The notes under the pieces were generated by a model. It was not told the DNA's origin, searched no databases, and was given only the letters and a program-made list of their open reading frames with translations. From Cognatundibacterium crateris (lineage in GTDB: Bacteria; Pseudomonadota; Gammaproteobacteria; Burkholderiales; Burkholderiaceae_D), in contig NZ_JAABOS010000004.1 in NCBI RefSeq assembly GCF_010078235.1, positions 243,816 through 307,815 of the forward strand: DNA of 64,000 nucleotides. Direction: 5' to 3'. A program made the position numbers and the translations under genes. This document shows positions 1 through 64,000 of the stretch, piece after piece; position 1 is the first letter of the stretch, and every line of letters begins with the position of its first letter.

Positions 1-17
1 CAAGATGGGCAGTAAGT

Positions 18-1058
18 GTGATACAGATTTCTCAGTTAGAAAAAAACTACATCGTTAAAGGTCAGGCCGTGCAGGCACTGAGCAATGTCAGCCTGACGAT
101 AGAACAAGCCAGTATTTTTGGCATTATTGGTCGCTCCGGTGCGGGTAAGAGCACACTGCTGCGCACCTTGAACTTACTCGAACGTCCGAGTGCCGGTCAG
201 ATCCTGTTTGAAGGCGAGGACATCACCCGCTACGACCAGACTCAGTTGCTCAAATTACGGCAACGGGTAGGCATGGTGTTTCAGCACTTTAATTTGCTGA
301 ATGCAAAAACCATCGCTGAAAATATCGCTTTTCCGTTGATCCTGAGTGGTAATACCAACGCGCAGCAACGCCGTGAACGCGTGAATGAATTGCTGGAGCT
401 GGTTGGCTTGCAAGAGCATGGACACAAATACCCATCGCAGTTGTCAGGCGGCCAGAAGCAGCGCGTCGGCATAGCGCGCGCCTTGGCCAATTATCCCCAC
501 TTGCTGCTATGTGACGAAGCGACCTCAGCACTCGATCCTGAAACCACGCAGTCGATACTGCGCTTACTGTCCGATATCAATCAAAAGCTGGGTCTGACCA
601 TCGTTCTGATTACCCACGAAATGCAAGTGATACGCTCTATCTGCGATCAGGTCGCCGTCATCGAGGGCGGCGAGATCGTTGAGCAGGGCGCAGTGGCCGA
701 TGTTTTCCTGCATCCCAAACACAGCGTGACGCAAAAACTGGTCGCAGAGCATCAGGCTTTCGATCTTGATCAGCTGCCGCAATGGAATACCGCTACCGGT
801 AGCCAGCTGTTACGTCTGACCTATGTCGGTAATGCTGCACATGAACCGATACTGAGCCGTATCGCGGCCCAGACGCAGGCCGAAATCACAATTTTGCAAG
901 GTACGATCTCGCGCGTGAAGCAGACCCCGTATGGACAACTGATCGTCGCGCTTAATGCGAGTGCGGCTGAGAGCGCGAAAGTGCTGCAATTATTACGTGA
1001 GATGGATGTCACGGTGGATGTGCTGCCTTCTGGTCAGGCACTGGCGGAAGGAGAGTAA
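18..1058 (+). CDS. metN: Methionine ABC transporter ATP-binding protein MetN
   Basis: ATPase subunit of the MetNIQ importer, which brings D/L-methionine across the inner membrane. The 346-residue protein has a Walker A (GRSGAGKS, about residues 38-45), the ABC signature LSGGQKQRVGIARAL and a Walker B ending LLLCDEATSALD. It then has a C-terminal NIL-type domain (about 260-340), which in this family binds methionine and inhibits transport when methionine is plentiful. The start is a GTG at 18, giving the usual family N-terminus MIQISQLEKNY. Upstream sequence is too short to judge a promoter or a regulatory leader. metI follows after 2 bases, then metQ, so the three form one operon. The call rests on the NIL domain and on the neighbours. 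Confidence 0.96.
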   Translation: MIQISQLEKNYIVKGQAVQALSNVSLTIEQASIFGIIGRSGAGKSTLLRTLNLLERPSAGQILFEGEDITRYDQTQLLKLRQRVGMVFQHFNLLNAKTIAENIAFPLILSGNTNAQQRRERVNELLELVGLQEHGHKYPSQLSGGQKQRVGIARALANYPHLLLCDEATSALDPETTQSILRLLSDINQKLGLTIVLITHEMQVIRSICDQVAVIEGGEIVEQGAVADVFLHPKHSVTQKLVAEHQAFDLDQLPQWNTATGSQLLRLTYVGNAAHEPILSRIAAQTQAEITILQGTISRVKQTPYGQLIVALNASAAESAKVLQLLREMDVTVDVLPSGQALAEGE

Positions 1059-1060
1059 AC

Positions 1061-1720
1061 ATGGATTTTTCAAATATTGATTGGGCTGATATCGCCCAGG
1101 CTACGCTGGATACACTGACCATGACCGGCTTCTCGCTGTTCTTCACGGTCTTGCTCGGTTTACCGCTCGGTATTTTGTTATTCGTGACGGGTAAGAATCA
1201 ATTGCTGGAGCAGCGCGGTGTGTACGCTTTGCTGTCAGTAGTGGTGAATATCCTGCGCTCTGTGCCTTTCATCATTTTGCTGATCGTGCTGATTCCTTTC
1301 ACCTTGCTGCTGGTCGGGACTTCATTGGGCGTCGCGGGCACCATCCCGCCGCTGGTGATCGGTACCACACCGTTTTTCGCACGTCTGGTCGAGAACGTAT
1401 TGCGCGAAGTGGATCGCGGCATCATCGAAGCCTGTCAGGCCATGGGTGCACGCAACTGGCAAATTATCTGGCATGCCTTATTGCCGGAAGCTTTGCCGGG
1501 TCTGATTGCAGCCGGTACTGTCACTACCATTGCGCTGGTGTCGTATGCCGCGATGTCGGGTGTGATTGGCGGCGGCGGTCTCGGTGATCTGGCGCTGCGC
1601 TACGGATATCAACGGTTTCAGACGGATGTGATGGTCGTCACCGTACTGATACTGATTTTGTTGGTTCAGGTGTTGCAATGGGCAGGAGACAAACTGGTAT
1701 TGCGCTTTACACGTCATTAA
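1061..1720 (+). CDS. metI: Methionine ABC transporter permease MetI
   Basis: Inner-membrane permease of the methionine importer. At 219 residues it has the normal family length, with about five hydrophobic segments. The binding-protein-dependent permease loop (EAA loop) is visible near residues 118-140 as EACQAMGARNWQIIWHALLP, where it contacts the MetN ATPase. The N-terminus is cytoplasmic and short, as expected for this class. The start ATG at 1061 lies two bases after the metN stop and is preceded by a strong GGAGAG ribosome site inside the end of metN, which suggests translational coupling. No oddities were seen. Confidence 0.96.
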   Translation: MDFSNIDWADIAQATLDTLTMTGFSLFFTVLLGLPLGILLFVTGKNQLLEQRGVYALLSVVVNILRSVPFIILLIVLIPFTLLLVGTSLGVAGTIPPLVIGTTPFFARLVENVLREVDRGIIEACQAMGARNWQIIWHALLPEALPGLIAAGTVTTIALVSYAAMSGVIGGGGLGDLALRYGYQRFQTDVMVVTVLILILLVQVLQWAGDKLVLRFTRH

Positions 1721-1745
1721 TGTTGTTTAACTTATTGGAGTATTT

Positions 1746-2552
1746 ATGATTTCACGTATTTCCCATCAATTACGTCGCGTTGCCGCTGCCAGCGCTTATG
1801 CCGTGTTGTTCGCAGGTTCTGCCATGGCAGCAGATACCCTGAGCATTGCTGCGACACCGGTGCCGCATGCAGAGATTCTCGAATTCATTAAGCCGCAGCT
1901 GGCCAAAGAAGGCGTGGATCTCAAAATCAAAGTGTTCACCGACTATGTGCAGCCTGCAGTGCAAGTCAATGAAAAGCATTTGGATGGCAATTTCTTCCTG
2001 CATCAGCCTTATCTGAACGAGTTCAAAAAGAGCCATAAAAACGATCTGGAAGTACCGGTTGCCAAGGTACACGTAGAACCGTTTGCGGCTTACTCCAGCA
2101 AGTACAAAAAAGTGGCTGACATCCCAGCTGGTGCGACGGTAGCGATCCCTAATGATCCATCCAATTCCGGCCGCGCCTTGCTGCTGCTGGCAAAACAAGG
2201 TCTGTTGAAACTGAAAGATCCAAGCAATATTTCGGCGACTAAGAAAGACATCATCGAGAATCCTAAGAACCTGAAATTCAAGGAGTTGGAAGCGGCAACA
2301 TTGCCACGCGTATTGAACCAGGTTGATCTGGCGCTGATCAATACGAATTATGCGATTGAAGCGAAACTCAATCCTGTTAAAGATTCCCTGTTCATCGAAG
2401 ATGCGAATTCACCGTATGCAAACTTGCTGGTGGCACGTGAAGACAATAAAAACAGCCCGGCATTTAAAAAGCTGATCGCTGCGCTGAATTCACCGGAAGT
2501 GAAGAAGTTCATTGAAGAGAAATACAAGGGTGCAGTCGTTCCTGCATTCTGA
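1746..2552 (+). CDS. metQ: Methionine-binding protein MetQ (NlpA family)
   Basis: Periplasmic methionine receptor of the MetNIQ system, 268 residues. It begins with a basic region and a hydrophobic stretch ending AGSAMA, followed by ADTLSIAATPVPHAEIL, the typical start of mature NlpA-family proteins. The cleavage site looks like signal peptidase I. There is no lipobox cysteine, so this MetQ appears to be soluble and periplasmic, unlike lipid-anchored MetQ of Escherichia coli. The family motif around VNEKHLDGNFFLHQPYLNEF and a C-terminal NSPAFKKLIAALNSPEVKKF region are present. It is the last gene of the operon, 25 bases after metI, and is followed by a tandem repeat and a rho-independent terminator. 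Confidence 0.95.
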   Translation: MISRISHQLRRVAAASAYAVLFAGSAMAADTLSIAATPVPHAEILEFIKPQLAKEGVDLKIKVFTDYVQPAVQVNEKHLDGNFFLHQPYLNEFKKSHKNDLEVPVAKVHVEPFAAYSSKYKKVADIPAGATVAIPNDPSNSGRALLLLAKQGLLKLKDPSNISATKKDIIENPKNLKFKELEAATLPRVLNQVDLALINTNYAIEAKLNPVKDSLFIEDANSPYANLLVAREDNKNSPAFKKLIAALNSPEVKKFIEEKYKGAVVPAF

Positions 2553-2560
2553 TTATTCAG

Positions 2561-2600
2561 TTCAGCTAAGCTAAGCTAAGCTAAGCTAAGCTAAGCTGAA
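2561..2600. repeat. Six-copy 5-bp tandem repeat (AGCTA) inside an imperfect inverted repeat
   Basis: Six consecutive AGCTA units run from 2564 to 2593 and end in AGCT. The block is flanked by TTCAGCT on the left and AGCTGAA on the right, which are reverse complements, so the whole 40 bases can fold into a hairpin with an A-A mismatch every fifth base. It lies in the 3' untranslated region of metQ, before the terminator. Confidence 0.9.
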
Positions 2601-2646
2601 GTGCATGTAGCTTTGTACTACTCAGCGTAGCAGATTGAAGTTCCAT

Positions 2647-2686
2647 AAAAAACGCAGCATGCCTATCGGTGTGCTGCGTTTTTTTA
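2647..2686 (+). terminator. Rho-independent terminator after metNIQ
   Basis: An inverted repeat (ACGCAGCA / TGCTGCGT) with a 12-base loop is followed by seven T residues and preceded by a run of A, so it could also work in reverse. It closes the metNIQ operon. Confidence 0.85.
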
Positions 2687-2734
2687 GTTTTGATCTGCTC
2701 TGTGTGGCTTTGCGCAGACTTGAAATTGCAATAA

Positions 2735-2762
2735 AAAACGCTGCCGGTAAGGGCAGCGTTTT
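2735..2762 (-). terminator. Rho-independent terminator after efp
   Basis: On the minus strand the stem AACGCTGCC / GGCAGCGTT has a short loop and is followed by TTTTTT. It lies about 50 bases beyond the efp stop codon and ends the earP-efp transcript. Confidence 0.85.
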
Positions 2763-2809
2763 CAGATACTTCAGATACAAATCCGCTGAAATCAGCGCAG
2801 TCGGCAAGA

Positions 2810-3385
2810 TTAGTTGCGTACTGTTTTTTTGTATTCGTTAGTACGTGTATCGATTTCGATCATGTCGTCCTGGCTCACGAACAGTGGAACCTGGATAGTG
2901 AAAGTGTAAGCTTCGATCGCGTTTTCGATTTTCGCTTCTTTCAGAACGTTACCGGAAGTGTTGCCCTTCACAGCTGGTTCAGAGTAGATCACCTGACGAA
3001 CGATAGTCGTTGGCAATTCAACAGAGATTGCTTTGCCGTCGTAGAAAACCGCTTCGCATTCCATACCGTCTTTCAGGTAGTTGACTGCTTCACCCAGGTT
3101 TTCTGCTTCGATTTCGTACTGGTTGTATTCTTCATCCATGAATACGAACAGTGGGTCAGCGAAGTAAGAGTAAGTCACTGGTTTTTTGTCCAGAACAACA
3201 ACGTCAAACTTGTCGTCGCCGCGGAAAACGTTTTCCTGTGGGCTGTTAGTCAACAGGTTTTTCATTTTCCACTTGTAAGTGAAACCTGTGCGGCTGGAAC
3301 CGTTCACGTCGGAACGCAATACGATCATCGGCTTGCCATCAACCATAATAATGTTGCCAACGCGAATTTCTTTTGCAAATTTCAT
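2810..3385 (-). CDS. efp: Elongation factor P (EarP-modified, Arg32 type)
   Basis: Translation factor that binds between the P and E sites of stalled ribosomes and helps form peptide bonds at polyproline stretches. At 191 residues it has standard length, with the KOW-like N-domain followed by two OB domains. The modified loop reads [11 protein letters not shown], placing an arginine at position 32 where E. coli EF-P has lysine. Arginine here, in a GSSRTG context, marks the class rhamnosylated on Arg32 by EarP. earP lies 120 bases upstream on the same strand, so enzyme and substrate are probably co-transcribed. Both the family call and the modification type are well supported; the modification itself is inferred. 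Confidence 0.97.
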
Positions 3386-3505
3386 AGCGAATATACGTAA
3401 AAAGTAGGTTGCGTAAAAATCATCAGTTGCCTACAGGTTGAAGCCCGGCAAGCCCACGTTTGATTCAATTTGGTGATACCTGAAAATTTAACCGCACATT
3501 TTACC

Positions 3506-4693
3506 TCATTTTTGCCTTCTGTCTTGCGCTTGTGCATGCGCAAATTGCAGTAAATTCGTCGCCAGATCGCCAATTTCAGCCATTTTCCTTTGCCAGCGCA
3601 GCGAAAGCGCGCTCATTTCAGTCTGATCTGCAACAAAGTCCTGCCACAATCTGCACCAGTTGATGTCGCTCACACTGCCTTGCGTGACGCCGTTCCAGGC
3701 CAGAGCGAGCTGCTGAGCAGCTGGCAGGCTGGGCTGATGGGCATTCAGGAAGGCGCGCAGCTTTTTGTGATGCAAATTCTCATCCTGCGGATAGATATGC
3801 CAGATAAACGGCCGGCAAGCCCATTGCGCGCGCACGAAGGAATCCTCGCCACGCACAAAGTTGATATCGCAAGCCCATAGCAGACGGTCATAGTCAGGCT
3901 GGGGAATGAAGGGTAAGACCCTTACCGTCAATGCACCCCGGCTCAGGTGTGCTCCTGCACGCGCAGGCTGCCCCAGAAAAGCGCTGATCTCAGTGTGTGC
4001 CACGCCTTCCGGAACCAGCAGCGTGATCGCCTGTTCTTGCTGTTGCCAGACTTCCAGCAAGGCCGCTACCGGCGCATGGGGATAGCAGAACAGGGAAATT
4101 TTCTGCGCAGAGATTTCTTCTGCCGTCAGGCCCAGTCCGCGCAGAAAGGCAGCGCTGTGCACCGTATCGGACTGGAAATGGCTGCGCTGAGGCGCGATCT
4201 CAGCCTCGCATAGCAGGCCGCCGGTTTTGATGGTAAAGCCAGGGAAAAAGAAATGCTTGGTAATCGGTAGCGAGGGATGGGGTGAGGGCAGGGTGTGGCA
4301 GCCTTCCACCCATTCTTCTGCTGTCAGGCCTTCCAGATTCAGCCATACCGGACGCGGCTCACACTGTGCCATCGCCTGTATATAGCCTGGCGGGATATCG
4401 CAGGCAAAGAATTCAATCACGATGTCGGCGATCTCTTCAGTGGAAAACTGTCCATCCTGGTTTTGCCAGTGCCGTATCTGTATTCCTTGCACAGTCTGGT
4501 GCGCGGCATGCATATCCACTTCGGGGCAAATGCGGCGGAAGCTGGACAGGTCATCGACCCAAAGCTCGACTTGTAGCAAATGTTCGTGTGCCAGCTGGCG
4601 TGCGAGGCGCCAGCAAATGCCGATGTCGCCATAGTTATCGACGACTTTGCAAAAGATACTCAGGCGCGTGGCAGGAGGATTTGTTTGATGCAT
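3506..4693 (-). CDS. earP: EF-P arginine rhamnosyltransferase EarP
   Basis: Cytoplasmic GT-B glycosyltransferase that transfers rhamnose from dTDP-rhamnose to Arg32 of EF-P. The 395-residue protein starts MHQTNPPATRLSIFCKVVDN and has the diagnostic DNYGDIG motif at residues 19-25. Asp19 and Asp23 correspond to catalytic Asp13/Asp17 described in Pseudomonas EarP. The later conserved segment RGEDSFVRAQWA (281-292) holds a glutamate equivalent to the Glu273 of that enzyme. It sits directly upstream of efp, the usual arrangement. Residue correspondence is by recognition of motifs, not by alignment. Confidence 0.95.
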   Translation of the reverse strand: MHQTNPPATRLSIFCKVVDNYGDIGICWRLARQLAHEHLLQVELWVDDLSSFRRICPEVDMHAAHQTVQGIQIRHWQNQDGQFSTEEIADIVIEFFACDIPPGYIQAMAQCEPRPVWLNLEGLTAEEWVEGCHTLPSPHPSLPITKHFFFPGFTIKTGGLLCEAEIAPQRSHFQSDTVHSAAFLRGLGLTAEEISAQKISLFCYPHAPVAALLEVWQQQEQAITLLVPEGVAHTEISAFLGQPARAGAHLSRGALTVRVLPFIPQPDYDRLLWACDINFVRGEDSFVRAQWACRPFIWHIYPQDENLHHKKLRAFLNAHQPSLPAAQQLALAWNGVTQGSVSDINWCRLWQDFVADQTEMSALSLRWQRKMAEIGDLATNLLQFAHAQAQDRRQK

Positions 4694-4753
4694 AAATATA
4701 AAATCAGCTGTGTACGGTGTGATGTGAACTGGTCTGGAAATCAGACGAAGGTT

Positions 4754-5539
4754 TCAGGCAAAGTGATTCTTCCATGAGCGCAGCGCGGCAAAGCTGGCGA
4801 CCGGGTCATCACTGTTTTCCAGTCTTCCAGACGCAATTAAAGCCGCAATCACGGCAGGTTCACGACTACGTAAGAAAGGATTGGTGCGCTTCTCCAGCCC
4901 AATCTGGCTCGGAACCGTTGGCTGGCCTAGTGTTCGCTTTTCAGTATCCGATTTCATGCGGTCTTGCAGTGCGCGGTTGTCCGGTTCTGCCGCCAATGCA
5001 AAGCGTAAATTGGATAAGGTGTATTCATGCGCGCAGTAGACCTCAGTTTGATCCGGTAATGCTGCCAGTTGATCCAGTGAGGCCAGCATCTGCGCCGCTG
5101 TGCCTTCAAACAGCCGGCCGCAGCCACCCGCAAACAAGGTGTCGCCACTGAACAGCCAGTGCTGTGCCTCGGCATAGTAGGCGATGTGACCGGCGGTATG
5201 TCCTGGTACATCGATGACTTGCAATTGCCATTGCGGCGCTTCTAAACGCACTACATCACCACCATCCAGTGGATGGTCAACTTGCCGTATGCCATCACGT
5301 GCGGGGCCGAAGACCGGCACGCGCTGATGTGCGAGCAGTGCGTCGACGCCACCGGTATGATCTGCATGATGATGGGTCAGTAAAATCGCAGTCAGACTCA
5401 GTTGATGTGCTTCCAGAGCATGTAAGATAGCATTTGCATCGCCCGGATCGACCGCGACGGCTGAAACGCCATCGTGAATGATCCACAGATAATTGTCGTC
5501 AAACGCAGGGACAGTCAATATACTCAGGGAATTCTTCAT
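4754..5539 (-). CDS. gloB: Hydroxyacylglutathione hydrolase (glyoxalase II)
   Basis: Hydrolyses S-lactoylglutathione to lactate and glutathione, the second step of methylglyoxal detoxification in the cytoplasm. It is a metallo-beta-lactamase fold enzyme with the metal motif [10 protein letters not shown] (His56, His58, Asp60, His61 counted from the chosen start). The later [16 protein letters not shown] and [14 protein letters not shown] segments are typical of GloB. The start is placed at 5539 ([10 protein letters not shown]), because an upstream ATG at 5557 would overlap the divergent methyltransferase start at 5548. This gives 261 residues, the normal family length. Only 8 bases separate it from the divergent gene, so the promoters must overlap the coding ends. 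Confidence 0.95.
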
Positions 5540-5547
5540 AAACGCGC

Positions 5548-6309
5548 ATGGATGCATTGGAAAAGCACATTATAGACCTCGATGCCTGGTTGTCGTTGCC
5601 GGCAGGTCAGTACATCAAGGATTGGGAACAGGCTGCCTTGTCACGCCTGGTCGTCGATATCTTTGGTTTTCATGCTTTACAGATCGGAATGCCGCAAATC
5701 GATGCCTTATCGGCCAGCCGCATGCCGCATCGCTGGCAAAGCGTAGGGCCGCATGCGCCGCGTGTTGCCAGCCCGGCTACACGCGCAATCGCCGTGGTAC
5801 ATGATTTCACTGAATTGCCATTTGATTCGCAATGTATGGATCTGGTGATCCTGCCGCATGTGCTGGAATTCGCTGAAGAACCACATCAGATCCTGCGCGA
5901 AGTCGAACGTATCCTGATTCCGGAAGGCAGGCTACTGATCACGGGTTTCAATCGCGCCAGCAGCTGGGGAGCGCGACAGGCGCTGGGGCGTTTGCGCGAC
6001 AGCTATTTCCTGCCGAAGGAAGGCGAATTCATCAGTCCCGCGCGTTTAAAAGACTGGTTGAAATTACTGAGCATGGAAGTTGGCAGTCTTGAGTATGGCT
6101 GCTATGCGCTGCCGCTGCGCTCAGAGAAATGGCTGCAAAGGAATGCCATGCTGGAGAAAATCGGCAAACGCTGGTGTCCTTTTGTCGGCGCCGTGTATAT
6201 GATGCAGGCCGTCAAACGGGTGCGCGGCATGCATTTGATTGGCCCGGCCTGGAAAAACAAAAAACGGGCAAGGGTACAGGCAGTACCGGTTGCCAATAGC
6301 AAAAAATGA
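5548..6309 (+). CDS. Class I SAM-dependent methyltransferase, substrate unknown
   Basis: A 253-residue methyltransferase-like protein of the type-11 group. In the centre, [20 protein letters not shown] and [20 protein letters not shown] match motifs that follow the SAM-binding strand, and [14 protein letters not shown] is the usual strand beta-5 region. The classical N-terminal GxGxG motif is not obvious, so SAM binding is inferred from the family. The C-terminus is basic ([11 protein letters not shown]). It lies between gloB (divergent) and rnhA (4 bases downstream), an arrangement I recall from other Burkholderiales. Its substrate cannot be told from sequence. Confidence 0.85.
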
Positions 6310-6312
6310 ATC

Positions 6313-6756
6313 ATGGACACAATTGAAATTTATACAGATGGCGCATGTAAGGGTAACCCCGGTGTAGGCGGTTGGGGTGCGCTGCTGGTCGCAGGCAAGC
6401 ACGAAAAAGAATTATTTGGCGGTGAGCAGGAAACGACCAATAACCGCATGGAGTTGATGGCGGTGATACAGGCACTGGGTGCCTTAAAACGGCCCTGCCA
6501 TATCCGCCTGCATACCGATAGCCAGTATGTATTAAAAGGGATTACCGAATGGATCACAGGCTGGAAGGCCAAGGGCTGGCGTACTGCTTCTAAAGCGCCG
6601 GTAAAAAATGTCGACCTGTGGCAGAGTCTGGATGCTGCCCAGGGCACGCATCAGATTGAGTGGATCTGGGTCAAGGGCCATGCCGGTCATGCCGGTAACG
6701 AGCGGGCTGACGCGCTGGCTAATCGCGGTGTGGAGAGCGTGCTCGCACAAAGCTGA
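6313..6756 (+). CDS. rnhA: Ribonuclease HI
   Basis: Degrades the RNA strand of RNA-DNA hybrids, removing primers and R-loops. The 147-residue protein has the family start [20 protein letters not shown] and the catalytic carboxylates Asp9, Glu47 (NNRMEL) and Asp69 (HTDSQYV), with a fourth Asp in GNERADALA. The conserved histidine is in VKGHAGH. It lies directly after the methyltransferase gene with a 3-base gap, so the two are probably co-transcribed. In related genomes dnaQ often follows rnhA; here a lipoprotein gene takes that place. Confidence 0.97.
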
Positions 6757-6770
6757 TGTCCGGGGTATAA

Positions 6771-7190
6771 ATGAAAAACAAAAAAATCCTGCTGCTGGCC
6801 TTGATTGCTGCGTTTTCCGCCTGTGGGAAGCATGAGCCAAAAAAAACGAATACGCCAGGCAAGGGATTAATTTTTCCTCCAGTGCCTGGTATGTTGACTT
6901 TTACCATGAGCAGCGTGGATAAAAACAAAATTGAATGCGTGAGCGCGGCTGCAAACAAGTTTGGAATAGTTGCCAAGATCAATAAGACTGAGACAGAAAC
7001 ATTTTATAGCTCGTCACCAAACGCTAAAATGCAGCATATTAAATCGACACAATACAGCGTGAGTGGAAACTGGTTGGTAACTGGTGATAGCGTTGAGTTG
7101 GTTGAATTTTCAAAGGAGTTAAATACTTGCCAGAATAATCTTGCAGGAGAGGAAACTACCTTGACGATGTCGTTTAAGGAGCGGCTTTAG
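6771..7190 (+). CDS. Small predicted lipoprotein, unknown function
   Basis: A 139-residue protein I do not recognise. It starts MKNKKILLLALIAAFSACGK, a lysine-rich N-region and hydrophobic core ending in a lipobox-like SAC, so it is probably lipid-anchored after cleavage before the cysteine at about residue 18. The mature part is small and polar, with two further cysteines far apart (near CVSAAANKFG and NTCQNNL). It lies 14 bases after rnhA in the same direction. Codon use looks somewhat more AT-rich than in its neighbours. Cellular location is supported; function is not. Confidence 0.7.
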   Translation: MKNKKILLLALIAAFSACGKHEPKKTNTPGKGLIFPPVPGMLTFTMSSVDKNKIECVSAAANKFGIVAKINKTETETFYSSSPNAKMQHIKSTQYSVSGNWLVTGDSVELVEFSKELNTCQNNLAGEETTLTMSFKERL

Positions 7191-7381
7191 GTCGAAAAAC
7201 TGTCGTGGTACCCCATCATTTGAAGATGTCGATACGGTATTTTAATCAGGTAAGGGAGTCGAATAAGCAGGAGAATCGGGTTTGAATTGATCTTGCTCGA
7301 CGGATTGAGTTTCATTGAAACGACGCCAGGAAATTCAGCATGGTTTTCACATTGCAGATGGAAACCTCTTAAGCGTAGTGT

Positions 7382-7413
7382 AAAAAATGCCGGATACGTC
7401 CGGCATTTTTTTT
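7382..7413. terminator. Bidirectional terminator between lipoprotein gene and cphA
   Basis: The perfect stem AATGCCGGA / TCCGGCATT with a 4-base loop is flanked by an A-run on one side and a T-run of eight on the other. It can stop transcription from both convergent genes. Confidence 0.88.
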
Positions 7414-7443
7414 GCGAGTTGTGATGTTCACGAATGGTAAAAA

Positions 7444-10014
7444 TCATCCTTCTGAACAGCGTTTGCTGATATGAGCCAGTGCCTCTTCAACCTGATCGAT
7501 CAGGATCAGGCACAGATCGCCAGCTTGCAGACGTTCCAGTGCGAGGTCGATGGCCACGAATTCACCCGTGATTTCATCAACGCGCGTGGTTTTCTTGGCC
7601 GTTTTGAGGCCATCACGCAGCAAGGCAAGCACTTCACCATCGGCGCGGCCACGCTGGCACTGATCCTGATACAGAATCACATCTTCGAATGCATCGCCCA
7701 GGATTTCTGTCTGTTGACGGATATCCTGATCGCGCCGGTCGCCGGCACCGCTGATCACGACTGAGCGACGTTGTGCAGGCATGGTTTCCACCGCCTTGAC
7801 CAGGGCCAGCATCGCATCCGGATTGTGTCCGTAATCTGCAATCACCGTAGCACCACGGAAATCGAACATGTTGAAACGTCCGGGCGCATTGTCGTTTTCA
7901 TTGGCAAAGCTCTTCAGACCTGCGCGGATCACGTCGAAATCCATGTTGACAGCCCAGGCTGCCGCTACCGATGCCATCACGTTTTCAACCTGGAAGCCTA
8001 TGCTGCCATTGCGTGTGATTGGAATGTCGGACAAAGGAATGCTGTGCTTCATTTTGCCTTCTGCCGCGATCAGATGACCGTTCTCGACATAGACTGCGCG
8101 TTTGCCCTGGGCGCGCTGCGCTGCCATCAGCGGGATTTGTGGGTCAGCTGCAAAGAAAATCACTGCTGCCGGACTATTCGCTGCCATGCCGGCTACGATA
8201 GGATCAGCTGCGTTCAACACAGCATAGCCATCGTCTGCGACGTTTTGTACGATCACGCGCTTGAGTACCGCCAGATCTTCCACTGTCGTGATGTAGTTCA
8301 GACCCAGATGGTCGCCAGAGCCAATGTTGGTGACGACTGCGACCTGACAACGGTCATAGGCCAGACCCTCGCGCAGCACGCCGCCCCTGGCGGTTTCAAA
8401 GACTGCAGCATCGACATCCGGATGGGACAGTACATTGCGTGCGCTGCGTGGACCGCTGCAGTCACCACTGTCAATCTGACGGCCATTGACATACACACCA
8501 TCCGTATTTGTCATGCCGGTACGCAGGCCATTGGTGGTCATCAGATGGGCGATCAGTCGCACCGTCGTGGTTTTGCCATTGGTGCCAGTCACGGCGATGA
8601 TAGGAATGCGGCCATCATTACCCGGCTCAAACATGGAGTCGACGATGGCTTCGCCGACTGCGCGTCCTTTGCCGAACGACGGTGATAAGTGCATGCGCAA
8701 ACCTGGCGCTGCATTGACTTCTACGATGCCGCCATTGAGTGCTTCTATCGGTTTTAAGACACTGTCGCAGACCAGGTCGACGCCACAAATATCGAGGCCA
8801 ACCATTTGTGCCGCTGCGATCGCACGTGCTGCGACTTCCGGGTGCACGTCATCGGTTACGTCAGTCGCGGCGCCACCGGTAGACAGATTGGCGTTGTTAC
8901 GCAAAATAACGCGTTGTCCTTTAGGTGGTACTGACTCGGCGCTGTAGCCTTGTTTTGCCAGGCTGGCGAGCGCGATATCGTCGAAGCGTATCTTGGTCAG
9001 TGAAGTGGAGTGACCACTGCCACGGCGTGGATCTTTATTGACTTGTTCGACCAGTTCGCGCACGGTTTGTTTGCCATCGCCGACGACTTGCGGCGGATCG
9101 CGTCTGGCGGCGGCCACCAGTTTGTTACCGATCACCAGTAAGCGGAAGTCATTGCCCGGCAAGAAGCGCTCGACCAGGATGTCATCGCGGAATTCGCTGG
9201 CCGCAAGATAGCCGGCATCCAGTTGTTCACGCGTCGTGACATTGACGGTCACACCCTTACCCTGATTGCCATCTTTAGGTTTAATCACGACCGGCAGGCC
9301 GACTTCCAGTGCCGCAGCCCAGGCATCGTCAGGGCTGGAGACTGCACGTCCCATAGGCACAGGGACACCGGCCGCATGCAGTAATTTTTTGGTGAGTTCT
9401 TTATCCTGTGCGATCGCTTCGGCAATCGCGCTGGTGCCATCCATTTCAGCAGCCTGAATTTTACGCTGGCGTGAGCCCCAGCCAAATGCGACCAGGCTGC
9501 CATCGGTCAGGCGGCGATAAGGAATATTGCGTGCAATCGCGGCATTGACGATGGAGCCGGTAGACGGGCCCAGACGTACGTCTTCATCCAGCTCACGTAA
9601 TTGCTCCAGTGCTGCAGCCAGATCAAAAGCGCTATTGTCGACGGCGGCCTGTATCAGTTTTTCAGCCAGTTCCAGCGCAAGGCGACCGACTGCTTCTTCG
9701 GAATACTCAACCACTACCTGAAACACACCTTGTTCCAGTGTTTGGGTGGTGCGGCTGAAAGTGACCGGGCAACCAGCTTGCGCTTGCAAGCCTAATGCAG
9801 CGAGTTCAAACACATGGGCAATCGAAATGGCGTCGTTGTGACCGGTGGGCTGAAGTATGCTCAGTTCCGGGAATAAGGCACGCAGGCGGTCTTCAAATCC
9901 GGCCAGTTCTGCGATAGCGCATTCCGCTTCGCTACATTTAACGATGGCTTCAACGGCCGTATGGTGGCTCCAGAGATTGGGGCCGCGCAAGGCACGAATG
10001 CGTGATACTTCCAT
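7444..10014 (-). CDS. cphA: Cyanophycin synthetase CphA (full-length)
   Basis: Makes cyanophycin, the storage polymer of an aspartate backbone with arginine side chains, by adding Asp and then Arg with ATP. The 856-residue protein has an N domain (about 1-160), an ATP-grasp G domain (about 165-465, with GLPVVIKPKDGNQGKGV) and a Mur-ligase-like M domain (about 470-856). The M domain has an intact P-loop GTNGKTTT at 477-484 and a late DYGHNPDAML motif. In the N domain, where many synthetases carry an EHxxxE motif, this protein reads ELAALG (70-75), so the His and second Glu are missing. The shorter paralogue lies 159 bases upstream on the same strand. Confidence 0.95.
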   Translation of the reverse strand: MEVSRIRALRGPNLWSHHTAVEAIVKCSEAECAIAELAGFEDRLRALFPELSILQPTGHNDAISIAHVFELAALGLQAQAGCPVTFSRTTQTLEQGVFQVVVEYSEEAVGRLALELAEKLIQAAVDNSAFDLAAALEQLRELDEDVRLGPSTGSIVNAAIARNIPYRRLTDGSLVAFGWGSRQRKIQAAEMDGTSAIAEAIAQDKELTKKLLHAAGVPVPMGRAVSSPDDAWAAALEVGLPVVIKPKDGNQGKGVTVNVTTREQLDAGYLAASEFRDDILVERFLPGNDFRLLVIGNKLVAAARRDPPQVVGDGKQTVRELVEQVNKDPRRGSGHSTSLTKIRFDDIALASLAKQGYSAESVPPKGQRVILRNNANLSTGGAATDVTDDVHPEVAARAIAAAQMVGLDICGVDLVCDSVLKPIEALNGGIVEVNAAPGLRMHLSPSFGKGRAVGEAIVDSMFEPGNDGRIPIIAVTGTNGKTTTVRLIAHLMTTNGLRTGMTNTDGVYVNGRQIDSGDCSGPRSARNVLSHPDVDAAVFETARGGVLREGLAYDRCQVAVVTNIGSGDHLGLNYITTVEDLAVLKRVIVQNVADDGYAVLNAADPIVAGMAANSPAAVIFFAADPQIPLMAAQRAQGKRAVYVENGHLIAAEGKMKHSIPLSDIPITRNGSIGFQVENVMASVAAAWAVNMDFDVIRAGLKSFANENDNAPGRFNMFDFRGATVIADYGHNPDAMLALVKAVETMPAQRRSVVISGAGDRRDQDIRQQTEILGDAFEDVILYQDQCQRGRADGEVLALLRDGLKTAKKTTRVDEITGEFVAIDLALERLQAGDLCLILIDQVEEALAHISKRCSEG

Positions 10015-10173
10015 AAAAACTTAGTCCTGTCGAAAAGGGCAGAATTCAGGTCTCATTCATCATCTGGTCAGCAAGCTTTGCCTGATCCAGATTTGCCTGA
10101 GCCTGTAACAAAAATTAGTCTGCCGCTGTCAAATATCTGAGGCACTGACGGCGGCAGGTGGATTAGCCAAAAA

Positions 10174-12360
10174 TCAAAATGCTGCTTTGGTGCTGGTGTC
10201 AAAAGTGCGCAAACCTGCCGCGATCAGTTCTGGCGACACTTGCAGCGCCCAGGCGGCGGCAACGGCAGCCAGTACGCTCAGTGCTTTTTCTGCTTTCGCT
10301 GGCTTCAGGGCAGACACCGGCATGAGCTGGATTTCTTCTGCGCCGGACGCCAGTATGATTTCTCCGTCACGAATGAAAGCCACACGCTTACCTTGTTCGC
10401 GGTGTGCGACGATGGCAGGCAGTTCTGCCGAGCTGGCATAGAAAATCACATCGCCATCACATAATTCGGCCAGTTCCACCACGGCTGCTTCATCGGCATT
10501 TAAGACCGCGACGCCATCCGGCAACACCACATCGACCTGAGTGCGCATGATCTTATACATCTGCTCCGGCTCAAGGATGTAGAAATCGCCCAAGTCAGCA
10601 GCACCATCGAAGTCTGTGACCACAGCAACGCTGCAACGGTCATAGGCCAGGCCATCGTTCAGGATAGCGCGCGCATTGGTCTCAAATACGGCGGCTTCAA
10701 CCGACCGGTTGATCAGCAGGCGCTCGCCAGCATTCCAGGTCGCGCAATTGCCTTCCGTGACCAGTCGCTTATTCAGGAACAGTCCGTCCTGACAAGCCAC
10801 GCCGGTTTGCTCGCCGTGCATATGCAGCAGGCCCGCGATCAGACGTGAAATCAGGCTGGTATTGCGGCTGCCTGCGACACCGATGATATCGATGCGGCCG
10901 GATTCTTCTTCTGCGAACAAATGATCGATAATCGCTTTGCCGACTTCACGGCCTGCACCATTGGCAGGCTTGATGTGAGCCAGTAAGCCGGGGCTGGCAT
11001 TGACTTCGATAATCGCGCCGGTTTGCGCTGACAGCGGTTTGGAAATGTCTTCTACAACCAGATCCACACCGGCGATATCGAGACCGACGATGCGTGCTGC
11101 CAGGCATGCGGTTTCTGCGATGTCCGGATGGATATCGTCAGTCACATCGAGGGCAACATTGCCGTTAATCTGGATCAGTACTTTTTGACCATCCAATGGA
11201 ATAGATGATCCAGTCATTCCCTGACGGTCAAGTTCCAGATTCACTTCTGCTGCCTCGTTAATATCAACGATGTTAAGCGGAAAATCTTCTGTTGTTCCAC
11301 GTCGTGGATCGGTATTAATCTGGCTGTCTATCAGCTCTACGACTGTGGATTTTCCATCGCCGCTAATCCACAACGTCTCACCTTTGCCGACTGCAACGAC
11401 CTTATTGCCGACGACCAGCACACGGTGTTCATCGCCGGTGATGAATTTTTCGACTATCACAGATTTGCTGCCGCCTTTGCGTACTGCCAGCTCATACGCC
11501 GCGGTCACGTCAGCCAGTGTCATCAGATTCAGTGAGACGCCACGGCCATGATTGCCGTCATAAGGTTTAATCACGACAGGCAGGCCGATATCCTGTGCCT
11601 CTTCCCATGCTTCTTCAGCGCTGCGCACGATGCAGCCTTCCGGCACTGGCACGCCGCAGGATTGCAGCAGGGTTTTGGTCAGATCTTTATCGCTGGCGAT
11701 GCTTTCTGCAATCGCGCTGGTGCGGTCGGTTTCTGCTGTCCAGATACGGCGCTGTGCTGCGCCATGGCCTAACTGCACCAGGTTGCCATCGGTCAGACGG
11801 ATAGATGGAATTCGGCGCGCGGTCGCTGCATCAACGATGTTGGCGGTACTCGGTCCCAGGCAGCGTGAATCGACCAGATCGCGCAATTCTGTGAGTTGCG
11901 CTTCCAGATCGAAAGCTTGGTCATTAATGGCGGCCATCAACAAGTCACGGGCTATCGCAAGGGCGCGGCGTCCGACCTGTTCTTCACGGGTACGGAAAGC
12001 CATCTTGTAGACGCCGATCACATTGGTGGAGCGGGTCTGGCCAAAGCCAGTGCGCATGCCAGCCAGATTCTGCAGTTCGAGTACGACGTGTTCCAGGATA
12101 TGACCTGACCAGGTGCCTTCGCGCAGACGCTCGAGGAAGCCACCGCGCTCTCCAACGCCGCAACGATGTTCCATCAGGCCAGGCAGCCAGCTGGTCAGTC
12201 GCTCATAGAGTCCGGGCAGCAGGTTGGAGGGGGTGTCTTCAAGAGCACCGATATCCAGCCAGGTTTCTATGACTGGGCGGTAGGTCCAGATATTCGGCCC
12301 GCGTAAGTGGTTGACGCGGAGAATGCTGATGTCTTTCTTCTTAGTTGTCATGTAAGTCAT
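10174..12360 (-). CDS. cphA': Cyanophycin synthetase paralogue CphA' with degenerate Mur-ligase domain
   Basis: A 728-residue paralogue of the synthetase encoded next to it. The N domain keeps the EHVVLE motif (Glu90, His91, Glu95), which resembles the EHxxxE site I recall for the N-domain hydrolase that makes primers. The ATP-grasp domain looks intact (GLPVVIKPYDGNHGRGV). The Mur-ligase part is damaged: the P-loop position reads GVAGSRNTSL (494-503), without the Lys-Thr pair, and about 130 C-terminal residues including the DYGHNP region are absent. It could therefore add Asp but probably not Arg. A second ATG at 12351 (MTTKKKD) is an alternative start. It is the first gene of the minus-strand pair. 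Confidence 0.92.
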   Translation of the reverse strand: MTYMTTKKKDISILRVNHLRGPNIWTYRPVIETWLDIGALEDTPSNLLPGLYERLTSWLPGLMEHRCGVGERGGFLERLREGTWSGHILEHVVLELQNLAGMRTGFGQTRSTNVIGVYKMAFRTREEQVGRRALAIARDLLMAAINDQAFDLEAQLTELRDLVDSRCLGPSTANIVDAATARRIPSIRLTDGNLVQLGHGAAQRRIWTAETDRTSAIAESIASDKDLTKTLLQSCGVPVPEGCIVRSAEEAWEEAQDIGLPVVIKPYDGNHGRGVSLNLMTLADVTAAYELAVRKGGSKSVIVEKFITGDEHRVLVVGNKVVAVGKGETLWISGDGKSTVVELIDSQINTDPRRGTTEDFPLNIVDINEAAEVNLELDRQGMTGSSIPLDGQKVLIQINGNVALDVTDDIHPDIAETACLAARIVGLDIAGVDLVVEDISKPLSAQTGAIIEVNASPGLLAHIKPANGAGREVGKAIIDHLFAEEESGRIDIIGVAGSRNTSLISRLIAGLLHMHGEQTGVACQDGLFLNKRLVTEGNCATWNAGERLLINRSVEAAVFETNARAILNDGLAYDRCSVAVVTDFDGAADLGDFYILEPEQMYKIMRTQVDVVLPDGVAVLNADEAAVVELAELCDGDVIFYASSAELPAIVAHREQGKRVAFIRDGEIILASGAEEIQLMPVSALKPAKAEKALSVLAAVAAAWALQVSPELIAAGLRTFDTSTKAAF

Positions 12361-12736
12361 TTCTAGCCGACCCGGATAGATATCCAGATCCTGTCATAGG
12401 TAGAATCATACTTCGCTTCTCAAGTGCATTCAGGCTAAACGATTGACATGGAGTGTCAACCAATCTGCTTTCCTGCCGTTATCAGGCCACCGGCATGGAT
12501 ATATTCAACACAAAGCGGGAATGTAAGACGCGCTTGCTGATATACTTGCGCGCCAGCGCAACAGCTTGAATCCTCTTGATCAGTTTCGTCTGATTATTCT
12601 TCTTTCGATAGAATACCGTAAATTGCCGCCTCCGTGATATGGCTTATTGCCATTACGGAAGCAAGAAATCTGTTTTTTCAAAATTTTCAGTCCCGATTTC
12701 CCCGGGAATAGCGCATCTGCCGGAGTTTGCTTCACG
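12361..12736. other. Divergent intergenic region of the cyanophycin locus
   Basis: These 376 bases separate the cphA' start from the likely ABC transporter start. They must hold promoters for both directions. I see one clear inverted repeat (12443-12459) but no convincing pair of -35 and -10 boxes. A longer reading frame for the ABC gene begins at 12647, but its first 30 residues look unlike protein-domain sequence. Confidence 0.6.
12443..12459. promoter_or_regulatory. Inverted repeat, possible operator
   Basis: TTGACA, a 5-base spacer and TGTCAA form a perfect 6-base inverted repeat about 85 bases upstream of cphA'. It could be a regulator binding site. The TTGACA half is also a consensus -35 box on the plus strand, although no matching -10 is evident. 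Confidence 0.45.
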
Positions 12737-14995
12737 ATGACCACTTTATTACCTAGTTCCGAGCAATCCATTTTATCGCTGAGCGCCGAATGGCAATCTG
12801 CGCTCGCACAACAGATCGCCAAAGGCGAAAACGTACAGAGTGCGTTTGAGGTTGACCTCGATAACAAACTTCATTTTGTCAAAGGCCTCATCGTCGTGAC
12901 CGATCAGGCGATCCTGAGCAGACCGGCCGGAGAGACAGAGTGGAAGCGCTGGGCGTTTGAGCCGGGCTTGCAATTAAAACACTACGATCATGCCGGTGTC
13001 GGTCATTTGCAATTGACGAATCAACAAGGTCTGCTGGCCAGCTGGCGTTTTACACTGGGACAGAATCTGCATGCAATCCGTTTGCTGGATCATTTTAAAG
13101 AACAGCTCGATAGCTTTGTGACTGGCCAGCCGGTGCAGCGTGCCGAGCAAAATACCTGCCCCAGCTGCAAGGCCGTGTTGGAAGCGGATCAGGAAGAATG
13201 TCCTGTCTGTACCAAGGTGATTTATACGCCGCCGTCTACCTGGACCTTGCTGCGCCTGTGGCGCTTTGCCCGTCCCTACCGTTTGCAGCTGTTTATCGGT
13301 TTCGCACTGATGTTGATGGGTACGGCAGCGCATATGATTCCGCGCTATCTGACCAAGCCACTCACGGATGAAGTGTTGATTCCGTTTCAGCGCAAGGAGT
13401 TTGTCGATCCTAATCTGGTGTATCTGTACATAGGTGGTTTGTTGGGATCGGCTGTGATTGCCTGGCTGCTGAGTTGGGGCAAGACTTACATACTGGCTCT
13501 GGTCTCTGAGCGTATCGGCGCTGATTTGCGTACCACGACCTATGAACATTTGTTGAAATTATCGCTGGAATATTTTGGTGGTAAACGTACCGGCGATTTG
13601 ATGTCGCGTATCGGTAGTGAGAGTGACCGTATCTGCGTCTATCTGTCGTTGCATTTACTCGATTTTGCAACTGATGTATTGATGTTCGTAATGACTGCGG
13701 TCGCGCTGTTGCAGATCAATACCAAGCTGGCGCTGGTGACTTTGCTGCCGCTGCCATTTATCGCCTGGATGATCCATCTGGTGCGTGACAAGTTGCGTAC
13801 TGGCTTCGAGAAGATAGACCGGGTCTGGGGCGAGGTGACTAATGTGCTGGCCGATACCATACCAGGCATCCGCGTGGTGAAAGCCTTTGCACAGGAAACG
13901 CGTGAAGCGGGTCGTTTCCGTGAGGCGAATAAACATAACCTGGCGGTGAATGACCGTCTGAATAAAGTCTGGTCGCTGTTTTCACCTACCGTTTCTTTCC
14001 TGACTGATCTCGGTATTCTGGTGGTGTGGGCCTTTGGTATCTGGCAGGTCGCGCATGAAGAAATCACAGTCGGTGCACTGGTCGCAGCAGTGGCTTTCAT
14101 CAGTAACTTTTATGGCCGTATCGATTCCATGAGTCGCATCGTGTCAGTGACTCAGAAATCGGCATCGGCAGCCAAACGTATTTTTGACATTCTGGATCAT
14201 GTGTCCAGCGTACCTGACCCTCAGCATCCGGTGAAAGTACAAGAAGTCCAGGGCAAGATAGAGCTGCGTGAAGTCGGCTTCCGTTATGGTAACCGTGCCG
14301 TGAATCGCGGCATTAACCTGACCATAAAACCAGGTGAAATGATAGGCCTGGTAGGACATAGTGGTTCCGGTAAGAGTACTTTGGTCAATTTGATCTGCCG
14401 TTTTTATGATGTGTCAGAAGGCGCGATACTGCTGGATGGTAAAGATATACGTTCGTACGCGGTATCCGATTACCGCAGCCAGATCGGTCTGGTTTTGCAA
14501 GAGCCTTTCCTGTTCTTCGGCACCATTGCTGACAATATCGCTTATGGCAAACCCCACGCGACGCGCGAGGAAATCATCGCAGCAGCAAGAGCTGCTCATG
14601 CGCATGAATTCATTCTGCGTCTGCCGCAAGGCTATGATTCTATGGTGGGTGAGCGTGGTCAGGGCTTGTCCGGCGGTGAGCGTCAGCGTATTTCGATCGC
14701 GCGTGCCTTGTTGATTGATCCTAAGATCCTGATCATGGATGAAGCGACTTCTTCCGTCGATTCACAGACGGAAAAAGAAATTCAAAAGGCACTGGACAAC
14801 CTGGTGCAAGGCCGTACCACCATCGCGATTGCGCATCGTTTGTCTACCTTGCACAAGGCAGACCGTCTGGTGGTACTGGATCGTGGCCAGGTAATCGAAG
14901 TCGGTGGTCATGACGAATTGATGGCGAAGCAGGGCGCGTATTTTGATTTGTACACAGCCCAAGCCAGAAACGCGCAATTAGCAGGAGATGAATAA
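12737..14995 (+). CDS. ABC exporter with N-terminal zinc ribbon (cyanophycin-associated)
   Basis: A 752-residue fused ABC exporter half-transporter. Order: an N-terminal region of about 130 residues that resembles a small PH-like or DUF1854-like beta domain, a zinc ribbon with two Cys-x2-Cys knuckles (CPSCKAVLEADQEECPVC), six membrane segments, then the nucleotide-binding domain. The last has GHSGSGKST, LSGGERQRISIARALL and LIMDEATSSVD. The start at 12737 (MTTLLPSSEQS) is preferred to 12647. It diverges from the synthetases and overlaps or abuts the DUF1854 gene. I recall such proteins being annotated as cyanophycin-metabolism-associated ABC transporters; the substrate is unknown. A lipid or MsbA-like exporter is the nearest structural comparison. 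Confidence 0.88.
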   Translation: MTTLLPSSEQSILSLSAEWQSALAQQIAKGENVQSAFEVDLDNKLHFVKGLIVVTDQAILSRPAGETEWKRWAFEPGLQLKHYDHAGVGHLQLTNQQGLLASWRFTLGQNLHAIRLLDHFKEQLDSFVTGQPVQRAEQNTCPSCKAVLEADQEECPVCTKVIYTPPSTWTLLRLWRFARPYRLQLFIGFALMLMGTAAHMIPRYLTKPLTDEVLIPFQRKEFVDPNLVYLYIGGLLGSAVIAWLLSWGKTYILALVSERIGADLRTTTYEHLLKLSLEYFGGKRTGDLMSRIGSESDRICVYLSLHLLDFATDVLMFVMTAVALLQINTKLALVTLLPLPFIAWMIHLVRDKLRTGFEKIDRVWGEVTNVLADTIPGIRVVKAFAQETREAGRFREANKHNLAVNDRLNKVWSLFSPTVSFLTDLGILVVWAFGIWQVAHEEITVGALVAAVAFISNFYGRIDSMSRIVSVTQKSASAAKRIFDILDHVSSVPDPQHPVKVQEVQGKIELREVGFRYGNRAVNRGINLTIKPGEMIGLVGHSGSGKSTLVNLICRFYDVSEGAILLDGKDIRSYAVSDYRSQIGLVLQEPFLFFGTIADNIAYGKPHATREEIIAAARAAHAHEFILRLPQGYDSMVGERGQGLSGGERQRISIARALLIDPKILIMDEATSSVDSQTEKEIQKALDNLVQGRTTIAIAHRLSTLHKADRLVVLDRGQVIEVGGHDELMAKQGAYFDLYTAQARNAQLAGDE

Positions 14996-14996
14996 G

Positions 14997-15467
14997 ATGG
15001 CGACTACGCAATTCAATTTACACAGAAATCCGTTTGCGCAGTTAATTCTGACCAATCAGGCCGGTGAAGTGTTTGAAGGTGTCAGCCCGGTGCGTGCCTT
15101 TCCTATTCAGTCACCAGCCGGATGTATTTCTCTGGTTACGACCGATGGACGTGAAGTGGCCTGGATAGACAGCCTGGAAGACTTGGCTGATGGCGTACGT
15201 CAACTGGTGCTGGAAGAGCTGGGCGGGCGCGAATTTATGCCTGAAATTCAGTCTATTACCGCTGTCAGCAGTTTCGCTGTGCCTTGTACCTGGACCGTCA
15301 GCACAGATCGCGGCGTGACTGCTTTTGTTCTCAAAGGGGATGAGGATATCCGTCGCATCGGTCAGGCTTCCTTGCTGATTACCGATAATCACGGTATTCA
15401 GTTTCTGATCCGCGATATGTTCACGATAGATAAACACAGCCGGAAAATTCTGGATCGTTTCCTGTAA
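14997..15467 (+). CDS. DUF1854 protein (cyanophycin-associated)
   Basis: A 156-residue protein of the DUF1854 family, without signal peptide or membrane segments and so probably cytoplasmic. It starts MATTQFNLHRNPFAQLILTN and has the family features GVSPVRAFPIQSP, VAWIDSLEDL and DRGVTAFVLKGDEDIRRI. The start at 14997 is chosen because AGGAG at 14983-14987 is 9 bases upstream; the earlier ATG at 14988 directly abuts that site. It follows the ABC transporter gene by one base, implying translational coupling and a shared job. The family is known to accompany cyanophycin genes, but no activity is established to my knowledge. Confidence 0.88.
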   Translation: MATTQFNLHRNPFAQLILTNQAGEVFEGVSPVRAFPIQSPAGCISLVTTDGREVAWIDSLEDLADGVRQLVLEELGGREFMPEIQSITAVSSFAVPCTWTVSTDRGVTAFVLKGDEDIRRIGQASLLITDNHGIQFLIRDMFTIDKHSRKILDRFL

Positions 15468-15497
15468 GCGCAGACTTCTCAGCCGTGAATACCTGGT

Positions 15498-15528
15498 GCG
15501 CCCTGATCATTCGGGGCGTTTTTTTTTA
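15498..15528 (+). terminator. Terminator after the ABC-DUF1854 operon
   Basis: A CGCCC/GGGCG stem followed by nine T residues lies 30 bases after the DUF1854 stop. It overlaps the last codons of the convergent acetyltransferase gene. Confidence 0.8.
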
Positions 15529-16034
15529 CTCTCGCGGAAATACAAATTGCTGAGTCTGGTTTCGCCGGGCAAAGGCAGCACTTCCTGCAGGCTGAAACCC
15601 AGTAAATTCAGCAAACGGTTCGAGCGTTCATTGTCCGGATCTGTAATGGCCGCCAGCCGCGGCAGATGCAAATCCTGTTCCGCATGCTGCACAACTGCCT
15701 GCGCCGCTTCCAGTGCATAGCCCTGACCGGTAAAGCGCGGCAGGAAAGCATAGCCAAGGTCTGTGCAAGGCAGGCTATCGCGCTTGATCAAGCCACAAAT
15801 CCCCATCGCAATACCTTGTTCCTGGTCACAGACCACATAAAAGCTGTAACCAAATTGTTGCTGACTGGCAATCGGTCGGGTTTGTATCCAATCCATCGCC
15901 TGCTCAGGTGTTCTGACACCCCGGTCGCCGATAAAGCGCAGCCATGAGGGATCGTTGAGTAATTCCAGTACGAAATTGGCATCATCTATGTTGAATACTC
16001 GCAACACTAATCGTTTGGTTTGTATGGGTAGCAT
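15507..16034 (-). CDS. GNAT acetyltransferase, RimJ/RimL type
   Basis: Acetyl-CoA-dependent N-acetyltransferase of the RimJ/RimL group. The N-terminus MLPIQTKRLVLRVFNIDDA is the classic start of this group. The core has LGYAFLPRFTGQGYALEAAQ, where the R/Q-x-x-G-x-A-like loop binds acetyl-CoA, and AITDPDNERSNRLLNLLGF near the end. The start is placed at 16034, giving 175 residues; an in-frame ATG at 16097 would add 21 residues that do not look like the fold. The substrate cannot be predicted; such enzymes act on ribosomal proteins, small amines or antibiotics. It is a single gene, convergent with DUF1854. Confidence 0.85.
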   Translation of the reverse strand: MLPIQTKRLVLRVFNIDDANFVLELLNDPSWLRFIGDRGVRTPEQAMDWIQTRPIASQQQFGYSFYVVCDQEQGIAMGICGLIKRDSLPCTDLGYAFLPRFTGQGYALEAAQAVVQHAEQDLHLPRLAAITDPDNERSNRLLNLLGFSLQEVLPLPGETRLSNLYFRESKKKRPE

Positions 16035-16264
16035 GTTCTTCCCCAAGTCCTTGTCCAGATTCGTTTTCAGGCTAATAACAAAAGTTTCCATGCCCAATAT
16101 GTTCTTGAATGAAATGATAATCGAATAATAAATTGCTTTTTAAAATTAAATTTCCTTTTGGCACATGCCTTGATGCGGCGTAAGATGAAAACATGAAGTG
16201 AATTTTATGCAGAAGAAGCATTTGTTGCGGTCAGCCTTTATAACAGCCAACCCGGGAGAGCATA

Positions 16265-18142
16265 ATGAATGTCAAGTCGTTAAAAAGCAGGTTGATCTTT
16301 GCGATTGCCAGTCTGATCACGATCTGTACCGTGATATTGACGATAGGTAGTTATATCCGTATGAAGTCGCAGATAGAAGCTGGGCTGGCGAATGAAGTGC
16401 GTGGTGTGGCTGCTGGCTACGACGCAATTCTGGGTAACTGGATACAGGTCAATACCTCCATGGTGGCAAGTCTGGCAAACGCGGTAGGGAATGGTGCGGA
16501 TCTGACCACCAGCCTGACGATGACGCGCACCGGCGGCAGCTTTCTGAGTGTGTATCTGGGAACGCCAGATAAAACCTTCACCAATAATCCACCAAATCCA
16601 CCGCCTGCCGGCTATGACCCGACTGTGCGTCCCTGGTACAAGGCGGCAATGGAAGCTAAAAAGCCTATCGTGACTTCGGCCTATATGGGCGTGAACCCAC
16701 CTGGCTTGATGATCTCGTTTGCGGCACCGGTTAAAGGTGGCGAGGCCGGGGTGGTCGCGGCCGATGTGTTCCTGACCAAGATCGTGGAACAGATTTTAAA
16801 TATTAAACTGGCCGGTGATGGCTATGCCTTCCTGCTCGACAAATCCGGCCAGGTGCTGGCACATGCGGACCAGACCAAGGTGTTAAAACCAGCCAAAGAG
16901 ATCGCCGCTGAACTGGCGCTGGAAAATCTGTCTGGTCTGGCGGGTAAAAAAGAACTGATACAAAGTAGTGTTGCCGGTAAAGCCAGCTTTATCTATCTGC
17001 AGCAAATTAATGGATCTGATTTATATCTGGCGCTGGTGGTGGATAAGCAAAAAGCCCTGGCTTCGCTGGATCAGTTATTGATGATTTCCGCGGTGGTGCT
17101 GCTGATCTTGCTGGCTATCGTTTTGCCGGTCACCACCTGGCTGGTAGGGCATATGCTGTCAGGCTTGCAGCGCGTGCGCGATGCGATGCTGGCGATTGCA
17201 GCCGGTGGCGGTGACCTGACCCGCAAGATCGAGGTAGAGGGCGAAGACGAAGTGGCGCAGACCGCAGATGCATTTAATAATTTTATGGATCAGCTGCGCG
17301 TGATGGTGGTCGATGTGCGCAAAGCGACTGACTCGATTACAGTAGGTGCAACTGAAATTGCGACTGGGAATATGGATTTGTCCGGACGCACCGAGCAGCA
17401 GGCGTCTTCGCTTGAGCAAACCGCGGCGAGTATGGAAGAGCTGACCGAGGCCGTCCGTAATAATGCAGAAAATGCACGGGAAGCCAATCGTATGGCGGTG
17501 AATGCCTCGGACGTGGCGACGCAGGGGGGAGAGGTCGTCAATAAGGTGGTGACGACCATGCAGGGTATTTCAGACAGTTCACGTAAGATCGTTGACATCA
17601 TCAGCGTCATCGAGGGCATCGCATTCCAGACCAATATCCTGGCCTTGAATGCAGCCGTTGAGGCGGCGCGTGCCGGTGAGCAGGGACGCGGCTTTGCGGT
17701 GGTGGCGAGTGAAGTCCGTACGCTGGCGCAGCGCAGTGCGGCAGCAGCACAGGAAATCAAGAGTCTGATTGAAGACTCTGTCTCTAAAGTTAATGAGGGT
17801 TCGGAACTGGTCGATAAAGCTGGTGCTTCGATGACGCGTATCGTGTCAGCAGTCGATCAGGTGGCCGCAATTATTAATGAAATTACTTCCGCCTCGGCTG
17901 AGCAAAGCGATGGTATTCAGCAAGTGAATCAGGCGTTGGCGCACATGGATGAAGCGACTCAGCAAAATGCGGCGCTGGTTGAACAGGCCGCTGCAGCGGC
18001 CGGTTCACTGGAAGAGCAGGCCAACTTATTGAAAGTAGCGATGTCTGCCTTCCGTATGGAACACAATGCGCCTGCCACAAGGGTGAGTGCAGCAAGCGGC
18101 GCACGCTCAGGACGCCAGGCCAGTCTGGGGTATGACGCCTGA
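16265..18142 (+). CDS. Methyl-accepting chemotaxis protein with dCache sensor
   Basis: A 625-residue inner-membrane chemoreceptor. The N-terminus has a membrane segment (about 9-30), a periplasmic double-Cache sensor (about 35-270, with the typical [19 protein letters not shown]), and a second membrane segment (about 278-300). A HAMP domain and a long cytoplasmic coiled coil follow, with the conserved hairpin tip [20 protein letters not shown] that contacts CheA and CheW. dCache domains usually bind amino acids or organic acids, but the ligand is not evident. No CheB/CheR pentapeptide is seen at the C-terminus. It is a single gene with a GGGAGAG ribosome site; no clear FliA promoter was found. 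Confidence 0.94.
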
Positions 18143-18163
18143 GTGAGTCGTAACTCTTAAGTC

Positions 18164-18928
18164 TTAGGATAGGGTGGCAATCACCGGCGCATGATCCGAT
18201 GGTTGCTCCCATTTTCTGGGAGCCCGGTCTATCACGCAGGCTGTACAACGTTCTGCCAGCGGTTTGCTCAACAGGATGTGATCTATCCTGACTCCCTTGT
18301 TCAGCCGGAAGCCCAGTGCGCGGTAATCCCACCAGCTGAATAATTTATCCGCCTGTTCAAATTGCCGGAAGCTGTCGCTCAGACCCAGCTGTAGCAACTG
18401 CTGGAAAGCAGCACGCTCTTCCGGCGAGACCAGATTCATGCCTGCCCAGGCGGCCGGATCATGCACATCGCGGTCATCCGGGGCGATGTTGTAATCACCC
18501 AGCAAAGCCAGTTCAGGATGTTGCTGCATTTGTGCGCTGACCCAGTTGTGCAGCGCTGTCAGCCACTTGAGTTTGTACTGAAACTTATCGGAATCCGGCG
18601 CCTGTCCGTTTGGAATATAGGCACAGATAATCCGCATGCCCTGTATGGTCGCGGCGATGATTCTTTGCTGTTCATCCTCAAACAAGGGATTGTTTTTCTG
18701 GATGTCAGTCATAGGATGGCGCGACAGGATTGCGACTCCGTTATAGGTTTTCTGACCGGTATAGGCGACGTGATAACCGGCTGCCTCTATCTCCGCTTGC
18801 GGAAATTTATCGTCGGTCAGCTTGGTCTCCTGTATGCACAGAATATCGACCGGATTAGTTTCCAGCCAGCTCAATACCTGCGGCAGACGTACCTTCAGAG
18901 AATTGACGTTCCAGGTGCTCATTTGCAT
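18164..18928 (-). CDS. xthA: Exodeoxyribonuclease III
   Basis: AP endonuclease and 3'-5' exonuclease of base excision repair. The 254-residue protein has the family motifs WNVNSLKVRLPQVLSWLE, CIQETKLTDDKFP (catalytic Glu), LLGDYNIAPDDRDVHDP and a final SDHAPVIATL with the active-site Asp-His pair. GAGG at 18935-18939 sits 7 bases before the ATG at 18928, so that start is preferred to the ATG at 18922. It lies downstream of the pepA terminator on the same strand and is probably transcribed from its own promoter or by read-through. Confidence 0.95.
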   Translation of the reverse strand: MQMSTWNVNSLKVRLPQVLSWLETNPVDILCIQETKLTDDKFPQAEIEAAGYHVAYTGQKTYNGVAILSRHPMTDIQKNNPLFEDEQQRIIAATIQGMRIICAYIPNGQAPDSDKFQYKLKWLTALHNWVSAQMQQHPELALLGDYNIAPDDRDVHDPAAWAGMNLVSPEERAAFQQLLQLGLSDSFRQFEQADKLFSWWDYRALGFRLNKGVRIDHILLSKPLAERCTACVIDRAPRKWEQPSDHAPVIATLS

Positions 18929-18939
18929 AGTGCTACCTC

Positions 18940-18980
18940 AAAAAAAGAAAAGCCGTGCTCCAGGTGGAATGGAGCACGGC
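18940..18980 (-). terminator. Rho-independent terminator after pepA
   Basis: On the minus strand an 11-base stem (GCCGTGCTCCA / TGGAGCACGGC) is followed by TTTTCTTTTTTT. It lies about 55 bases after the pepA stop and just upstream of xthA. Confidence 0.9.
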
Positions 18981-19036
18981 CTGATTTAACTGCTCAGGAC
19001 TGCAGGCGCAGAGTCAGCCAGCTGACTCCGTCCTGA

Positions 19037-20545
19037 TCAGCCTGCGCGGTTGATCAGGAAAGTTGTCAGCATCGGTACCGGACGGCCGGTGGAACCTTTT
19101 GCTGCGCCGGACTTCCAGGCTGTGCCAGCGATATCCAGATGCGCCCAGGTGTATTTCTTGGTGAAACGCTCCAGGAAGCAGGCTGCAGTAATACTGCCGC
19201 CAGCCGGGCCGCCGATATTGGCCATGTCGGCAAAATTCGATTTCAGTTGCTCGTTATAAGCTTCTTCAATCGGCATACGCCATGCGGTATCACCGCTTTG
19301 CTTACCGGCAGCCAGCAATTCATTGGCCAATGCATCATGGACTGCATCGTGACGTGTGAACAAACCGGTATTGTGATGACCCAGCGAAGTCACGCAGGCA
19401 CCAGTCAGGGTGGCAACGTCGATGACCGCAGCCGGATTGAAACGTTCAGTGTAGGTCAGTGCGTCACACAGAATCAGACGGCCTTCGGCGTCCGTGTTCA
19501 GGATTTCTATAGTCTGGCCAGACATCGAGGTCACGATGTCGCCCGGACGGGTCGCGGTACCGGATGGCATATTTTCGCAAGTCGGGATCACTGCGTAGAC
19601 GTTCAGCTTGAGTTTCATTTCGCCGATGGCACGCATGGTACCCAGCACAGATGCGGCGCCGCCCATGTCGTATTTCATCTCATCCATGCCAGCACCCGGT
19701 TTCAGGGAAATGCCGCCGGAATCGAAAGTGATACCTTTACCTACCAGTACAACTGGCGCATCTTTCGCTTTGCCGCCGCTATGCTTGAGGACGATGAACT
19801 TCGGTGGTTCAACAGTGCCATTGGTCACGGACAGGAAGCTGCCCATTTTGAGTGCCTGTATCTGTTTGCGATCCAATACCTCAGCGACCATCTTGTAGTC
19901 AGTCGCGATCTGTTTAGCGGTATTGGCCAGATAAGTCGGTGTGCAGACGTTAGGTGGCAGATTGCCGAGTTCTTTGGTCAGATCAACGCCATTCGCCAGT
20001 GCGATGCTTTGTGCCAGTGCGGATTTGGCCGCAGTCGCTTCAGCAGCGGCAACCGCAAATGCCACTTTTTTCACGCCTGCAGTGCTGGTGTCTTTTTTGC
20101 TCTTCAGTCCATCAGCGCGGAAGATGCTGTCGCGGAAGGCCAACACGGCTGCATTCAGGGACCAGTTGACAGTGCGCTCTTTGACGCCAGGCAGAGCAAT
20201 AACTGCGTCGTTTGCGCCTAAACCTGCTAAAGTGCGGGCTGCTGCGGCAACGGCGGACTGATAGGCTTTTTCAGTCACAAGTTCGGAAGCTTCACCCAGA
20301 CCTACCAGTAACACGCGTTCAGCGGCGATATCGCTGAGATTGCGTAACAACAGGGAGGAGCCGGCCTTGCCGGTGATGTCGCCGGATTTCAGCGCTGCAG
20401 CGATGGCGCCGGACGCATCCAGTGCAGTAGCAGCGACCGACAATTTTTTATTTTCGAATACACCAACAACGATACAAGCGGTTTTGATCGCCTTGTGGGC
20501 AGTTGAGGCACTTTTTGCGTCGATTGATTTTATGCTAAAGTCCAC
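19037..20545 (-). CDS. pepA: Leucyl aminopeptidase PepA
   Basis: Cytosolic M17 dimetal aminopeptidase that removes N-terminal residues from peptides; in some bacteria it also binds DNA. The 502-residue protein shows [20 protein letters not shown] and the signature [16 protein letters not shown], which together supply the Lys, Asp, Glu and Arg metal and catalytic residues. The translation begins [14 protein letters not shown] from a GTG codon at 20545, supported by AGAGGAGT 6 bases upstream. The lptF gene starts only 50 bases away in the other direction, so the two promoters share a very short region. Confidence 0.96.
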
Positions 20546-20557
20546 GTATTACTCCTC

Positions 20558-20588
20558 TTGGTAAGTCTCGTAAAACAGACATTATAAT
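20558..20588 (+). promoter_or_regulatory. Likely lptFG promoter giving a near-leaderless transcript
   Basis: A perfect TATAAT at 20583-20588 ends 7 bases before the lptF ATG. A weak TTGGTA lies 19 bases upstream of it. The expected transcription start is at or next to the ATG, and no ribosome site is present between the box and the codon. Confidence 0.55.
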
Positions 20589-20595
20589 CCTTCTC

Positions 20596-21726
20596 ATGAT
20601 TTTTCAACGCGCGCTTCGACGTGAATTGCTGAGTGCAGCTGGCGCAGTCCTTGCAACCCTCTTCGTTATTACTGTTACCTGGATGCTGATCCGCGTGCTG
20701 GAACAGGCTGCTGGCGGTAAAGTCGCCTCATCCGATGTGCTGGCACTGATAGGCTTTATGTCCTTGATGTATCTGCCAATTTTGCTCATCCTGACCGGAT
20801 TCATTTCAGTGCTGCTGGTGGTCACCCGCAGCTATCAGGAATCTGAAATGGTGGTCTGGTTTGCTTCGGGTTTGAGTCTGACACAATGGATAAGTCCTGT
20901 CATTAAGTTCGGTTTTCCTATCGTCGCACTGACGGCATTTCTGAGCTTTTTTGCCAGCCCTTGGGCCAACCGTCAGAGTGTGGAATTTGAAGAACGTTTT
21001 CAAAAGCGTTCAGACATTTCCAAGGTTTCCCCCGGTAAGTTTCAGGAATCTTCCGCTTCTGACCGGATTTTCTTTGTCGAGGAAGTCGCAGGCGATCTCA
21101 GTAAAGTGCAGAATATCTTCATCAACACCGTTAAGGATGGGCGTTCCAGTGTGGTGGTGGCGAAAGAGGGCAAAATAGAGATTGATAAATACGGGGACAA
21201 GTTTCTGGTCATGGACAGAGGCCGCCGCTATGACGGTCTGCCGACCGCACCGGATTTTCAAATGATGCAGTTTGAACGTTATGGCGTATTGGTTTCCAGT
21301 CAGTCGAATGCCTTGAATAGCGATAATTCCGCCAAGTCCATGCCCTTGTCTGAATTGTTGTTTCAGCCAGATTTCCATAAACAGGCTGAGCTGCTATGGC
21401 GTATCTCGCTGCCTGTGATGGCGGCCGTATTGATGTTGCTTGCGATTCCCTTGGGGTTTGTCAATCCACGCGTCGGGCGCTCAGCCAATCTGATTGTCGC
21501 CTTGCTGGCCACAGTGTTTTATCTGACGATGGTGAATATTTCCCAATCTCTGGTGTTACAGGGACGGACCGCGTTTGCCTTGGGCTGGTGGCCGGTCCAT
21601 GCTGCGGTCGCAGTGCTGGTCTGGCTGTTGTTTGCCTGGCGATTAAAAATTAACAGCCGTTGGCATCCGGCCGGTATCTGGGCACGCTGCAAGTCTGGCG
21701 CAACACGCAAAGCGAGTGCAGCATGA
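20596..21726 (+). CDS. lptF: LPS export permease LptF
   Basis: Inner-membrane subunit of LptB2FG, which extracts lipopolysaccharide from the membrane and passes it to LptC/LptA. The 376-residue protein has an N-terminal pair of membrane segments (MIFQRALRRELLSAAGAVLA onward), a third segment near residue 100, a periplasmic beta-jellyroll region (about 130-260) and three C-terminal membrane segments. The family loop LPLGFVNPRVGRS-like sequence (IPLGFVNPRVGRSANLIV) is present. It overlaps lptG by four bases (ATGA), so the two are translationally coupled. The start is fixed by the conserved N-terminus; there is almost no 5' leader. Confidence 0.95.
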   Translation: MIFQRALRRELLSAAGAVLATLFVITVTWMLIRVLEQAAGGKVASSDVLALIGFMSLMYLPILLILTGFISVLLVVTRSYQESEMVVWFASGLSLTQWISPVIKFGFPIVALTAFLSFFASPWANRQSVEFEERFQKRSDISKVSPGKFQESSASDRIFFVEEVAGDLSKVQNIFINTVKDGRSSVVVAKEGKIEIDKYGDKFLVMDRGRRYDGLPTAPDFQMMQFERYGVLVSSQSNALNSDNSAKSMPLSELLFQPDFHKQAELLWRISLPVMAAVLMLLAIPLGFVNPRVGRSANLIVALLATVFYLTMVNISQSLVLQGRTAFALGWWPVHAAVAVLVWLLFAWRLKINSRWHPAGIWARCKSGATRKASAA

Positions 21727-22853
21727 AGATTTTACAAAAGTATTTTGGTACCGAGATTATCCGTGCCGTGGCGTTTGTCATGCTGGCTTTGCTGGCGCTG
21801 TTCTCTTTCTTTGATTTGATGAAGGAATTGCAGTCGGTGAACAGTGGCAGTTATCGCCTGTTGAATGCGGTGTTTTATGTATTGATGGGCTTGCCCGGCT
21901 ATGTCTATGAGTTTATGCCGATTGCGGTGCTGATCGGTACTATTTATGTGCTGGCGCAGTTTGCATCTAATTCAGAATTCACCATCATGCGCTCTGCCAG
22001 TATGTCGACGGTAACCGCGCTGACGATGTTGATGAAAATAGGCCTGATCTTTGTCGCGCTGACCTTTTTGTTTGGTGAAGTCATCGCACCGGCCAGTACC
22101 AAATTCGCTGAGAGTATGAAACTCAAAGCACTGGGCGCATCGCAAAAGAAGGAGTTCCGCACCGGCTTGTGGACTAAGGATTTGGTACGTGAAAACGGGC
22201 TTAGCGGTGAGATCACAGGATCACGTTTTCTGAACGTGAAAGAGATCACGCCAGCGCGCCAGCTGAGGGATGTGCGGGTCTATGAATTCGATAAAGAATT
22301 CCGTCTGAGCCGTGAAGTCACTGCCAGCACAGCGGACTATATCGGTAAAAATACCTGGCGCCTGACCGATGTGGCTGAGACTTCGTTCCCGGTCACTTTA
22401 TCGAGTGAAGACATTAATAAGGTGAAAACGGCGCGCTACCCGAGCCGGGATGTGGTCTCAGAAGTGACCCCGGAAATACTGACGGTATTGTTCGCTGATC
22501 CGGATCGTATGTCTGCCGTTGATCTTGCTGCCTATACCCGCCATCTGGTTGATAATAAACAGGATAGCGAACGCTATGAAATCGCATTCTGGAAAAAAGT
22601 GACTTATCCGCTGGCCATCCTGGTCATGATGGCGCTGGCTTTGCCTTTTGCTTATCTGCACGTGCGCAGTGGTGGTGTGAGCTTTAAAATTTTCAGCGGC
22701 ATCATGATAGGCATGGTGTTTTATCTCATCAACAGCCTGTTTTCCCATATCGGTTTACTCAATACCTGGCCACCGTATGTGACAGCATTGGTACCCAGTG
22801 CCTTGTTTATGGGCCTGGCCTTGGCGGGATTACGTTACGTAGAAAGACATTAA
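21723..22853 (+). CDS. lptG: LPS export permease LptG
   Basis: Second membrane subunit of the LptB2FG lipopolysaccharide transporter. The 376-residue protein starts MKILQKYFGTEIIRAVAFVM, has six predicted membrane segments in two groups of three and a periplasmic domain between (about 130-265). Conserved family stretches include LPGYVYEFMPIAVLIGTIYV and the C-terminal RSGGVSFKIFSGIMIG. The start at 21723 overlaps the lptF stop in an ATGA; the longer frame from 21660 runs inside lptF and is rejected. The next gene, cbiX-like, starts on the last base of the lptG stop codon. Confidence 0.95.
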   Translation: MKILQKYFGTEIIRAVAFVMLALLALFSFFDLMKELQSVNSGSYRLLNAVFYVLMGLPGYVYEFMPIAVLIGTIYVLAQFASNSEFTIMRSASMSTVTALTMLMKIGLIFVALTFLFGEVIAPASTKFAESMKLKALGASQKKEFRTGLWTKDLVRENGLSGEITGSRFLNVKEITPARQLRDVRVYEFDKEFRLSREVTASTADYIGKNTWRLTDVAETSFPVTLSSEDINKVKTARYPSRDVVSEVTPEILTVLFADPDRMSAVDLAAYTRHLVDNKQDSERYEIAFWKKVTYPLAILVMMALALPFAYLHVRSGGVSFKIFSGIMIGMVFYLINSLFSHIGLLNTWPPYVTALVPSALFMGLALAGLRYVERH

Positions 22854-23215
22854 TGAAAGCAATCGTATTATTTGCGCATGGCGCAAGGGATCCAAGATGG
22901 GCTGCACCATTTGAGCGTTTGCAGAAATTGACTCAGGACGCCTTGCCCGAGGTCGTCGTCAGACTGTCGTTTCTGGAGTTTATGTCACCGGCTTTGCCGG
23001 AACTGGTGGCAGAGCTGGCGCAGCAGGGCTGTGAGCAGATTTCCGTAGTGCCGGTTTTTCTGGGGCAGGGCGGCCATGTGTTGCGTGATCTGCCGGTGAT
23101 GCTGGACAGTTTGCGTACAGAGTATCCGGCTATCCAGTTCCGGCTTTCCACAGCCGTCGGCGAGGATGCGGCAGTGTTAATGGCGATACGTGATTATTGT
23201 GTGACCCAGATATAA
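22853..23215 (+). CDS. cbiX: Short CbiX/SirB-type sirohydrochlorin chelatase
   Basis: A 120-residue small chelatase of the CbiX short class, which inserts Co or Fe into sirohydrochlorin and probably works as a homodimer. The N-terminal FAHGARDPRW holds the metal-binding histidine at about position 8, and VVPVFLGQGGHVLRDLP carries the second. Its start overlaps the lptG stop by one base, so it is read from the lptFG transcript. Near a SUMT gene and a siroheme-dependent sulfite reductase (24-30 kb), a role in siroheme formation is plausible. That role is inferred; cobalt insertion remains possible. Confidence 0.88.
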   Translation: MKAIVLFAHGARDPRWAAPFERLQKLTQDALPEVVVRLSFLEFMSPALPELVAELAQQGCEQISVVPVFLGQGGHVLRDLPVMLDSLRTEYPAIQFRLSTAVGEDAAVLMAIRDYCVTQI

Positions 23216-23468
23216 AACCTGCGTGCTCTGGCTGTATCGCTGTATCAATGTTAGGCATGCATACGATTTGCTGCGCATAAAACATACATAAAACACACTT
23301 AAGCCACGCATACAGCCTAATTTCTCTTTTCCCCTTTTCTTCTCATCGATTCATTGCTTTAATGCAGCATATGTAGCATTAAAGCATGTATAGGATAGAG
23401 ATGACAGTGCTGTGCAGCAGTCATCTACGCAGTATCTTTGATTAACCCGGACCGGGGGAGAGTCGCTG

Positions 23469-24209
23469 ATGCCAGGGATAAAACTGCTATTGGGCTGGTA
23501 CTTGCTTGCATTGACGCCAGCCTGGGCTGCCGAAATCATCGTGGTCGGCACCGATTTTTCGCATGTTTTTGAGCAGGATAAAGAGGGCAAATTCGATGGC
23601 TTGGCGGTCGCCACGCTGAACGAACTCGCCAGAAAAAATGGTGATCAGCTCAGCTTCGCGCTCTACCCCTGGAGTCGCGCACAGTGGATGGTCGAGACCG
23701 GACAAGCTCATATCCTGATAGGTCCCTACAAAACACCTGAACGAGAAGCTAAGTTCTTGTTTTCCAGACGGGCTTTTTATCGCGACTATATGCTGTTCTA
23801 TGTCAGGGCTGGCGAGGGGCTGAGCTGGGATGGCAACTTACAGAATCTGATCGGCAAAAAAACCGGCGTCATCAATGGCTGGGTGTACACCCCTCAGTTT
23901 GAGCAAATGCGCAGCCGTTTACAACCGGTGGTCGCCAACACCTTAGCAAATGGCCTCAATATGTTGCAGGCACAGCGTATAGACTGGCTGGCTACGAACT
24001 TGCGCAATGCCGATGGCGTAATGCGACGCCTGAATACGGACGCAAAATTAGTCGCGGTCGAGCCACCCATTGGCATTCAGGATGGCTACTTCGCGTATTG
24101 TCAGCAATGCGATGCGCTGCGTCAGAAATATGATGCAGCATTTGAACAACTGCAGCAAACTCCTTTATGGCAGCAGTTGGCGGCGCGCTATGCGGTCAGG
24201 GTGCCCTGA
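23469..24209 (+). CDS. Periplasmic substrate-binding protein, SBP family 3-like
   Basis: A 246-residue protein with a signal peptide (MPGIKLLLGWYLLALTPAWAAEI, cleavage after AWA) and a type II periplasmic binding fold. Recognisable elements are the domain-1 start IIVVGTDFSHVFEQDKEGKFDGLAVATL, the middle LIGPYKTPEREAKFLFSRRAFY and the hinge return LIGKKTGVINGWVYT. These resemble polar amino-acid binding proteins, but no ABC permease or ATPase genes are nearby. It may be an orphan receptor. It is preceded by GGGGGAGAG and about 250 bases without a gene. The ligand is unknown. Confidence 0.82.
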   Translation: MPGIKLLLGWYLLALTPAWAAEIIVVGTDFSHVFEQDKEGKFDGLAVATLNELARKNGDQLSFALYPWSRAQWMVETGQAHILIGPYKTPEREAKFLFSRRAFYRDYMLFYVRAGEGLSWDGNLQNLIGKKTGVINGWVYTPQFEQMRSRLQPVVANTLANGLNMLQAQRIDWLATNLRNADGVMRRLNTDAKLVAVEPPIGIQDGYFAYCQQCDALRQKYDAAFEQLQQTPLWQQLAARYAVRVP

Positions 24210-24214
24210 GCTGT

Positions 24215-24931
24215 TTAAGGACGGCGCTGACGCATGGCTTCGCCCATCATCACCAGTACCGGTCCCGATGAGCTGTGCAGCCCTTGCGCTAACTGCTGCA
24301 GTGTCATGTGGGAAATGACTTCATCGGCGCGGCTGCAGTTTTCTATCACAACGACCGGATGCGTCTCAGGATGACCAGCCGCCAGCATGCGGTTTGCGGT
24401 CAGCATGGCTTCGCGCCCGCCCATGTATTGCACCAGGGTGTCGCATTCCGGGATGCGGGTATCCGCCACTTCGCCAGGTGCGGTGCTGGAGGTGAATAAG
24501 GCCACGCTGCGTGCCACGCCGCGTTTGGTCAGAGGCTGGCGCACACTGGCCGCAGCAGCCAGCGCGGTGGTGATGCCAGGTACGATTTCGTAACTGATAC
24601 CAGCCGCTTCCAGCGCACGGATCTCTTCATCGGCACGCCCGAATAACATAGGATCGCCACCTTTGAGCCTCACTACCAGACTGTGCGTCTGCGCCTGGCT
24701 GATGATTTGCTGGTTGATCTCATCCTGCGCAGCAGAACGTTGTCCGCTGCGTTTGCCGACCGAAATCTTCAGCGCCTGCGGACACAATTCCAGCATCTCT
24801 GCGGTAACCAGAGCGTCATACAGCACCACGTCAGCCTGAGCCAGCAGACGGGCGCCGCGTACTGTGATCAGATCGGCAGCGCCGGGGCCGGCGCCGATCA
24901 GAAACACCCTGGCAGTTGCTGACTGACTCAA
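24215..24931 (-). CDS. cobA: Uroporphyrinogen-III C-methyltransferase (SUMT)
   Basis: Adds two methyl groups from SAM to uroporphyrinogen III to give precorrin-2, the branch point to siroheme and cobalamin. The 238-residue protein is the stand-alone form. It has the start VFLIGAGPGAADLITVRGARLLA, the signature VVLYDALV, and the conserved RLKGGDPMLFGRADEEI. The N-terminal CysG dehydrogenase/chelatase domain is absent, so later siroheme steps need other genes. It is last in the sulfur operon, overlapping cysN by four bases, consistent with supplying siroheme to CysI. Confidence 0.94.
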   Translation of the reverse strand: MSQSATARVFLIGAGPGAADLITVRGARLLAQADVVLYDALVTAEMLELCPQALKISVGKRSGQRSAAQDEINQQIISQAQTHSLVVRLKGGDPMLFGRADEEIRALEAAGISYEIVPGITTALAAAASVRQPLTKRGVARSVALFTSSTAPGEVADTRIPECDTLVQYMGGREAMLTANRMLAAGHPETHPVVVIENCSRADEVISHMTLQQLAQGLHSSSGPVLVMMGEAMRQRRP

Positions 24932-26262
24932 GCGGCTTCCCCGAGGCGTATCATGCCCGCTGCGACTGTTTGATGCGTGACTTCGTCGATCAGGATGAAC
25001 GAACCGGTCGAGCGCAGATCGGTGTAATTATCTGCGGCCAGCGGCTGCTGCACGTTGATCGAGACACTGGCGATATCGTTCAGTTTCAGGCTGTCAGCCG
25101 GACGACGTTGCTGGGTATTGATATCAAGGATGGTATCTATCGCCGTCACCCGCGCAGCAACCTGACGGGTCGTATGCTTGAGCCAGTATTTGCGGCGTAC
25201 ATCCAGTGCATCTTCCGACAACCAGCATAAATCAGCCTTGACTGTTTTTTGCAGGGTGGCTGGACGTTGCGCATCCACCAGCATATCGCCGCGTGAGATA
25301 TCCAGATATTCATTGAGCAGGATGGTGACTGACTGACCGACTACTGCGGTATCAAGCGAGCCATCCAGAGTCAGGATGTCTTTGACGGTCGCTTGCTGAT
25401 TGCCAGGTTGTACCAGCAACTGATCACCTTTACTGACTTTGCCCGCTTCGATACGTCCCATGTAACCGCGGAAGTCATTCGCTTCATGGCCATTATGACG
25501 CGCCACTAACTGTACCGGGAAGCGGAAGGCTTCCTCTTGCGAGGCATCGTACACGCTTAAGGATTCCAGCAAGTCGATCAGGGTAGGTCCCTGATACCAA
25601 GGCATCATGTCCGAGGCCGCGACCACATTGTCTCCAGCCAGCGCAGACAGCGGCACCGCATGGATGTCACGCAAACCAAGTTGTGCGGCAAATTTCTGAT
25701 ATTCAGCCACGATGCGTTCATACACAGACTGATCATAATCGACCAGATCCATTTTATTGACGGCCACGATCACATGCTCAATCTGCAGTAACTGGGCGAT
25801 GGTGGAATGGCGCTTAGTCTGTACCAGCAAATCCACGCTGCCATCTTCATGCAGTTTGACTTTGGACACGTCGATCAGAATGATCACGGCATCCGCAGTC
25901 GAGGCGCCAGTCACCATATTGCGTGTGTACTGTTCATGGCCAGGTGTATCGGCGATGATGAATTTACGCTTAGGAGTGGCAAAGTAACGGTAGGCCACGT
26001 CGATCGTGATGCCTTGTTCGCGCTCCGCTTCCAGACCATCGGTCAACAGCGATAAATCAATGGTATCGCCTACGGTACGCTTGTGTTTGGCGCGTGAAAT
26101 AGCATCCAGCTGATCGGCAAAAATGCCCTTGCTGTCGAACAGCAGGCGGCCGATCAAAGTACTTTTTCCATCATCAACGGAACCCGCAGTGATGAAGCGT
26201 AACAGTCCGCGCTCGCTCAGGCCGGCGGCGTTGCTGACGGTGGAGGTGCTTGCTGCAGTCAT
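24928..26262 (-). CDS. cysN: Sulfate adenylyltransferase subunit 1 (CysN)
   Basis: GTPase subunit of ATP sulfurylase; GTP hydrolysis drives CysD to form APS from sulfate and ATP. The 444-residue protein has an EF-Tu-like G domain with G1 GSVDDGKSTLIGRLLFDSK, G3 DTPGHEQYTRNM and G4 NKMDLV, followed by two beta-barrel domains. It ends at residue 444, so there is no fused APS kinase (CysC) domain. Its start overlaps the cysD stop by one base and its end overlaps cobA, showing a tightly packed operon. Confidence 0.95.
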   Translation of the reverse strand: MTAASTSTVSNAAGLSERGLLRFITAGSVDDGKSTLIGRLLFDSKGIFADQLDAISRAKHKRTVGDTIDLSLLTDGLEAEREQGITIDVAYRYFATPKRKFIIADTPGHEQYTRNMVTGASTADAVIILIDVSKVKLHEDGSVDLLVQTKRHSTIAQLLQIEHVIVAVNKMDLVDYDQSVYERIVAEYQKFAAQLGLRDIHAVPLSALAGDNVVAASDMMPWYQGPTLIDLLESLSVYDASQEEAFRFPVQLVARHNGHEANDFRGYMGRIEAGKVSKGDQLLVQPGNQQATVKDILTLDGSLDTAVVGQSVTILLNEYLDISRGDMLVDAQRPATLQKTVKADLCWLSEDALDVRRKYWLKHTTRQVAARVTAIDTILDINTQQRRPADSLKLNDIASVSINVQQPLAADNYTDLRSTGSFILIDEVTHQTVAAGMIRLGEAA

Positions 26263-27197
26263 CAGAAATATCCTTCTTTTTTACGTTTTTCCATGGAGGC
26301 TTCGGAAGTCTGGTCATCCATGCGGGTGGCACCACGTTCTGTAATCTGGGTAATCGCGGTTTCTGCAATGATGGCAGATACGGTCGCTGCATCAGATGAG
26401 ACCGGGCAGGTGCAGGAAATGTCGCCGACAGTACGGAAGCGCACTACGCGGGTTTCTACCGTTTCACCTTCACGCGGCGGAGTCAGATCGGTCAGCGGAA
26501 CCAGCAGGCCATTGCGCGGGATTACCTGGCGTTCATGGGCAAAATAAATCTCAGGTAATTCCAGTTTTTCACGCGCGATATACTGCCAGACATCCAGCTC
26601 AGTCCAGTTTGAAATCGGGAATACCCGCATGTTTTCACCCGGATGGACACGGGTGTTATACAGATCCCACAGCTCAGGGCGCTGGGCTTTGGGATTCCAC
26701 TGGCCGAATTCATCGCGGAAGGAAAAAATACGTTCTTTGGCACGTGCTTTTTCCTCGTCACGACGCGCACCGCCTATGCAGGCATCAAAGCGATGTTCAG
26801 CAATGGTTTCCAGCAGCGTCACGGCTTGCGCAGCATTGCGTGAATCGGTCGCCGGATTACGCAGTCGCACGGTGCCCTTTTGTATCGATGCTTCTACGGA
26901 GCCAACGATCAGGCGCTCACCCAGTTCCGCTACGCGCTTGTCGCGGAAAGCGATCACTTCCGGAAAATTGTGACCGGTATCGATATGCACCAGCGGGAAT
27001 GGGAATTTACCCGGACGGAAGGCTTTTTCAGCCAGGCGCAACAGTACGATAGAGTCTTTGCCGCCCGAGAATAACAGGGCCGGATTGCTGCACTCTGCAG
27101 CGACTTCGCGCATGATGTGGATGGCTTCGGATTCCAGCCAGTCGAGATGGCGATTGCTCGCGGCATCAATGAAATGATTTTCTGTCACAGTGTTCAT
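26262..27197 (-). CDS. cysD: Sulfate adenylyltransferase subunit 2 (CysD)
   Basis: Catalytic adenylyltransferase subunit of ATP sulfurylase, forming APS. The 311-residue protein has the PP-loop ALLFSGGKDSIVLLRLAEKAF near residue 40 and a conserved FPISNWTELDVWQYI segment. The C-terminal LRFRTVGDISCTCPV-like region (VVRFRTVGDISCTCPVSSDA) is typical of CysD, and the protein has normal family length. It lies 31 bases after cysH and is coupled to cysN by a one-base overlap. Its partner CysN supplies GTPase energy. Confidence 0.96.
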   Translation of the reverse strand: MNTVTENHFIDAASNRHLDWLESEAIHIMREVAAECSNPALLFSGGKDSIVLLRLAEKAFRPGKFPFPLVHIDTGHNFPEVIAFRDKRVAELGERLIVGSVEASIQKGTVRLRNPATDSRNAAQAVTLLETIAEHRFDACIGGARRDEEKARAKERIFSFRDEFGQWNPKAQRPELWDLYNTRVHPGENMRVFPISNWTELDVWQYIAREKLELPEIYFAHERQVIPRNGLLVPLTDLTPPREGETVETRVVRFRTVGDISCTCPVSSDAATVSAIIAETAITQITERGATRMDDQTSEASMEKRKKEGYF

Positions 27198-27228
27198 AGT
27201 CTTCCTTAAAGTTCTGCCTGCCGCAGGT

Positions 27229-27954
27229 TTATTCAGCGGCGGCCGACGCAGCGCGTATGCGTATTAATTTTCCATCCACCACATGCAGACCGCATTCCTT
27301 GGATTCCGGATTTTCCCACCACCAGCGCCCGGCGCGTACATCTTCACCAGCCTGTATGGCGCGGGTGCAGGGCTCGCAGCCTATCGACGGATAGCCCTTG
27401 TCATGCAAGGGGTTGTAAGGCACTTCATTACTGCGGATATAGTGCCAGACATCGTCTTCGGACCAGTCAGCCAGTGGATTAAATTTTTGCATGCCGTGTG
27501 CGACGTCGTCTTCCTGTATCGCCAGCTCAGTGCGGGTTGCTGCCTGTGCCTTGCGCTGTCCTGTGATCCAGGCTGCTTTGCCAGCCAGCGCACGATTCAA
27601 CGGTTCCACTTTACGGATGCGGCAGCATTCCTTGCGTAAGTCCACGCTGTCATAAAAAGCATTCAGACCATATTGCGTCACATAGTCGTTCACTGCATTT
27701 TCTTCAGGCAGAAATAAGCTGATCTGTTTGCCGTAGTGCGTTTTCACCTGGTCTATCATGCCCAGTGTTTCTGCATGCAGGCGACCGGTTTGCAAAGAGA
27801 AAATCTCTATATTCAGCTGATTTTTCAGTATCAGATCGGTCAGCACCATATCTTCTGCTGCCAGGCTGGAAGCAAATACCGCCGGGCTGAATTCAGCTTC
27901 TATCCGTCGCAAGGTCTGCAGCGTCAGGCTGAGCTTGTCGGCAAACTCACTCAT
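27229..27954 (-). CDS. cysH: APS reductase, iron-sulfur type (annotated CysH family)
   Basis: Reduces adenylylated sulfate to sulfite with thioredoxin or glutaredoxin as donor. The 241-residue protein has the PP-loop-like N-terminus (FASSLAAEDMVLTDLI), the catalytic KECGLH at residues 219-224 and two cysteine pairs, Cys110-Cys111 (ECCRIRK) and Cys193-x2-Cys196 (GCEPCTRA). Those pairs bind a [4Fe-4S] cluster in APS reductases and are absent from PAPS reductases such as E. coli CysH. With no APS kinase in the operon, APS is the likely substrate. It overlaps the upstream DUF934 gene by four bases. Confidence 0.93.
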   Translation of the reverse strand: MSEFADKLSLTLQTLRRIEAEFSPAVFASSLAAEDMVLTDLILKNQLNIEIFSLQTGRLHAETLGMIDQVKTHYGKQISLFLPEENAVNDYVTQYGLNAFYDSVDLRKECCRIRKVEPLNRALAGKAAWITGQRKAQAATRTELAIQEDDVAHGMQKFNPLADWSEDDVWHYIRSNEVPYNPLHDKGYPSIGCEPCTRAIQAGEDVRAGRWWWENPESKECGLHVVDGKLIRIRAASAAAE

Positions 27955-28484
27955 GCGGACACCACACTGCGATCGACACGACGGAACAGCGGATTTTTCT
28001 GATCCCAGGAAGTCTGGTAGGCATCGCTGAAATCGGTCAGACCCTTGAGTGCATCCTGGATGCTACGGTCTTCACGCGTGGCAAAGGCATTGAAGCCTAC
28101 GCGCTGCATGAAAAACAGCTGATCGCGCAATACATCACCGATAGCGCGCAATTCACCGCTGTACGCCAGACGGGAGCGCAGGTTGTAGGCGATAGAGTAG
28201 CCACGACCATCCGAGAACTTAGGGAAATCGACCGCGATCAAAGTAAACAGGCTCGCATCCTCTGCCAGATCCTGCGCGGCTTCATCACTACTGAACCAGA
28301 CCGCCAGATCCTGTTGCTGCTGCAAACGGGTGATCAGCGCTGTGCGCTGTAGCAGCCAGACTTTTAAAGGAATAATGGTTTTGCCAGCCGGTACTTCAAC
28401 CGCATCCGGGGTTTCATTTTCTGTCAGCCGCAATACTGTCCAGTCATCCTGAACTATCGCTTTATCTTTAATAATTTCACGCAT
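27951..28484 (-). CDS. DUF934 protein of the sulfite-reductase operon
   Basis: A 177-residue soluble protein of the DUF934 family, which regularly sits next to cysI and cysH in proteobacteria. Recognised segments are IIPLKVWLLQ near the start, FPKFSDGRGYSIAYNLRSRL in the middle and GELRAIGDVLRDQLFFMQRVGF after it. No catalytic motif is evident to me. It starts 14 bases after the cysI stop and overlaps cysH by four bases, implying a role in sulfite or APS reduction. That role is inferred from context only; a helper in electron transfer or siroheme enzyme maturation is one possibility. Confidence 0.9.
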   Translation of the reverse strand: MREIIKDKAIVQDDWTVLRLTENETPDAVEVPAGKTIIPLKVWLLQRTALITRLQQQQDLAVWFSSDEAAQDLAEDASLFTLIAVDFPKFSDGRGYSIAYNLRSRLAYSGELRAIGDVLRDQLFFMQRVGFNAFATREDRSIQDALKGLTDFSDAYQTSWDQKNPLFRRVDRSVVSA

Positions 28485-28498
28485 GATGACTTCCTTTT

Positions 28499-30205
28499 TT
28501 AGTAAGCAACGGCGGCACCAGCATCTTCGCCGTGATGTACCAAAGTCTGAATCGGGGTGGCATACACATATTCTTTGAACGGTGCGACACCCAGGCGTTG
28601 TGCGGTATCGATGAAGCGCTCATTGTCTACCCGGTTGTCCAGATAGACCTTGACGATACGCTCTATCACTTCCGGCATTTGACCGGCAGAGAACGAAGGT
28701 CCGATAATTTTTCCAATCGCAGCCTGGTTACCCTGTGCGCCACCAATGGATACCTGATAAAACTCGCTGCCATCTTTATCCACACCCAGAATGCCGATAT
28801 TGCCGACATGGTGATGGCCGCAGGCGTTAATACAGCCCGACATATTCAATTCCAGATCGCCGATATCGTATAAGTAATCGAGGTCAGCAAAACGGTCGGT
28901 GATGTCCAGTGCGATAGGAATCGATTTCGCATTCGCGAGTGAGCAGAAATCACCGCCTGGGCAGCAAATCATGTCGGTCAGCAGACCGATATTGGGTGTG
29001 GCCAGACCGTGTGCTTTGGCTTCCAGCCACAAGTCATACAAGGCAGCCTGCTGTACGTCGGCCAGCACCAGATTCTGTTCATGCGTGACACGCAATTCGC
29101 CAAAACTGTAGCGCTCAGCGAGGTCGGCCACGAAGTCCATCTGATCTGCGGTTGCATCGCCAGGTGGTACACCAGGTTTTTTGAGCGACAAGACGACGCT
29201 GCGGTAACCGGCGACCTTGTGCGGCTTTACGTTTCTGCGTACCCAGTTAGCGAAGGCTTTATTGTCTGTCAGTTGCTGTTCAAAACCCGCATCGGATGCT
29301 GGCAGGCTCAGATAAGCTGGCGCAGTGAAGTAGGACGACACACGTTTAAATTCGGCCTCGGTCAATGTCGCCGGGCCATCTTTAATCGCAGCCCATTCGT
29401 CTTCTACCTGTTGGGCAAACACATCGGCACCGATTGCTTTGACCAGGATCTTGATACGTGCTTTGTACTTGTTATCGCGGCGACCGTGCAGGTTATAGAT
29501 GCGCAGTATCGCTTCCAGATAAGTCATCACATGCTGCCAAGGCAGGAATTCACGGATCACACTGCCCAATATTGGGGTACGGCCCATGCCGCCACCAACC
29601 ATCACTTTAAAGCCGACTTCGCCCGCTTCATTGTGGACCACGGTCAGACCAATGTCGTGTACCGCAATCGCGGCGCGATCTTCCAGCGAACCATTGATTG
29701 CGATCTTAAATTTACGCGGCAGGTAAGCGAACTCAGGATGGAAGGTGGTCCATTGGCGCAGGATTTCTGCATACGGACGCGGATCGATTACTTCGTCATG
29801 CGCGACACCGGCAAACTCATCCGACGTGATATTGCGCATGCAGTTGCCGGAAGTCTGAATCGCGTGCATTTCCACTTTGGCCAGGTCTTCCAGGATGGCC
29901 GGTGTATCTTCCAGATTGATCCAGTTGAACTGTATGTTCTGACGGGTAGTGAAGTGACCATAGCCACGGTCATAATGACGCGCGATGTAAGCGAACTGAC
30001 GCAACTGCGCTGAGGACAGCATGCCGTAAGGGACCGCGATACGCAGCATGTAGGCATGACGCTGATGATACAAGCCATTTTGCAGGCGCAAAGGCAGGAA
30101 TTCTTCTTCAGTCAGTTCATTGGCCAGACGGCGGCGCACCTGATCACGATATTGTGCGATACGCTCTTTGATGATCTGGTGATCGTGTTGGTCGTAACGA
30201 TACAT
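28499..30205 (-). CDS. cysI: Siroheme [4Fe-4S] sulfite reductase hemoprotein
   Basis: Reduces sulfite to sulfide by six electrons in the cytoplasm. The 568-residue protein contains the two nitrite/sulfite reductase repeats and the coupled cofactor site formed by Cys415, Cys421 (CCPGGDFC), Cys458 and Cys462 (GCINACGHHH), the C-x5-C and C-x3-C ligands of the siroheme-iron-sulfur centre. There is no CysJ flavoprotein gene in the window, so electrons may come from ferredoxin or another donor. It starts 77 bases after the permease gene and begins the run DUF934-cysH-cysD-cysN-cobA. Assimilatory nitrite reduction is less likely, given its neighbours. Confidence 0.94.
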   Translation of the reverse strand: MYRYDQHDHQIIKERIAQYRDQVRRRLANELTEEEFLPLRLQNGLYHQRHAYMLRIAVPYGMLSSAQLRQFAYIARHYDRGYGHFTTRQNIQFNWINLEDTPAILEDLAKVEMHAIQTSGNCMRNITSDEFAGVAHDEVIDPRPYAEILRQWTTFHPEFAYLPRKFKIAINGSLEDRAAIAVHDIGLTVVHNEAGEVGFKVMVGGGMGRTPILGSVIREFLPWQHVMTYLEAILRIYNLHGRRDNKYKARIKILVKAIGADVFAQQVEDEWAAIKDGPATLTEAEFKRVSSYFTAPAYLSLPASDAGFEQQLTDNKAFANWVRRNVKPHKVAGYRSVVLSLKKPGVPPGDATADQMDFVADLAERYSFGELRVTHEQNLVLADVQQAALYDLWLEAKAHGLATPNIGLLTDMICCPGGDFCSLANAKSIPIALDITDRFADLDYLYDIGDLELNMSGCINACGHHHVGNIGILGVDKDGSEFYQVSIGGAQGNQAAIGKIIGPSFSAGQMPEVIERIVKVYLDNRVDNERFIDTAQRLGVAPFKEYVYATPIQTLVHHGEDAGAAVAY

Positions 30206-30282
30206 CTCTTTTACCTTTTAGTTGCGCACCAATGGTGCAAGTGGTGATTCTGTAAATTGTGGCTAAAAATCTTGGCTGAAAT

Positions 30283-31056
30283 TTATAACACCAGTTTGGC
30301 TGCCACTGCAGTCAGCGTAGTGGCCAGTATGCCGCGTAATAATTTTTCCGGTACCGCCCGCGCAGCGAGCGAACCGATGGTAATTCCAGGGACTGATCCG
30401 ATCAGCAAAGTACCCAGCAATTCCCAGTTGATGGAACCCAGCCACCAGTGACCAACTGCCGCAATTGCGGTCAGCGGCACTGCATATGCAATATCAGTAC
30501 CTGCAATGTGAGCCGCAGGCATGCGCGGATACAGCATCACCAGGATAGTCGCACCAATCGCACCGGCGCCGATAGAGGAAATGGTCACCAGCGTGCCCAG
30601 CGTAGCGCCCGCGATCACAGTTGCCAGATCCAGTTTGAAGCCTTGCAATTGCTTTTCCGGGTGCGCATTCAGCCAGTTCACCATGCGTGCTTTAAACAGC
30701 AATGCGATCACCGTCAGCAGTACAGAGCCTGCAATTGAATAGCGAATAATCAGGCCGATTTCTTTGTTCAGTGTGCCGAACTGTTTTAAAAATAAAGTCG
30801 CCACCAGTGCCGCAGGCAGCGCACCTATGCATAACAGGCGAACCACCCGCCATTCCACGGTACTGCGCAACTTATGAGTCAGGGTACCAGCTACCTTGGT
30901 GACAGAAGCGAAGGCCAGGTCGGTACCGACTGCGACCGATGGGCTGACGCCGAACACTAGGGTCAGCAAAGGTGTCATCAGTGAGCCTCCGCCCACGCCG
31001 GTCAGCCCAACCAGCACACCTACAGCAAATCCGGATAACACATAAGTCAGCGTCAT
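30283..31056 (-). CDS. TSUP/TauE-SafE family sulfur-compound permease
   Basis: A 257-residue membrane protein with seven or eight hydrophobic segments and the TauE/SafE signature near the N-terminus, VLVGLTGVGGGSLMTPLLTL, followed by FGVSPSVAVGTDLAFASVTK. A second repeat-like element (GATLGTLVTISSIGAGAIGA) is in the C-terminal half. Family members move sulfite, sulfonates or thiosulfate. Being the first gene of the sulfate-assimilation cluster, it could import a sulfur source or export excess sulfite. The direction is unknown. No CysB site could be assigned in the 250 bases upstream. Confidence 0.9.
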   Translation of the reverse strand: MTLTYVLSGFAVGVLVGLTGVGGGSLMTPLLTLVFGVSPSVAVGTDLAFASVTKVAGTLTHKLRSTVEWRVVRLLCIGALPAALVATLFLKQFGTLNKEIGLIIRYSIAGSVLLTVIALLFKARMVNWLNAHPEKQLQGFKLDLATVIAGATLGTLVTISSIGAGAIGATILVMLYPRMPAAHIAGTDIAYAVPLTAIAAVGHWWLGSINWELLGTLLIGSVPGITIGSLAARAVPEKLLRGILATTLTAVAAKLVL

Positions 31057-31299
31057 ATCATCTCTCTATCAACGAAATCGCATCGTAATCAAGTCGCTAT
31101 ATATTGCAAACTACTTAGTATTTATTTGCTTATATGTGAAATTGGTATATGAACATGCGCAGAAGGTATGAATTTCTATCTTAGTTCATCGCTTGCAATT
31201 TGCTACACAATTCCAGGCCTTTTCTGCAGGCTGCCGGGGTAGCCTGTCAGGCTGACGGACGCGTTATCTGGTGTAAAAAACAGAATTTCCGCAGCCGCG

Positions 31300-31305
31300 T
31301 ATAAT
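31300..31305 (+). promoter_or_regulatory. Candidate -10 box of the FMN riboswitch transcript
   Basis: A perfect TATAAT lies about 30 bases before the FMN riboswitch. The bases 17 upstream (AAAACA) are a poor -35, so only the -10 is supported. Confidence 0.4.
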
Positions 31306-31334
31306 GGCCGCCGCCAGCCCTTATGCTGGCAACG

Positions 31335-31484
31335 TCTTCAGGGCGGGGTGCAATTCCCCACCGGCGGTAACACTGCTTGCAGTGAAGCCCGCGAGCGCCT
31401 GATCGGGAAGCTTATTTCTGGTCAGGGTCAGCAGATCTGGTGCGATGCCAGGGCCGACGGTGATAGTCCGGATGAAAGAAGATG
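31335..31484 (+). ncRNA. FMN riboswitch (RFN element)
   Basis: The conserved RFN blocks appear in order: TTCAGGGCGGGGTGCAATTC, then CCCACCGGCGGTAA, GCCCGCGAGCGC, GATCTGGTGCGATGCCAGGG, and finally GCCGACGGTGATAGTCCGGA with GAAAGAAGATG. This is the FMN-binding aptamer that represses riboflavin genes when FMN is abundant. It lies 125 bases upstream of ribB. Alternative hairpins follow in the expression platform (31519-31555). Confidence 0.95.
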
Positions 31485-31518
31485 CGCATGAAACTGTGGA
31501 CCGCTGAACCCGGTCCGG

Positions 31519-31555
31519 CAGGGTCTGTTGACGACTCAGCAGACCCTGGCTGCTG
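31519..31555 (+). promoter_or_regulatory. Alternative hairpins of the FMN riboswitch expression platform
   Basis: CAGGGTCTG (31519-31527) pairs with CAGACCCTG (31540-31548). The second arm is also part of a competing stem, CAGCAG (31537-31542) with CTGCTG (31550-31555). The two cannot form together. No long T-run follows, so control may act on translation or on Rho rather than by intrinsic termination. Confidence 0.5.
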
Positions 31556-31609
31556 CTATGCGTTTTCCCTGAAACGTCTTTTACAAATCTTTTGTGGAGC
31601 GTTTCAACG

Positions 31610-32326
31610 ATGTCTCAAACTAATCAAATTAATCAAACTATTCAAGTCACCCCAACTGGCGCGAGCGTTGCTGCGTCCGGTCACGATCTGCACGACCTGT
31701 ATACCCAAACGCCTTGGCCAGAGCGTCTGCAAAGAGCGTTGCAAGATTTGCGGCTGGGCCGTCCGGTATTGCTGATGGACGACTTCGACCGCGAAAACGA
31801 AGCGGATCTGATTCTGGCGGCTGAAAAAATCAGCGTCGAAGCCATGGCGCGCCTGATCCGCGATTGCAGTGGCATCGTCTGCCTGTGTCTGCCGGATGAA
31901 AAACTCAGGCAACTCGATCTGCCACCTATGGTCAGCGATAATCAAAGCCGTTACGGCACCGCATTCACGGTCTCGATAGAAGCGAAGCAGGGCGTGACGA
32001 CCGGCGTCTCTGCGGCTGACCGTGTCACCACCATATTGACTGCGATCGCTGATGAAGCGCGCCCCGAAGATCTGGCCCGTCCCGGCCATGTCTTCCCTTT
32101 ACGTGCCGTGCCGGGCGGCGTGCTGGAACGACGTGGGCATACCGAGGGCTCGGTCGATCTTGCGCTGCTGGCCGGACTGAAGCCTGCCGCCGTATTGTGT
32201 GAGCTGATGAATCCGGATGGCAGCATGAGCCGTGGCCAGCAAGTGCTGGAGTATGCGCTGACGCATGATCTGGTGATACTGACCATCGCTGAGCTGGCGC
32301 AGCATCGTGCCAGCATTGAAGCTTGA
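31610..32326 (+). CDS. ribB: 3,4-dihydroxy-2-butanone 4-phosphate synthase
   Basis: Converts ribulose 5-phosphate to the four-carbon unit of riboflavin, with Mg2+. The protein shows the acidic loop [20 protein letters not shown], which binds metal and substrate, and the conserved [17 protein letters not shown] followed by [13 protein letters not shown]. The ATG at 31610 ([12 protein letters not shown]) is chosen because GGAG lies about 10 bases upstream; a TTG at 31592 is in frame but poorly placed. This gives 238 residues, a stand-alone RibB without a GTP cyclohydrolase II domain. About 25 N-terminal residues are polar and probably disordered. It is controlled by the FMN riboswitch. Confidence 0.95.
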
Positions 32327-32349
32327 TCACTCTGATCTGCAGACTATCG

Positions 32350-32383
32350 TTTGAAGTGAAGTATGATTTGAAGTGAAGTATGT
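32350..32383. repeat. 17-bp tandem duplication after ribB
   Basis: TTTGAAGTGAAGTATG occurs twice in direct succession (32350-32366 and 32367-32383), differing only in the final base of the unit. It lies between the ribB stop and its terminator. Confidence 0.85.
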
Positions 32384-32416
32384 AGCCTGACCAAATCCGG
32401 TCAGGCTGTTTTTTCG
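32383..32416 (+). terminator. Terminator after ribB
   Basis: The 9-base stem AGCCTGACC / GGTCAGGCT with a short loop is followed by G and six T residues, about 60 bases after the ribB stop. Confidence 0.88.
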
Positions 32417-32427
32417 GTGAGGCCACT

Positions 32428-32643
32428 ATGAAGCATCTTCTGAATAAAGCAGGTTTATGCGGCATGTTGTTCGCAGCCTCGTTTTCGCCGCTATGGATGG
32501 CACAGGCGGCACCGGCTGACTGGTATTGGTGGAGCAGTAAAACCAGTGATGCCAGAGTGTGCGCGCAGACTTCGCCCGGTGAGGGCTGGATGCAGGAAAA
32601 ACAAGCCTACAGCGACGCGCGCTGCGAAAAGAAAAAACTGTAA
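32428..32643 (+). CDS. Small secreted protein, unknown function
   Basis: A 71-residue protein I do not recognise. The first 28 residues form a signal peptide (MKHLLNKAGLCGMLFAASFS, then a cleavage site near AQAAP). The mature part is only about 43 residues and is rich in Trp, Ser and Lys (PADWYWWSSKTSDARVCAQT), with two cysteines that could form a disulfide in the periplasm. The reading frame begins 12 bases after the ribB terminator. Its separate position and signal peptide support a real gene, but the length makes this uncertain. Confidence 0.6.
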   Translation: MKHLLNKAGLCGMLFAASFSPLWMAQAAPADWYWWSSKTSDARVCAQTSPGEGWMQEKQAYSDARCEKKKL

Positions 32644-32958
32644 GCTCTTTCGCGACGCGCGCCCGGGTCCAATCCGCACTCACATCCATCCGGCAGTCAG
32701 CCAGGTTCTGCTGATCAGGCGCGTTGTTGTAATGCCTGTCTTGACCTATAGTGCAGACAGGGCGAACTATGCGCAAAAGCCCGAACAGAGCGCTTTTCTT
32801 CGTTTAACTCTCAGTATTGTTTTTTTCTTTCCACAGGATAATCAGACACTCGAACCTGAGTTGGCTGCCGCGCTGCCTCTGCTCCGGATGTCGAAGCGCA
32901 CCCTGTCCTGTTGGTGATAGGCAGGCTTATGATGAAACCGAACCTGGAAGGAAACGCT
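32644..32958. other. Gene-free stretch before the methyltransferase
   Basis: No convincing coding frame, RNA or repeat was seen in these 315 bases. Short frames on both strands lack ribosome sites and family features. Confidence 0.5.
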
Positions 32959-33890
32959 ATGCTGAATGAGCGTGAAGCTGAGAGCTGTTATCTCGGACAA
33001 TTTATCCCTTTGCAGTACCATCACAATATGCTGATGGATGCAAACCGCATGGACAATTTCAAAGCTGCGATTCAACGTCAGGTCTTTGAGGGTGCCAAGG
33101 TGCTGGAGTTAGGCGGCGGCACCGGCGTGCTGTCCTGGTTCGCGGCACAGAGCGCGGCCAAGGTCTATTGCGTCGAATTAAATCCGGACATGGTCGCCGA
33201 AGCGCGCCGCTTGCTGGCGAAAAACCGCTACGGTGAACGGGTCGAGGTAATCCATGCCGATGCGTTTGAATACCTGCCGCCTGAGCCGGTCGACGTGGTG
33301 ATCTGTGAAATGATACACGTCGGTATGCTGCGTGAAAAACAGGTCGAGGTCATAGAGAATTTCAAAAACGCTATGCTGCTAAATTCGGTGACAAGATGCC
33401 GGTATTTATCCCGGAAGCGGTGGTGATGGCTGTGCAGCCTTTGCAGCAAACCTATGACTTCCTTGGCTATCAGGCACCGATCATACAATTTACCCAGCCC
33501 GGCGTGTTCTCTGCCGATACCCGTGAGCTGGGGCAGCCGGCTTTGTACAGCGTGATCGATTTTTGTCAGCCCAATGATTTGCATATCAGCTGGCAGGGCA
33601 GTATCACCATAGAGCAAGCCGGTACCCTGACTGCACTGCGCTTTGTGACTAAGAATATTCTGGCCGTGCTGATGGAAACCTCATCGACCATAGACTGGCT
33701 GAATCACTATATGGCATTGCCAGTAGCAGAGCCATTGGCGGTTAAGCCTGGTGATGTTATCGACATCAGCTTCCAGTACCGCACCGGTGGCTCGATTCAG
33801 TCTTTGCAAAATGTCTTGCAGGTCAGCTTGCGCAATACAGTGACTGAAGTGATCGCTGACATCGTGACTGCGCCTGCCGTCGCTGCCTAG
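32959..33890 (+). pseudogene. Class I methyltransferase (PRMT-like) broken by a one-base frameshift
   Basis: Two frames together make one SAM-dependent methyltransferase of about 310 residues. The first part (32959 to about 33368) begins MLNEREAESCYLGQFIPLQY and holds the SAM site VLELGGGTGVLSWFAAQSA and the acidic CVELNPDMVAEARRLL. Its frame runs out at 33426 in nonsense sequence. The second part continues from about 33369 through DKMPVFIPEAVVMAVQPLQQ to 33890. Adding one base to the A-run at 33364-33368 (five A, six expected) restores a continuous reading with sensible sequence across the join. The start at 32959 has GGAAGGAAA upstream. It may be a true pseudogene, a phase-variable gene or a sequencing error. 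Confidence 0.8.
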
Positions 33891-33912
33891 TCTGCGTGTC
33901 AGCCGCGCACCC

Positions 33913-33939
33913 CTTGTGACCGCGTTGCGGTGACAAGGG
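33913..33939 (+). terminator. Weak hairpin after the methyltransferase
   Basis: CCTTGT-x-ACCGC pairs with GCGGT-x-ACAAGG around a 3-base loop, with one G-G mismatch. There is no T-run, so intrinsic termination is doubtful. Confidence 0.35.
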
Positions 33940-33979
33940 CGCAGTTCAGGTGTTTGATTGTAGTCTGCTTTATGTTGAG

Positions 33980-34426
33980 TTATGACTGCTGATCCGGCAG
34001 CTCATACTCTGCCTGATCCGGATGCAGGCGTCGTATCACCGCCAGGTCACGTATGTTTTTTTGCACGGCGACCGCTCCAAACAGGCTCAGTAAAAAGCCC
34101 ATGGCATAAAAGCCTTTTTCACTATTGCTCAGACTCGCGTTCCACAAGCCCACACCCAGCAATAACAGCGAAATACCTACCGATAACCAGCATAAACCGA
34201 AGTAAATGCCGGTCACTGGTATGCCTTCGAGTTTGTCACGCACCGACTTTTGCAGGGACACGGCAGAGAATAAGCCATACATCAAAATGGTGAAGTAATA
34301 GCCTTTTTCATTGAGCAGCATCGCTGCATTCCAGAGGCCGACCACATAGGTCAGCGCACCGACAAACATAGCGACCCAGGAGGCGGCGATAAATGCACCG
34401 GTAGGCGCCTGATATTGAGGCTTCAT
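33980..34426 (-). CDS. yiaA: YiaA/YiaB-family inner membrane protein
   Basis: A 148-residue membrane protein with four hydrophobic segments arranged as two copies of the two-helix YiaAB unit. The repeats are visible as [18 protein letters not shown] with [20 protein letters not shown], and [17 protein letters not shown] with [20 protein letters not shown]. Each repeat is followed by a similar Gln-Lys-x2-Arg-Asp (QKSVRD, QKNIRD). The function of the family is unknown to me. It is a single gene, convergent with the broken methyltransferase, with GAAAGGAAAG before the ATG. Confidence 0.88.
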
Positions 34427-34659
34427 TTGACTTTCCTTTCTGTGAATGTCGCGGTTGACGTGGCCTTGCTAACCGAAGTGTCAAGCCGATGGCTTGCCAA
34501 TATAGCAAACGTAACCTGACTTGATAAATGAATTTACAGTTTGTCGGATTTTAATGTGGTTTGGTCGCGCTGCGTGATAGCAATCAGACTGGACAAAAGT
34601 GCACAGTCAGCGTAAGTTTTGCGACCTGTCCCGTAAACTTTTTAACAATGGAGTGAGCA

Positions 34660-35571
34660 ATGCGTATGTCCAGAATGATGTGCCTGGTGGCCGCTGTATG
34701 CGCCAGTTTCTCTGTGCAGGCGGCGACGCCAGTCAAGTCCGCAGTCAGTATGAGTGATGTGTTAAAAGCCTCGTCCGCGACGGACTGGCGCGCGCTGAAT
34801 CCGGATAACACCTTGTATCTGGAGTTGGAAAAGGGCAGGGTGGTACTGGAGCTGGCTCCTGACTTCGCACCACATCATGTGGAGAATATTAAAAAGCTGG
34901 TGCGCGAATCCTATTTCGATGGGCTGGCCATCGTACGGGCACAAGACAATTATGTGGTGCAGTGGGCTGATCCTGATGAAAAGCGTGAAATCAAAACTGC
35001 CAAACGCAAACTCGATGGCGAATTCACTGTTAAGTACAACGCTGCATTGCCTTTCACACGCTTAGCTGACGTTGATGGCTATGCGCCGCAAGTCGGCCAT
35101 AGCAATGGCTTTGCCGCCGGGCGTGATCCTAAAGCAGGTACCACCTGGCTCGCGCATTGCTATGGTGCGCTGGGCGTGGCACGCGGCAATGAGAACAACA
35201 GTGGTGACGGTACTTCGCTGTATGTCGTGACCGGTCACGCTCCGCGTCAGCTGGATCGCAATATCACAGTGGTCGGCCGCGTGATGCAGGGCATGGAGTT
35301 GCTGACCAGTTTGCCACGCGGTACCGGGGCGTTGGGCTTCTATGAAAAGCCTGAGCAGCATACCCGCATAATCGCGATCAAAGTGGCAGCGGATTTACCG
35401 GCAGCGGAGCACAGTCAGCTGGAAATTATACGTACCGATACCCCGACTTTTCAGAAACTGGTGGCTGCGCAGCGTAACCGTGGCGGTGACTGGTATAAAG
35501 TCCCGGCCGGACATATCGATCTGTGCAATGTCCCTGTGCCGGTACGCGCAGTGAGTAACAAGGCGCAGTGA
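34660..35571 (+). CDS. Periplasmic cyclophilin-type peptidyl-prolyl isomerase
   Basis: Cis-trans prolyl isomerase predicted to act in the periplasm. The 303-residue protein has a signal peptide ([20 protein letters not shown], cleavage near VQAAT) and a cyclophilin domain that starts [20 protein letters not shown] and continues [20 protein letters not shown]. The core is longer than in small cyclophilins, with an insert around residues 110-165, and ends [22 protein letters not shown]-terminal extension of about 60 residues includes a Cys near the end. It is a single gene with GGAG 7 bases before the ATG. Confidence 0.9.
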
Positions 35572-35690
35572 GTAAGCAATGCAGCGTTGCTGTCCTGTAC
35601 GGCGTCGCTGCCAGTGTTATGATGCGGAGCAGCCCTTTGTGGGCTGCAAAGGCTGCGCCTTCTTTGACTGACCTCACCACTTAATTCCCT

Positions 35691-36356
35691 ATGAACGAAC
35701 TGATACACGCCACATTTGGCATTTCTGATTTCTGGACTTTCGTGATCGGGACGATATTTATCGTCTTGTTGCCAGGGCCGAATTCTCTGTATGTGCTGAG
35801 TGTGGCTGCACAGCGCGGCGTGCGTCAGGCATATCGCGGTGCCTGCGGGATTTTTCTGGGGGATCTGATCCTGATGGTATTGTCCGCTGGTGGCATGGCA
35901 TCCTTGTTGAAAGCCAATCCGGCGCTGTTCTACATCGTCAAATATGTGGGTGCAGCTTATCTGGCCTGGATAGGCTTACAGATGCTGCGTGGCTGCTGGC
36001 TGGGCTGGAAGAATCGTCATCAGGCAGTGACAGAAGTGCAGCGTGCAGTCGAGCCGGGTGACCCCTTCACTAAAGCACTGGTCATCAGTCTGATGAATCC
36101 CAAGGCCATTCTGTTTTTTATTTCCTTCTTCATCCAGTTCGTCGATCCGGCGTTTGATCATCCCTTGCTGTCTTACGGTTTGCTGGCGCTGATCTGCCAG
36201 ATTTGCAGCTTTACTTATCTGACCGTGATTATCTTTATCGGCGTGCGTCTGGCAGAAACTTTCCGTCAACGCCGCCGTTTGTCGGCCGGTGTGACGGGTG
36301 GTGTTGGTGCTATGTTTATCGGCTTCGGTGCCAAGCTGGCCAGCGCCACGCTGTGA
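35691..36356 (+). CDS. leuE: Leucine efflux protein LeuE (LysE/RhtB family)
   Basis: Inner-membrane amino-acid exporter of the LysE/RhtB family. The 221-residue protein has six hydrophobic segments. The N-terminal motif FIVLLPGPNSLYVLSVAAQR holds the LPGPN family signature, and ALVISLMNPKAILFFISFFI in the middle carries the MNPKA loop. The specific resemblance is to LeuE, which exports leucine and some analogues, though other substrates are possible. It is a single gene that runs towards the lipoprotein gene on the other strand. Confidence 0.88.
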   Translation: MNELIHATFGISDFWTFVIGTIFIVLLPGPNSLYVLSVAAQRGVRQAYRGACGIFLGDLILMVLSAGGMASLLKANPALFYIVKYVGAAYLAWIGLQMLRGCWLGWKNRHQAVTEVQRAVEPGDPFTKALVISLMNPKAILFFISFFIQFVDPAFDHPLLSYGLLALICQICSFTYLTVIIFIGVRLAETFRQRRRLSAGVTGGVGAMFIGFGAKLASATL

Positions 36357-36376
36357 TGTTATCCACGCCGCCCAGT

Positions 36377-36398
36377 GTAATGTAGGCCATCACATTAC
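36377..36398. terminator. Hairpin between leuE and the convergent lipoprotein gene
   Basis: GTAATGT (36377-36383) and ACATTAC (36392-36398) form a 7-base stem with an 8-base loop in the 68-base gap. No T-run follows on either strand, so it is only a candidate. Confidence 0.4.
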
Positions 36399-36424
36399 GC
36401 CGGGCCTAGCGTGACACCTCTTCC

Positions 36425-37216
36425 TTATTGCGCGGTAAAGCGCTTACTGCCAAAAGCCAGGCGCTGATAGCTGCCGGACGCGACGGCGACCGCCACCAGG
36501 TACTCGGTTCCGGCTTTCAGATTGACACTCTGCGGTATCGTCACGCTGCCAGTGGCAGGTACGATGGTTTGCCAGATCACAGGATTACCCGTGCTTTGCG
36601 CGATTTGCGGATTCATCACATATACCAGCGTGACTGCACTGCCGCTCACGCTGCTCCAGGACAGGGTGCGTCCATTCAGGCTGATCTGAAAGGTATCCGG
36701 TATCAGCTTTTCTGCGGCAAACATTTCAAAGCTGCCATTCGGTGCGATGTAATACTGTATGCAGGGCTGCAGATTTCGGAATTGCTTGCCACCTGCGTTG
36801 GTATACGTGCCGCTATAAGACTGCGTAGCTGCCTGATAGTTGCCGGTATAGCTGCCCGTATTCATGACCCCATCCAGGCTGCCGCTCCAGTTGCCCGAAA
36901 TTCCGCTATCGGTTTTATTGCCGCTGACTGTACCTACATTTTCACTCTGGCAGCCTACATAAGTAAAAAACATAGAACCGGAAAAACTGGTATTGCTGGC
37001 TGGCAGATTCAACACAAAGGCACCCAGGGTCGGGTCTTCCGGATTGGTTTTCGGGTCCTCTGCGTAATAGCCCAGGTAGACTCCACCTGGCGCTGTCTGC
37101 GCCGGTGTACTGGCTGCACCCGAGGAGGAACTGCTGCCACCATCGCTGGAACTGCCACCGCAGGCGCTGAGTACAGCGCAACACAAAACAGCTGAATACA
37201 AAACGTTTTTCTTCAT
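36425..37216 (-). CDS. Predicted lipoprotein with Ser/Gly linker, unknown function
   Basis: A 263-residue protein I do not recognise. It begins MKKNVLYSAVLCCAVLSACG, with a lipobox at LSAC and a Ser/Gly-rich linker (GGSSSDGGSSSSSGAAS) typical of surface or periplasmic lipoproteins in this lineage. The mature domain (about 45-263) is rich in Gly, Ser, Thr and Tyr (SGSLDGVMNTGSYTGNYQ, SYSGTYTNAGGKQFRNL), suggesting a beta-rich fold, and has a Cys pair near CQSENV and QPCIQYY. The start is at 37216; a longer frame from 37414 adds 66 unlikely residues. It diverges from the propeller lipoprotein gene. Confidence 0.75.
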   Translation of the reverse strand: MKKNVLYSAVLCCAVLSACGGSSSDGGSSSSSGAASTPAQTAPGGVYLGYYAEDPKTNPEDPTLGAFVLNLPASNTSFSGSMFFTYVGCQSENVGTVSGNKTDSGISGNWSGSLDGVMNTGSYTGNYQAATQSYSGTYTNAGGKQFRNLQPCIQYYIAPNGSFEMFAAEKLIPDTFQISLNGRTLSWSSVSGSAVTLVYVMNPQIAQSTGNPVIWQTIVPATGSVTIPQSVNLKAGTEYLVAVAVASGSYQRLAFGSKRFTAQ

Positions 37217-37830
37217 CAGGCTTACCTCGTCTTTACGATCAATCGGATGTACGTATCGCTGGCAATGGCCAAGCGTGCAGGCAGAAATGTAGCGGCAATA
37301 CGGCGAGCAGGTGGTATGCATTTGTAAGCAATCGTTGCCAGCGGTAGCGTGTATTTTTAGCTGCCGTAGCAGCACAAGGTCAGCATCGTGCTGTGTGCTT
37401 TTAAGGGCACTCAAGATACGGTCAAGGTTGAAAGAAAAAGCAGTCAGTTAGCGTCACTTATAGCAAGCACATAATTTAAATTGTCTTGTGGAAACATGAT
37501 CTTCTTGAGACTGAGCTATGGAATATGCCCAAAGCAGGCTGGTGCATACTTACATTAGTTTTCAAATTGCTACTTAGTTTGCGCCAAGATAGTTTTAGCA
37601 AGTTCCAACTTGCAGTGCAGAGATAAACATTCCAGCTGAGCACCGGAGCGCGAGAGTTTGGCCAGGCTGCTCAAAGCCTGGAATTAGCAGCCGAAGCACC
37701 TGCTTTGCATTGCATAGGTATATAAACAACAAGCGGCGTCGCTTTAGCAAATTAGTGTAATCGTATTGTTAATATTAATGCGCTTTTCATGGATAATCTT
37801 GCATTCAATTTAAACTGAAAGACCAGATTG
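37217..37830. other. AT-richer divergent intergenic region between two lipoprotein genes
   Basis: 614 bases without a convincing gene on either strand. The only structure I see is the inverted repeat at 37598-37613. The stretch looks more AT-rich than most of the window and may hold promoters for both lipoproteins. Confidence 0.55.
37598..37613. repeat. Inverted repeat GCAAGTT-CC-AACTTGC
   Basis: A perfect 7-base inverted repeat with a 2-base centre, about 220 bases upstream of the propeller lipoprotein gene. Its size fits a dimeric regulator's operator. Confidence 0.5.
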
Positions 37831-40122
37831 ATGCATTTATTCAGACAAATAATCACTACCCTGTTTTGTGCAAGCTTGCTTGTTGCATGTGGCGGCGGCG
37901 GCGGTGGCGGTGGCGGTGGTGGCGACAGTTCCAATAGTCCCAATAGCGGCGGGAATCCAGCCGGTGATTGGCTCACTTTTAACCCTTCGGTGATAGACAT
38001 TTCCGTCTATGAAGGTGAAACAGTGCCGGTTACTGTAACAGGAACCTCGACTAAGACATTTTCCAAGACTTTTAACATTGCGATCGTAGACAGCGTTGGT
38101 GTAATTACTCCTACGGTCAACGTTTCCGCTATCACACCTATGCAATATCGGGTCAGTCTGAATAGCAATCCAGCGCTGAAACCTGGTGTCTATACCTCGA
38201 ATATTCAGGTTCGCCTTTGCGAGGATGATCCTAAAGTTTGTAATACACCTTTCCCGGGTTCGCCATGGACCCTTCCTATGAAGCTTACTGTCAAGTCGAA
38301 AGCCGATGCAGCTCAGCGCATAAGCATTACAACAGGAAGTATCGACATTTCTGCAAATGAAGGTGATAGCCTTCCTATCCGCGTCGCTGCAAAATTAGGC
38401 AAGGATCTTCCGCCAGCTTTCAATATGGGGATTATCGATTTAAACGACCTCACGAATTCTTCGTCAGCGGTTGGCTTTCAATATAAGCCTGATCAGGAAT
38501 ATGGCGCTGACTTTGTGATCAAGCCAAATCTGGCTCCGGGAGCTTACTCGGGTCAGTTTGAAGTCAGGCTCTGCATTGATGATCCAAGATCGTGTAATCA
38601 GCCCTTAGCCGGTTCACCATGGTTAGTGCCGTATAAAATCAATGTCAAATCTAAAGCGGCCGGAATCGCCGTGAATATAACTTCCAGTCCGACAGTGCTT
38701 GACTTTGTCTACTACGAAGGAGAGACCATGCAGTTTAATATTACTGCTGAATCTCAGGCTGATACCGGTAAAGTTTTCAATGTTGGTATTTATGATTCGG
38801 GACGTAACTCGACGATTAAAAATATCAATAAACTGTCAAATACCAAGTCGGTAACCACACTTCAGACTAGCCCTAGTTTGAAGCCTGGTGTGTATAACAG
38901 CACACTGGAAATACGTACTTGTGCGGATGATCCTATTGATTGCAAATGGCCGTTTGCAGGATCACCAAAGCAGATTCCTTTGAAGATTACGGTACGTAGT
39001 AATACCAATTTGACGCCCTTAAAACCACTCCCTCAATTGTCAGGATGGAGCACATTTCAAGGAAATGCCGCACACACCAGTTATGTAGCTTCCAGCTTTT
39101 ATGCAAGCAATTTCTTGCGGCGTTGGAGTTGGTCAACTTCTGCCAGTGAGTCAATATCGGATATCAGTATAGACAATGGAGTGCTTTTTCTCGAAAAGAG
39201 AAATTATGCGTCGGCTAATTCAAATCATGTACTTCTGGCCCTCAATGAGGTGAATGGGCAGGTACTGTGGAATTCTCCTATGGGTGTGCTCTCTAATGTC
39301 AATTCACCGGCAGCAGGAAACGGGAAAGTTTTCGTTACATCAACGGGGCATGGAGACACTTATTTTTGGGTCTTCGATCAGGTTAACGGTACTTTGCTCA
39401 ATAAAATTCCTATGAGCTCGCAGTGGGAAACTTATTTTGCACCCACTATTTATGGTAATGAAGTATTTACCGAGAGTGGCTATTACGGTGGGATGAGTAA
39501 GTACAGTATTACTGATCAAAAAATGGCTTGGTCGGTTGGCCTTCCACAATACGATAAATGGACACCTGCGGTAGATGCTAATTATGCCTATTCTTATCTG
39601 GCAGGTAGTTTGCATGCAGTTAAAAAGACAGATGGGAGTATTGCCTATACCATTAAAAATCCCGACTATTCTTGGGCATTTTATGGGGGAGGGACTCCGG
39701 TTTTATCAGAAAAGAATATGGCGTATGTTGTTGCCAATGGATTGCAAGCATTTGATTTAAGTAAGCAAACGCGCGCCTGGAGTGTTACGGGAAACATCAG
39801 CGGTTATGCTGCTTATGCCAAGGACGTGGTGTATATTCTGAACTCGAATGGGACTGTGCTTGAAGCGCGCTCTGCGCAGAATGGCAGCTTGGCATGGGTC
39901 GCGAGTACACTCTCCTCTGATAATATGTCGCGCAATTTCAACACGATGGTAGTAACGGATAACCTGGTGTTTGTTAGCTCCAGCAGTTACACGATGGCCA
40001 TTGATATGAATACCCGTAAAGTCGTGTGGGAACATCCTTTCGGTGGTTCTTTGGCTATTTCAGATCGTGGTGTTCTGTATATCAGAGGTAATACCCGTAT
40101 CGATGCGATTAATCTGCAGTGA
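37831..40122 (+). CDS. Lipoprotein with three tandem Ig-like repeats and a PQQ-type beta-propeller
   Basis: A 763-residue predicted surface or periplasmic lipoprotein. The signal MHLFRQIITTLFCASLLVAC ends in a lipobox (Cys20), followed by eleven glycines. Three repeats of about 110 residues follow (about 48-156, 163-275, 281-390), each ending in a Cys-x-Asp-Asp-Pro-x2-Cys and Gly-Ser-Pro block: CEDDPKVC, CIDDPRSC and CADDPIDC. The cysteine pairs (130/137, 248/255, 364/371) probably form small disulfide loops. Residues from about 400 form a PQQ or BamB-like propeller (WSTFQGNAAHTSY, LALNEVNGQVLWNSP). The ATG at 37831 is preferred to the TTG before it. Function is unknown; binding is more likely than catalysis. 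Confidence 0.85.
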   Translation: MHLFRQIITTLFCASLLVACGGGGGGGGGGGDSSNSPNSGGNPAGDWLTFNPSVIDISVYEGETVPVTVTGTSTKTFSKTFNIAIVDSVGVITPTVNVSAITPMQYRVSLNSNPALKPGVYTSNIQVRLCEDDPKVCNTPFPGSPWTLPMKLTVKSKADAAQRISITTGSIDISANEGDSLPIRVAAKLGKDLPPAFNMGIIDLNDLTNSSSAVGFQYKPDQEYGADFVIKPNLAPGAYSGQFEVRLCIDDPRSCNQPLAGSPWLVPYKINVKSKAAGIAVNITSSPTVLDFVYYEGETMQFNITAESQADTGKVFNVGIYDSGRNSTIKNINKLSNTKSVTTLQTSPSLKPGVYNSTLEIRTCADDPIDCKWPFAGSPKQIPLKITVRSNTNLTPLKPLPQLSGWSTFQGNAAHTSYVASSFYASNFLRRWSWSTSASESISDISIDNGVLFLEKRNYASANSNHVLLALNEVNGQVLWNSPMGVLSNVNSPAAGNGKVFVTSTGHGDTYFWVFDQVNGTLLNKIPMSSQWETYFAPTIYGNEVFTESGYYGGMSKYSITDQKMAWSVGLPQYDKWTPAVDANYAYSYLAGSLHAVKKTDGSIAYTIKNPDYSWAFYGGGTPVLSEKNMAYVVANGLQAFDLSKQTRAWSVTGNISGYAAYAKDVVYILNSNGTVLEARSAQNGSLAWVASTLSSDNMSRNFNTMVVTDNLVFVSSSSYTMAIDMNTRKVVWEHPFGGSLAISDRGVLYIRGNTRIDAINLQ

Positions 40123-40238
40123 GATAGCTTCTGCACGCTGATTTTTCAGTCCGCACTACGATAAAAAATCGTATCGGCTTCAGCCTGGTAAACCGCTGAA
40201 CAACAAATGGACGCTTCGCGCGTCGCTTGCATAACAGG

Positions 40239-40272
40239 CTCGTAAGGCACTCAGGTCTTACGAGTCTTTTTT
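40239..40272 (+). terminator. Terminator after the propeller lipoprotein gene
   Basis: CTCGTAAG (40239-40246) pairs with CTTACGAG (40257-40264) and is followed by TCTTTTTT, about 120 bases after the stop codon. Confidence 0.8.
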
Positions 40273-40381
40273 ATCCGCGTTTTATTTCAGCGTTTGAATA
40301 GCCAGATATGAAATTTTGCTGAAGAATCAGATGACGTGCGATCCATGCGATCAAACACAACTCCGACTATAAGGAAAAACG

Positions 40382-40807
40382 ATGAAGATCGTCACCACTG
40401 AAAATGCGACTGAGGCCGAGCAGGCTGTGCTCAGGGAGGGCATAGTCCGTTTCAATCATGAAGCTGTGCCGGATCTGGAGCCTGAGAGTGCGGAGGTGCG
40501 TTTCTTTGTTTTGGCGCGTGATGAGCAGGATGCGGTAGCTGGAGGTATCCGTGCCAGCTGTTTTTGGAACACGCTGCATGTTGAGTTGCTTTGGTTGTCG
40601 CCCGCAAGCCGGGGTTCCGGGCTGGGGGCGCAATTGCTGCGCGCAGCGGAAGAAAAAGCGAAACAGCATGGAATGGAGCAGGCGCTGGTAATGACGACCA
40701 GCTGGCAGGCTAAGCCATTTTATGAAAAGCAAGGCTATACCTTGTTATCCAGCCTGGAAGGGATGCCTAAGGGGCATACTTCCTACACACTACAAAAGCG
40801 GCTTTGA
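40382..40807 (+). CDS. GNAT acetyltransferase
   Basis: A 141-residue N-acetyltransferase. The acetyl-CoA loop is visible in LLWLSPASRGSGLGAQLLRA (R-G-S-G-L-G), followed by an AEEKAKQHGMEQALVMTTSW stretch and the closing FYEKQGYTLL typical of the fold. It resembles small YhhY/histone-type GNAT proteins that act on amines, but the substrate is unknown. AAGGAAAAACG is a good ribosome site before the ATG. It stands alone between two terminators and may be an accessory gene. Confidence 0.88.
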   Translation: MKIVTTENATEAEQAVLREGIVRFNHEAVPDLEPESAEVRFFVLARDEQDAVAGGIRASCFWNTLHVELLWLSPASRGSGLGAQLLRAAEEKAKQHGMEQALVMTTSWQAKPFYEKQGYTLLSSLEGMPKGHTSYTLQKRL

Positions 40808-40861
40808 CTGCCACTGTCCTGATAATGCCGCCTGTGCATGATGCCAGGCGGGCTGATTGCT

Positions 40862-41542
40862 TCAGGTTTCGGCCCACATGCGTAGCAGGTTGTGATATTG
40901 CGCAGTCAGGCTTACAACTTCACTGCTGTCGCCAAGCTGAGCGCGCAGGCGCGTGATGTTTTGGTCCATGTCAAACAACATGCTGCGGCGTGCGTCGTCA
41001 CGTATCATGCTCTGGCTCCAGAAAAAAGAGCAGACGCGGGTGCCACGTGTGACCGGCGTGACCTGATGCAGGCTGGTCGATGGATAGACGATCATGTCAC
41101 CGGCCGGCAGTTTGACTTCATGGGTGCCATAGGTGTCGACTACCATCAGTTCACCGCCTTCATAGTCTTCCGGATCGGTCAGGAACAAGGTGGTGGAGAC
41201 ATCGGTGCGCAGGCTTTGGCCTGTGCCGGGTACCCGTCTGACCGCGCCGTCTACATGCAAGCCATAATGTTCACCACCTGAATAGGCATTGAACAGCGGT
41301 GGTACGATGTGTAAAGGCAGGGCAGCTGAAAAAAATACAGGATGGCGTTTGACGATGTCCAGCAATTCCTGACTCAGTTCCCGCGATACTGCAGAGTGTT
41401 CAGGTAATTGCCGGTTTTGTTTTACCTGCGCACCTTGTGCACCGACGGTTTCTTTTCCATCGACCCAGTCAGTGGCAGCCAGACGGCTGCGGAAACTGGC
41501 GACTTGTTCCGGTGTGAGTACACCAGGGATGTGTAGCATCAT
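40862..41542 (-). CDS. PiuC/YbiX-like Fe(II)/2-oxoglutarate-dependent hydroxylase
   Basis: PKHD-type dioxygenase of 226 residues. The double-stranded beta-helix carries the iron ligands His96 and Asp98 ([10 protein letters not shown]) and His159 ([10 protein letters not shown]), with Arg169 (RGTRV) as the probable 2-oxoglutarate contact. In other proteobacteria this family (PiuC, YbiX) is encoded beside a TonB siderophore receptor, as here, and is induced by iron limitation. The reaction in iron uptake is not settled. The receptor gene lies 178 bases upstream on the same strand, after which there is a terminator. Two adjacent ATGs at 41542 and 41539 are possible starts. Confidence 0.9.
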
Positions 41543-41671
41543 TTTCTAACTCCAAATAATCATGGCGGCTGATCATGTCGATCTGCTGATACGCGAGTTT
41601 CTCATCATGCAGCTTATACGCATTGCCGTCATGATGTTGCGTAAGCCAGCTTACTTTTTTTCTCTGATCCA

Positions 41672-41698
41672 GAAAAAAGCCCCTCCTGAGAGGGGCGT
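41672..41698 (-). terminator. Terminator after the TonB receptor gene
   Basis: On the minus strand CGCCCCTC / GAGGGGC is followed by TTTTTTC. It lies just beyond the receptor stop and upstream of the hydroxylase gene. Confidence 0.85.
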
Positions 41699-41719
41699 TA
41701 ATTACAACAGAGTGGGGTA

Positions 41720-43990
41720 TCAGAACTTCACATTCAGACCCAGGCTGATCGCACGTGGTGCGCCTGGTGTGTAACGATAGCCGCTCTTATTGATCGCAGC
41801 GACATAGACTTTGTCAGTCAGGTTGCTGATGTTGAGCTGCAGATCAATGTTCTTTGTGATTGCATAGCTGCTCATCGCATCAAATACCCAGTAAGACTCG
41901 GTCGAAGCCGGTGTGCCGATGGCGCCATCCGTGCCACGCAATAAGGCATCTACAAAACGTGCGCCGCCGCCGACTTTCCAGTCTTTATTGATCTGGTAAG
42001 AAGTCCATGCAGTGAATGTCTGCTTAGGGGCATAGGCCAGATTGTTTTCGCCATTCGCAGTGACTACCGGACCAGCTGCAACCTTAGTATTCATGCGGGC
42101 ATAGCCTGCGCTGACCAGCCAGTCGCGGTTGATCGCGCCAGTCAGACCCAGTTCGATACCTTCTACACGTTTTTCACCCGTCTGGTAGTACATCAGATCA
42201 GACAGATTTTGTACTACTTCATTAGAAATCGTGGTGCGGTAAATCGCGGCAGTGAAGGACAGTTTTTCTTTCAGCAGATCCCATTTAGTGCCGATTTCCA
42301 CGTTCTTGGTTTCCTGAGGATCGAACTTAGGATTCGCCGCGCTGCTCGCTGCAGTGCTCAGTGCAAAGTTGGAGCCACCTGGTGGTTGCTTGGACGTTGA
42401 GAACGAAGTGTAAACACTGCTGCTTTCCGTCGGCTTATACAATGCACCCAGTTTCCAGTTCAGCAAATTGCCGCTGGTGTTCAGGTTGGTCGGTACTAAA
42501 GTATTGACTGGCAGCGTAGGGTTAGAAGCCGCAGTGGATAAAGAAGCCGCTGTGTAATCGGTATTGTAGCGATCAACGCGCACGCCACCGTTAACTTGCC
42601 ATTGTGGTGTGAACTTGATGGTGTCAAATACATAGGCGCTGACGGTGGTGGTTGCACCACGGCTGAATACGCCGTTTTTGACCAGATTCAGACCGCTGAT
42701 GGCGTCAGCAGGATTTGGCTTGTACAGGTTGGCCGCCGGCAGAGTGCCGGTGCCATTGTAGCCCCAGGTATTTTGCTTCTCAGAAGTCAGTTCCACGCCA
42801 CCCAGCAACGCATGCTGCAGGCCAGCCAGAGTCAGATCGGCCTGGATGTTGGTCTGGTTAGTCAGGATTTCGTTTTCCTGATCTTTCAGCGTGCGTATGC
42901 TGCGCGCCAGATTCCAGCCGGACAAATCGCTCGCACTTGGAGTCAGCAAGTTAGCCTTGGATCCCATGAATGCAGTCAGCAGATAATTTTGCGTGGTCTT
43001 ACCGTAACGCGCAGTATTGATCAGTTTAACGTTCTGGGAGAAATCATGCTCGATGCGGCCAGTCAGCATATCAGCCTGAACTTTGTCGAAGTCGCTATTC
43101 GAGCCGTAGAAGTTTTTCGGATCGACTTTAGGCGCGTTGCTGATGTAAGGACGGCTAGTGTCCGGGCTGGTATAGCCAGGCAGACCGATGGTCGGTACGC
43201 CACCATCCGGGAGATTGTCTTGTTTTACGTGCAGGAAGTTGGCATAGAAACGTGTGTTGCCACCCAGACCCCAGGCCAGCGAAGGTGCCACTGCCCAGCG
43301 CTTGTTATTGACTTCATTACGGCCAGGAACGCCGCTATCCTGCACCATAGCATTCAGGCGGAAAGCAGAGCCGCTTTTTTCATCGAGTACCACGTTGGTA
43401 TCTGCTGCTACGCGTTTCTGCGAGCCGCTGCCGAAAGTGGCGTTAACCGAAGTGATGTTATCCATTCTGGCTTGCTTGCTGCTCAGATTGATAGAGCCAG
43501 TCGGTGCGCTGCGGCCACTGTCGGTACCTGCATTGCCTTTTAAAACGTCGATTTGCTCGATATTAAACAGATCGCGCGAAATGGAGCCGAGGTCACGTAC
43601 GCCATCAACATAGATGCTGCTGGACGTATCAAAGCCGCGCATGTAAATCGCATCACCAGTATTGGTGCTCCCGTTTTCGCCCAGGAAGAATGCGCCCACG
43701 CCCGGTGTATTGCGCAGTGCGTCAGTCAGCGTCAGTGCGCCTTGCTGGTCGATCAGTTCACGTTTAATGACCGAGATAGTTTGTGGCGTATCAACCAATG
43801 GCTGCGTGTATTTGGCAGAAGCCGCTTTTTCCGCCTTGAATTCGTTTTCGGCTTTGCCTTTCACTGTGACTTCAGGCAGTTTGTCCGCTGCATGGACTGC
43901 AACTGGTAACAGCAGCGCTGCCGCAATGGCTGCGCTCATGGTGTGTTGAATCGGGGAACTGGCGTGCTTGCGGCTCTTGATATGCGACAT
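41720..43990 (-). CDS. TonB-dependent catecholate siderophore receptor (Fiu/PiuA-like)
   Basis: Outer-membrane receptor for ferric siderophores, energised by TonB. The 756-residue protein has a signal peptide ending near PVAVHAAD, a TonB-box region (KLPEVTVKGKAENEF), a plug domain (TQPLVDTPQTISVIKRELID, then ALTLTDALRNTPGV) and a 22-strand barrel that ends in NVKF, with the usual C-terminal Phe. The best resemblance is to Fiu/PiuA receptors for monocatechol siderophores, which fits the adjacent PiuC gene. The start at 43990 (MSHIKSRKH) is preferred to 44020, giving a sensible signal peptide. A Fur-like site lies upstream. Confidence 0.93.
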   Translation of the reverse strand: MSHIKSRKHASSPIQHTMSAAIAAALLLPVAVHAADKLPEVTVKGKAENEFKAEKAASAKYTQPLVDTPQTISVIKRELIDQQGALTLTDALRNTPGVGAFFLGENGSTNTGDAIYMRGFDTSSSIYVDGVRDLGSISRDLFNIEQIDVLKGNAGTDSGRSAPTGSINLSSKQARMDNITSVNATFGSGSQKRVAADTNVVLDEKSGSAFRLNAMVQDSGVPGRNEVNNKRWAVAPSLAWGLGGNTRFYANFLHVKQDNLPDGGVPTIGLPGYTSPDTSRPYISNAPKVDPKNFYGSNSDFDKVQADMLTGRIEHDFSQNVKLINTARYGKTTQNYLLTAFMGSKANLLTPSASDLSGWNLARSIRTLKDQENEILTNQTNIQADLTLAGLQHALLGGVELTSEKQNTWGYNGTGTLPAANLYKPNPADAISGLNLVKNGVFSRGATTTVSAYVFDTIKFTPQWQVNGGVRVDRYNTDYTAASLSTAASNPTLPVNTLVPTNLNTSGNLLNWKLGALYKPTESSSVYTSFSTSKQPPGGSNFALSTAASSAANPKFDPQETKNVEIGTKWDLLKEKLSFTAAIYRTTISNEVVQNLSDLMYYQTGEKRVEGIELGLTGAINRDWLVSAGYARMNTKVAAGPVVTANGENNLAYAPKQTFTAWTSYQINKDWKVGGGARFVDALLRGTDGAIGTPASTESYWVFDAMSSYAITKNIDLQLNISNLTDKVYVAAINKSGYRYTPGAPRAISLGLNVKF

Positions 43991-44104
43991 CGGAATTTCC
44001 AAAAGTAAGTTTAACCACAAAATACCTGTTGGCTTTTCCAGAGGGGAATGGCTGGTATTTCAAATTCAGCGGGGGATTGTAACGAACTTTATTGGAAATG
44101 TAAA

Positions 44105-44119
44105 TGAGAATGATTGCTA
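44105..44119 (-). promoter_or_regulatory. Possible Fur box upstream of the siderophore receptor
   Basis: The bases TGAGAATGATTGCTA match the 7-1-7 Fur consensus TGATAATnATTATCA at about 10 of 14 specified positions. The site lies 115 bases before the receptor start, where iron repression would be expected. Confidence 0.5.
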
Positions 44120-44165
44120 GTTGCGATTAAGCGATGGTTTTGATTTTTGTGCTTTGCGCAGGATC

Positions 44166-44194
44166 AAAAAAAGGTGGCATAAGCCACCTTTTTC
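44166..44194. terminator. Terminator after pyrD (bidirectional)
   Basis: AAAAGGTGGC / GCCACCTTTT with a 4-base loop is flanked by an A-run and a T-run. On the minus strand it ends pyrD, 27 bases after the stop. Confidence 0.88.
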
Positions 44195-44220
44195 TTCACG
44201 CCATCACGCTTGCATGAGGT

Positions 44221-45264
44221 TTAGCGCATACGGCGCAAAGCGCTTGCGCAGTCTTTGATCAGTCCCGGGCCTTGATAAATCAGGCCGGAATACAGTTGCA
44301 CCAGCGAGGCGCCAGCCTGCATCTTGGTGACTGCATCTTCTCCGGAAAAAATGCCGCCTACACCGATGATAGGCAATGCATCGCCCAGTTCAGCTTTTAA
44401 GGCGCGAATGACGCGATTGGAGGGTTCAAATACGGGTTTGCCTGACAATCCGCCTGCTTCTTCTGCGTGCTCCAGGCCTGATACTGCATCGCGGGTGATG
44501 GTAGTGTTGGTCGCAATCACGCCGTCGATGCGATGACGCAGCAGTGCATCGGCGATGGTCTTAATTTGCTCGGCATCGATATCCGGTGCGATCTTCAGGG
44601 CGACCGGCACATAGTGTTTATGCTGGTCAGCCAGACGTTGCTGCGCCTCTTTGAGCTGGGACAGCAGGCTGTCTAATTCGCCGGCGCCTTGCAGCTGGCG
44701 CAGGTTCTTGGTGTTGGGGGAAGAGATATTGACTGTTACGTAGCTGGCATAGGGATAGACTTTGCTCAGGCAATGCAGGTAATCGTCGGCTGCGCGCTCT
44801 ATCGGCGTGTCGGCATTCTTGCCGATATTAAGGCCAAGTACGCCTTGTTTTTCCTGGAAAAAGCGTGAATTTTGCACATTGCGTACAAACGCATCCACGC
44901 CGCCATTGTTGAAGCCCATGCGGTTGATGATGGCTTCAGCTTTAGGCAGGCGAAACATGCGTGGCAACGGATTGCCAGGTTGGGCGCGTGGTGTGACCGT
45001 ACCGATTTCTATCGAGCCAAATCCGAGTGACGCCAGTCCGTCTATATAAGCACCATCCTTATCCAGCCCGGCCGCCAGGCCAACAGGGTTAGGGAAGCGT
45101 ATTCCCATCACCGTACGTGCATCTTCCTGCGGCTTGCCTATCAGGCTGGAGAGGCCCAGCTGATGCAGTTTTTGCAGGCTTGGTAAAGTGAAGTGGTGGG
45201 CTTTTTCCGGGTCCATAGAAAACAGGGCGGGCCGGATGAGGGAATATAAAAGGCTTTCGGACAT
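44221..45264 (-). CDS. pyrD: Dihydroorotate dehydrogenase (quinone)
   Basis: Membrane-associated class 2 enzyme that oxidises dihydroorotate to orotate with quinone, the fourth step of pyrimidine synthesis. The 347-residue protein has the N-terminal membrane-binding helices ([17 protein letters not shown]), the FMN-binding [13 protein letters not shown], catalytic-loop region [14 protein letters not shown], and the C-terminal [20 protein letters not shown]. The length and the N-terminal extension mark it as the quinone-dependent class. It is downstream of bpt by about 100 bases in the same direction. Confidence 0.96.
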
Positions 45265-45362
45265 AGTGTGCTTAAAAATAGCTAATAGCTGATAGAGAAA
45301 AACGATGGAGTATTGGTCTGGCTGAGAAAAGGCTTGCCATTATCCTTCGCAGGTGGCTGAAG

Positions 45363-46091
45363 TCAGGTGTGTAGTTCCTGCCATCTGCCATGCAATAGAG
45401 CGTCCAGAGGTTTGAAATTGGTTTTATAAGCCATTTTCGGGCTGGCGGCTATCCAGTAGCCAAGATAGACGTAATCTAATTGCAATTCCTGAGTCTGTCG
45501 GATTTGCCAGAGGATATTGTAAGTGCCGTAGGAGCAATTCGCATCATCCGGATCAAAAAAAGTATATACCGACGACAGGCCATCATTCAGTATGTCTATG
45601 ATGCTGACCATTTTGAGTGTATTTTCGGCATCGCGAAATTCCACCAGGCGGGTGTTGACCCTGCTTTGCAGCAGAAATTGCGCATACTGGTCGCGGCTGT
45701 CCTGATCCATGCCGCCACCGGCGTGGCGTGATTGCTGGTAGCGTTGATACAGTTCGTAGTGCTCGGCTGAATACGCCAGGTTGGCCACATAGGCGCTCAG
45801 TCCGCTGTGCTTGTGCCAGGCACGGCGCTGGCTGCGGTTGAGTTTGAAATCATGAACCCGGACGCGAACCGGGGTGCAGGCCTGGCAGTTGTCACAGTGC
45901 GGCCTGTAAATGAAAATGCCGCTGCGCCGGAAGCCATTCCTGACCAGCTCTGCATAGGCATCGCTGTGGATCAGGTGGGCCGGTGTGGCAACTTGCGAGC
46001 GTGCCTGCACCCCCTCCAGATAACTGCAGGGATAAGGTGCCGTCGCATAAAACTGTATGCTCGTCAGCGGGAGTTCATGGAGTTGTGTCAC
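45363..46091 (-). CDS. bpt: Aspartate/glutamate leucyltransferase (Bpt)
   Basis: Transfers leucine from Leu-tRNA to proteins with N-terminal Asp or Glu, making them targets for ClpS-ClpAP. The N-terminus ([20 protein letters not shown]) and the [20 protein letters not shown] segment are diagnostic of the ATE1/Bpt family. The GTG at 46091 is chosen as start because the frame has a GTGA overlap with the aat stop and the sequence upstream of it is the aat coding region. That gives 242 residues. It is coupled to aat, the other N-degron transferase, which supports the leucyltransferase role. Databases may label it arginyltransferase. Confidence 0.92.
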
Positions 46092-46804
46092 TTGCTTCTG
46101 ATTTCGGGTGCTTGCCAGTTCGTGATGGCGGGCTGTTCTGTTGCGATGCTGAGCCATTCCAGAAAAGCGCTTCTGCTGATGGGCCGGGCGCCCAGCGAGC
46201 TGAGATGCGCTGTTTCCTGTTGGCAGTCTATCATTTGCACGCCTTGCTCACGCAAAAAAAACACCAGTTGACTCAATGCGATTTTAGAAGCATCGGTGAC
46301 GCGTGCAAACATGGACTCGCCATAAAACATTTTGCCGATGCAGACACCGTAAGCCCCGCCGACGAGTGTATTGTCCAGCCACAGTTCTGAGGAGTGCGCA
46401 TAGCCTTTGCGGTGCAATTCGCCATAGCCTTGGATGATGTCTTCTGAGATCCATGTGCCATGTCCGTCTTTTCTGGGGGCGGCACAGGCACGCATGACTT
46501 CTTCAAATGCGCTGTCAAAACGGATTTCCCATGCAGGGTCATGACTGATTTTATTGAGCTTCTTGCGCAGGCTGTCTGATAGCTTGAAGTCGGCCGTCTT
46601 CAATACCATGCGCGGATCGGTAGACCACCATAAAATCGGCTGTCCTTCTGAAAACCAGGGGAAAATCCCGCTCCGGTAGGCAAGGAGCAGGCGTTCTGCA
46701 GACAGATCGGCACCGGCTGCCAACAGCCCGGCTGCACCCTGGGCCTCAGTCAGTGCGGTACTCACATCCGGGAAAGGGCTGTTTTGCTCCAGCCAGGGAA
46801 TCAC
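46088..46804 (-). CDS. aat: Leucyl/phenylalanyl-tRNA-protein transferase
   Basis: Adds Leu or Phe to proteins with N-terminal Lys or Arg, as the first step of the bacterial N-degron pathway. The 238-residue protein has the family motifs [27 protein letters not shown], and the later [20 protein letters not shown]. The N-terminal start [12 protein letters not shown] overlaps the NUDIX stop by four bases, and its own end overlaps bpt, so three genes are coupled. Residues after 225 look like a short family-variable tail. Confidence 0.96.
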
Positions 46805-47373
46805 AGATCGCTCCGCATGGGTTTGAAAATATCATGCTCATGCAATTGGTAGCTGCCGCCTTGCGCGACCTGGCGCTGATTTTCAAAGAAAAATTTCAGT
46901 GTCTCGCTGACCGTTGGGAAGGCAATGTCTTGCCAGGGAATATCGGCTTCAGAAAACAACTGCACTTCCAGACTCTCAGTGCCTGGCTGAAAATCCAAAT
47001 CCAGCAGGGTGGCGCGGTAGAACAGATGGACCTGATGTACATGTGGCACATTCAGGATGGAAAACAAATCATGCAGTCTGATATTGGCTCCGGCTTCTTT
47101 CCGGGTTTCGCGCTCGGCAGCGGCGCTGCTGGTTTCGCCGTTTTCCATAAAGCCCGCTGGCAAAGTCCAGTAGCCATATCTGGGTTCGATCGCGCGCTTG
47201 CATAATAAGACCTGCAGCCTCCCTTTTTCTTCCCACACCGGGATGGAGCCTACGACTAATTTTGGATTTTGATAGTGCACTGTATGGCAGGCAGGGCAAA
47301 CAAAGCGTTCACGGTTATCGTCGGGTGGGATCTGTAACACAACAGGCGTCGCGCATTCGGAGCAGAATTTCAT
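46801..47373 (-). CDS. NUDIX hydrolase with N-terminal zinc ribbon
   Basis: A 190-residue pyrophosphohydrolase. The N-terminus [20 protein letters not shown] and the [17 protein letters not shown] stretch form a zinc ribbon (two Cys-x2-Cys pairs). The NUDIX box is [20 protein letters not shown] followed by AG; the first Glu of the usual EE pair is Lys, but the remaining catalytic glutamate is present. The start is at 47373, not 47436. NudC-like NAD cleavage is one possibility; the substrate is not known. It begins the aat-bpt set and may serve nucleotide housekeeping. Confidence 0.88.
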
Positions 47374-47535
47374 GGCTGAATTCGAATAGATAAGCAATGA
47401 CCTGAGTGTACCACTGGCTTTGCCTGTGGTAATCAATGCGCATGCTTTCTTGTGGTGGGGTAGGTGCGGATATGGATTGTGCAGTGCATTACAGAGTAAG
47501 AATATCGCCGACTTAAGCAGAATTTGTGATGGGCA

Positions 47536-47564
47536 TTGCGCGAAGCAGCAAAGTCGTGTATAGT
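47536..47564 (+). promoter_or_regulatory. Promoter of the initiator tRNA gene
   Basis: TTGCGC (47536-47541), a 17-base spacer and TATAGT (47559-47564). The predicted transcription start is about 7 bases before the tRNA. Confidence 0.75.
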
Positions 47565-47577
47565 TTCATTCTTCAGA

Positions 47578-47654
<77 letters not shown>

Positions 47655-47661
47655 AGATTCA

Positions 47662-47690
47662 AAAAAAGCCACGTTGTACGTGGCTTTTTT
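47662..47690 (+). terminator. Terminator after tRNA-fMet
   Basis: AAGCCACG / CGTGGCTT with a 4-base loop is flanked by an A-run and followed by six T residues, 8 bases after the tRNA. Confidence 0.9.
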
Positions 47691-47927
47691 ATTAGCTGCG
47701 TGATTGAAATTTTTTGATTGTCACCCGCATTCTGGACTACAATCTATTATCTACTGATTTTGCAGGGCTTGCATATTCAAGATATGCGTCTTAATTAGCC
47801 TCGATCTTTAGCCCCGATCTGCCCTGAGAATGGGTGAAGCCAGCGAAGTGCTTGGTAATACGTAATGGTGAGTGATGGAATCCCGTCCTGCCATGTGACA
47901 TCAATATAAACCCGTGTAATAGATTGC

Positions 47928-48788
47928 ATGAATACTGCTGAGGCAAAACGAGTCCTCGAAACGGCTTTATTGTGCGCGCCTGAGCCTTTGACGGTTAGCG
48001 CCATGAAAAAACTGTTTCAGGAGACGGATGATCAGGCTGATGTAATTGGTGCTGATACGATCAGGACGATGCTGGAAGATTTGCGTCGCGACTGGACAGA
48101 TAAGGGAATAGAGCTGGTTGCCTTGTCGACTGGCTGGCGCTTTCAGAGTCGTCCTGAGATGCGTGCATATATAGACAGGCTCAATCCTGAAAAGCCTCCA
48201 AAATATTCCCGGGCTACGCTGGAAACTCTGGCGATTATTGCTTACAGGCAGCCGGTGACGCGTGGTGATATCGAAGAAATCCGCGGTGTGACTGTGTCGT
48301 CACAAATGATTAAAACGCTGGAGGATCGAGGTTGGATCGAGACTATCGGTCATAGGGATGTGCCTGGTCGCCCTGCCTTATTTGCGACCACTAAACATTT
48401 TCTGAGTGATCTGGGCCTGGGTTCTCTCGATCAGTTGCCGCCTCTGCAGCAGATTAGTAAAGAGCAGGTGGCGCCGGAGTCGGGTACTGAAGATTTGCTG
48501 GCATTGGCGACCGATGCTGTGGCTGATATTGAGTCCGGTCAGGCGGATGGGGTGCAGGTAGTGCTCGCTCAGGCCGGGCCGGATGATGCAGGTGAGCCGG
48601 GGCTTGCTTTGCCTGTCGAAGAATCGAAGGCTGAAAAATTAGAATTTGAAGAATTAGTAGCTGAAGAATTAGAGGTTGCGCCGGCGTCAGTCGCGTTGCC
48701 TCAGGTAACAGAGCAGGTCGCTGAATCGCATCAGCAGCCTTTAGTAGAATTAGAAATAGAATTAGAAGATAAATCCAATGAATTCTGA
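47928..48788 (+). CDS. scpB: Segregation and condensation protein B
   Basis: Kleisin-associated subunit of the SMC-ScpAB condensin that organises the chromosome. The 286-residue protein has two winged-helix domains: the first near residues 1-85 ([20 protein letters not shown]) and the second near 90-165. The second includes [20 protein letters not shown] and [20 protein letters not shown]. The C-terminal 110 residues are acidic and low-complexity, rich in Glu, Val and Ala, which is more than many homologues have. It overlaps rluB by 11 bases. Confidence 0.94.
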
Positions 48789-50313
48789 AGATATGGGCGC
48801 AGATCGCGCGCAAGATAATGATCAGCCTGCTGCCGAAGGTGGCAGACCTGCCAAGCGCGGTGTGCGTGGTCCACGCAATATGCGCAGAAATAGCCGCCTA
48901 CGTGCTGAGGCTGGTGAGCAGCAGGCGGTGGTGGCTGGTGCTGAGGCGAATGAGTCGTTTGCGAAGCCTGCGGTGCCGCGTAAGCGTCAGCCACGCAACG
49001 AGGCGGGTGTTGATGCTGGTGCCGGTGCGGCAAGAAAAGAACGCACTCCGCGCGATGCCGCGGCGCGCAATAAGCCAGCTGCTAAGCAAGGACGTGCGCC
49101 TCAGGTTCGTGGTGGCCGACGTGATGCAAATGCACCGGATGATGTGTTTTCTTTCGTGACTTCAGATGCGTATGATGCCATTGATGATGCAGGTGCTAAA
49201 GGGCGCGGGCGTCAGCAAAAGGCGGTGCGTCGCGATCTGACGGCGGATGATGATGCGCCTAAATTGCATAAGGTGCTGGCGGAAGCGGGTCTGGGTTCGC
49301 GCCGTGATATGGAAGAATTGATTGTTGCGGGCCGTGTGTCCGTCAATGGTGAGCCGGCGCATATCGGTCAGCGTATTCTGCCGACGGATCAGGTGCGTAT
49401 CAATGGCAAGCCGATTATGCGCAAGATTACGAAAAAACCACCGCGCGTGCTGATTTACCATAAACCTGCCGGTGAAATCGTGAGTACCAATGATCCCGAG
49501 GGGCGTCCATCGGTATTTGCCAGTTTGCCTACTATGAAGATGGGCAAGTGGCTGGCAGTGGGTCGTCTCGATTTTAATACAGAAGGTTTGTTGTTGTTCA
49601 CGACTTCCGGAGATCTGGCGAATCGCCTGATGCATCCGCGTTACGGTATTGAGCGCGAGTATGCGGTCCGTACCCTGGGTGAGTTGGAAGAGGGTATGCG
49701 TCAGCGTTTGCTGGCGGGTGTGGAGCTCGAAGATGGTATGGCGCAATTCTCTAAAATCGCCGATGGCGGTGGTGAGGGTGTAAATAAGTGGTATCGCGTG
49801 ATTATTGGTGAAGGCCGTAACCGTGAAGTGCGCCGTATGTTCGAGGCGGTTGGCCTGACTGTGTCACGCCTGATCCGTACCCGTTATGGTGCGATGACTT
49901 TGCCGGCGAATCTGAAGCGTGGCCGTTGGGAAGAGTTGGAAGAAGATGCGGTGCGCAGCCTGCTCAAGCTCAGTGGTCTGGAAAAAACTGCTTCAGATAA
50001 GCCTGCGCAAAAATCGCAGTACGCGCAGAAGCCGATATCCAATAAATCTGCAGTGCCATCTTTTGCGCAGCGCCAGCCAAGCCTGCCTATGAGTTCGGGT
50101 CGCCCTGAAATGGGTCAGGGTCGTGCTGCTAACGGCAATAAAATGAATTCCGGAGGCAAGGCGTCCGGCGGTAAAAAACGTCAGCCCGATCCTTTGCAAA
50201 CTGCCTTGGGTTATCCGGATGTTGCGCCGCAGCGTCGTGGTCCGACCGCGCGTGGTAGCGGGCAGGCGATAGGGCAGGGAATTGCGGCTCGCCGTCGTTC
50301 GCGTGGTGCCTGA
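48778..50313 (+). CDS. rluB: 23S rRNA pseudouridine-2605 synthase RluB with long tails
   Basis: Makes pseudouridine at 23S rRNA position 2605 (E. coli numbering). The 511-residue protein has an N-terminal 160-residue basic, disordered-looking region, an S4 domain ([20 protein letters not shown]), and the catalytic core with Asp265 in [20 protein letters not shown]. The core ends near residue 400, after which a Gln/Gly/Arg-rich tail of about 110 residues follows. E. coli RluB is 291 residues, so the tails account for the extra length. RluF- or RsuA-like specificity is less likely. It overlaps scpB. Confidence 0.92.
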
Positions 50314-50364
50314 GATTGCGCTTGGATGCGTGTCTGAATTGTGTTTGTTTGCCCCTGTTTTCCA

Positions 50365-50393
50365 TTGCGACAGGGTAAATAATCGTTTATAAT
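50365..50393 (+). promoter_or_regulatory. Sigma-70 promoter of the rimP-nusA-infB operon
   Basis: TTGCGA (50365-50370), a 17-base spacer and a perfect TATAAT (50388-50393). The RNA would start near 50400, about 130 bases before rimP. Confidence 0.75.
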
Positions 50394-50445
50394 CTGGTAG
50401 TTAGCAGATTATGCCTAAAGTTGTAAAGTTCAGGCGCTAAAAAAG

Positions 50446-50470
50446 ATGGGCAGTTGCCCATTTTTTTTTG
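50446..50470 (+). terminator. Terminator-like hairpin in the rimP leader (possible attenuator)
   Basis: ATGGGCA / TGCCCAT with a 2-base loop is followed by nine T residues. It lies between the predicted operon promoter and rimP, so it may control the operon as well as end the rluB transcript. Confidence 0.75.
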
Positions 50471-50531
50471 GTTTTACCGCTTGCTTGCCTGAATTTTCTG
50501 CTGTGTTGGCTTATGTGAATCGGAGAATAGT

Positions 50532-51017
50532 TTGGTTTTATTGGAATTGATAGAGAAGACCGTCAATGGTACCGGATATGATCTGGTGGACTTTGAGCAG
50601 GCCGAGCGTGGCTTGTTCAGAGTGTACATTGATTTTTTGCAGGCAGATTGGGATAAAGGCAATATCACAGTAGAAGACTGTGAAAAGGTCAGTCACCAGT
50701 TGTCGCATGTGCTGATGGTTGAGAATGTTAATTACAGTCGCCTGGAAACTTCGTCTCCCGGTATGGATCGCCCATTGAAAAAGCTGAGCGACTACGTGCG
50801 CTTTGCGGGTTGTAAAGCGACCATCAAGTTGCGTATGCCTATGCCGGGAACGCCGAATCGTAAAACCTTTGAAGGGGTTTTGCATGAGCCTGAAGGCGAT
50901 AATCTGAAGCTGGAATTTGAAGTAAAAGATGGGTCGGCCATGCTGGAGTTTACGCTCGCCGATGTGGATAAGGCACGTCTGGTGCCGCAAGTGGATTTTA
51001 GGAGTCGCAAAGCATGA
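50532..51017 (+). CDS. rimP: Ribosome maturation factor RimP
   Basis: Required for maturation of the 30S subunit. The 161-residue protein has the N-terminal alpha/beta domain ([20 protein letters not shown]), the conserved [17 protein letters not shown]-like segment ([20 protein letters not shown]) and a C-terminal SH3-like barrel ([20 protein letters not shown]). The first codon is TTG at 50532, with CGGAG upstream; no ATG or GTG fits the conserved N-terminus. A TTG start may keep translation low. Its end overlaps nusA by four bases. Confidence 0.92.
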
Positions 51018-52573
51018 GTCGTGATTTGTTGTTATTAGTGGATGTGCTGGCGCGTGAAAAAAACGTCGATGAAGAAGTGGTCTTCGGTGCGTTGGAGCAT
51101 GCACTGGCTCAGGCGACAAAAAAACGTTTTCCCGGCGAAGTAGATATTCGCGTTGAAATTGATCGCGACACAGGCGAGTTCCGTTCTTTCCGCCGCTGGC
51201 ATGTGGTGCCGGATGAAGCCGGTTTGCAATTGCCTGATCAGGAAATTCTGCATTTCGAAGCCGTCGAAGATGATGCGGATATTCAGGTTGGTGATTACAT
51301 CGAAGAAGAAATTGAATCGGTTGATTTTGGCCGTCGTTTTGCACAGGATACCAAGCAGGTTGTACTGCAGCGTATTCGTGATGCTGAGCGTGAACAGATT
51401 CTGGCTGACTTCCTGGCGCGTGGTGACTCCCTGGTGACAGGTACCATCAAGCGTATGGAGCGTGGCGATGCCGTGGTTGAGTCCGGTAAAGTGGAAGCCC
51501 GTCTGCCGCGTGATCAGATGATCCCGAAAGAAAATCTGCGTGTCGGCGACCGCGTCCGTGCTTACATTCTGCGTATTGATCGCAATGCACGTGGCCCACA
51601 GGTTATCCTGTCCCGTACTGCGCCAGAATTCATCATGAAGCTGTTTGAACTGGAAGTGCCTGAGATTGAGCAAGGCTCTCTGGTGATTAAATCAGCAGCA
51701 CGTGATCCTGGTGTGCGCGCAAAAATCGCGGTACACACCAGCGATAAGCGTATCGATCCTATCGGTACCTGTGTAGGTATGCGCGGTTCCCGCGTCCAGG
51801 CCGTGACTGGCGAACTCGGCGGCGAGCGCGTAGATATCGTGCTGTGGTCGGAAGATCCTGCTCAGTTCGTGATCGGTGCTCTGGCTCCGGCCAATGTTTC
51901 TTCCATCATGGTGGATGAAGAGAAGCATGGTATGGACGTTGTTGTTGACGAAGAAAACCTCGCGATCGCAATCGGCCGCAGTGGTCAGAACGTACGTCTG
52001 GCAGCTGAGCTGACTGGCTGGCAAATCAATATCATGACTGCAGAAGAATCCGCCAGCAAAGCTGAGCAGGAAACTGCAGGTATCCGTGCCCTGTTTATGG
52101 AAAAACTGGACGTGGATCAGGAAGTGGCTGAAATCCTGGTGGATGAAGGCTTCTCCAGTCTCGAAGAAATCGCTTACGTACCAATCAGCGAAATGCTGGA
52201 AATCGAAGCATTCGACGAAGACACTGTCAATGAATTGCGTAACCGTGCGCGCGATGCCCTGTTGACTGAAGCGATCGCTTCGGAAGAAGGTCTGGAAGGC
52301 ATGGAAGATCAATTGATCAACCTCGAAGGTATGACCCGCGTGACTGCTGGCAAACTGGGTTTGGCTGGTATTAAAACGCTGGCAGCTTTTGCTGCTCTGG
52401 CATACGACGAATTTGGCGCGATCCTGGCATTATCTGCCGACCGTTCCCGCCATTTGATTAAAGAAGCATTTGAAGATGTGACCGATGATGAGATGAAACT
52501 CATCGACGCTAAATATGATGATCAGGCCAAAGCTGTATTAGCGACCGCCTGGAAACTCGTAGAAGCTAAGTAA
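51014..52573 (+). CDS. nusA: Transcription termination/antitermination factor NusA
   Basis: Binds RNA polymerase and controls pausing, Rho-dependent and intrinsic termination and antitermination. The 519-residue protein has the N-terminal polymerase-binding domain ([20 protein letters not shown]), an S1 domain (about 135-200), two KH domains ([20 protein letters not shown] and [20 protein letters not shown]) and two C-terminal acidic repeats that bind the alpha subunit or Nun/N. It overlaps rimP and lies 47 bases before infB. The order rimP-nusA-infB-rbfA-truB is conserved in many bacteria. Confidence 0.97.
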
Positions 52574-52620
52574 TTCACGGGTTTCAAATTCATAACGCGC
52601 ACATAGAAAAAGAGGACTGA

Positions 52621-55473
52621 ATGGCGAGTAACAACGTTGCCCAATTTGCCACCGAGCTGAAAATGTCAGCGGATTTACTGCTCACGCAATTGCGTGCAGC
52701 AGGCGTGGATAAAAATTCCACGTCGGATTCGTTGACCAAAGAAGATAAGGACCGACTGCTGGATCACCTGCGTCGTTCCCACGGATCTTCTGTTGACACT
52801 GAAAAGAAAAAGATCACCTTGACTCGTAAAGAGACAACTGAGATCAAACAGGCGGATGCTACGGGCAAATCTCGCACCATTCAGGTCGAAGTTCGTAAGA
52901 AGCGTACTTTTGTAAAACGCGATGAGGTTGCAGCAGACGAAGCGCCTGCTCCGGTGGTTGATGCGGAAGAAATGGCGCGTCGCGAAGAAGAAGCCCGCCG
53001 TGAGGCTGAGCTGATCGCGCGTCAGGAAGCTGAGCTGATCGAGAAGCAGGAGCGCCTGGCTAAGCTGGAAGCTGAAAAAGAAGCTCAGGCCCAGGCTATG
53101 CGTGAAGCGGCTGAAGCGGAAGCGAAAAAAGCTGAGGCTGAACGCCTGAAAGCTGAACAGGCTGCTGCTGCCGCAGCCGTTGCTGCAGTAAAAACAGCAG
53201 AAGTGAAGCCGACTGCCAACGACGACGAAAAGAAACGTCTGGAAGCAGAAGAAGCGAAGAAAAAAGCAGCAAATGACGCCAAGGAAGCAGCCGAACGTGC
53301 TGCTGCCACAGAGCGTGCCCGTAAAGCGGTGGCTGACGAAGTAGCGCAGATCAAAGAAATGATGAATGCCGCGCGTCGTCCTAAGCCAGTTGCTCCGGCA
53401 CCAGCGCCTGCACCGAAAGTGGCAGAGGGCACGTTGCATAAACCAACGGATAAAAAACTGGCCGATAAAAAGCCAGCGCCTGCGGCTGAAAAGAAAGATG
53501 ACAAAAAACCGGCAACAACCGATAAGAAGGCAATTAAATCTGCCAACGTATCATCGACCTGGCAGGATGAATCATCCAAAAAACGCAGCGGTGGCTTGAA
53601 AACCCGTGGTGATACTTCGGGTGGTCGCGATGGCTGGAAAGGCGGTCCTAAAGGTCGTCGTAACCATCATCATGATGATCAGCGCGAATCGAATTTCCAG
53701 GTTCCGGTTGAAGCCGTTGTAAAAGAGATTTTTGTACCAGAAACACTGACCGTAGCTGAACTCGCGCATAAGATGGCGGTGAAGGCCTCTGAAGTCATTA
53801 AGCAATTGATGAAACTGGGTCAGATGTGCACCATTAACCAGGTGCTGGATCAGGAAACAGCGATGATTCTGGTCGAGGAAATGGGTCACAAAGCATTTGC
53901 TGCCAAGATCGATGATCCGGAAGCGATGCTGACAGACGTGGCGGAACATGCGCAGTACGAAGCATTCCCGCGCGCACCTGTGGTGACTGTGATGGGTCAC
54001 GTTGATCACGGTAAAACTTCCTTGCTGGATTACATCCGTCGCGCCAAAGTCGCGTCCGGTGAAGCCGGTGGTATTACCCAGCATATCGGTGCTTATCACG
54101 TTGAAACACCACGTGGCATGATTACCTTCCTCGATACACCAGGTCACGAAGCGTTTACCGCAATGCGTGCACGTGGTGCAAAGGCAACTGACATCGTTAT
54201 TCTGGTGGTGGCAGCTGATGACGGCGTGATGCCACAAACGAAAGAAGCGATTTCCCATGCTAAGGCAGCGGGCGTTCCTTTGGTTGTAGCGATTAATAAG
54301 ATTGATAAGCCTGGTGGTAATGCGGATCGCGTTACTCAGGAACTGGTCGCTGAAAGCGTCGTGCCGGAAGAATACGGTGGTGATTCTCCTTTCGTTCCTG
54401 TTTCTGCAAAAACCGGTCAGGGCATCGATGCACTGCTGGAGCATGTATTGCTGCAGGCTGAAGTGATGGAATTGCGTGCGCCGAAAGATGCGCCGGCTAA
54501 AGGTCTGGTGGTTGAATCCCGTCTGGATAAAGGTCGCGGTACCGTGGCAACTATCCTGGTACAGTCCGGTACGCTCAAGCGTGGTGACGTGGTATTGGCT
54601 GGTTCTTCGTATGGCCGTGTACGCGCTATGCTGGACGAAAACGGTAAGAGTATCAGCGAAGCCGGCCCTTCTATTCCGGTAGAAATCCAGGGTCTGACGG
54701 AAGTGCCGTCCGCTGGTGAAGAAGTTATGGTCATGGCCGATGAACGTAAAGCACGTGAAATCGCGCTGTTCCGTCAAGGTAAATTCCGTGACGTGAAACT
54801 GGCTAAACAGCAAGCTGCCAAGCTGGAAAATATGTTTGAAAATATGGGCGAGGGTGAAGTCAAAAACCTGCCTGTTATTATCAAAACAGACGTTCAGGGT
54901 TCGCAGGAAGCGTTGGTTCAGTCTCTGGTTAAATTGTCTAACAGCGAAGTGCGCGTGCAGGTTGTGCATGCAGCGGTGGGTGGCATTTCTGAATCCGACG
55001 TCAATCTGGCAGTGGCTTCGAAAGCAGTTATCATCGGCTTTAACACCCGTGCTGACGCGTCTGCGCGTAAGCTGGCAGAGTCGAATGGCGTCGATATCCG
55101 TTACTACAACATCATTTACGATGCGGTCGATGAAGTTAAAGCAGCCTTGTCCGGCATGCTGGCTCCAGAGAAGCGTGAGCAAGTGATCGGTATGGTAGAG
55201 ATCCGTCAGGTATTCATGGTCAGCAAAGTCGGCGCGATTGCGGGCTGTCTGGTGACCGACGGTATGGTTAAACGTACTTCTTCTGTCCGTCTGCTGCGTA
55301 ATAACGTAGTCACCTGGACAGGCGAGCTCGACTCTCTGAAGCGTTATAAAGATGACGCGAAAGAAGTTAAAGCCGGTATGGAGTGCGGCTTGTCCCTGAA
55401 AGGCTACAACGAGATTCAGGTTGGCGACTCACTCGAAATATTTGAAGTTCAAGAGATAGCACGTACGCTCTAA
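52621..55473 (+). CDS. infB: Translation initiation factor IF-2
   Basis: GTPase that places initiator tRNA on the 30S subunit and promotes joining of 50S. The 950-residue protein has an N-terminal IF2N domain ([20 protein letters not shown]), a long charged Ala/Glu/Lys coiled region (about 100-330), the second IF2N domain (about 365-420), and the G domain. The G1 motif [11 protein letters not shown] is near 459, G3 is DTPGHEAF and G4 NKIDKP. C-terminal domains end at [11 protein letters not shown]. No internal start was judged. The nearby initiator tRNA gene (47.6 kb) supplies its partner tRNA. Confidence 0.97.
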
Positions 55474-55482
55474 ACACTTCGG

Positions 55483-55511
55483 CCCCGGACTCGTTCCGGG
55501 GTTCTCGTTTT
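55483..55511 (+). terminator. GC-rich hairpin between infB and rbfA
   Basis: CCCCGGA (55483-55489) pairs with TCCGGGG (55495-55501) around a 5-base loop, then TTCTCGTTTT follows. It sits inside the operon and could partly terminate transcription or protect upstream RNA. Confidence 0.55.
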
Positions 55512-55530
55512 ATGGCGTAGAAAAGAATTT

Positions 55531-55917
55531 ATGGCAAAACATAGTAAAAATATTCCGGGTCGTGGTCTGCGTGTCGCAGATCAGATCCAAAAAGATCTGG
55601 CGGAAATCATCTGGTCAGAATTAAAAGATCCACGTGTCGGCATGATCACCCTGACCGAAGTCCAGCTCACGCCTGACTACGCGCATGCGAAAGTGTATTT
55701 CACCACGCTGGCGGATGATGCGGAAGCGATCAAGGCGACCCAGCAAGGCTTATCCAAGGCTGCCGGTTTCCTGCGTAATCAACTGGGTCTGCGCTTGCGC
55801 ATCCACACTTTGCCGCAACTGCATTTTGTGCACGACACCTCCACCATCCGTGGCATGGCGATGTCTAAGCTGATTGATGAAGCGATCGCGACCCGTGTTC
55901 AGGACGAAGAAGAATAA
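55531..55917 (+). CDS. rbfA: Ribosome-binding factor A
   Basis: KH-like cold-shock protein that binds immature 30S subunits and helps form the 5' end of 16S rRNA. The 128-residue protein starts [20 protein letters not shown] and contains [20 protein letters not shown], the core of the family. The C-terminal part includes [20 protein letters not shown]. The length is normal. It follows infB by 57 bases across the GC-rich hairpin and precedes truB by 27 bases. Confidence 0.96.
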
Positions 55918-55944
55918 AGCCAGTCCGGTTTTTCCAGATTACTT

Positions 55945-56880
55945 ATGACGAATCCCCCCAAAAAACGCACGCGCTTGCCAGTGCATGGCGTGCTTTTGCT
56001 CGATAAACCCGTTGGCTTTTCCAGTAATGATGCGCTGATTAAAACCAAGCGCCTGCTGAATGCGATCAAGGCCGGGCATACCGGTACCCTCGATCCGTTT
56101 GCAACTGGCTTGCTGCCGCTGTGCTTTGGTGAGGCGACCAAGTTTTCTCAGGATTTGCTGGAAGCGGATAAAACCTATACCACCGTGGTCCATCTGGGTA
56201 TCACCACGACCACCGGTGATACCGAAGGTGAGCAGCTGGAGCAGCGCGCGGTCGATGTCAGTATCGAACAGATACAGGCTGTGCTGGCGCAATTTACCGG
56301 CCCTATACAGCAAGTGCCGCCCATGTATTCCGCGCTTAAGCGTGACGGCAAACCCTTGTATGAATATGCACGTGCCGGTGTGACGCTGGAGCGTGAAGCA
56401 CGTGCCGTGGTGATCCATGAGTTGGAATTGCTCGATTACAGCGCGCCCATGCTGACTCTGCGCGTCAAATGCAGCAAGGGTACCTATGTGCGGGTGTTGG
56501 GTGAAGATATCGGTGCGGCACTGGGCTGTGGTGCGCATTTGCAGGCTTTGCGCAGGATACAGGTTGGTCATTTGCAGCTGGAAAAATCGATCACGATAGA
56601 GTCAATCGAGGCAATGCCGGAAGCGGCGCGCCTTGAGTTGCTCGACCCGGTCGACGCCTTACTGTCCAGTTTTCCATCTATCACGCTGGATGAGGAGCTG
56701 TCTGTCCGTTTCCTGCACGGTCAGCGGCTGGCACTCGCCAAGCTGATGCCGGACTTGCCCGCCACGCCAGGCCGGGTACGCGTGTACCGCGCCTCTGACC
56801 GCCAATTGCTGGGCTCTGCGCAGTTGCAGGAATTCGGCATTCTGGCACCAGAGCGGCTAATACAAACCGGTACGCATTAA
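55945..56880 (+). CDS. truB: tRNA pseudouridine-55 synthase TruB
   Basis: Makes pseudouridine 55 in the T-loop of tRNAs. The 311-residue protein has the conserved GVLLLDKPVGFSSNDAL, the catalytic loop AGHTGTLDPFATGLLPLCFG (Asp in TLDPFA), VPPMYSALKRDGKPLYEYAR and KCSKGTYVRVLGEDIGAALG, followed by a C-terminal PUA-like region. It is the last gene of the nusA-infB operon. A short hairpin at 56959-56980 may mark the end of the transcript. Family length is normal. Confidence 0.96.
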   Translation: MTNPPKKRTRLPVHGVLLLDKPVGFSSNDALIKTKRLLNAIKAGHTGTLDPFATGLLPLCFGEATKFSQDLLEADKTYTTVVHLGITTTTGDTEGEQLEQRAVDVSIEQIQAVLAQFTGPIQQVPPMYSALKRDGKPLYEYARAGVTLEREARAVVIHELELLDYSAPMLTLRVKCSKGTYVRVLGEDIGAALGCGAHLQALRRIQVGHLQLEKSITIESIEAMPEAARLELLDPVDALLSSFPSITLDEELSVRFLHGQRLALAKLMPDLPATPGRVRVYRASDRQLLGSAQLQEFGILAPERLIQTGTH

Positions 56881-56958
56881 GCCGCTGTATAGCCGGTGTT
56901 TCCGGCTGTTCGGCGGTGCTTAGTTTTATTGAAGTTAAATTGTCATCGTACGGTAGCA

Positions 56959-56980
56959 ACTCCTTGAAATAATAGGAGTT
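56959..56980 (+). terminator. Small hairpin after truB
   Basis: AACTCCT / AGGAGTT form a 7-base stem with an 8-base loop, about 80 bases past truB, followed by TTCCTGCTTTT. It is a weak terminator candidate. Confidence 0.4.
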
Positions 56981-57001
56981 TCCTGCTTTTGCGTTGCAGC
57001 A

Positions 57002-57010
57002 TGTTATAAT
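57002..57010 (+). promoter_or_regulatory. Extended -10 promoter of typA
   Basis: The sequence TGTTATAAT contains the TGn extension and a perfect TATAAT (57005-57010), 38 bases before the typA ATG. The upstream -35 region is weak (CTGCTT), which extended -10 promoters tolerate. Confidence 0.6.
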
Positions 57011-57047
57011 CTCAGGTTATCCGATTTACCCCAAAACGAACGCTATC

Positions 57048-58883
57048 ATGTCTACTACAAAACGCGCTATTCGCAACATCGCAATTATCGCTCACGTTGA
57101 TCACGGCAAAACCACGCTGGTTGATCAATTGCTGCGCCAATCCGGTACTTTCCGTGACAACCAGCAGGTTGATTCCCGTGTCATGGACTCCAATGATATT
57201 GAGAAAGAGCGCGGTATTACCATTCTTTCCAAAAACTGTGCCGTTGAATACAAAGGTACCCACATCAATATCGTGGATACGCCAGGCCATGCGGACTTCG
57301 GTGGTGAAGTAGAGCGTGTATTGTCGATGGTAGACAGCGTATTGCTGCTGGTCGATGCGCAGGAAGGCCCAATGCCACAGACGCGTTTCGTGACACGTAA
57401 AGCACTCGCGCTGGGCCTGAAGCCTATCGTGGTTGTGAATAAGATTGACCGTGAAAACGCGGACCCACAAAAAGCCGTTAACGCGACTTTCGAATTGTTC
57501 GACAAGCTGGGCGCAACGGATGAACAGCTGGATTTCCCGATTGTGTACGCATCCGGTTTCAAAGGTTATGCCGGTCTGGAAGACACAGTGCGCGACGGTA
57601 ACATGGAGCCATTGTTTGATGCGATCCTGAAACACGTTCCTGCACGTGAAGATGATCCGAATGGTCCTTTGCAATTGCAAATCACATCCCTGGAATACTC
57701 TTCTTACGTTGGTAAGATCGGTGTTGGCCGTATCCTGCGCGGTAAAGTAAAAGCATTGCAAGACGTGATCTGGATGAATGGTCCGGAAGACAAGCCAACT
57801 AAGGCGCGTATTAACCAGGTATTGACCTTCAAAGGTCTGGATCGCGTACAAGTGGAAGAAGCGCAAGCTGGCGACATCGTACTGATCAACGGTATCGAAG
57901 AAATCGGTATCGGTTCGACGATCTGCGCACCAGATACCCCAGAAGCTTTGCCTATGTTGAAGATTGACGAGCCTACCCTGACCATGAACTTCATGGTTAA
58001 CAGCTCGCCACTGGCTGGCCGCGAAGGTAAATTCGTGACTACCCGTCAGATCCGTGACCGTCTGGAACGCGAACTGAAATCCAATATGGCATTGCGCGTA
58101 GTACAGGCTGAAGGTGATGATTCCACTTACGAAGTTTCTGGTCGTGGTGAGTTGCATCTGACTATTCTGATCGAAAACATGCGTCGTGAAGGTTTCGAGC
58201 TGGCTGTTTCCCGTCCACGCGTCGTATTCAAAATGGTAGACGGTGTACGTCATGAGCCATATGAAAACCTGACCGTTGACGTTGAAGAGTCTAACCAGGG
58301 TGGCGTGATGGAAGAACTGGGTCGCCGTCGTGGTGATCTGCAAAACATGGAACCGGACGGCAAAGGTCGTGTACGTCTGGAATACCGTATTCCAGCGCGT
58401 GGCCTGATCGGTTTCCAGGGCGAATTCATGACACTGACCCGTGGTACAGGTTTGATGAGTCACGTGTTTGATGACTACGCACCAGTCGATAACTCCAAAG
58501 GCGAAATGGCTGGCCGTCGCAATGGTGTATTGATTTCTCAGGATGATGGCGCTGCTGTTGCTTACGCGATCTGGAAACTGCAAGACCGCGGCCGTATGTT
58601 CGTGAGCCACAATGACCCAGTGTACGAAGGCATGATCATCGGTATCCATTCCCGTGACAATGACCTCGTGGTTAACCCGATCAAAGGTAAACAATTGACC
58701 AACGTTCGTTCCTCCGGTACGGATGAAGCGGTACGTCTGGTACCACCAATTCAAATGTCTCTGGAATACGCGGTTGAATTCATTGAAGACGACGAACTGG
58801 TTGAAGTCACACCTAAGAGTATCCGTCTGCGCAAACGTTTCTTGAAGGAACATGAGCGTAAGAAAGCTTCCCGCGAAGCGTAA
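57048..58883 (+). CDS. typA: Translational GTPase TypA/BipA
   Basis: Ribosome-associated GTPase linked to 50S assembly, stress and cold growth. The 611-residue protein has the G1 motif [29 protein letters not shown] (G3), NKIDREN (G4), the EF-G-like domains II, III and V, and the BipA-specific C-terminal domain ([20 protein letters not shown]). The start at 57048 ([10 protein letters not shown]) matches the family; a longer frame from 56994 would include the -10 promoter. A strong terminator follows. Confidence 0.96.
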
Positions 58884-59257
58884 TCCTTAAAGGGTTTATC
58901 CGGACAATAAAAAACCGCAGCGTAGTCTGCGGTTTTTTTATGCCGCCAATTTTTGCGTGCCTAACACACTGCACGCAGCTAGCTTCGTGTACCTCATTAA
59001 ATGCGGAAATTAGCATAGTAACTTAGCAGATATCAATGTAATTAAAAGGCTTTGTAAAAGCATTGATGCGGATTTCAGCATAGCTGTGTCACAAGGACTG
59101 TTGTGGTTCATAAACGAGGTGCCAGTGATGTCAGGGCTTTAAAGTAATATAAGCAATTTCGTAGCGCTGACATCTGGCTGCGCAGATGTGTGAGGCTAGG
59201 CACCTGAAAGTCTGCAAGTCTAAAAGTCTGAATGTATAACTGTAGGAGTGGGATGCG
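58884..59257. other. Intergenic region after typA
   Basis: Apart from the terminator at 58907-58939 I see no gene, RNA or repeat here. The bases before 59258 contain TAGGAGTGGGATGCG, a good ribosome site for the DUF4153 gene. Confidence 0.5.
58907..58939 (+). terminator. Terminator after typA
   Basis: AAACCGCAG / CTGCGGTTT with a short loop is preceded by A residues and followed by seven T, about 25 bases after the typA stop. Confidence 0.9.
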
Positions 59258-61060
59258 ATGAATCAGGAATTATCGTCTGTCAACCGTTCTGTTGGTCTGG
59301 TAAGGGTGGCGGTGGCGGCTGGGCAGGCGCTGTTACTGTTTTTGCTGTATCGCGCGGCGATGGATAAAGTGTGGCCGGCCTTAGCGCCGCAATGGTTTTT
59401 TCCTTTGCTCTTATGCGGACTGAGTTTGCCGGTGATGGCGATTTCTTCGCTGGGGCAAATGCGTAGCGCTGCCTTACTGCGCTGGCTGGCGGTGCTGTTG
59501 CTGGTCTTGGTTTCATTGACGCAGCATGACTGGCTGCGCCGCAATGGCTGGAATAATGGCTGGGGCTTGCCGTCGGATGAAGTGCAGATTGCCTTCCCTT
59601 CGCCTTTGCTGTTTTTCTTCAGTGCTGTGTGTTTGTATGTGGCGCAAGCGCTCAAACTCGCTTACGAGCAAAACCGGCAATGGCTGGGTAGCTATCCCGT
59701 GTATTTTGACTTGTCGTGGAAATTGCTGGTGCAACTGGTGTTTTCCCTGATCTTTGTTGGCGCTTTGTTTGCTTTGCTGCATCTGGGTTCGGCCTTGTTC
59801 ATGATGCTGAAGCTGGATTTCTTAAAGCGCTTGCTGGAAAAAGAGTGGTTCAATATTCCGGTGGCGGTATTGTCATTTGCCTGTGCCCTGCATTTGACCG
59901 ATATGCGTCCGTCCATCGTGCGCGGCATCCGCAATCTGTTGCTGGTGTTGTTGTCCTGGCTGCTGCCGGTGGCGACCCTGGTACTAAGCGGCTTTCTGGC
60001 GGCTTTGCTGTTCAGCGGCACAGAATTGCTGTGGCAAACCAAGCACGCAACGAATTTACTATTGAGTTCCTGTGTCGTGCTGGTGGTGCTGATCAATACT
60101 GCATTTCAGGATGGCACCGCCTTGCAGGCAACAGCGCGGATATTGCGCTGGAGCGCGCGTGTCGCTTGCGTGTTGTTGCCAATACTGGCGGCGCTTGCTT
60201 TACGCGCGCTGCAATTGCGTATAGGGCAGTATGGCTGGAGCAGTGATCGTGTGATTGCAGTGATGTGCGCACTCATCGCCTTGAGCTACGGCCTGGCCTA
60301 TTTGCGTGCTGCGCTCAAAGCCGGTGGTTTATTGAGTAGCATCGCTGGCGTGAATATTGTCATGGCCTATGTGCAGTTAGCGGTGGTGCTCGCAATGTTT
60401 TCACCTTTGCTGGACCCGGCCCGCATCGCAGTTGCCGATCAGTTGGCGCGCTTGCAGCAGGGGAAAGTCAGTGCTGAGCAATTTGATTATGCCTATTTGC
60501 GTTTTGAAGGTGGCCGCTACGGGCGCGCAGCACTGGAACAATTGCAGCAGCTGCAGCCGGAAAAAGCCTTGCCACAAGCCGCCACCATACGTGCGCGTGC
60601 AGCGCAAGCTTTGGCATTGACCCATCGTGGACGTGAGAAAGCGGATGTCATTACGCCCTATGAAGTCTGGCCTCAGGGGGCTGTTTTGCCTCAGGGTTTT
60701 TTGAAGCAGGCAGATGGAACGGCAGCGCCATGGTTGAGTGCTGATCATCGTGCATGCCTGATCGCCAAGACGCGTGGCTGTGACGTACTGATGCAGGATA
60801 TGAATCACGATGGTAAACCAGAGGTCTTGGTGCTCGGGCGTGGTAGTTATTATGGCGGCAGCCTGTATGCCGAACTGAGTCCCGGAGTTTGGGTGCATAA
60901 GGGGCAAGTTGACTTGCAGACGCAAGAATGTGCCGGTGTGAAAGAAGCATTGCAGGCAGGCCAGGTCAAGGCCGTGCCGGGCTGGGACGTGTTGGAAGTA
61001 GCTGGCGCACGCCTGGTCGTGACGCCGGAATTTGCGAAACGGCGCCATTGCACGCCGTAA
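59258..61060 (+). CDS. DUF4153 multi-spanning membrane protein with C-terminal soluble domain
   Basis: A 600-residue inner-membrane protein of the DUF4153 family. I count about ten to twelve hydrophobic segments from residue 15 to 395 (for example AAGQALLLFLLYRAAM, PVMAISSLGQ, NLLLVLLSWLLPVATLVLSG). The family role is not established to my knowledge. The C-terminal 200 residues are soluble and hold a DMNHDGKPEVLVLG motif (Asp514, Asn516, Asp518), which resembles the calcium loop of FG-GAP or VCBS repeats. Two Cys pairs occur in the tail (CLIAKTRGC, QECAG). It is a single gene with GGAGTGGGATG before the start, followed by a terminator. Confidence 0.85.
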   Translation: MNQELSSVNRSVGLVRVAVAAGQALLLFLLYRAAMDKVWPALAPQWFFPLLLCGLSLPVMAISSLGQMRSAALLRWLAVLLLVLVSLTQHDWLRRNGWNNGWGLPSDEVQIAFPSPLLFFFSAVCLYVAQALKLAYEQNRQWLGSYPVYFDLSWKLLVQLVFSLIFVGALFALLHLGSALFMMLKLDFLKRLLEKEWFNIPVAVLSFACALHLTDMRPSIVRGIRNLLLVLLSWLLPVATLVLSGFLAALLFSGTELLWQTKHATNLLLSSCVVLVVLINTAFQDGTALQATARILRWSARVACVLLPILAALALRALQLRIGQYGWSSDRVIAVMCALIALSYGLAYLRAALKAGGLLSSIAGVNIVMAYVQLAVVLAMFSPLLDPARIAVADQLARLQQGKVSAEQFDYAYLRFEGGRYGRAALEQLQQLQPEKALPQAATIRARAAQALALTHRGREKADVITPYEVWPQGAVLPQGFLKQADGTAAPWLSADHRACLIAKTRGCDVLMQDMNHDGKPEVLVLGRGSYYGGSLYAELSPGVWVHKGQVDLQTQECAGVKEALQAGQVKAVPGWDVLEVAGARLVVTPEFAKRRHCTP

Positions 61061-61082
61061 TCACGGCTCATCATCGGGCCTG

Positions 61083-61122
61083 AAAAAAACGCGCTGCACT
61101 TCTTGGTGTAGCGCGTTTTTTG
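61083..61122 (+). terminator. Terminator after the DUF4153 gene
   Basis: AACGCGCTGCAC / GTGTAGCGCGTT fold with one mismatch and are flanked by an A-run and a T-run of six, about 25 bases after the stop. Confidence 0.85.
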
Positions 61123-61128
61123 CTTATA

Positions 61129-61164
61129 TGTGCATTCGAATGTGCGTTCGAATGTGCGGTCGAT
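61129..61164. repeat. Three 12-bp tandem units
   Basis: TGTGCATTCGAA, TGTGCGTTCGAA and TGTGCGGTCGAT follow one another. They differ by one to three bases and two carry the palindrome TTCGAA. Confidence 0.8.
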
Positions 61165-61414
61165 ATGCTTGTCGGGAAGTATGAAGATTCCCAGGGTGGT
61201 AAGCAGCATTCAAAAAATTTCAAGTCTCACGCCCACTGTTTTTGCGGACATCCACGATGTCAGGCGGATAAACTGGCTGCTATATTCAGTTTTTATGAAT
61301 TTCCAGTCTGACATGCGCATTTTGGCCGTGTCGCTGCAGATGCCTGACTTTAGCCGTCCAGCGGCCAGGTCCGTGTGAGGCATCTGAAATCGTACTATCA
61401 ATCGAGGAAAACCC

Positions 61415-62308
61415 ATGCCTGCCAGCCAGCACGCCCGCCGTCACGCCATTTTGCTGATGATCATTGCCGCCACCTTGTGGAGTAGCGCCGGTGTCGCCAG
61501 TCGTCATTTGCAAAGTGCAGCCGGTTTCGAGATCGTGTTTTGGCGCAGCCTGTTTGCTGCCATTTTTGTCGCCGGGCTGATGCTGCATCAGTATGGGCGT
61601 GGCTTTCTCGGTCGCTTAAAGCTGATGGGGACGACCGGCATGGTATCTGGCCTGATGTGGGCCACCATGTATAGCTGCTTCATGATTGCGCTGACCCTGA
61701 CCACGGTGGCGAATACCTCGGTGATGGAAAGTCTGGCGCCCTTATTCACCGCCTTGCTGTCCTGGCTGGTGCTGAAGGAGCGCATCCCGGCGGCCACCTG
61801 GATCGCGATTGCGATGGCAGGTTGCGGCATGGCCTGGATGTTTGCCGGCAATCTGACACTGACCGACAGCCGCGGCGTGCTCGGCATGCTGGTCGCACTC
61901 GGCATACCGCTGGCCTCATCGGTGAATATGATTTTGCTCAAACGGCGCGCACATACGGTAGACCTGATACCGGCAGTGTTTTTGGGTGGCAGCTTTTCTG
62001 CGCTTGCGATGTTGCCCTTGTCACTGCCGTTTCAGGCCAGCCTGCAGGATGTGTTGATACTGGGTGCGCTGGGATTTTTTCAACTGGGATTGCCTTGTAG
62101 TCTGATGGTCAAGGCCTCCGCCAGCCTGAAGGCACACGAAGTGGCCTTGCTGGCTTTGCTTGAAGTTTTGCTGGCGCCCTTGTGGGCCTGGCTATGGGCT
62201 GGTGAGACCCCAAATGCGGCCACGCTGGCTGGCGGCACTATCGTTTTGGTGGCCTTGATCGTCAATGAAATCTGGAATTGGCACCAGAAGCCGGGTGAAT
62301 CGCAGTAA
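61415..62308 (+). CDS. EamA/DMT-family permease
   Basis: Drug/metabolite transporter family protein of 297 residues with ten predicted membrane helices in two EamA repeats. The first repeat spans about 10-140 (ILLMIIAATLWSSAGVASRH, EIVFWRSLFAAIFVAGLM) and the second about 150-290 (GMLVALGIPLASSVNMILLK, HEVALLALLEVLLAPLWAWL). The conserved E-x-L-x-A-P motif closes the second half. Substrates vary widely in this family (amino acids, nucleotides, metabolites), so no function is given. It stands as a single gene, about 65 bases before trhP. Confidence 0.9.
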   Translation: MPASQHARRHAILLMIIAATLWSSAGVASRHLQSAAGFEIVFWRSLFAAIFVAGLMLHQYGRGFLGRLKLMGTTGMVSGLMWATMYSCFMIALTLTTVANTSVMESLAPLFTALLSWLVLKERIPAATWIAIAMAGCGMAWMFAGNLTLTDSRGVLGMLVALGIPLASSVNMILLKRRAHTVDLIPAVFLGGSFSALAMLPLSLPFQASLQDVLILGALGFFQLGLPCSLMVKASASLKAHEVALLALLEVLLAPLWAWLWAGETPNAATLAGGTIVLVALIVNEIWNWHQKPGESQ

Positions 62309-62374
62309 AATAGCGGGTTAATTTATTTTTTCCTGTCGGCCTAAACTGCTGGCAGTTTTACCCGGAATTTTGCT

Positions 62375-63739
62375 ATGTTGAAAGCGCCTGAACTCTTGTT
62401 GCCAGCCGGTTCGCTGGAAAAAATGCACGCTGCATTTGATTTTGGTGCAGATGCTGTTTATGCGGGCCAGCCCCGTTACAGCCTGCGTGCCCGTAATAAT
62501 GAATTTTCCACGCTGGATGTTTTGCGTGAAGGGATTAGCGGCGCGCATGCCCGTGGCAAGCTGTTTTTTGTTGCCAGCAATATTTTCCCGCATAACTCCA
62601 AACTGAAAACCTATCTGCGCGACATGGAGCCGGTGATAGAAATGAAGCCGGATGCACTGATTATGGCTGACCCTGGTCTGATCATGATGGTGCGTGAAAA
62701 ATGGCCGGAAGTGAATGTGCATTTATCGGTGCAGGCAAACGCAGTGAACTGGGCCGACGTCAAATTCTGGAAAAAAATGGGCCTGACCCGCGTGATTTTG
62801 TCGCGTGAATTGTCGCTCGATGAAATCGAAGAAATCCGCCAGGAATGCCCGGACATGGAGCTGGAAGTCTTTGTACATGGTGCGCTGTGTATCGCGTATT
62901 CCGGTCGCTGCCTGTTATCCGGTTACTTCAATCACCGCGATCCGAATCAGGGTACCTGCACCAATTCCTGCCGCTGGGATTACAAGGTCGAAAACGCGAC
63001 TGAAAATGAAACCGGCGATTTGCAGCGTATCCCGGTTGAAACCATCAAGTTCGATTTCAACAAGGCGCTGGAAGAAGCGAATCAATCCTTCTCCGCCATG
63101 GGCGATATGCCGCGTCATCCGCTGGCCGACCGTCCTTACCTGATCGAAGAGGGTGGTAAGCCAGGTCAGTTCATGCCTATCCTCGAAGATGAGCATGGCA
63201 CTTACATCATGAACTCCAAGGATTTGCGTGCCGTTGAGCACGTAGAGCGACTCGCTAAAATCGGCGTCGATTCTTTGAAAGTGGAAGGTCGTACCAAGTC
63301 CCTGTATTACGTCGCCCGTACCGCGCAAGTCTATCGCCGCGCGATTGATGATGCGGTTGCCGGACGTCCGTTTAATCCGCAATTACTGGGTGAATTGAAC
63401 GGCCTCGCGAACCGTGGTTATACCGATGGCTTCTATCAGCGTCATCATACCCAGGACCACCAGAATTACATGGAAGGCGTATCCCAGGCGCATCGCAGTC
63501 AGTACGTTGGTCAGGTATTGCAGATCAATGATGGCTGGGCTGAAATCGAAGTCAAAAACCGCTTCGCAGTCGGCGACCAGATCGAAATCATTTCTCCGCA
63601 AGGCAATGAAATCGTGACCCTGACTGAAATGCGCAACACTGAAAACCAATCTCTGAACATCATTCCGGGTGCAGGTCATAAAGTGCGTATTCCGTTGGAT
63701 GGAAAACACGAAAAAGCCTTAATTGCAAAAATGTTATAA
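62375..63739 (+). CDS. trhP: tRNA hydroxylation protein TrhP (peptidase U32 family, YegQ)
   Basis: Family U32 protein, 454 residues, close in length to E. coli YegQ. Those proteins (TrhP) are required for prephenate-dependent 5-hydroxylation of uridine 34 in certain tRNAs; they are not proven peptidases. The N-terminus reads PELLLPAGSLEKMHAAFDFG, and the U32 signature with clustered cysteines is ELEVFVHGALCIAYSGRCLL, then SGYFNHRDPNQGTCTNSCRW. Those cysteines probably bind an iron-sulfur cluster. A later VEGRTKSLYYVARTAQVYRR helix and a C-terminal beta domain complete the protein. It is followed by a new lipoprotein gene. Confidence 0.93.
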   Translation: MLKAPELLLPAGSLEKMHAAFDFGADAVYAGQPRYSLRARNNEFSTLDVLREGISGAHARGKLFFVASNIFPHNSKLKTYLRDMEPVIEMKPDALIMADPGLIMMVREKWPEVNVHLSVQANAVNWADVKFWKKMGLTRVILSRELSLDEIEEIRQECPDMELEVFVHGALCIAYSGRCLLSGYFNHRDPNQGTCTNSCRWDYKVENATENETGDLQRIPVETIKFDFNKALEEANQSFSAMGDMPRHPLADRPYLIEEGGKPGQFMPILEDEHGTYIMNSKDLRAVEHVERLAKIGVDSLKVEGRTKSLYYVARTAQVYRRAIDDAVAGRPFNPQLLGELNGLANRGYTDGFYQRHHTQDHQNYMEGVSQAHRSQYVGQVLQINDGWAEIEVKNRFAVGDQIEIISPQGNEIVTLTEMRNTENQSLNIIPGAGHKVRIPLDGKHEKALIAKML

Positions 63740-63804
63740 AAATATTATCTGAGAAACATTTGCTTGTGCTAGGATAACTGCGCTCAAACTTTTATTCTGG
63801 AGTG

Positions 63805-64000
63805 ATGATGACGAAAATAGCACAAGCCCTGTTTGTCTCTGCTATGTCGGTGGCAGCATTGACAGCCTGCGGAGGCGGAGGCGGCGGAGGAGATACGACC
63901 GCGCCAGCTCCTGCCCCGCTGCCTACACTCTCAGTAGCGATTACTTCCCCGGCATCGGCTGTGTTATATGCTGGTCGCGGCGTTAGCTTGTCAGCAAACG
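63805..64000 (+). CDS. Start of a lipoprotein gene with poly-Gly linker (truncated by window end)
   Basis: Only the first 65 codons are in the window. The translation begins MMTKIAQALFVSAMSVAALT and reaches a lipobox at TAC, followed by eight or so glycines, GDTTAPAPAPLP and then LSVAITSPASAVLYAGRGVS. The last part resembles the start of an Ig-like (Big) domain, so this may be a surface lipoprotein with repeated domains. The signal-lipobox-poly-Gly arrangement copies that of the propeller lipoprotein at 37.8 kb. Two ATGs (63805, 63808) are possible; GGAG is 6 bases upstream of the first. Confidence 0.8.
   Translation, partial: MMTKIAQALFVSAMSVAALTACGGGGGGGDTTAPAPAPLPTLSVAITSPASAVLYAGRGVSLSAN

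Follow-up and report, generated by a model that had tools for sequence, protein, structure and literature searches.

Why would a genome keep two cyanophycin synthetase genes side by side when each product lacks part of the active sites of the enzyme? The question is raised by a locus of Cognatundibacterium crateris, located within a stretch of 64,000 nucleotides (hereafter the window), for which the original prediction described two synthetases, CphA and CphA', that have each lost a different active site. Paired cphA genes and missing cyanophycinase have both been published already; the cphA papers found, subscription papers aside, describe neither a complementary loss of sites nor a division of labour. 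Our best reading of the retained residues, to which we give a probability of just under one half (about 0.48), is that CphA is a primer-dependent polymerase, and that CphA' is a peptidase on a synthetase scaffold giving primers in trans.

Organization of the locus

The cphA gene (7444–10014, minus strand) encodes 856 amino acids and cphA' (10174–12360, minus strand) encodes 728, in agreement with the coordinates and lengths first predicted. The cphA' gene is located upstream and cphA downstream, with 159 bases between them; cphA' starts with the ATG at 12360 or with an in-frame ATG three codons further. Based on residue alignment and profile score, CphA is assigned as the polymerase-type and CphA' as the peptidase-type partner. 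CphA exceeds the curated cut-off (850) of the CphA1 equivalog TIGR02068 with 997.1 bits, whereas CphA' stays under it with 701.4 bits. Both proteins match NF010623, CphA' with 1012 bits against a cut-off of 877, and both Mur-ligase domains of Pfam are detected in CphA and neither in CphA'. Divergently upstream of the pair, on the plus strand, stand genes for an ABC transporter (12647–14995; NF052233, 'cyanophycin metabolism-associated ABC transporter', 1371 bits, cut-off 880) and a DUF1854 protein (14988–15467; NF052234, 'cyanophycin metabolism-associated DUF1854 family protein', 224 bits, cut-off 150). Promoter and terminator matches are no commoner than in shuffled sequence. Among the best 80 of at least 593 named-genome matches, the nearest locus is that of Undibacterium, and CphA' shares 78% identity with its counterpart from Undibacterium sp. 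TS12.

Active sites of CphA and CphA'

The sites of CphA1 have been defined by structures and mutants. The functional peptidase motif of the N domain is Cx19HxxEH (C59, H79, E82, and H83), aided by H57 and E87; the E82Q mutation abolishes the primer independence of SuCphA1, whose N domain is a slow cutter with a preference for 4-mers (PMC9262961). In the G domain, H267 and R309 stabilize the acyl-phosphate, and the incoming aspartate is contacted by R323, N394, and R458, each of which impaired TeCphA1 when replaced by Ala, while S396W kills SuCphA1 (PMC9427784). The M domain is served by K499 and a lid (PMC9427784). The G domain of SuCphA1 is inactive in the H267A mutant, and its M domain in D585A/H586A (PMC9262961). 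H267, R269, R323, S396, and R458 are present in all four solved CphA1 structures.

Both window proteins share the N, G, M order and the fold of SuCphA1 and TeCphA1, but neither carries the full set of three sites. In CphA, the N domain (residues ~1–148, 9571–10014, minus strand; limits approximate, from alignment to SuCphA1) has a shortened segment at H57/C59/R70, in which H57 is gone, C59 is replaced by P, and the R70 segment is deleted. In addition, H83 is replaced by L and E87 by G, and only H79 and E82 remain. The metallopeptidase (inverzincin-like) motif Cx19HxxEH is thus absent from CphA, whereas it is present in CphA'. The ELAALG of CphA aligns with EHVALE of SuCphA1, which places it at the EHxxxE position, as had been proposed; the position was right, but the published functional motif is Cx19HxxEH (PMC9262961). 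The G-domain P-loop of CphA reads GNQGKG, in which Q251 (9262–9264, minus strand) occupies the position of H267 by alignment, as does Q in 98 of 101 class A sequences. The aspartate residues R323, N394, S396, and R458 are kept. The Mur-ligase P-loop GTNGKTTT lies at residues 477–484 as claimed (8563–8586, minus strand), and the M site is intact (P-loop K499, D585/H586, and lid R731/H748). Judged by these residues, CphA alone should be able to add both Asp and Arg, since its aspartate and M residues are retained. Its G function could nevertheless be weak or altered, given the change of H267 to Q and the inactivity of H267A in SuCphA1. The structure model of CphA was poor in the G domain (mean pLDDT 73.2, many G blocks at 30–60) and was left unused.

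CphA' shows the opposite pattern. Its zinc-peptidase motif H65-x-C67-x19-H87-x-x-E90-H91-x3-E95 (12076–12168, minus strand), which includes the predicted EHVVLE at residues 90–95, is invariant in 19 CphA' of A1 and in 96/96 sequences covering the region. The G domain (residues ~169–486, 10903–11856, minus strand) keeps the ATP/Mg residues and, of the aspartate contacts, N394, but has G327 in place of R323, a deletion of S396–G399, and L460 in place of R458. The statement that both ATP-grasp domains look intact therefore holds for the ATP/Mg residues of both proteins, and fails for the acceptor side of CphA' (R323 to G, S396 deleted, R458 to L) and for H267 of CphA. The remnant of the M core (residues ~487–728, 10177–10902, minus strand) has lost the catalytic DH and the lid; its P-loop reads GVAGSRNTS(L), exactly as predicted, and the alignment to CphA1 breaks off ahead of the M lid, at residue 725, in line with the predicted absence of the C-terminal end. 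The remnant is nonetheless predicted to be folded, with block mean pLDDT of 77–97 for residues 491–720 in a model of mean pLDDT 84.4. This model is nearer to CphA1 (7wae, TM 0.83, 35% identity) than to CphA2 (7ta5, TM 0.65, 21% identity). In SuCphA1, S603 and E607 of the M domain contact the polymer where it lies in the N site (PMC9262961), and an analogous contact is a possible reason for CphA' to retain its M remnant.

Paired loss across genomes

TIGR02068 was searched in three sets of genomes. Among 60 relatives (threshold 1e-60), 45 have a match; within the window's genus, all 36 genomes match, 33 of them at least twice. Among 250 genomes of the order (threshold 1e-100), 96 have a match, and 89 of these have two or more, whereas 397 genomes of the phylum contain 37 with a match, 13 of them outside the order. 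For the residue survey 120 stretches were retrieved, giving 92 complete pair loci; the tallies leave out L120, L122, L132, and incomplete loci, and neither G247 (fragments) nor genomes with the second gene off the contig are counted as pairs.

The paired loss claimed for the window was found in every complete pair (92/92) when aligned to solved CphA1. The N motif is intact in 92/92 CphA' and 0/92 CphA; over all sequences, the four motif residues occur in 0/98 CphA and in 96/97 CphA', the remaining one being a fragment without the region. Conversely, the aspartate site (R323, N394, S396, and R458) is present in 92/92 CphA and 0/92 CphA', and the M site including the lid residues in 92/92 CphA and 6/92 CphA'. 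These counts do not support the Asp/Arg split as originally suggested, in which CphA' would add Asp and CphA would add Arg, because CphA' is without R323, S396, and R458, and CphA keeps both the aspartate pocket and the M site. The six ATP/Mg-side residues are found in both partners of 91/92 complete pairs, and the ordinary single CphA1 has every site present (18/18). In all 93 pair loci CphA' precedes CphA on one strand. The ABC and DUF1854 genes accompany 85 of the 93 (ABC divergent in 81, on the same strand in 4) and are absent from the retrieved stretch of the other 8; they occur at 0/20 canonical-class loci.

A replicate in named genomes gave the same distribution. It comprises the best 80 of at least 593 pattern matches, and one of its two patterns holds H79 and E82 and so favours both residues. 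Among these 80, the N motif is present in 80/80 CphA' and 0/76 CphA, R323 is replaced by G in 80/80 CphA', and 74/76 CphA have the full aspartate site, the other two being without the region. The named matches listed include Undibacterium, Massilia, Janthinobacterium, Duganella, Rhodoferax, Cupriavidus, Achromobacter, Ralstonia, and Thiobacillus; as these species may overlap with the first survey, the two counts are kept unsummed. Outside the order, the G652 family contributes 11 further pairs with the N motif in 11/11 CphA' and 0/11 CphA, and with the ABC and DUF1854 genes in 11/11. The CphA' of these pairs has R (10 pairs) or L (1 pair) in place of H267 and has lost M catalysis. Particularly, in the pair L130 of G652 the G site of CphA' is broken (H267A, D431A, E450D, and N452T), but the N motif is intact.

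H267 is missing from CphA' in 14 pairs, some with further losses in the G site, and from both partners in 8 pairs. The latter speaks against a sharing of H267 between the two G domains, in which CphA would have lost G function by its change to Q and CphA' would supply the His. The single gene L132, with Q267 and all other sites intact, also opposes such sharing, as weak evidence (cut at a contig end, genome with 8% contamination, such a gene in 1/48 genomes of its order).

Conservation and evolutionary order

Conservation in the N domain differs sharply between the partners. Among 96 CphA', 24 of 158 N-domain positions are at least 99% conserved, and these include all seven N-site positions (57, 59, 70, 79, 82, 83, and 87); the hypergeometric P is ~8e-7, calculated for loci that share one ancestral duplication and hence are not independent events. 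In 97 CphA, four N-domain positions reach this level, none of them among the seven. In a tree of 216 sequences and 697 columns, from which sequences of 600 aa or less are excluded, CphA (n = 96, support 0.949) and CphA' (n = 96, support 1.0) form two clades joined at 1.0. L132 takes the basal position on the CphA' side, with a support of 0.975, and may have branched either before or after the duplication.

The M motif is retained in 10/10 full-length CphA' and in 1/86 shortened ones (11/96 overall). By parsimony, the ancestral CphA' is reconstructed as M-intact, at a cost of two changes, or of four losses if loss is irreversible; the differences in the N site and aspartate pocket are therefore older, and M was lost afterwards. 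Positions at which the two clades are fixed for different residues cluster in the acceptor region of the G domain (188, 203, 307, 323, 390, 393, 396–399, 454, and 458), with 267 and 269 in addition. For the shortened pairs, the mean amino-acid difference is 0.375 (N), 0.342 (G), and 0.549 (M) in CphA', and 0.414 (N), 0.299 (G), and 0.319 (M) in CphA, so that the M remnant is the fastest part of CphA' and the N domain the fastest part of CphA. The dN/dS medians of CphA' are 0.076 (G) and 0.086 (N), which are rough values from the 14–40 comparisons per class used for the ratios, as dS is near saturation in most genus comparisons (medians 1.75–2.11).

Cyanophycinase in paired genomes

The cyanophycinase search took in 60 of ~100 paired genomes. 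TIGR02069 exceeds its cut-off in 5 of the 60 (G055, G091, G103, G135, and G283), compared with 18/18 ordinary-CphA1 genomes; G109 has a weak match under the cut-off, and no match was found in G652 (paired) or G396, which carries the single gene L132. G091 and G283 have another CphA duo besides, adjoining the best-scoring cyanophycinase. In the window's genome, the profile search gave no match to TIGR02069, PF03575 (peptidase S51), or PF01112 (isoaspartyl aminopeptidase), and none to TIGR01975 over its cut-off. This rarity is in line with published text on Herminiimonas and Sideroxydans, and with an earlier report that beta-proteobacteria make up 903 of 1,614 CphA1-encoding genomes, and that 2.8% of these 903 have a recognizable cyanophycinase, against 70–100% in other listed clades (PMC10206079 Table 2); its authors called the scarcity unanticipated. 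Activated-sludge bacteria with two cphA and no cphB have likewise been described (PMC10687191).

Division of labour between the partners

These observations suggest that a three-site ancestor, with an N-domain peptidase, a G-domain aspartate ligase, and an M-domain arginine ligase, was duplicated, and that its sites were shared out between the copies. CphA would add Asp with its G domain and Arg with its M domain, and its N domain would no longer cut. The N domain of CphA' would cut the polymer, presumably cyanophycin, to short segments that serve as primers for CphA, either in trans or within a mixed oligomer if the two proteins associate. The G domain of CphA' would have lost its aspartate pocket with the ATP/Mg residues remaining, and M catalysis would have disappeared afterwards. 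Primer production, one of the two roles first proposed for CphA' (the other, addition of Asp, is unsupported given the loss of its aspartate site), is plausible because the entire peptidase site is kept and because there is a precedent in trans: TmCphA1 becomes primer-independent when the N domain or a G/M-dead SuCphA1 is supplied (PMC9262961). The mutual need of the partners that was also proposed may follow from such a scheme.

The division is supported because the N motif, aspartate site, and M site sort by partner in 92 loci, because the N motif of CphA' survives where the G and M sites are broken (the 11 G652-family pairs, L130), because conservation within the CphA' N domain is highest at the N-site residues, and because the partners form separate clades. 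Its weakest point is the role of the reshaped but conserved G domain of CphA', which is better kept (0.342, against 0.375 for N) than a mere scaffold needs. Moreover, 11/96 CphA' keep the M motif, so that a role as peptidase alone does not apply to all of them. In addition, most paired genomes are without cyanophycinase, so that the fate of the polymer is unaccounted for.

The last point gives room to a reading in which CphA' is mainly a polymer-mobilising enzyme, whose freed N-domain endopeptidase has replaced cyanophycinase in the paired genomes. It would fit the scarcity of cyanophycinase in our survey, in the published beta-proteobacterial genomes, and in the window's genome, where PF01112 and an over-cut-off TIGR01975 are missing as well. 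Yet the N site is just as intact in genomes with ordinary CphA1 (18/18), which retain cyanophycinase, CphA' sits in operon-like order with a synthetase, and the N domain of SuCphA1, slow and yielding 4-mers, would require further enzymes to release free amino acids (PMC9262961); we consider this reading unlikely. The 55/60 paired genomes without cyanophycinase could also mean that the product is not storage cyanophycin, CphA joining Asp with Arg or another side chain, the CphA' G domain joining a different amine, and the ABC transporter moving the product. The pocket changes of CphA', each fixed at 90% or more (R323G, R390Q, A393G, S396–G399 deletion, A454G, and R458L), the change of H267 to Q in CphA, the association with the ABC and DUF1854 genes (85/93 pair loci, 0/20 canonical-class), and the H16 genes reported without cyanophycin (PMC8560796) are consistent with it. 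However, all checked residues for Asp and M catalysis are intact in 92/92 CphA, and 14 CphA' are without H267 or more of the G site; the G domain of CphA' is therefore not generally needed, and a different product appears rather improbable.

The same loss of H267 weighs against a CphA2-like role, in which the CphA' G domain would join beta-Asp-Arg units or oligomers and thereby reuse the N-domain pieces. Such units have their side carboxyl already amide-bonded, so that R323 would be unneeded; the loss of the free-aspartate carboxylate residues with ATP/Mg residues and R309 kept, and the loss of the M P-loop and lid as in CphA2 (PMC9427784), point in this direction. In sequence and fold, however, CphA' is nearer to CphA1 (TM 0.83 against 0.65), and we regard this role as quite improbable. 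Least probable by far is that CphA' is a functionless duplicate in decay. The shortening of the M domain in 86/96 CphA', the wrecked G site of L130, and the faster evolution of the M remnant (0.549, against 0.342 for G) would be expected of decay, but not the invariant N site of 96 CphA', the dN/dS medians (given their few unsaturated pairs), the constant gene order in 93/93 loci, or an M remnant that is predicted to be folded. A broader version for the Burkholderiales, in which CphA' both starts and breaks chains, replaces cyanophycinase, and uses its reshaped ATP-grasp domain to join something other than free aspartate, together with CphA as a two-protein machine, is unlikely to hold as a whole.

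The strongest contrary report to a division into polymerase and cutter concerns Ralstonia eutropha H16, as an active pair should make cyanophycin; that H16 belongs to the pair clades is our assumption. Among the named matches listed, other Cupriavidus fall in these clades, with full-length CphA'. The H16 cphA genes reportedly gave no detectable cyanophycin in the work of Adames et al. in 2013. According to later accounts, H16 has two cph genes and no cyanophycin was obtained in the natural host or in E. coli (PMC8560796; wild type PMC11362209).

Relation to known systems

The natural pair resembles an engineered one. A SuCphA1 heterodimer of N−G+M+ and N+G−M− protomers, with the primer site on one protomer and the polymerase sites on the other as proposed here, has primer-free activity somewhat below that with all sites in one protomer (PMC9262961, Sharon et al. 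2022). The engineered heterodimer differs in that it consists of point mutants of one gene, whereas the G domain of CphA' is altered at the acceptor side rather than simply dead. TmCphA1 of Tatumella morbirosei, which is primer-dependent, has none of the four N residues and keeps its G and M sites, like CphA (PMC9262961), but unlike CphA it retains H267 and R269. CphA' shares the absence of the M lid and M P-loop with CphA2 (7ta5, 8fxh; PMC9427784), which polymerises beta-Asp-Arg dipeptides, but published CphA2 are without the N-domain motif (PMC9262961) that CphA' has, and CphA' is closer to CphA1 in sequence and fold. The 'Group 1' cphA cluster of sludge bacteria contains two cphA genes and an ABC transporter but no cphB, like the pair loci; its membership in these clades is suggested by gene content, and the accessible text gives neither a residue analysis nor a division of labour (PMC10687191).

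Were the labour divided between polymerase and peptidase, the gene duplication would be explained, the degrading step that is missing would have a candidate enzyme, and the engineered split enzyme would have a natural counterpart. Such a division would also suggest why expression of a single gene could fail, cutter and builder being needed together. About 20% of CphA1 sequences do not have the N motif, and some of these may be partners of a CphA' and not solo primer-dependent enzymes. If the two-protein machine were true, most 'cyanophycin synthetase' annotations in beta-proteobacteria would denote a metabolism different from that of cyanobacteria. A plasmid search returned 21 records, with a best identity below 60% and annotated mostly as ordinary cphA.

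Neighbouring genes and other CphA homologues

In the window, an ABC transporter gene and a DUF1854 gene (12647-15467) are oriented divergently to cphA'. Both genes were found at 85 of the 93 loci in which CphA' and CphA are adjacent, and none of the papers in the literature collection searched mentions cyanophycin together with DUF1854.

A lone CphA gene, truncated by the contig end, is located in genome G396 (locus L132). It contains the N-domain zinc-peptidase motif (Cx19HxxEH), Q267 and K269 (SuCphA1 numbering), the aspartate site of the G domain and the M site of the Mur-ligase domain, and has a basal position in the tree with respect to the CphA' clade. A search of this genome for cyanophycinase found none.

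Further CphA duos, encoded on opposite strands and adjoining cyanophycinase, are present in G091 (L120, 906/914 aa) and G283 (L122, 1144/1085 aa). Residue comparison shows that both members of each duo lack the N motif, have GNQGKG as the G-domain P-loop and retain the aspartate and M residues. Two ATP-grasp proteins of 775 aa (L158, G050) and 662 aa (L160, G023) are related to the CphA G domain and M core, and are devoid of the region harboring the N-domain motif.

In G045 (L153), CphA is spread over two overlapping frames adjoining an intact CphA', reflecting either gene disruption or a sequencing error.
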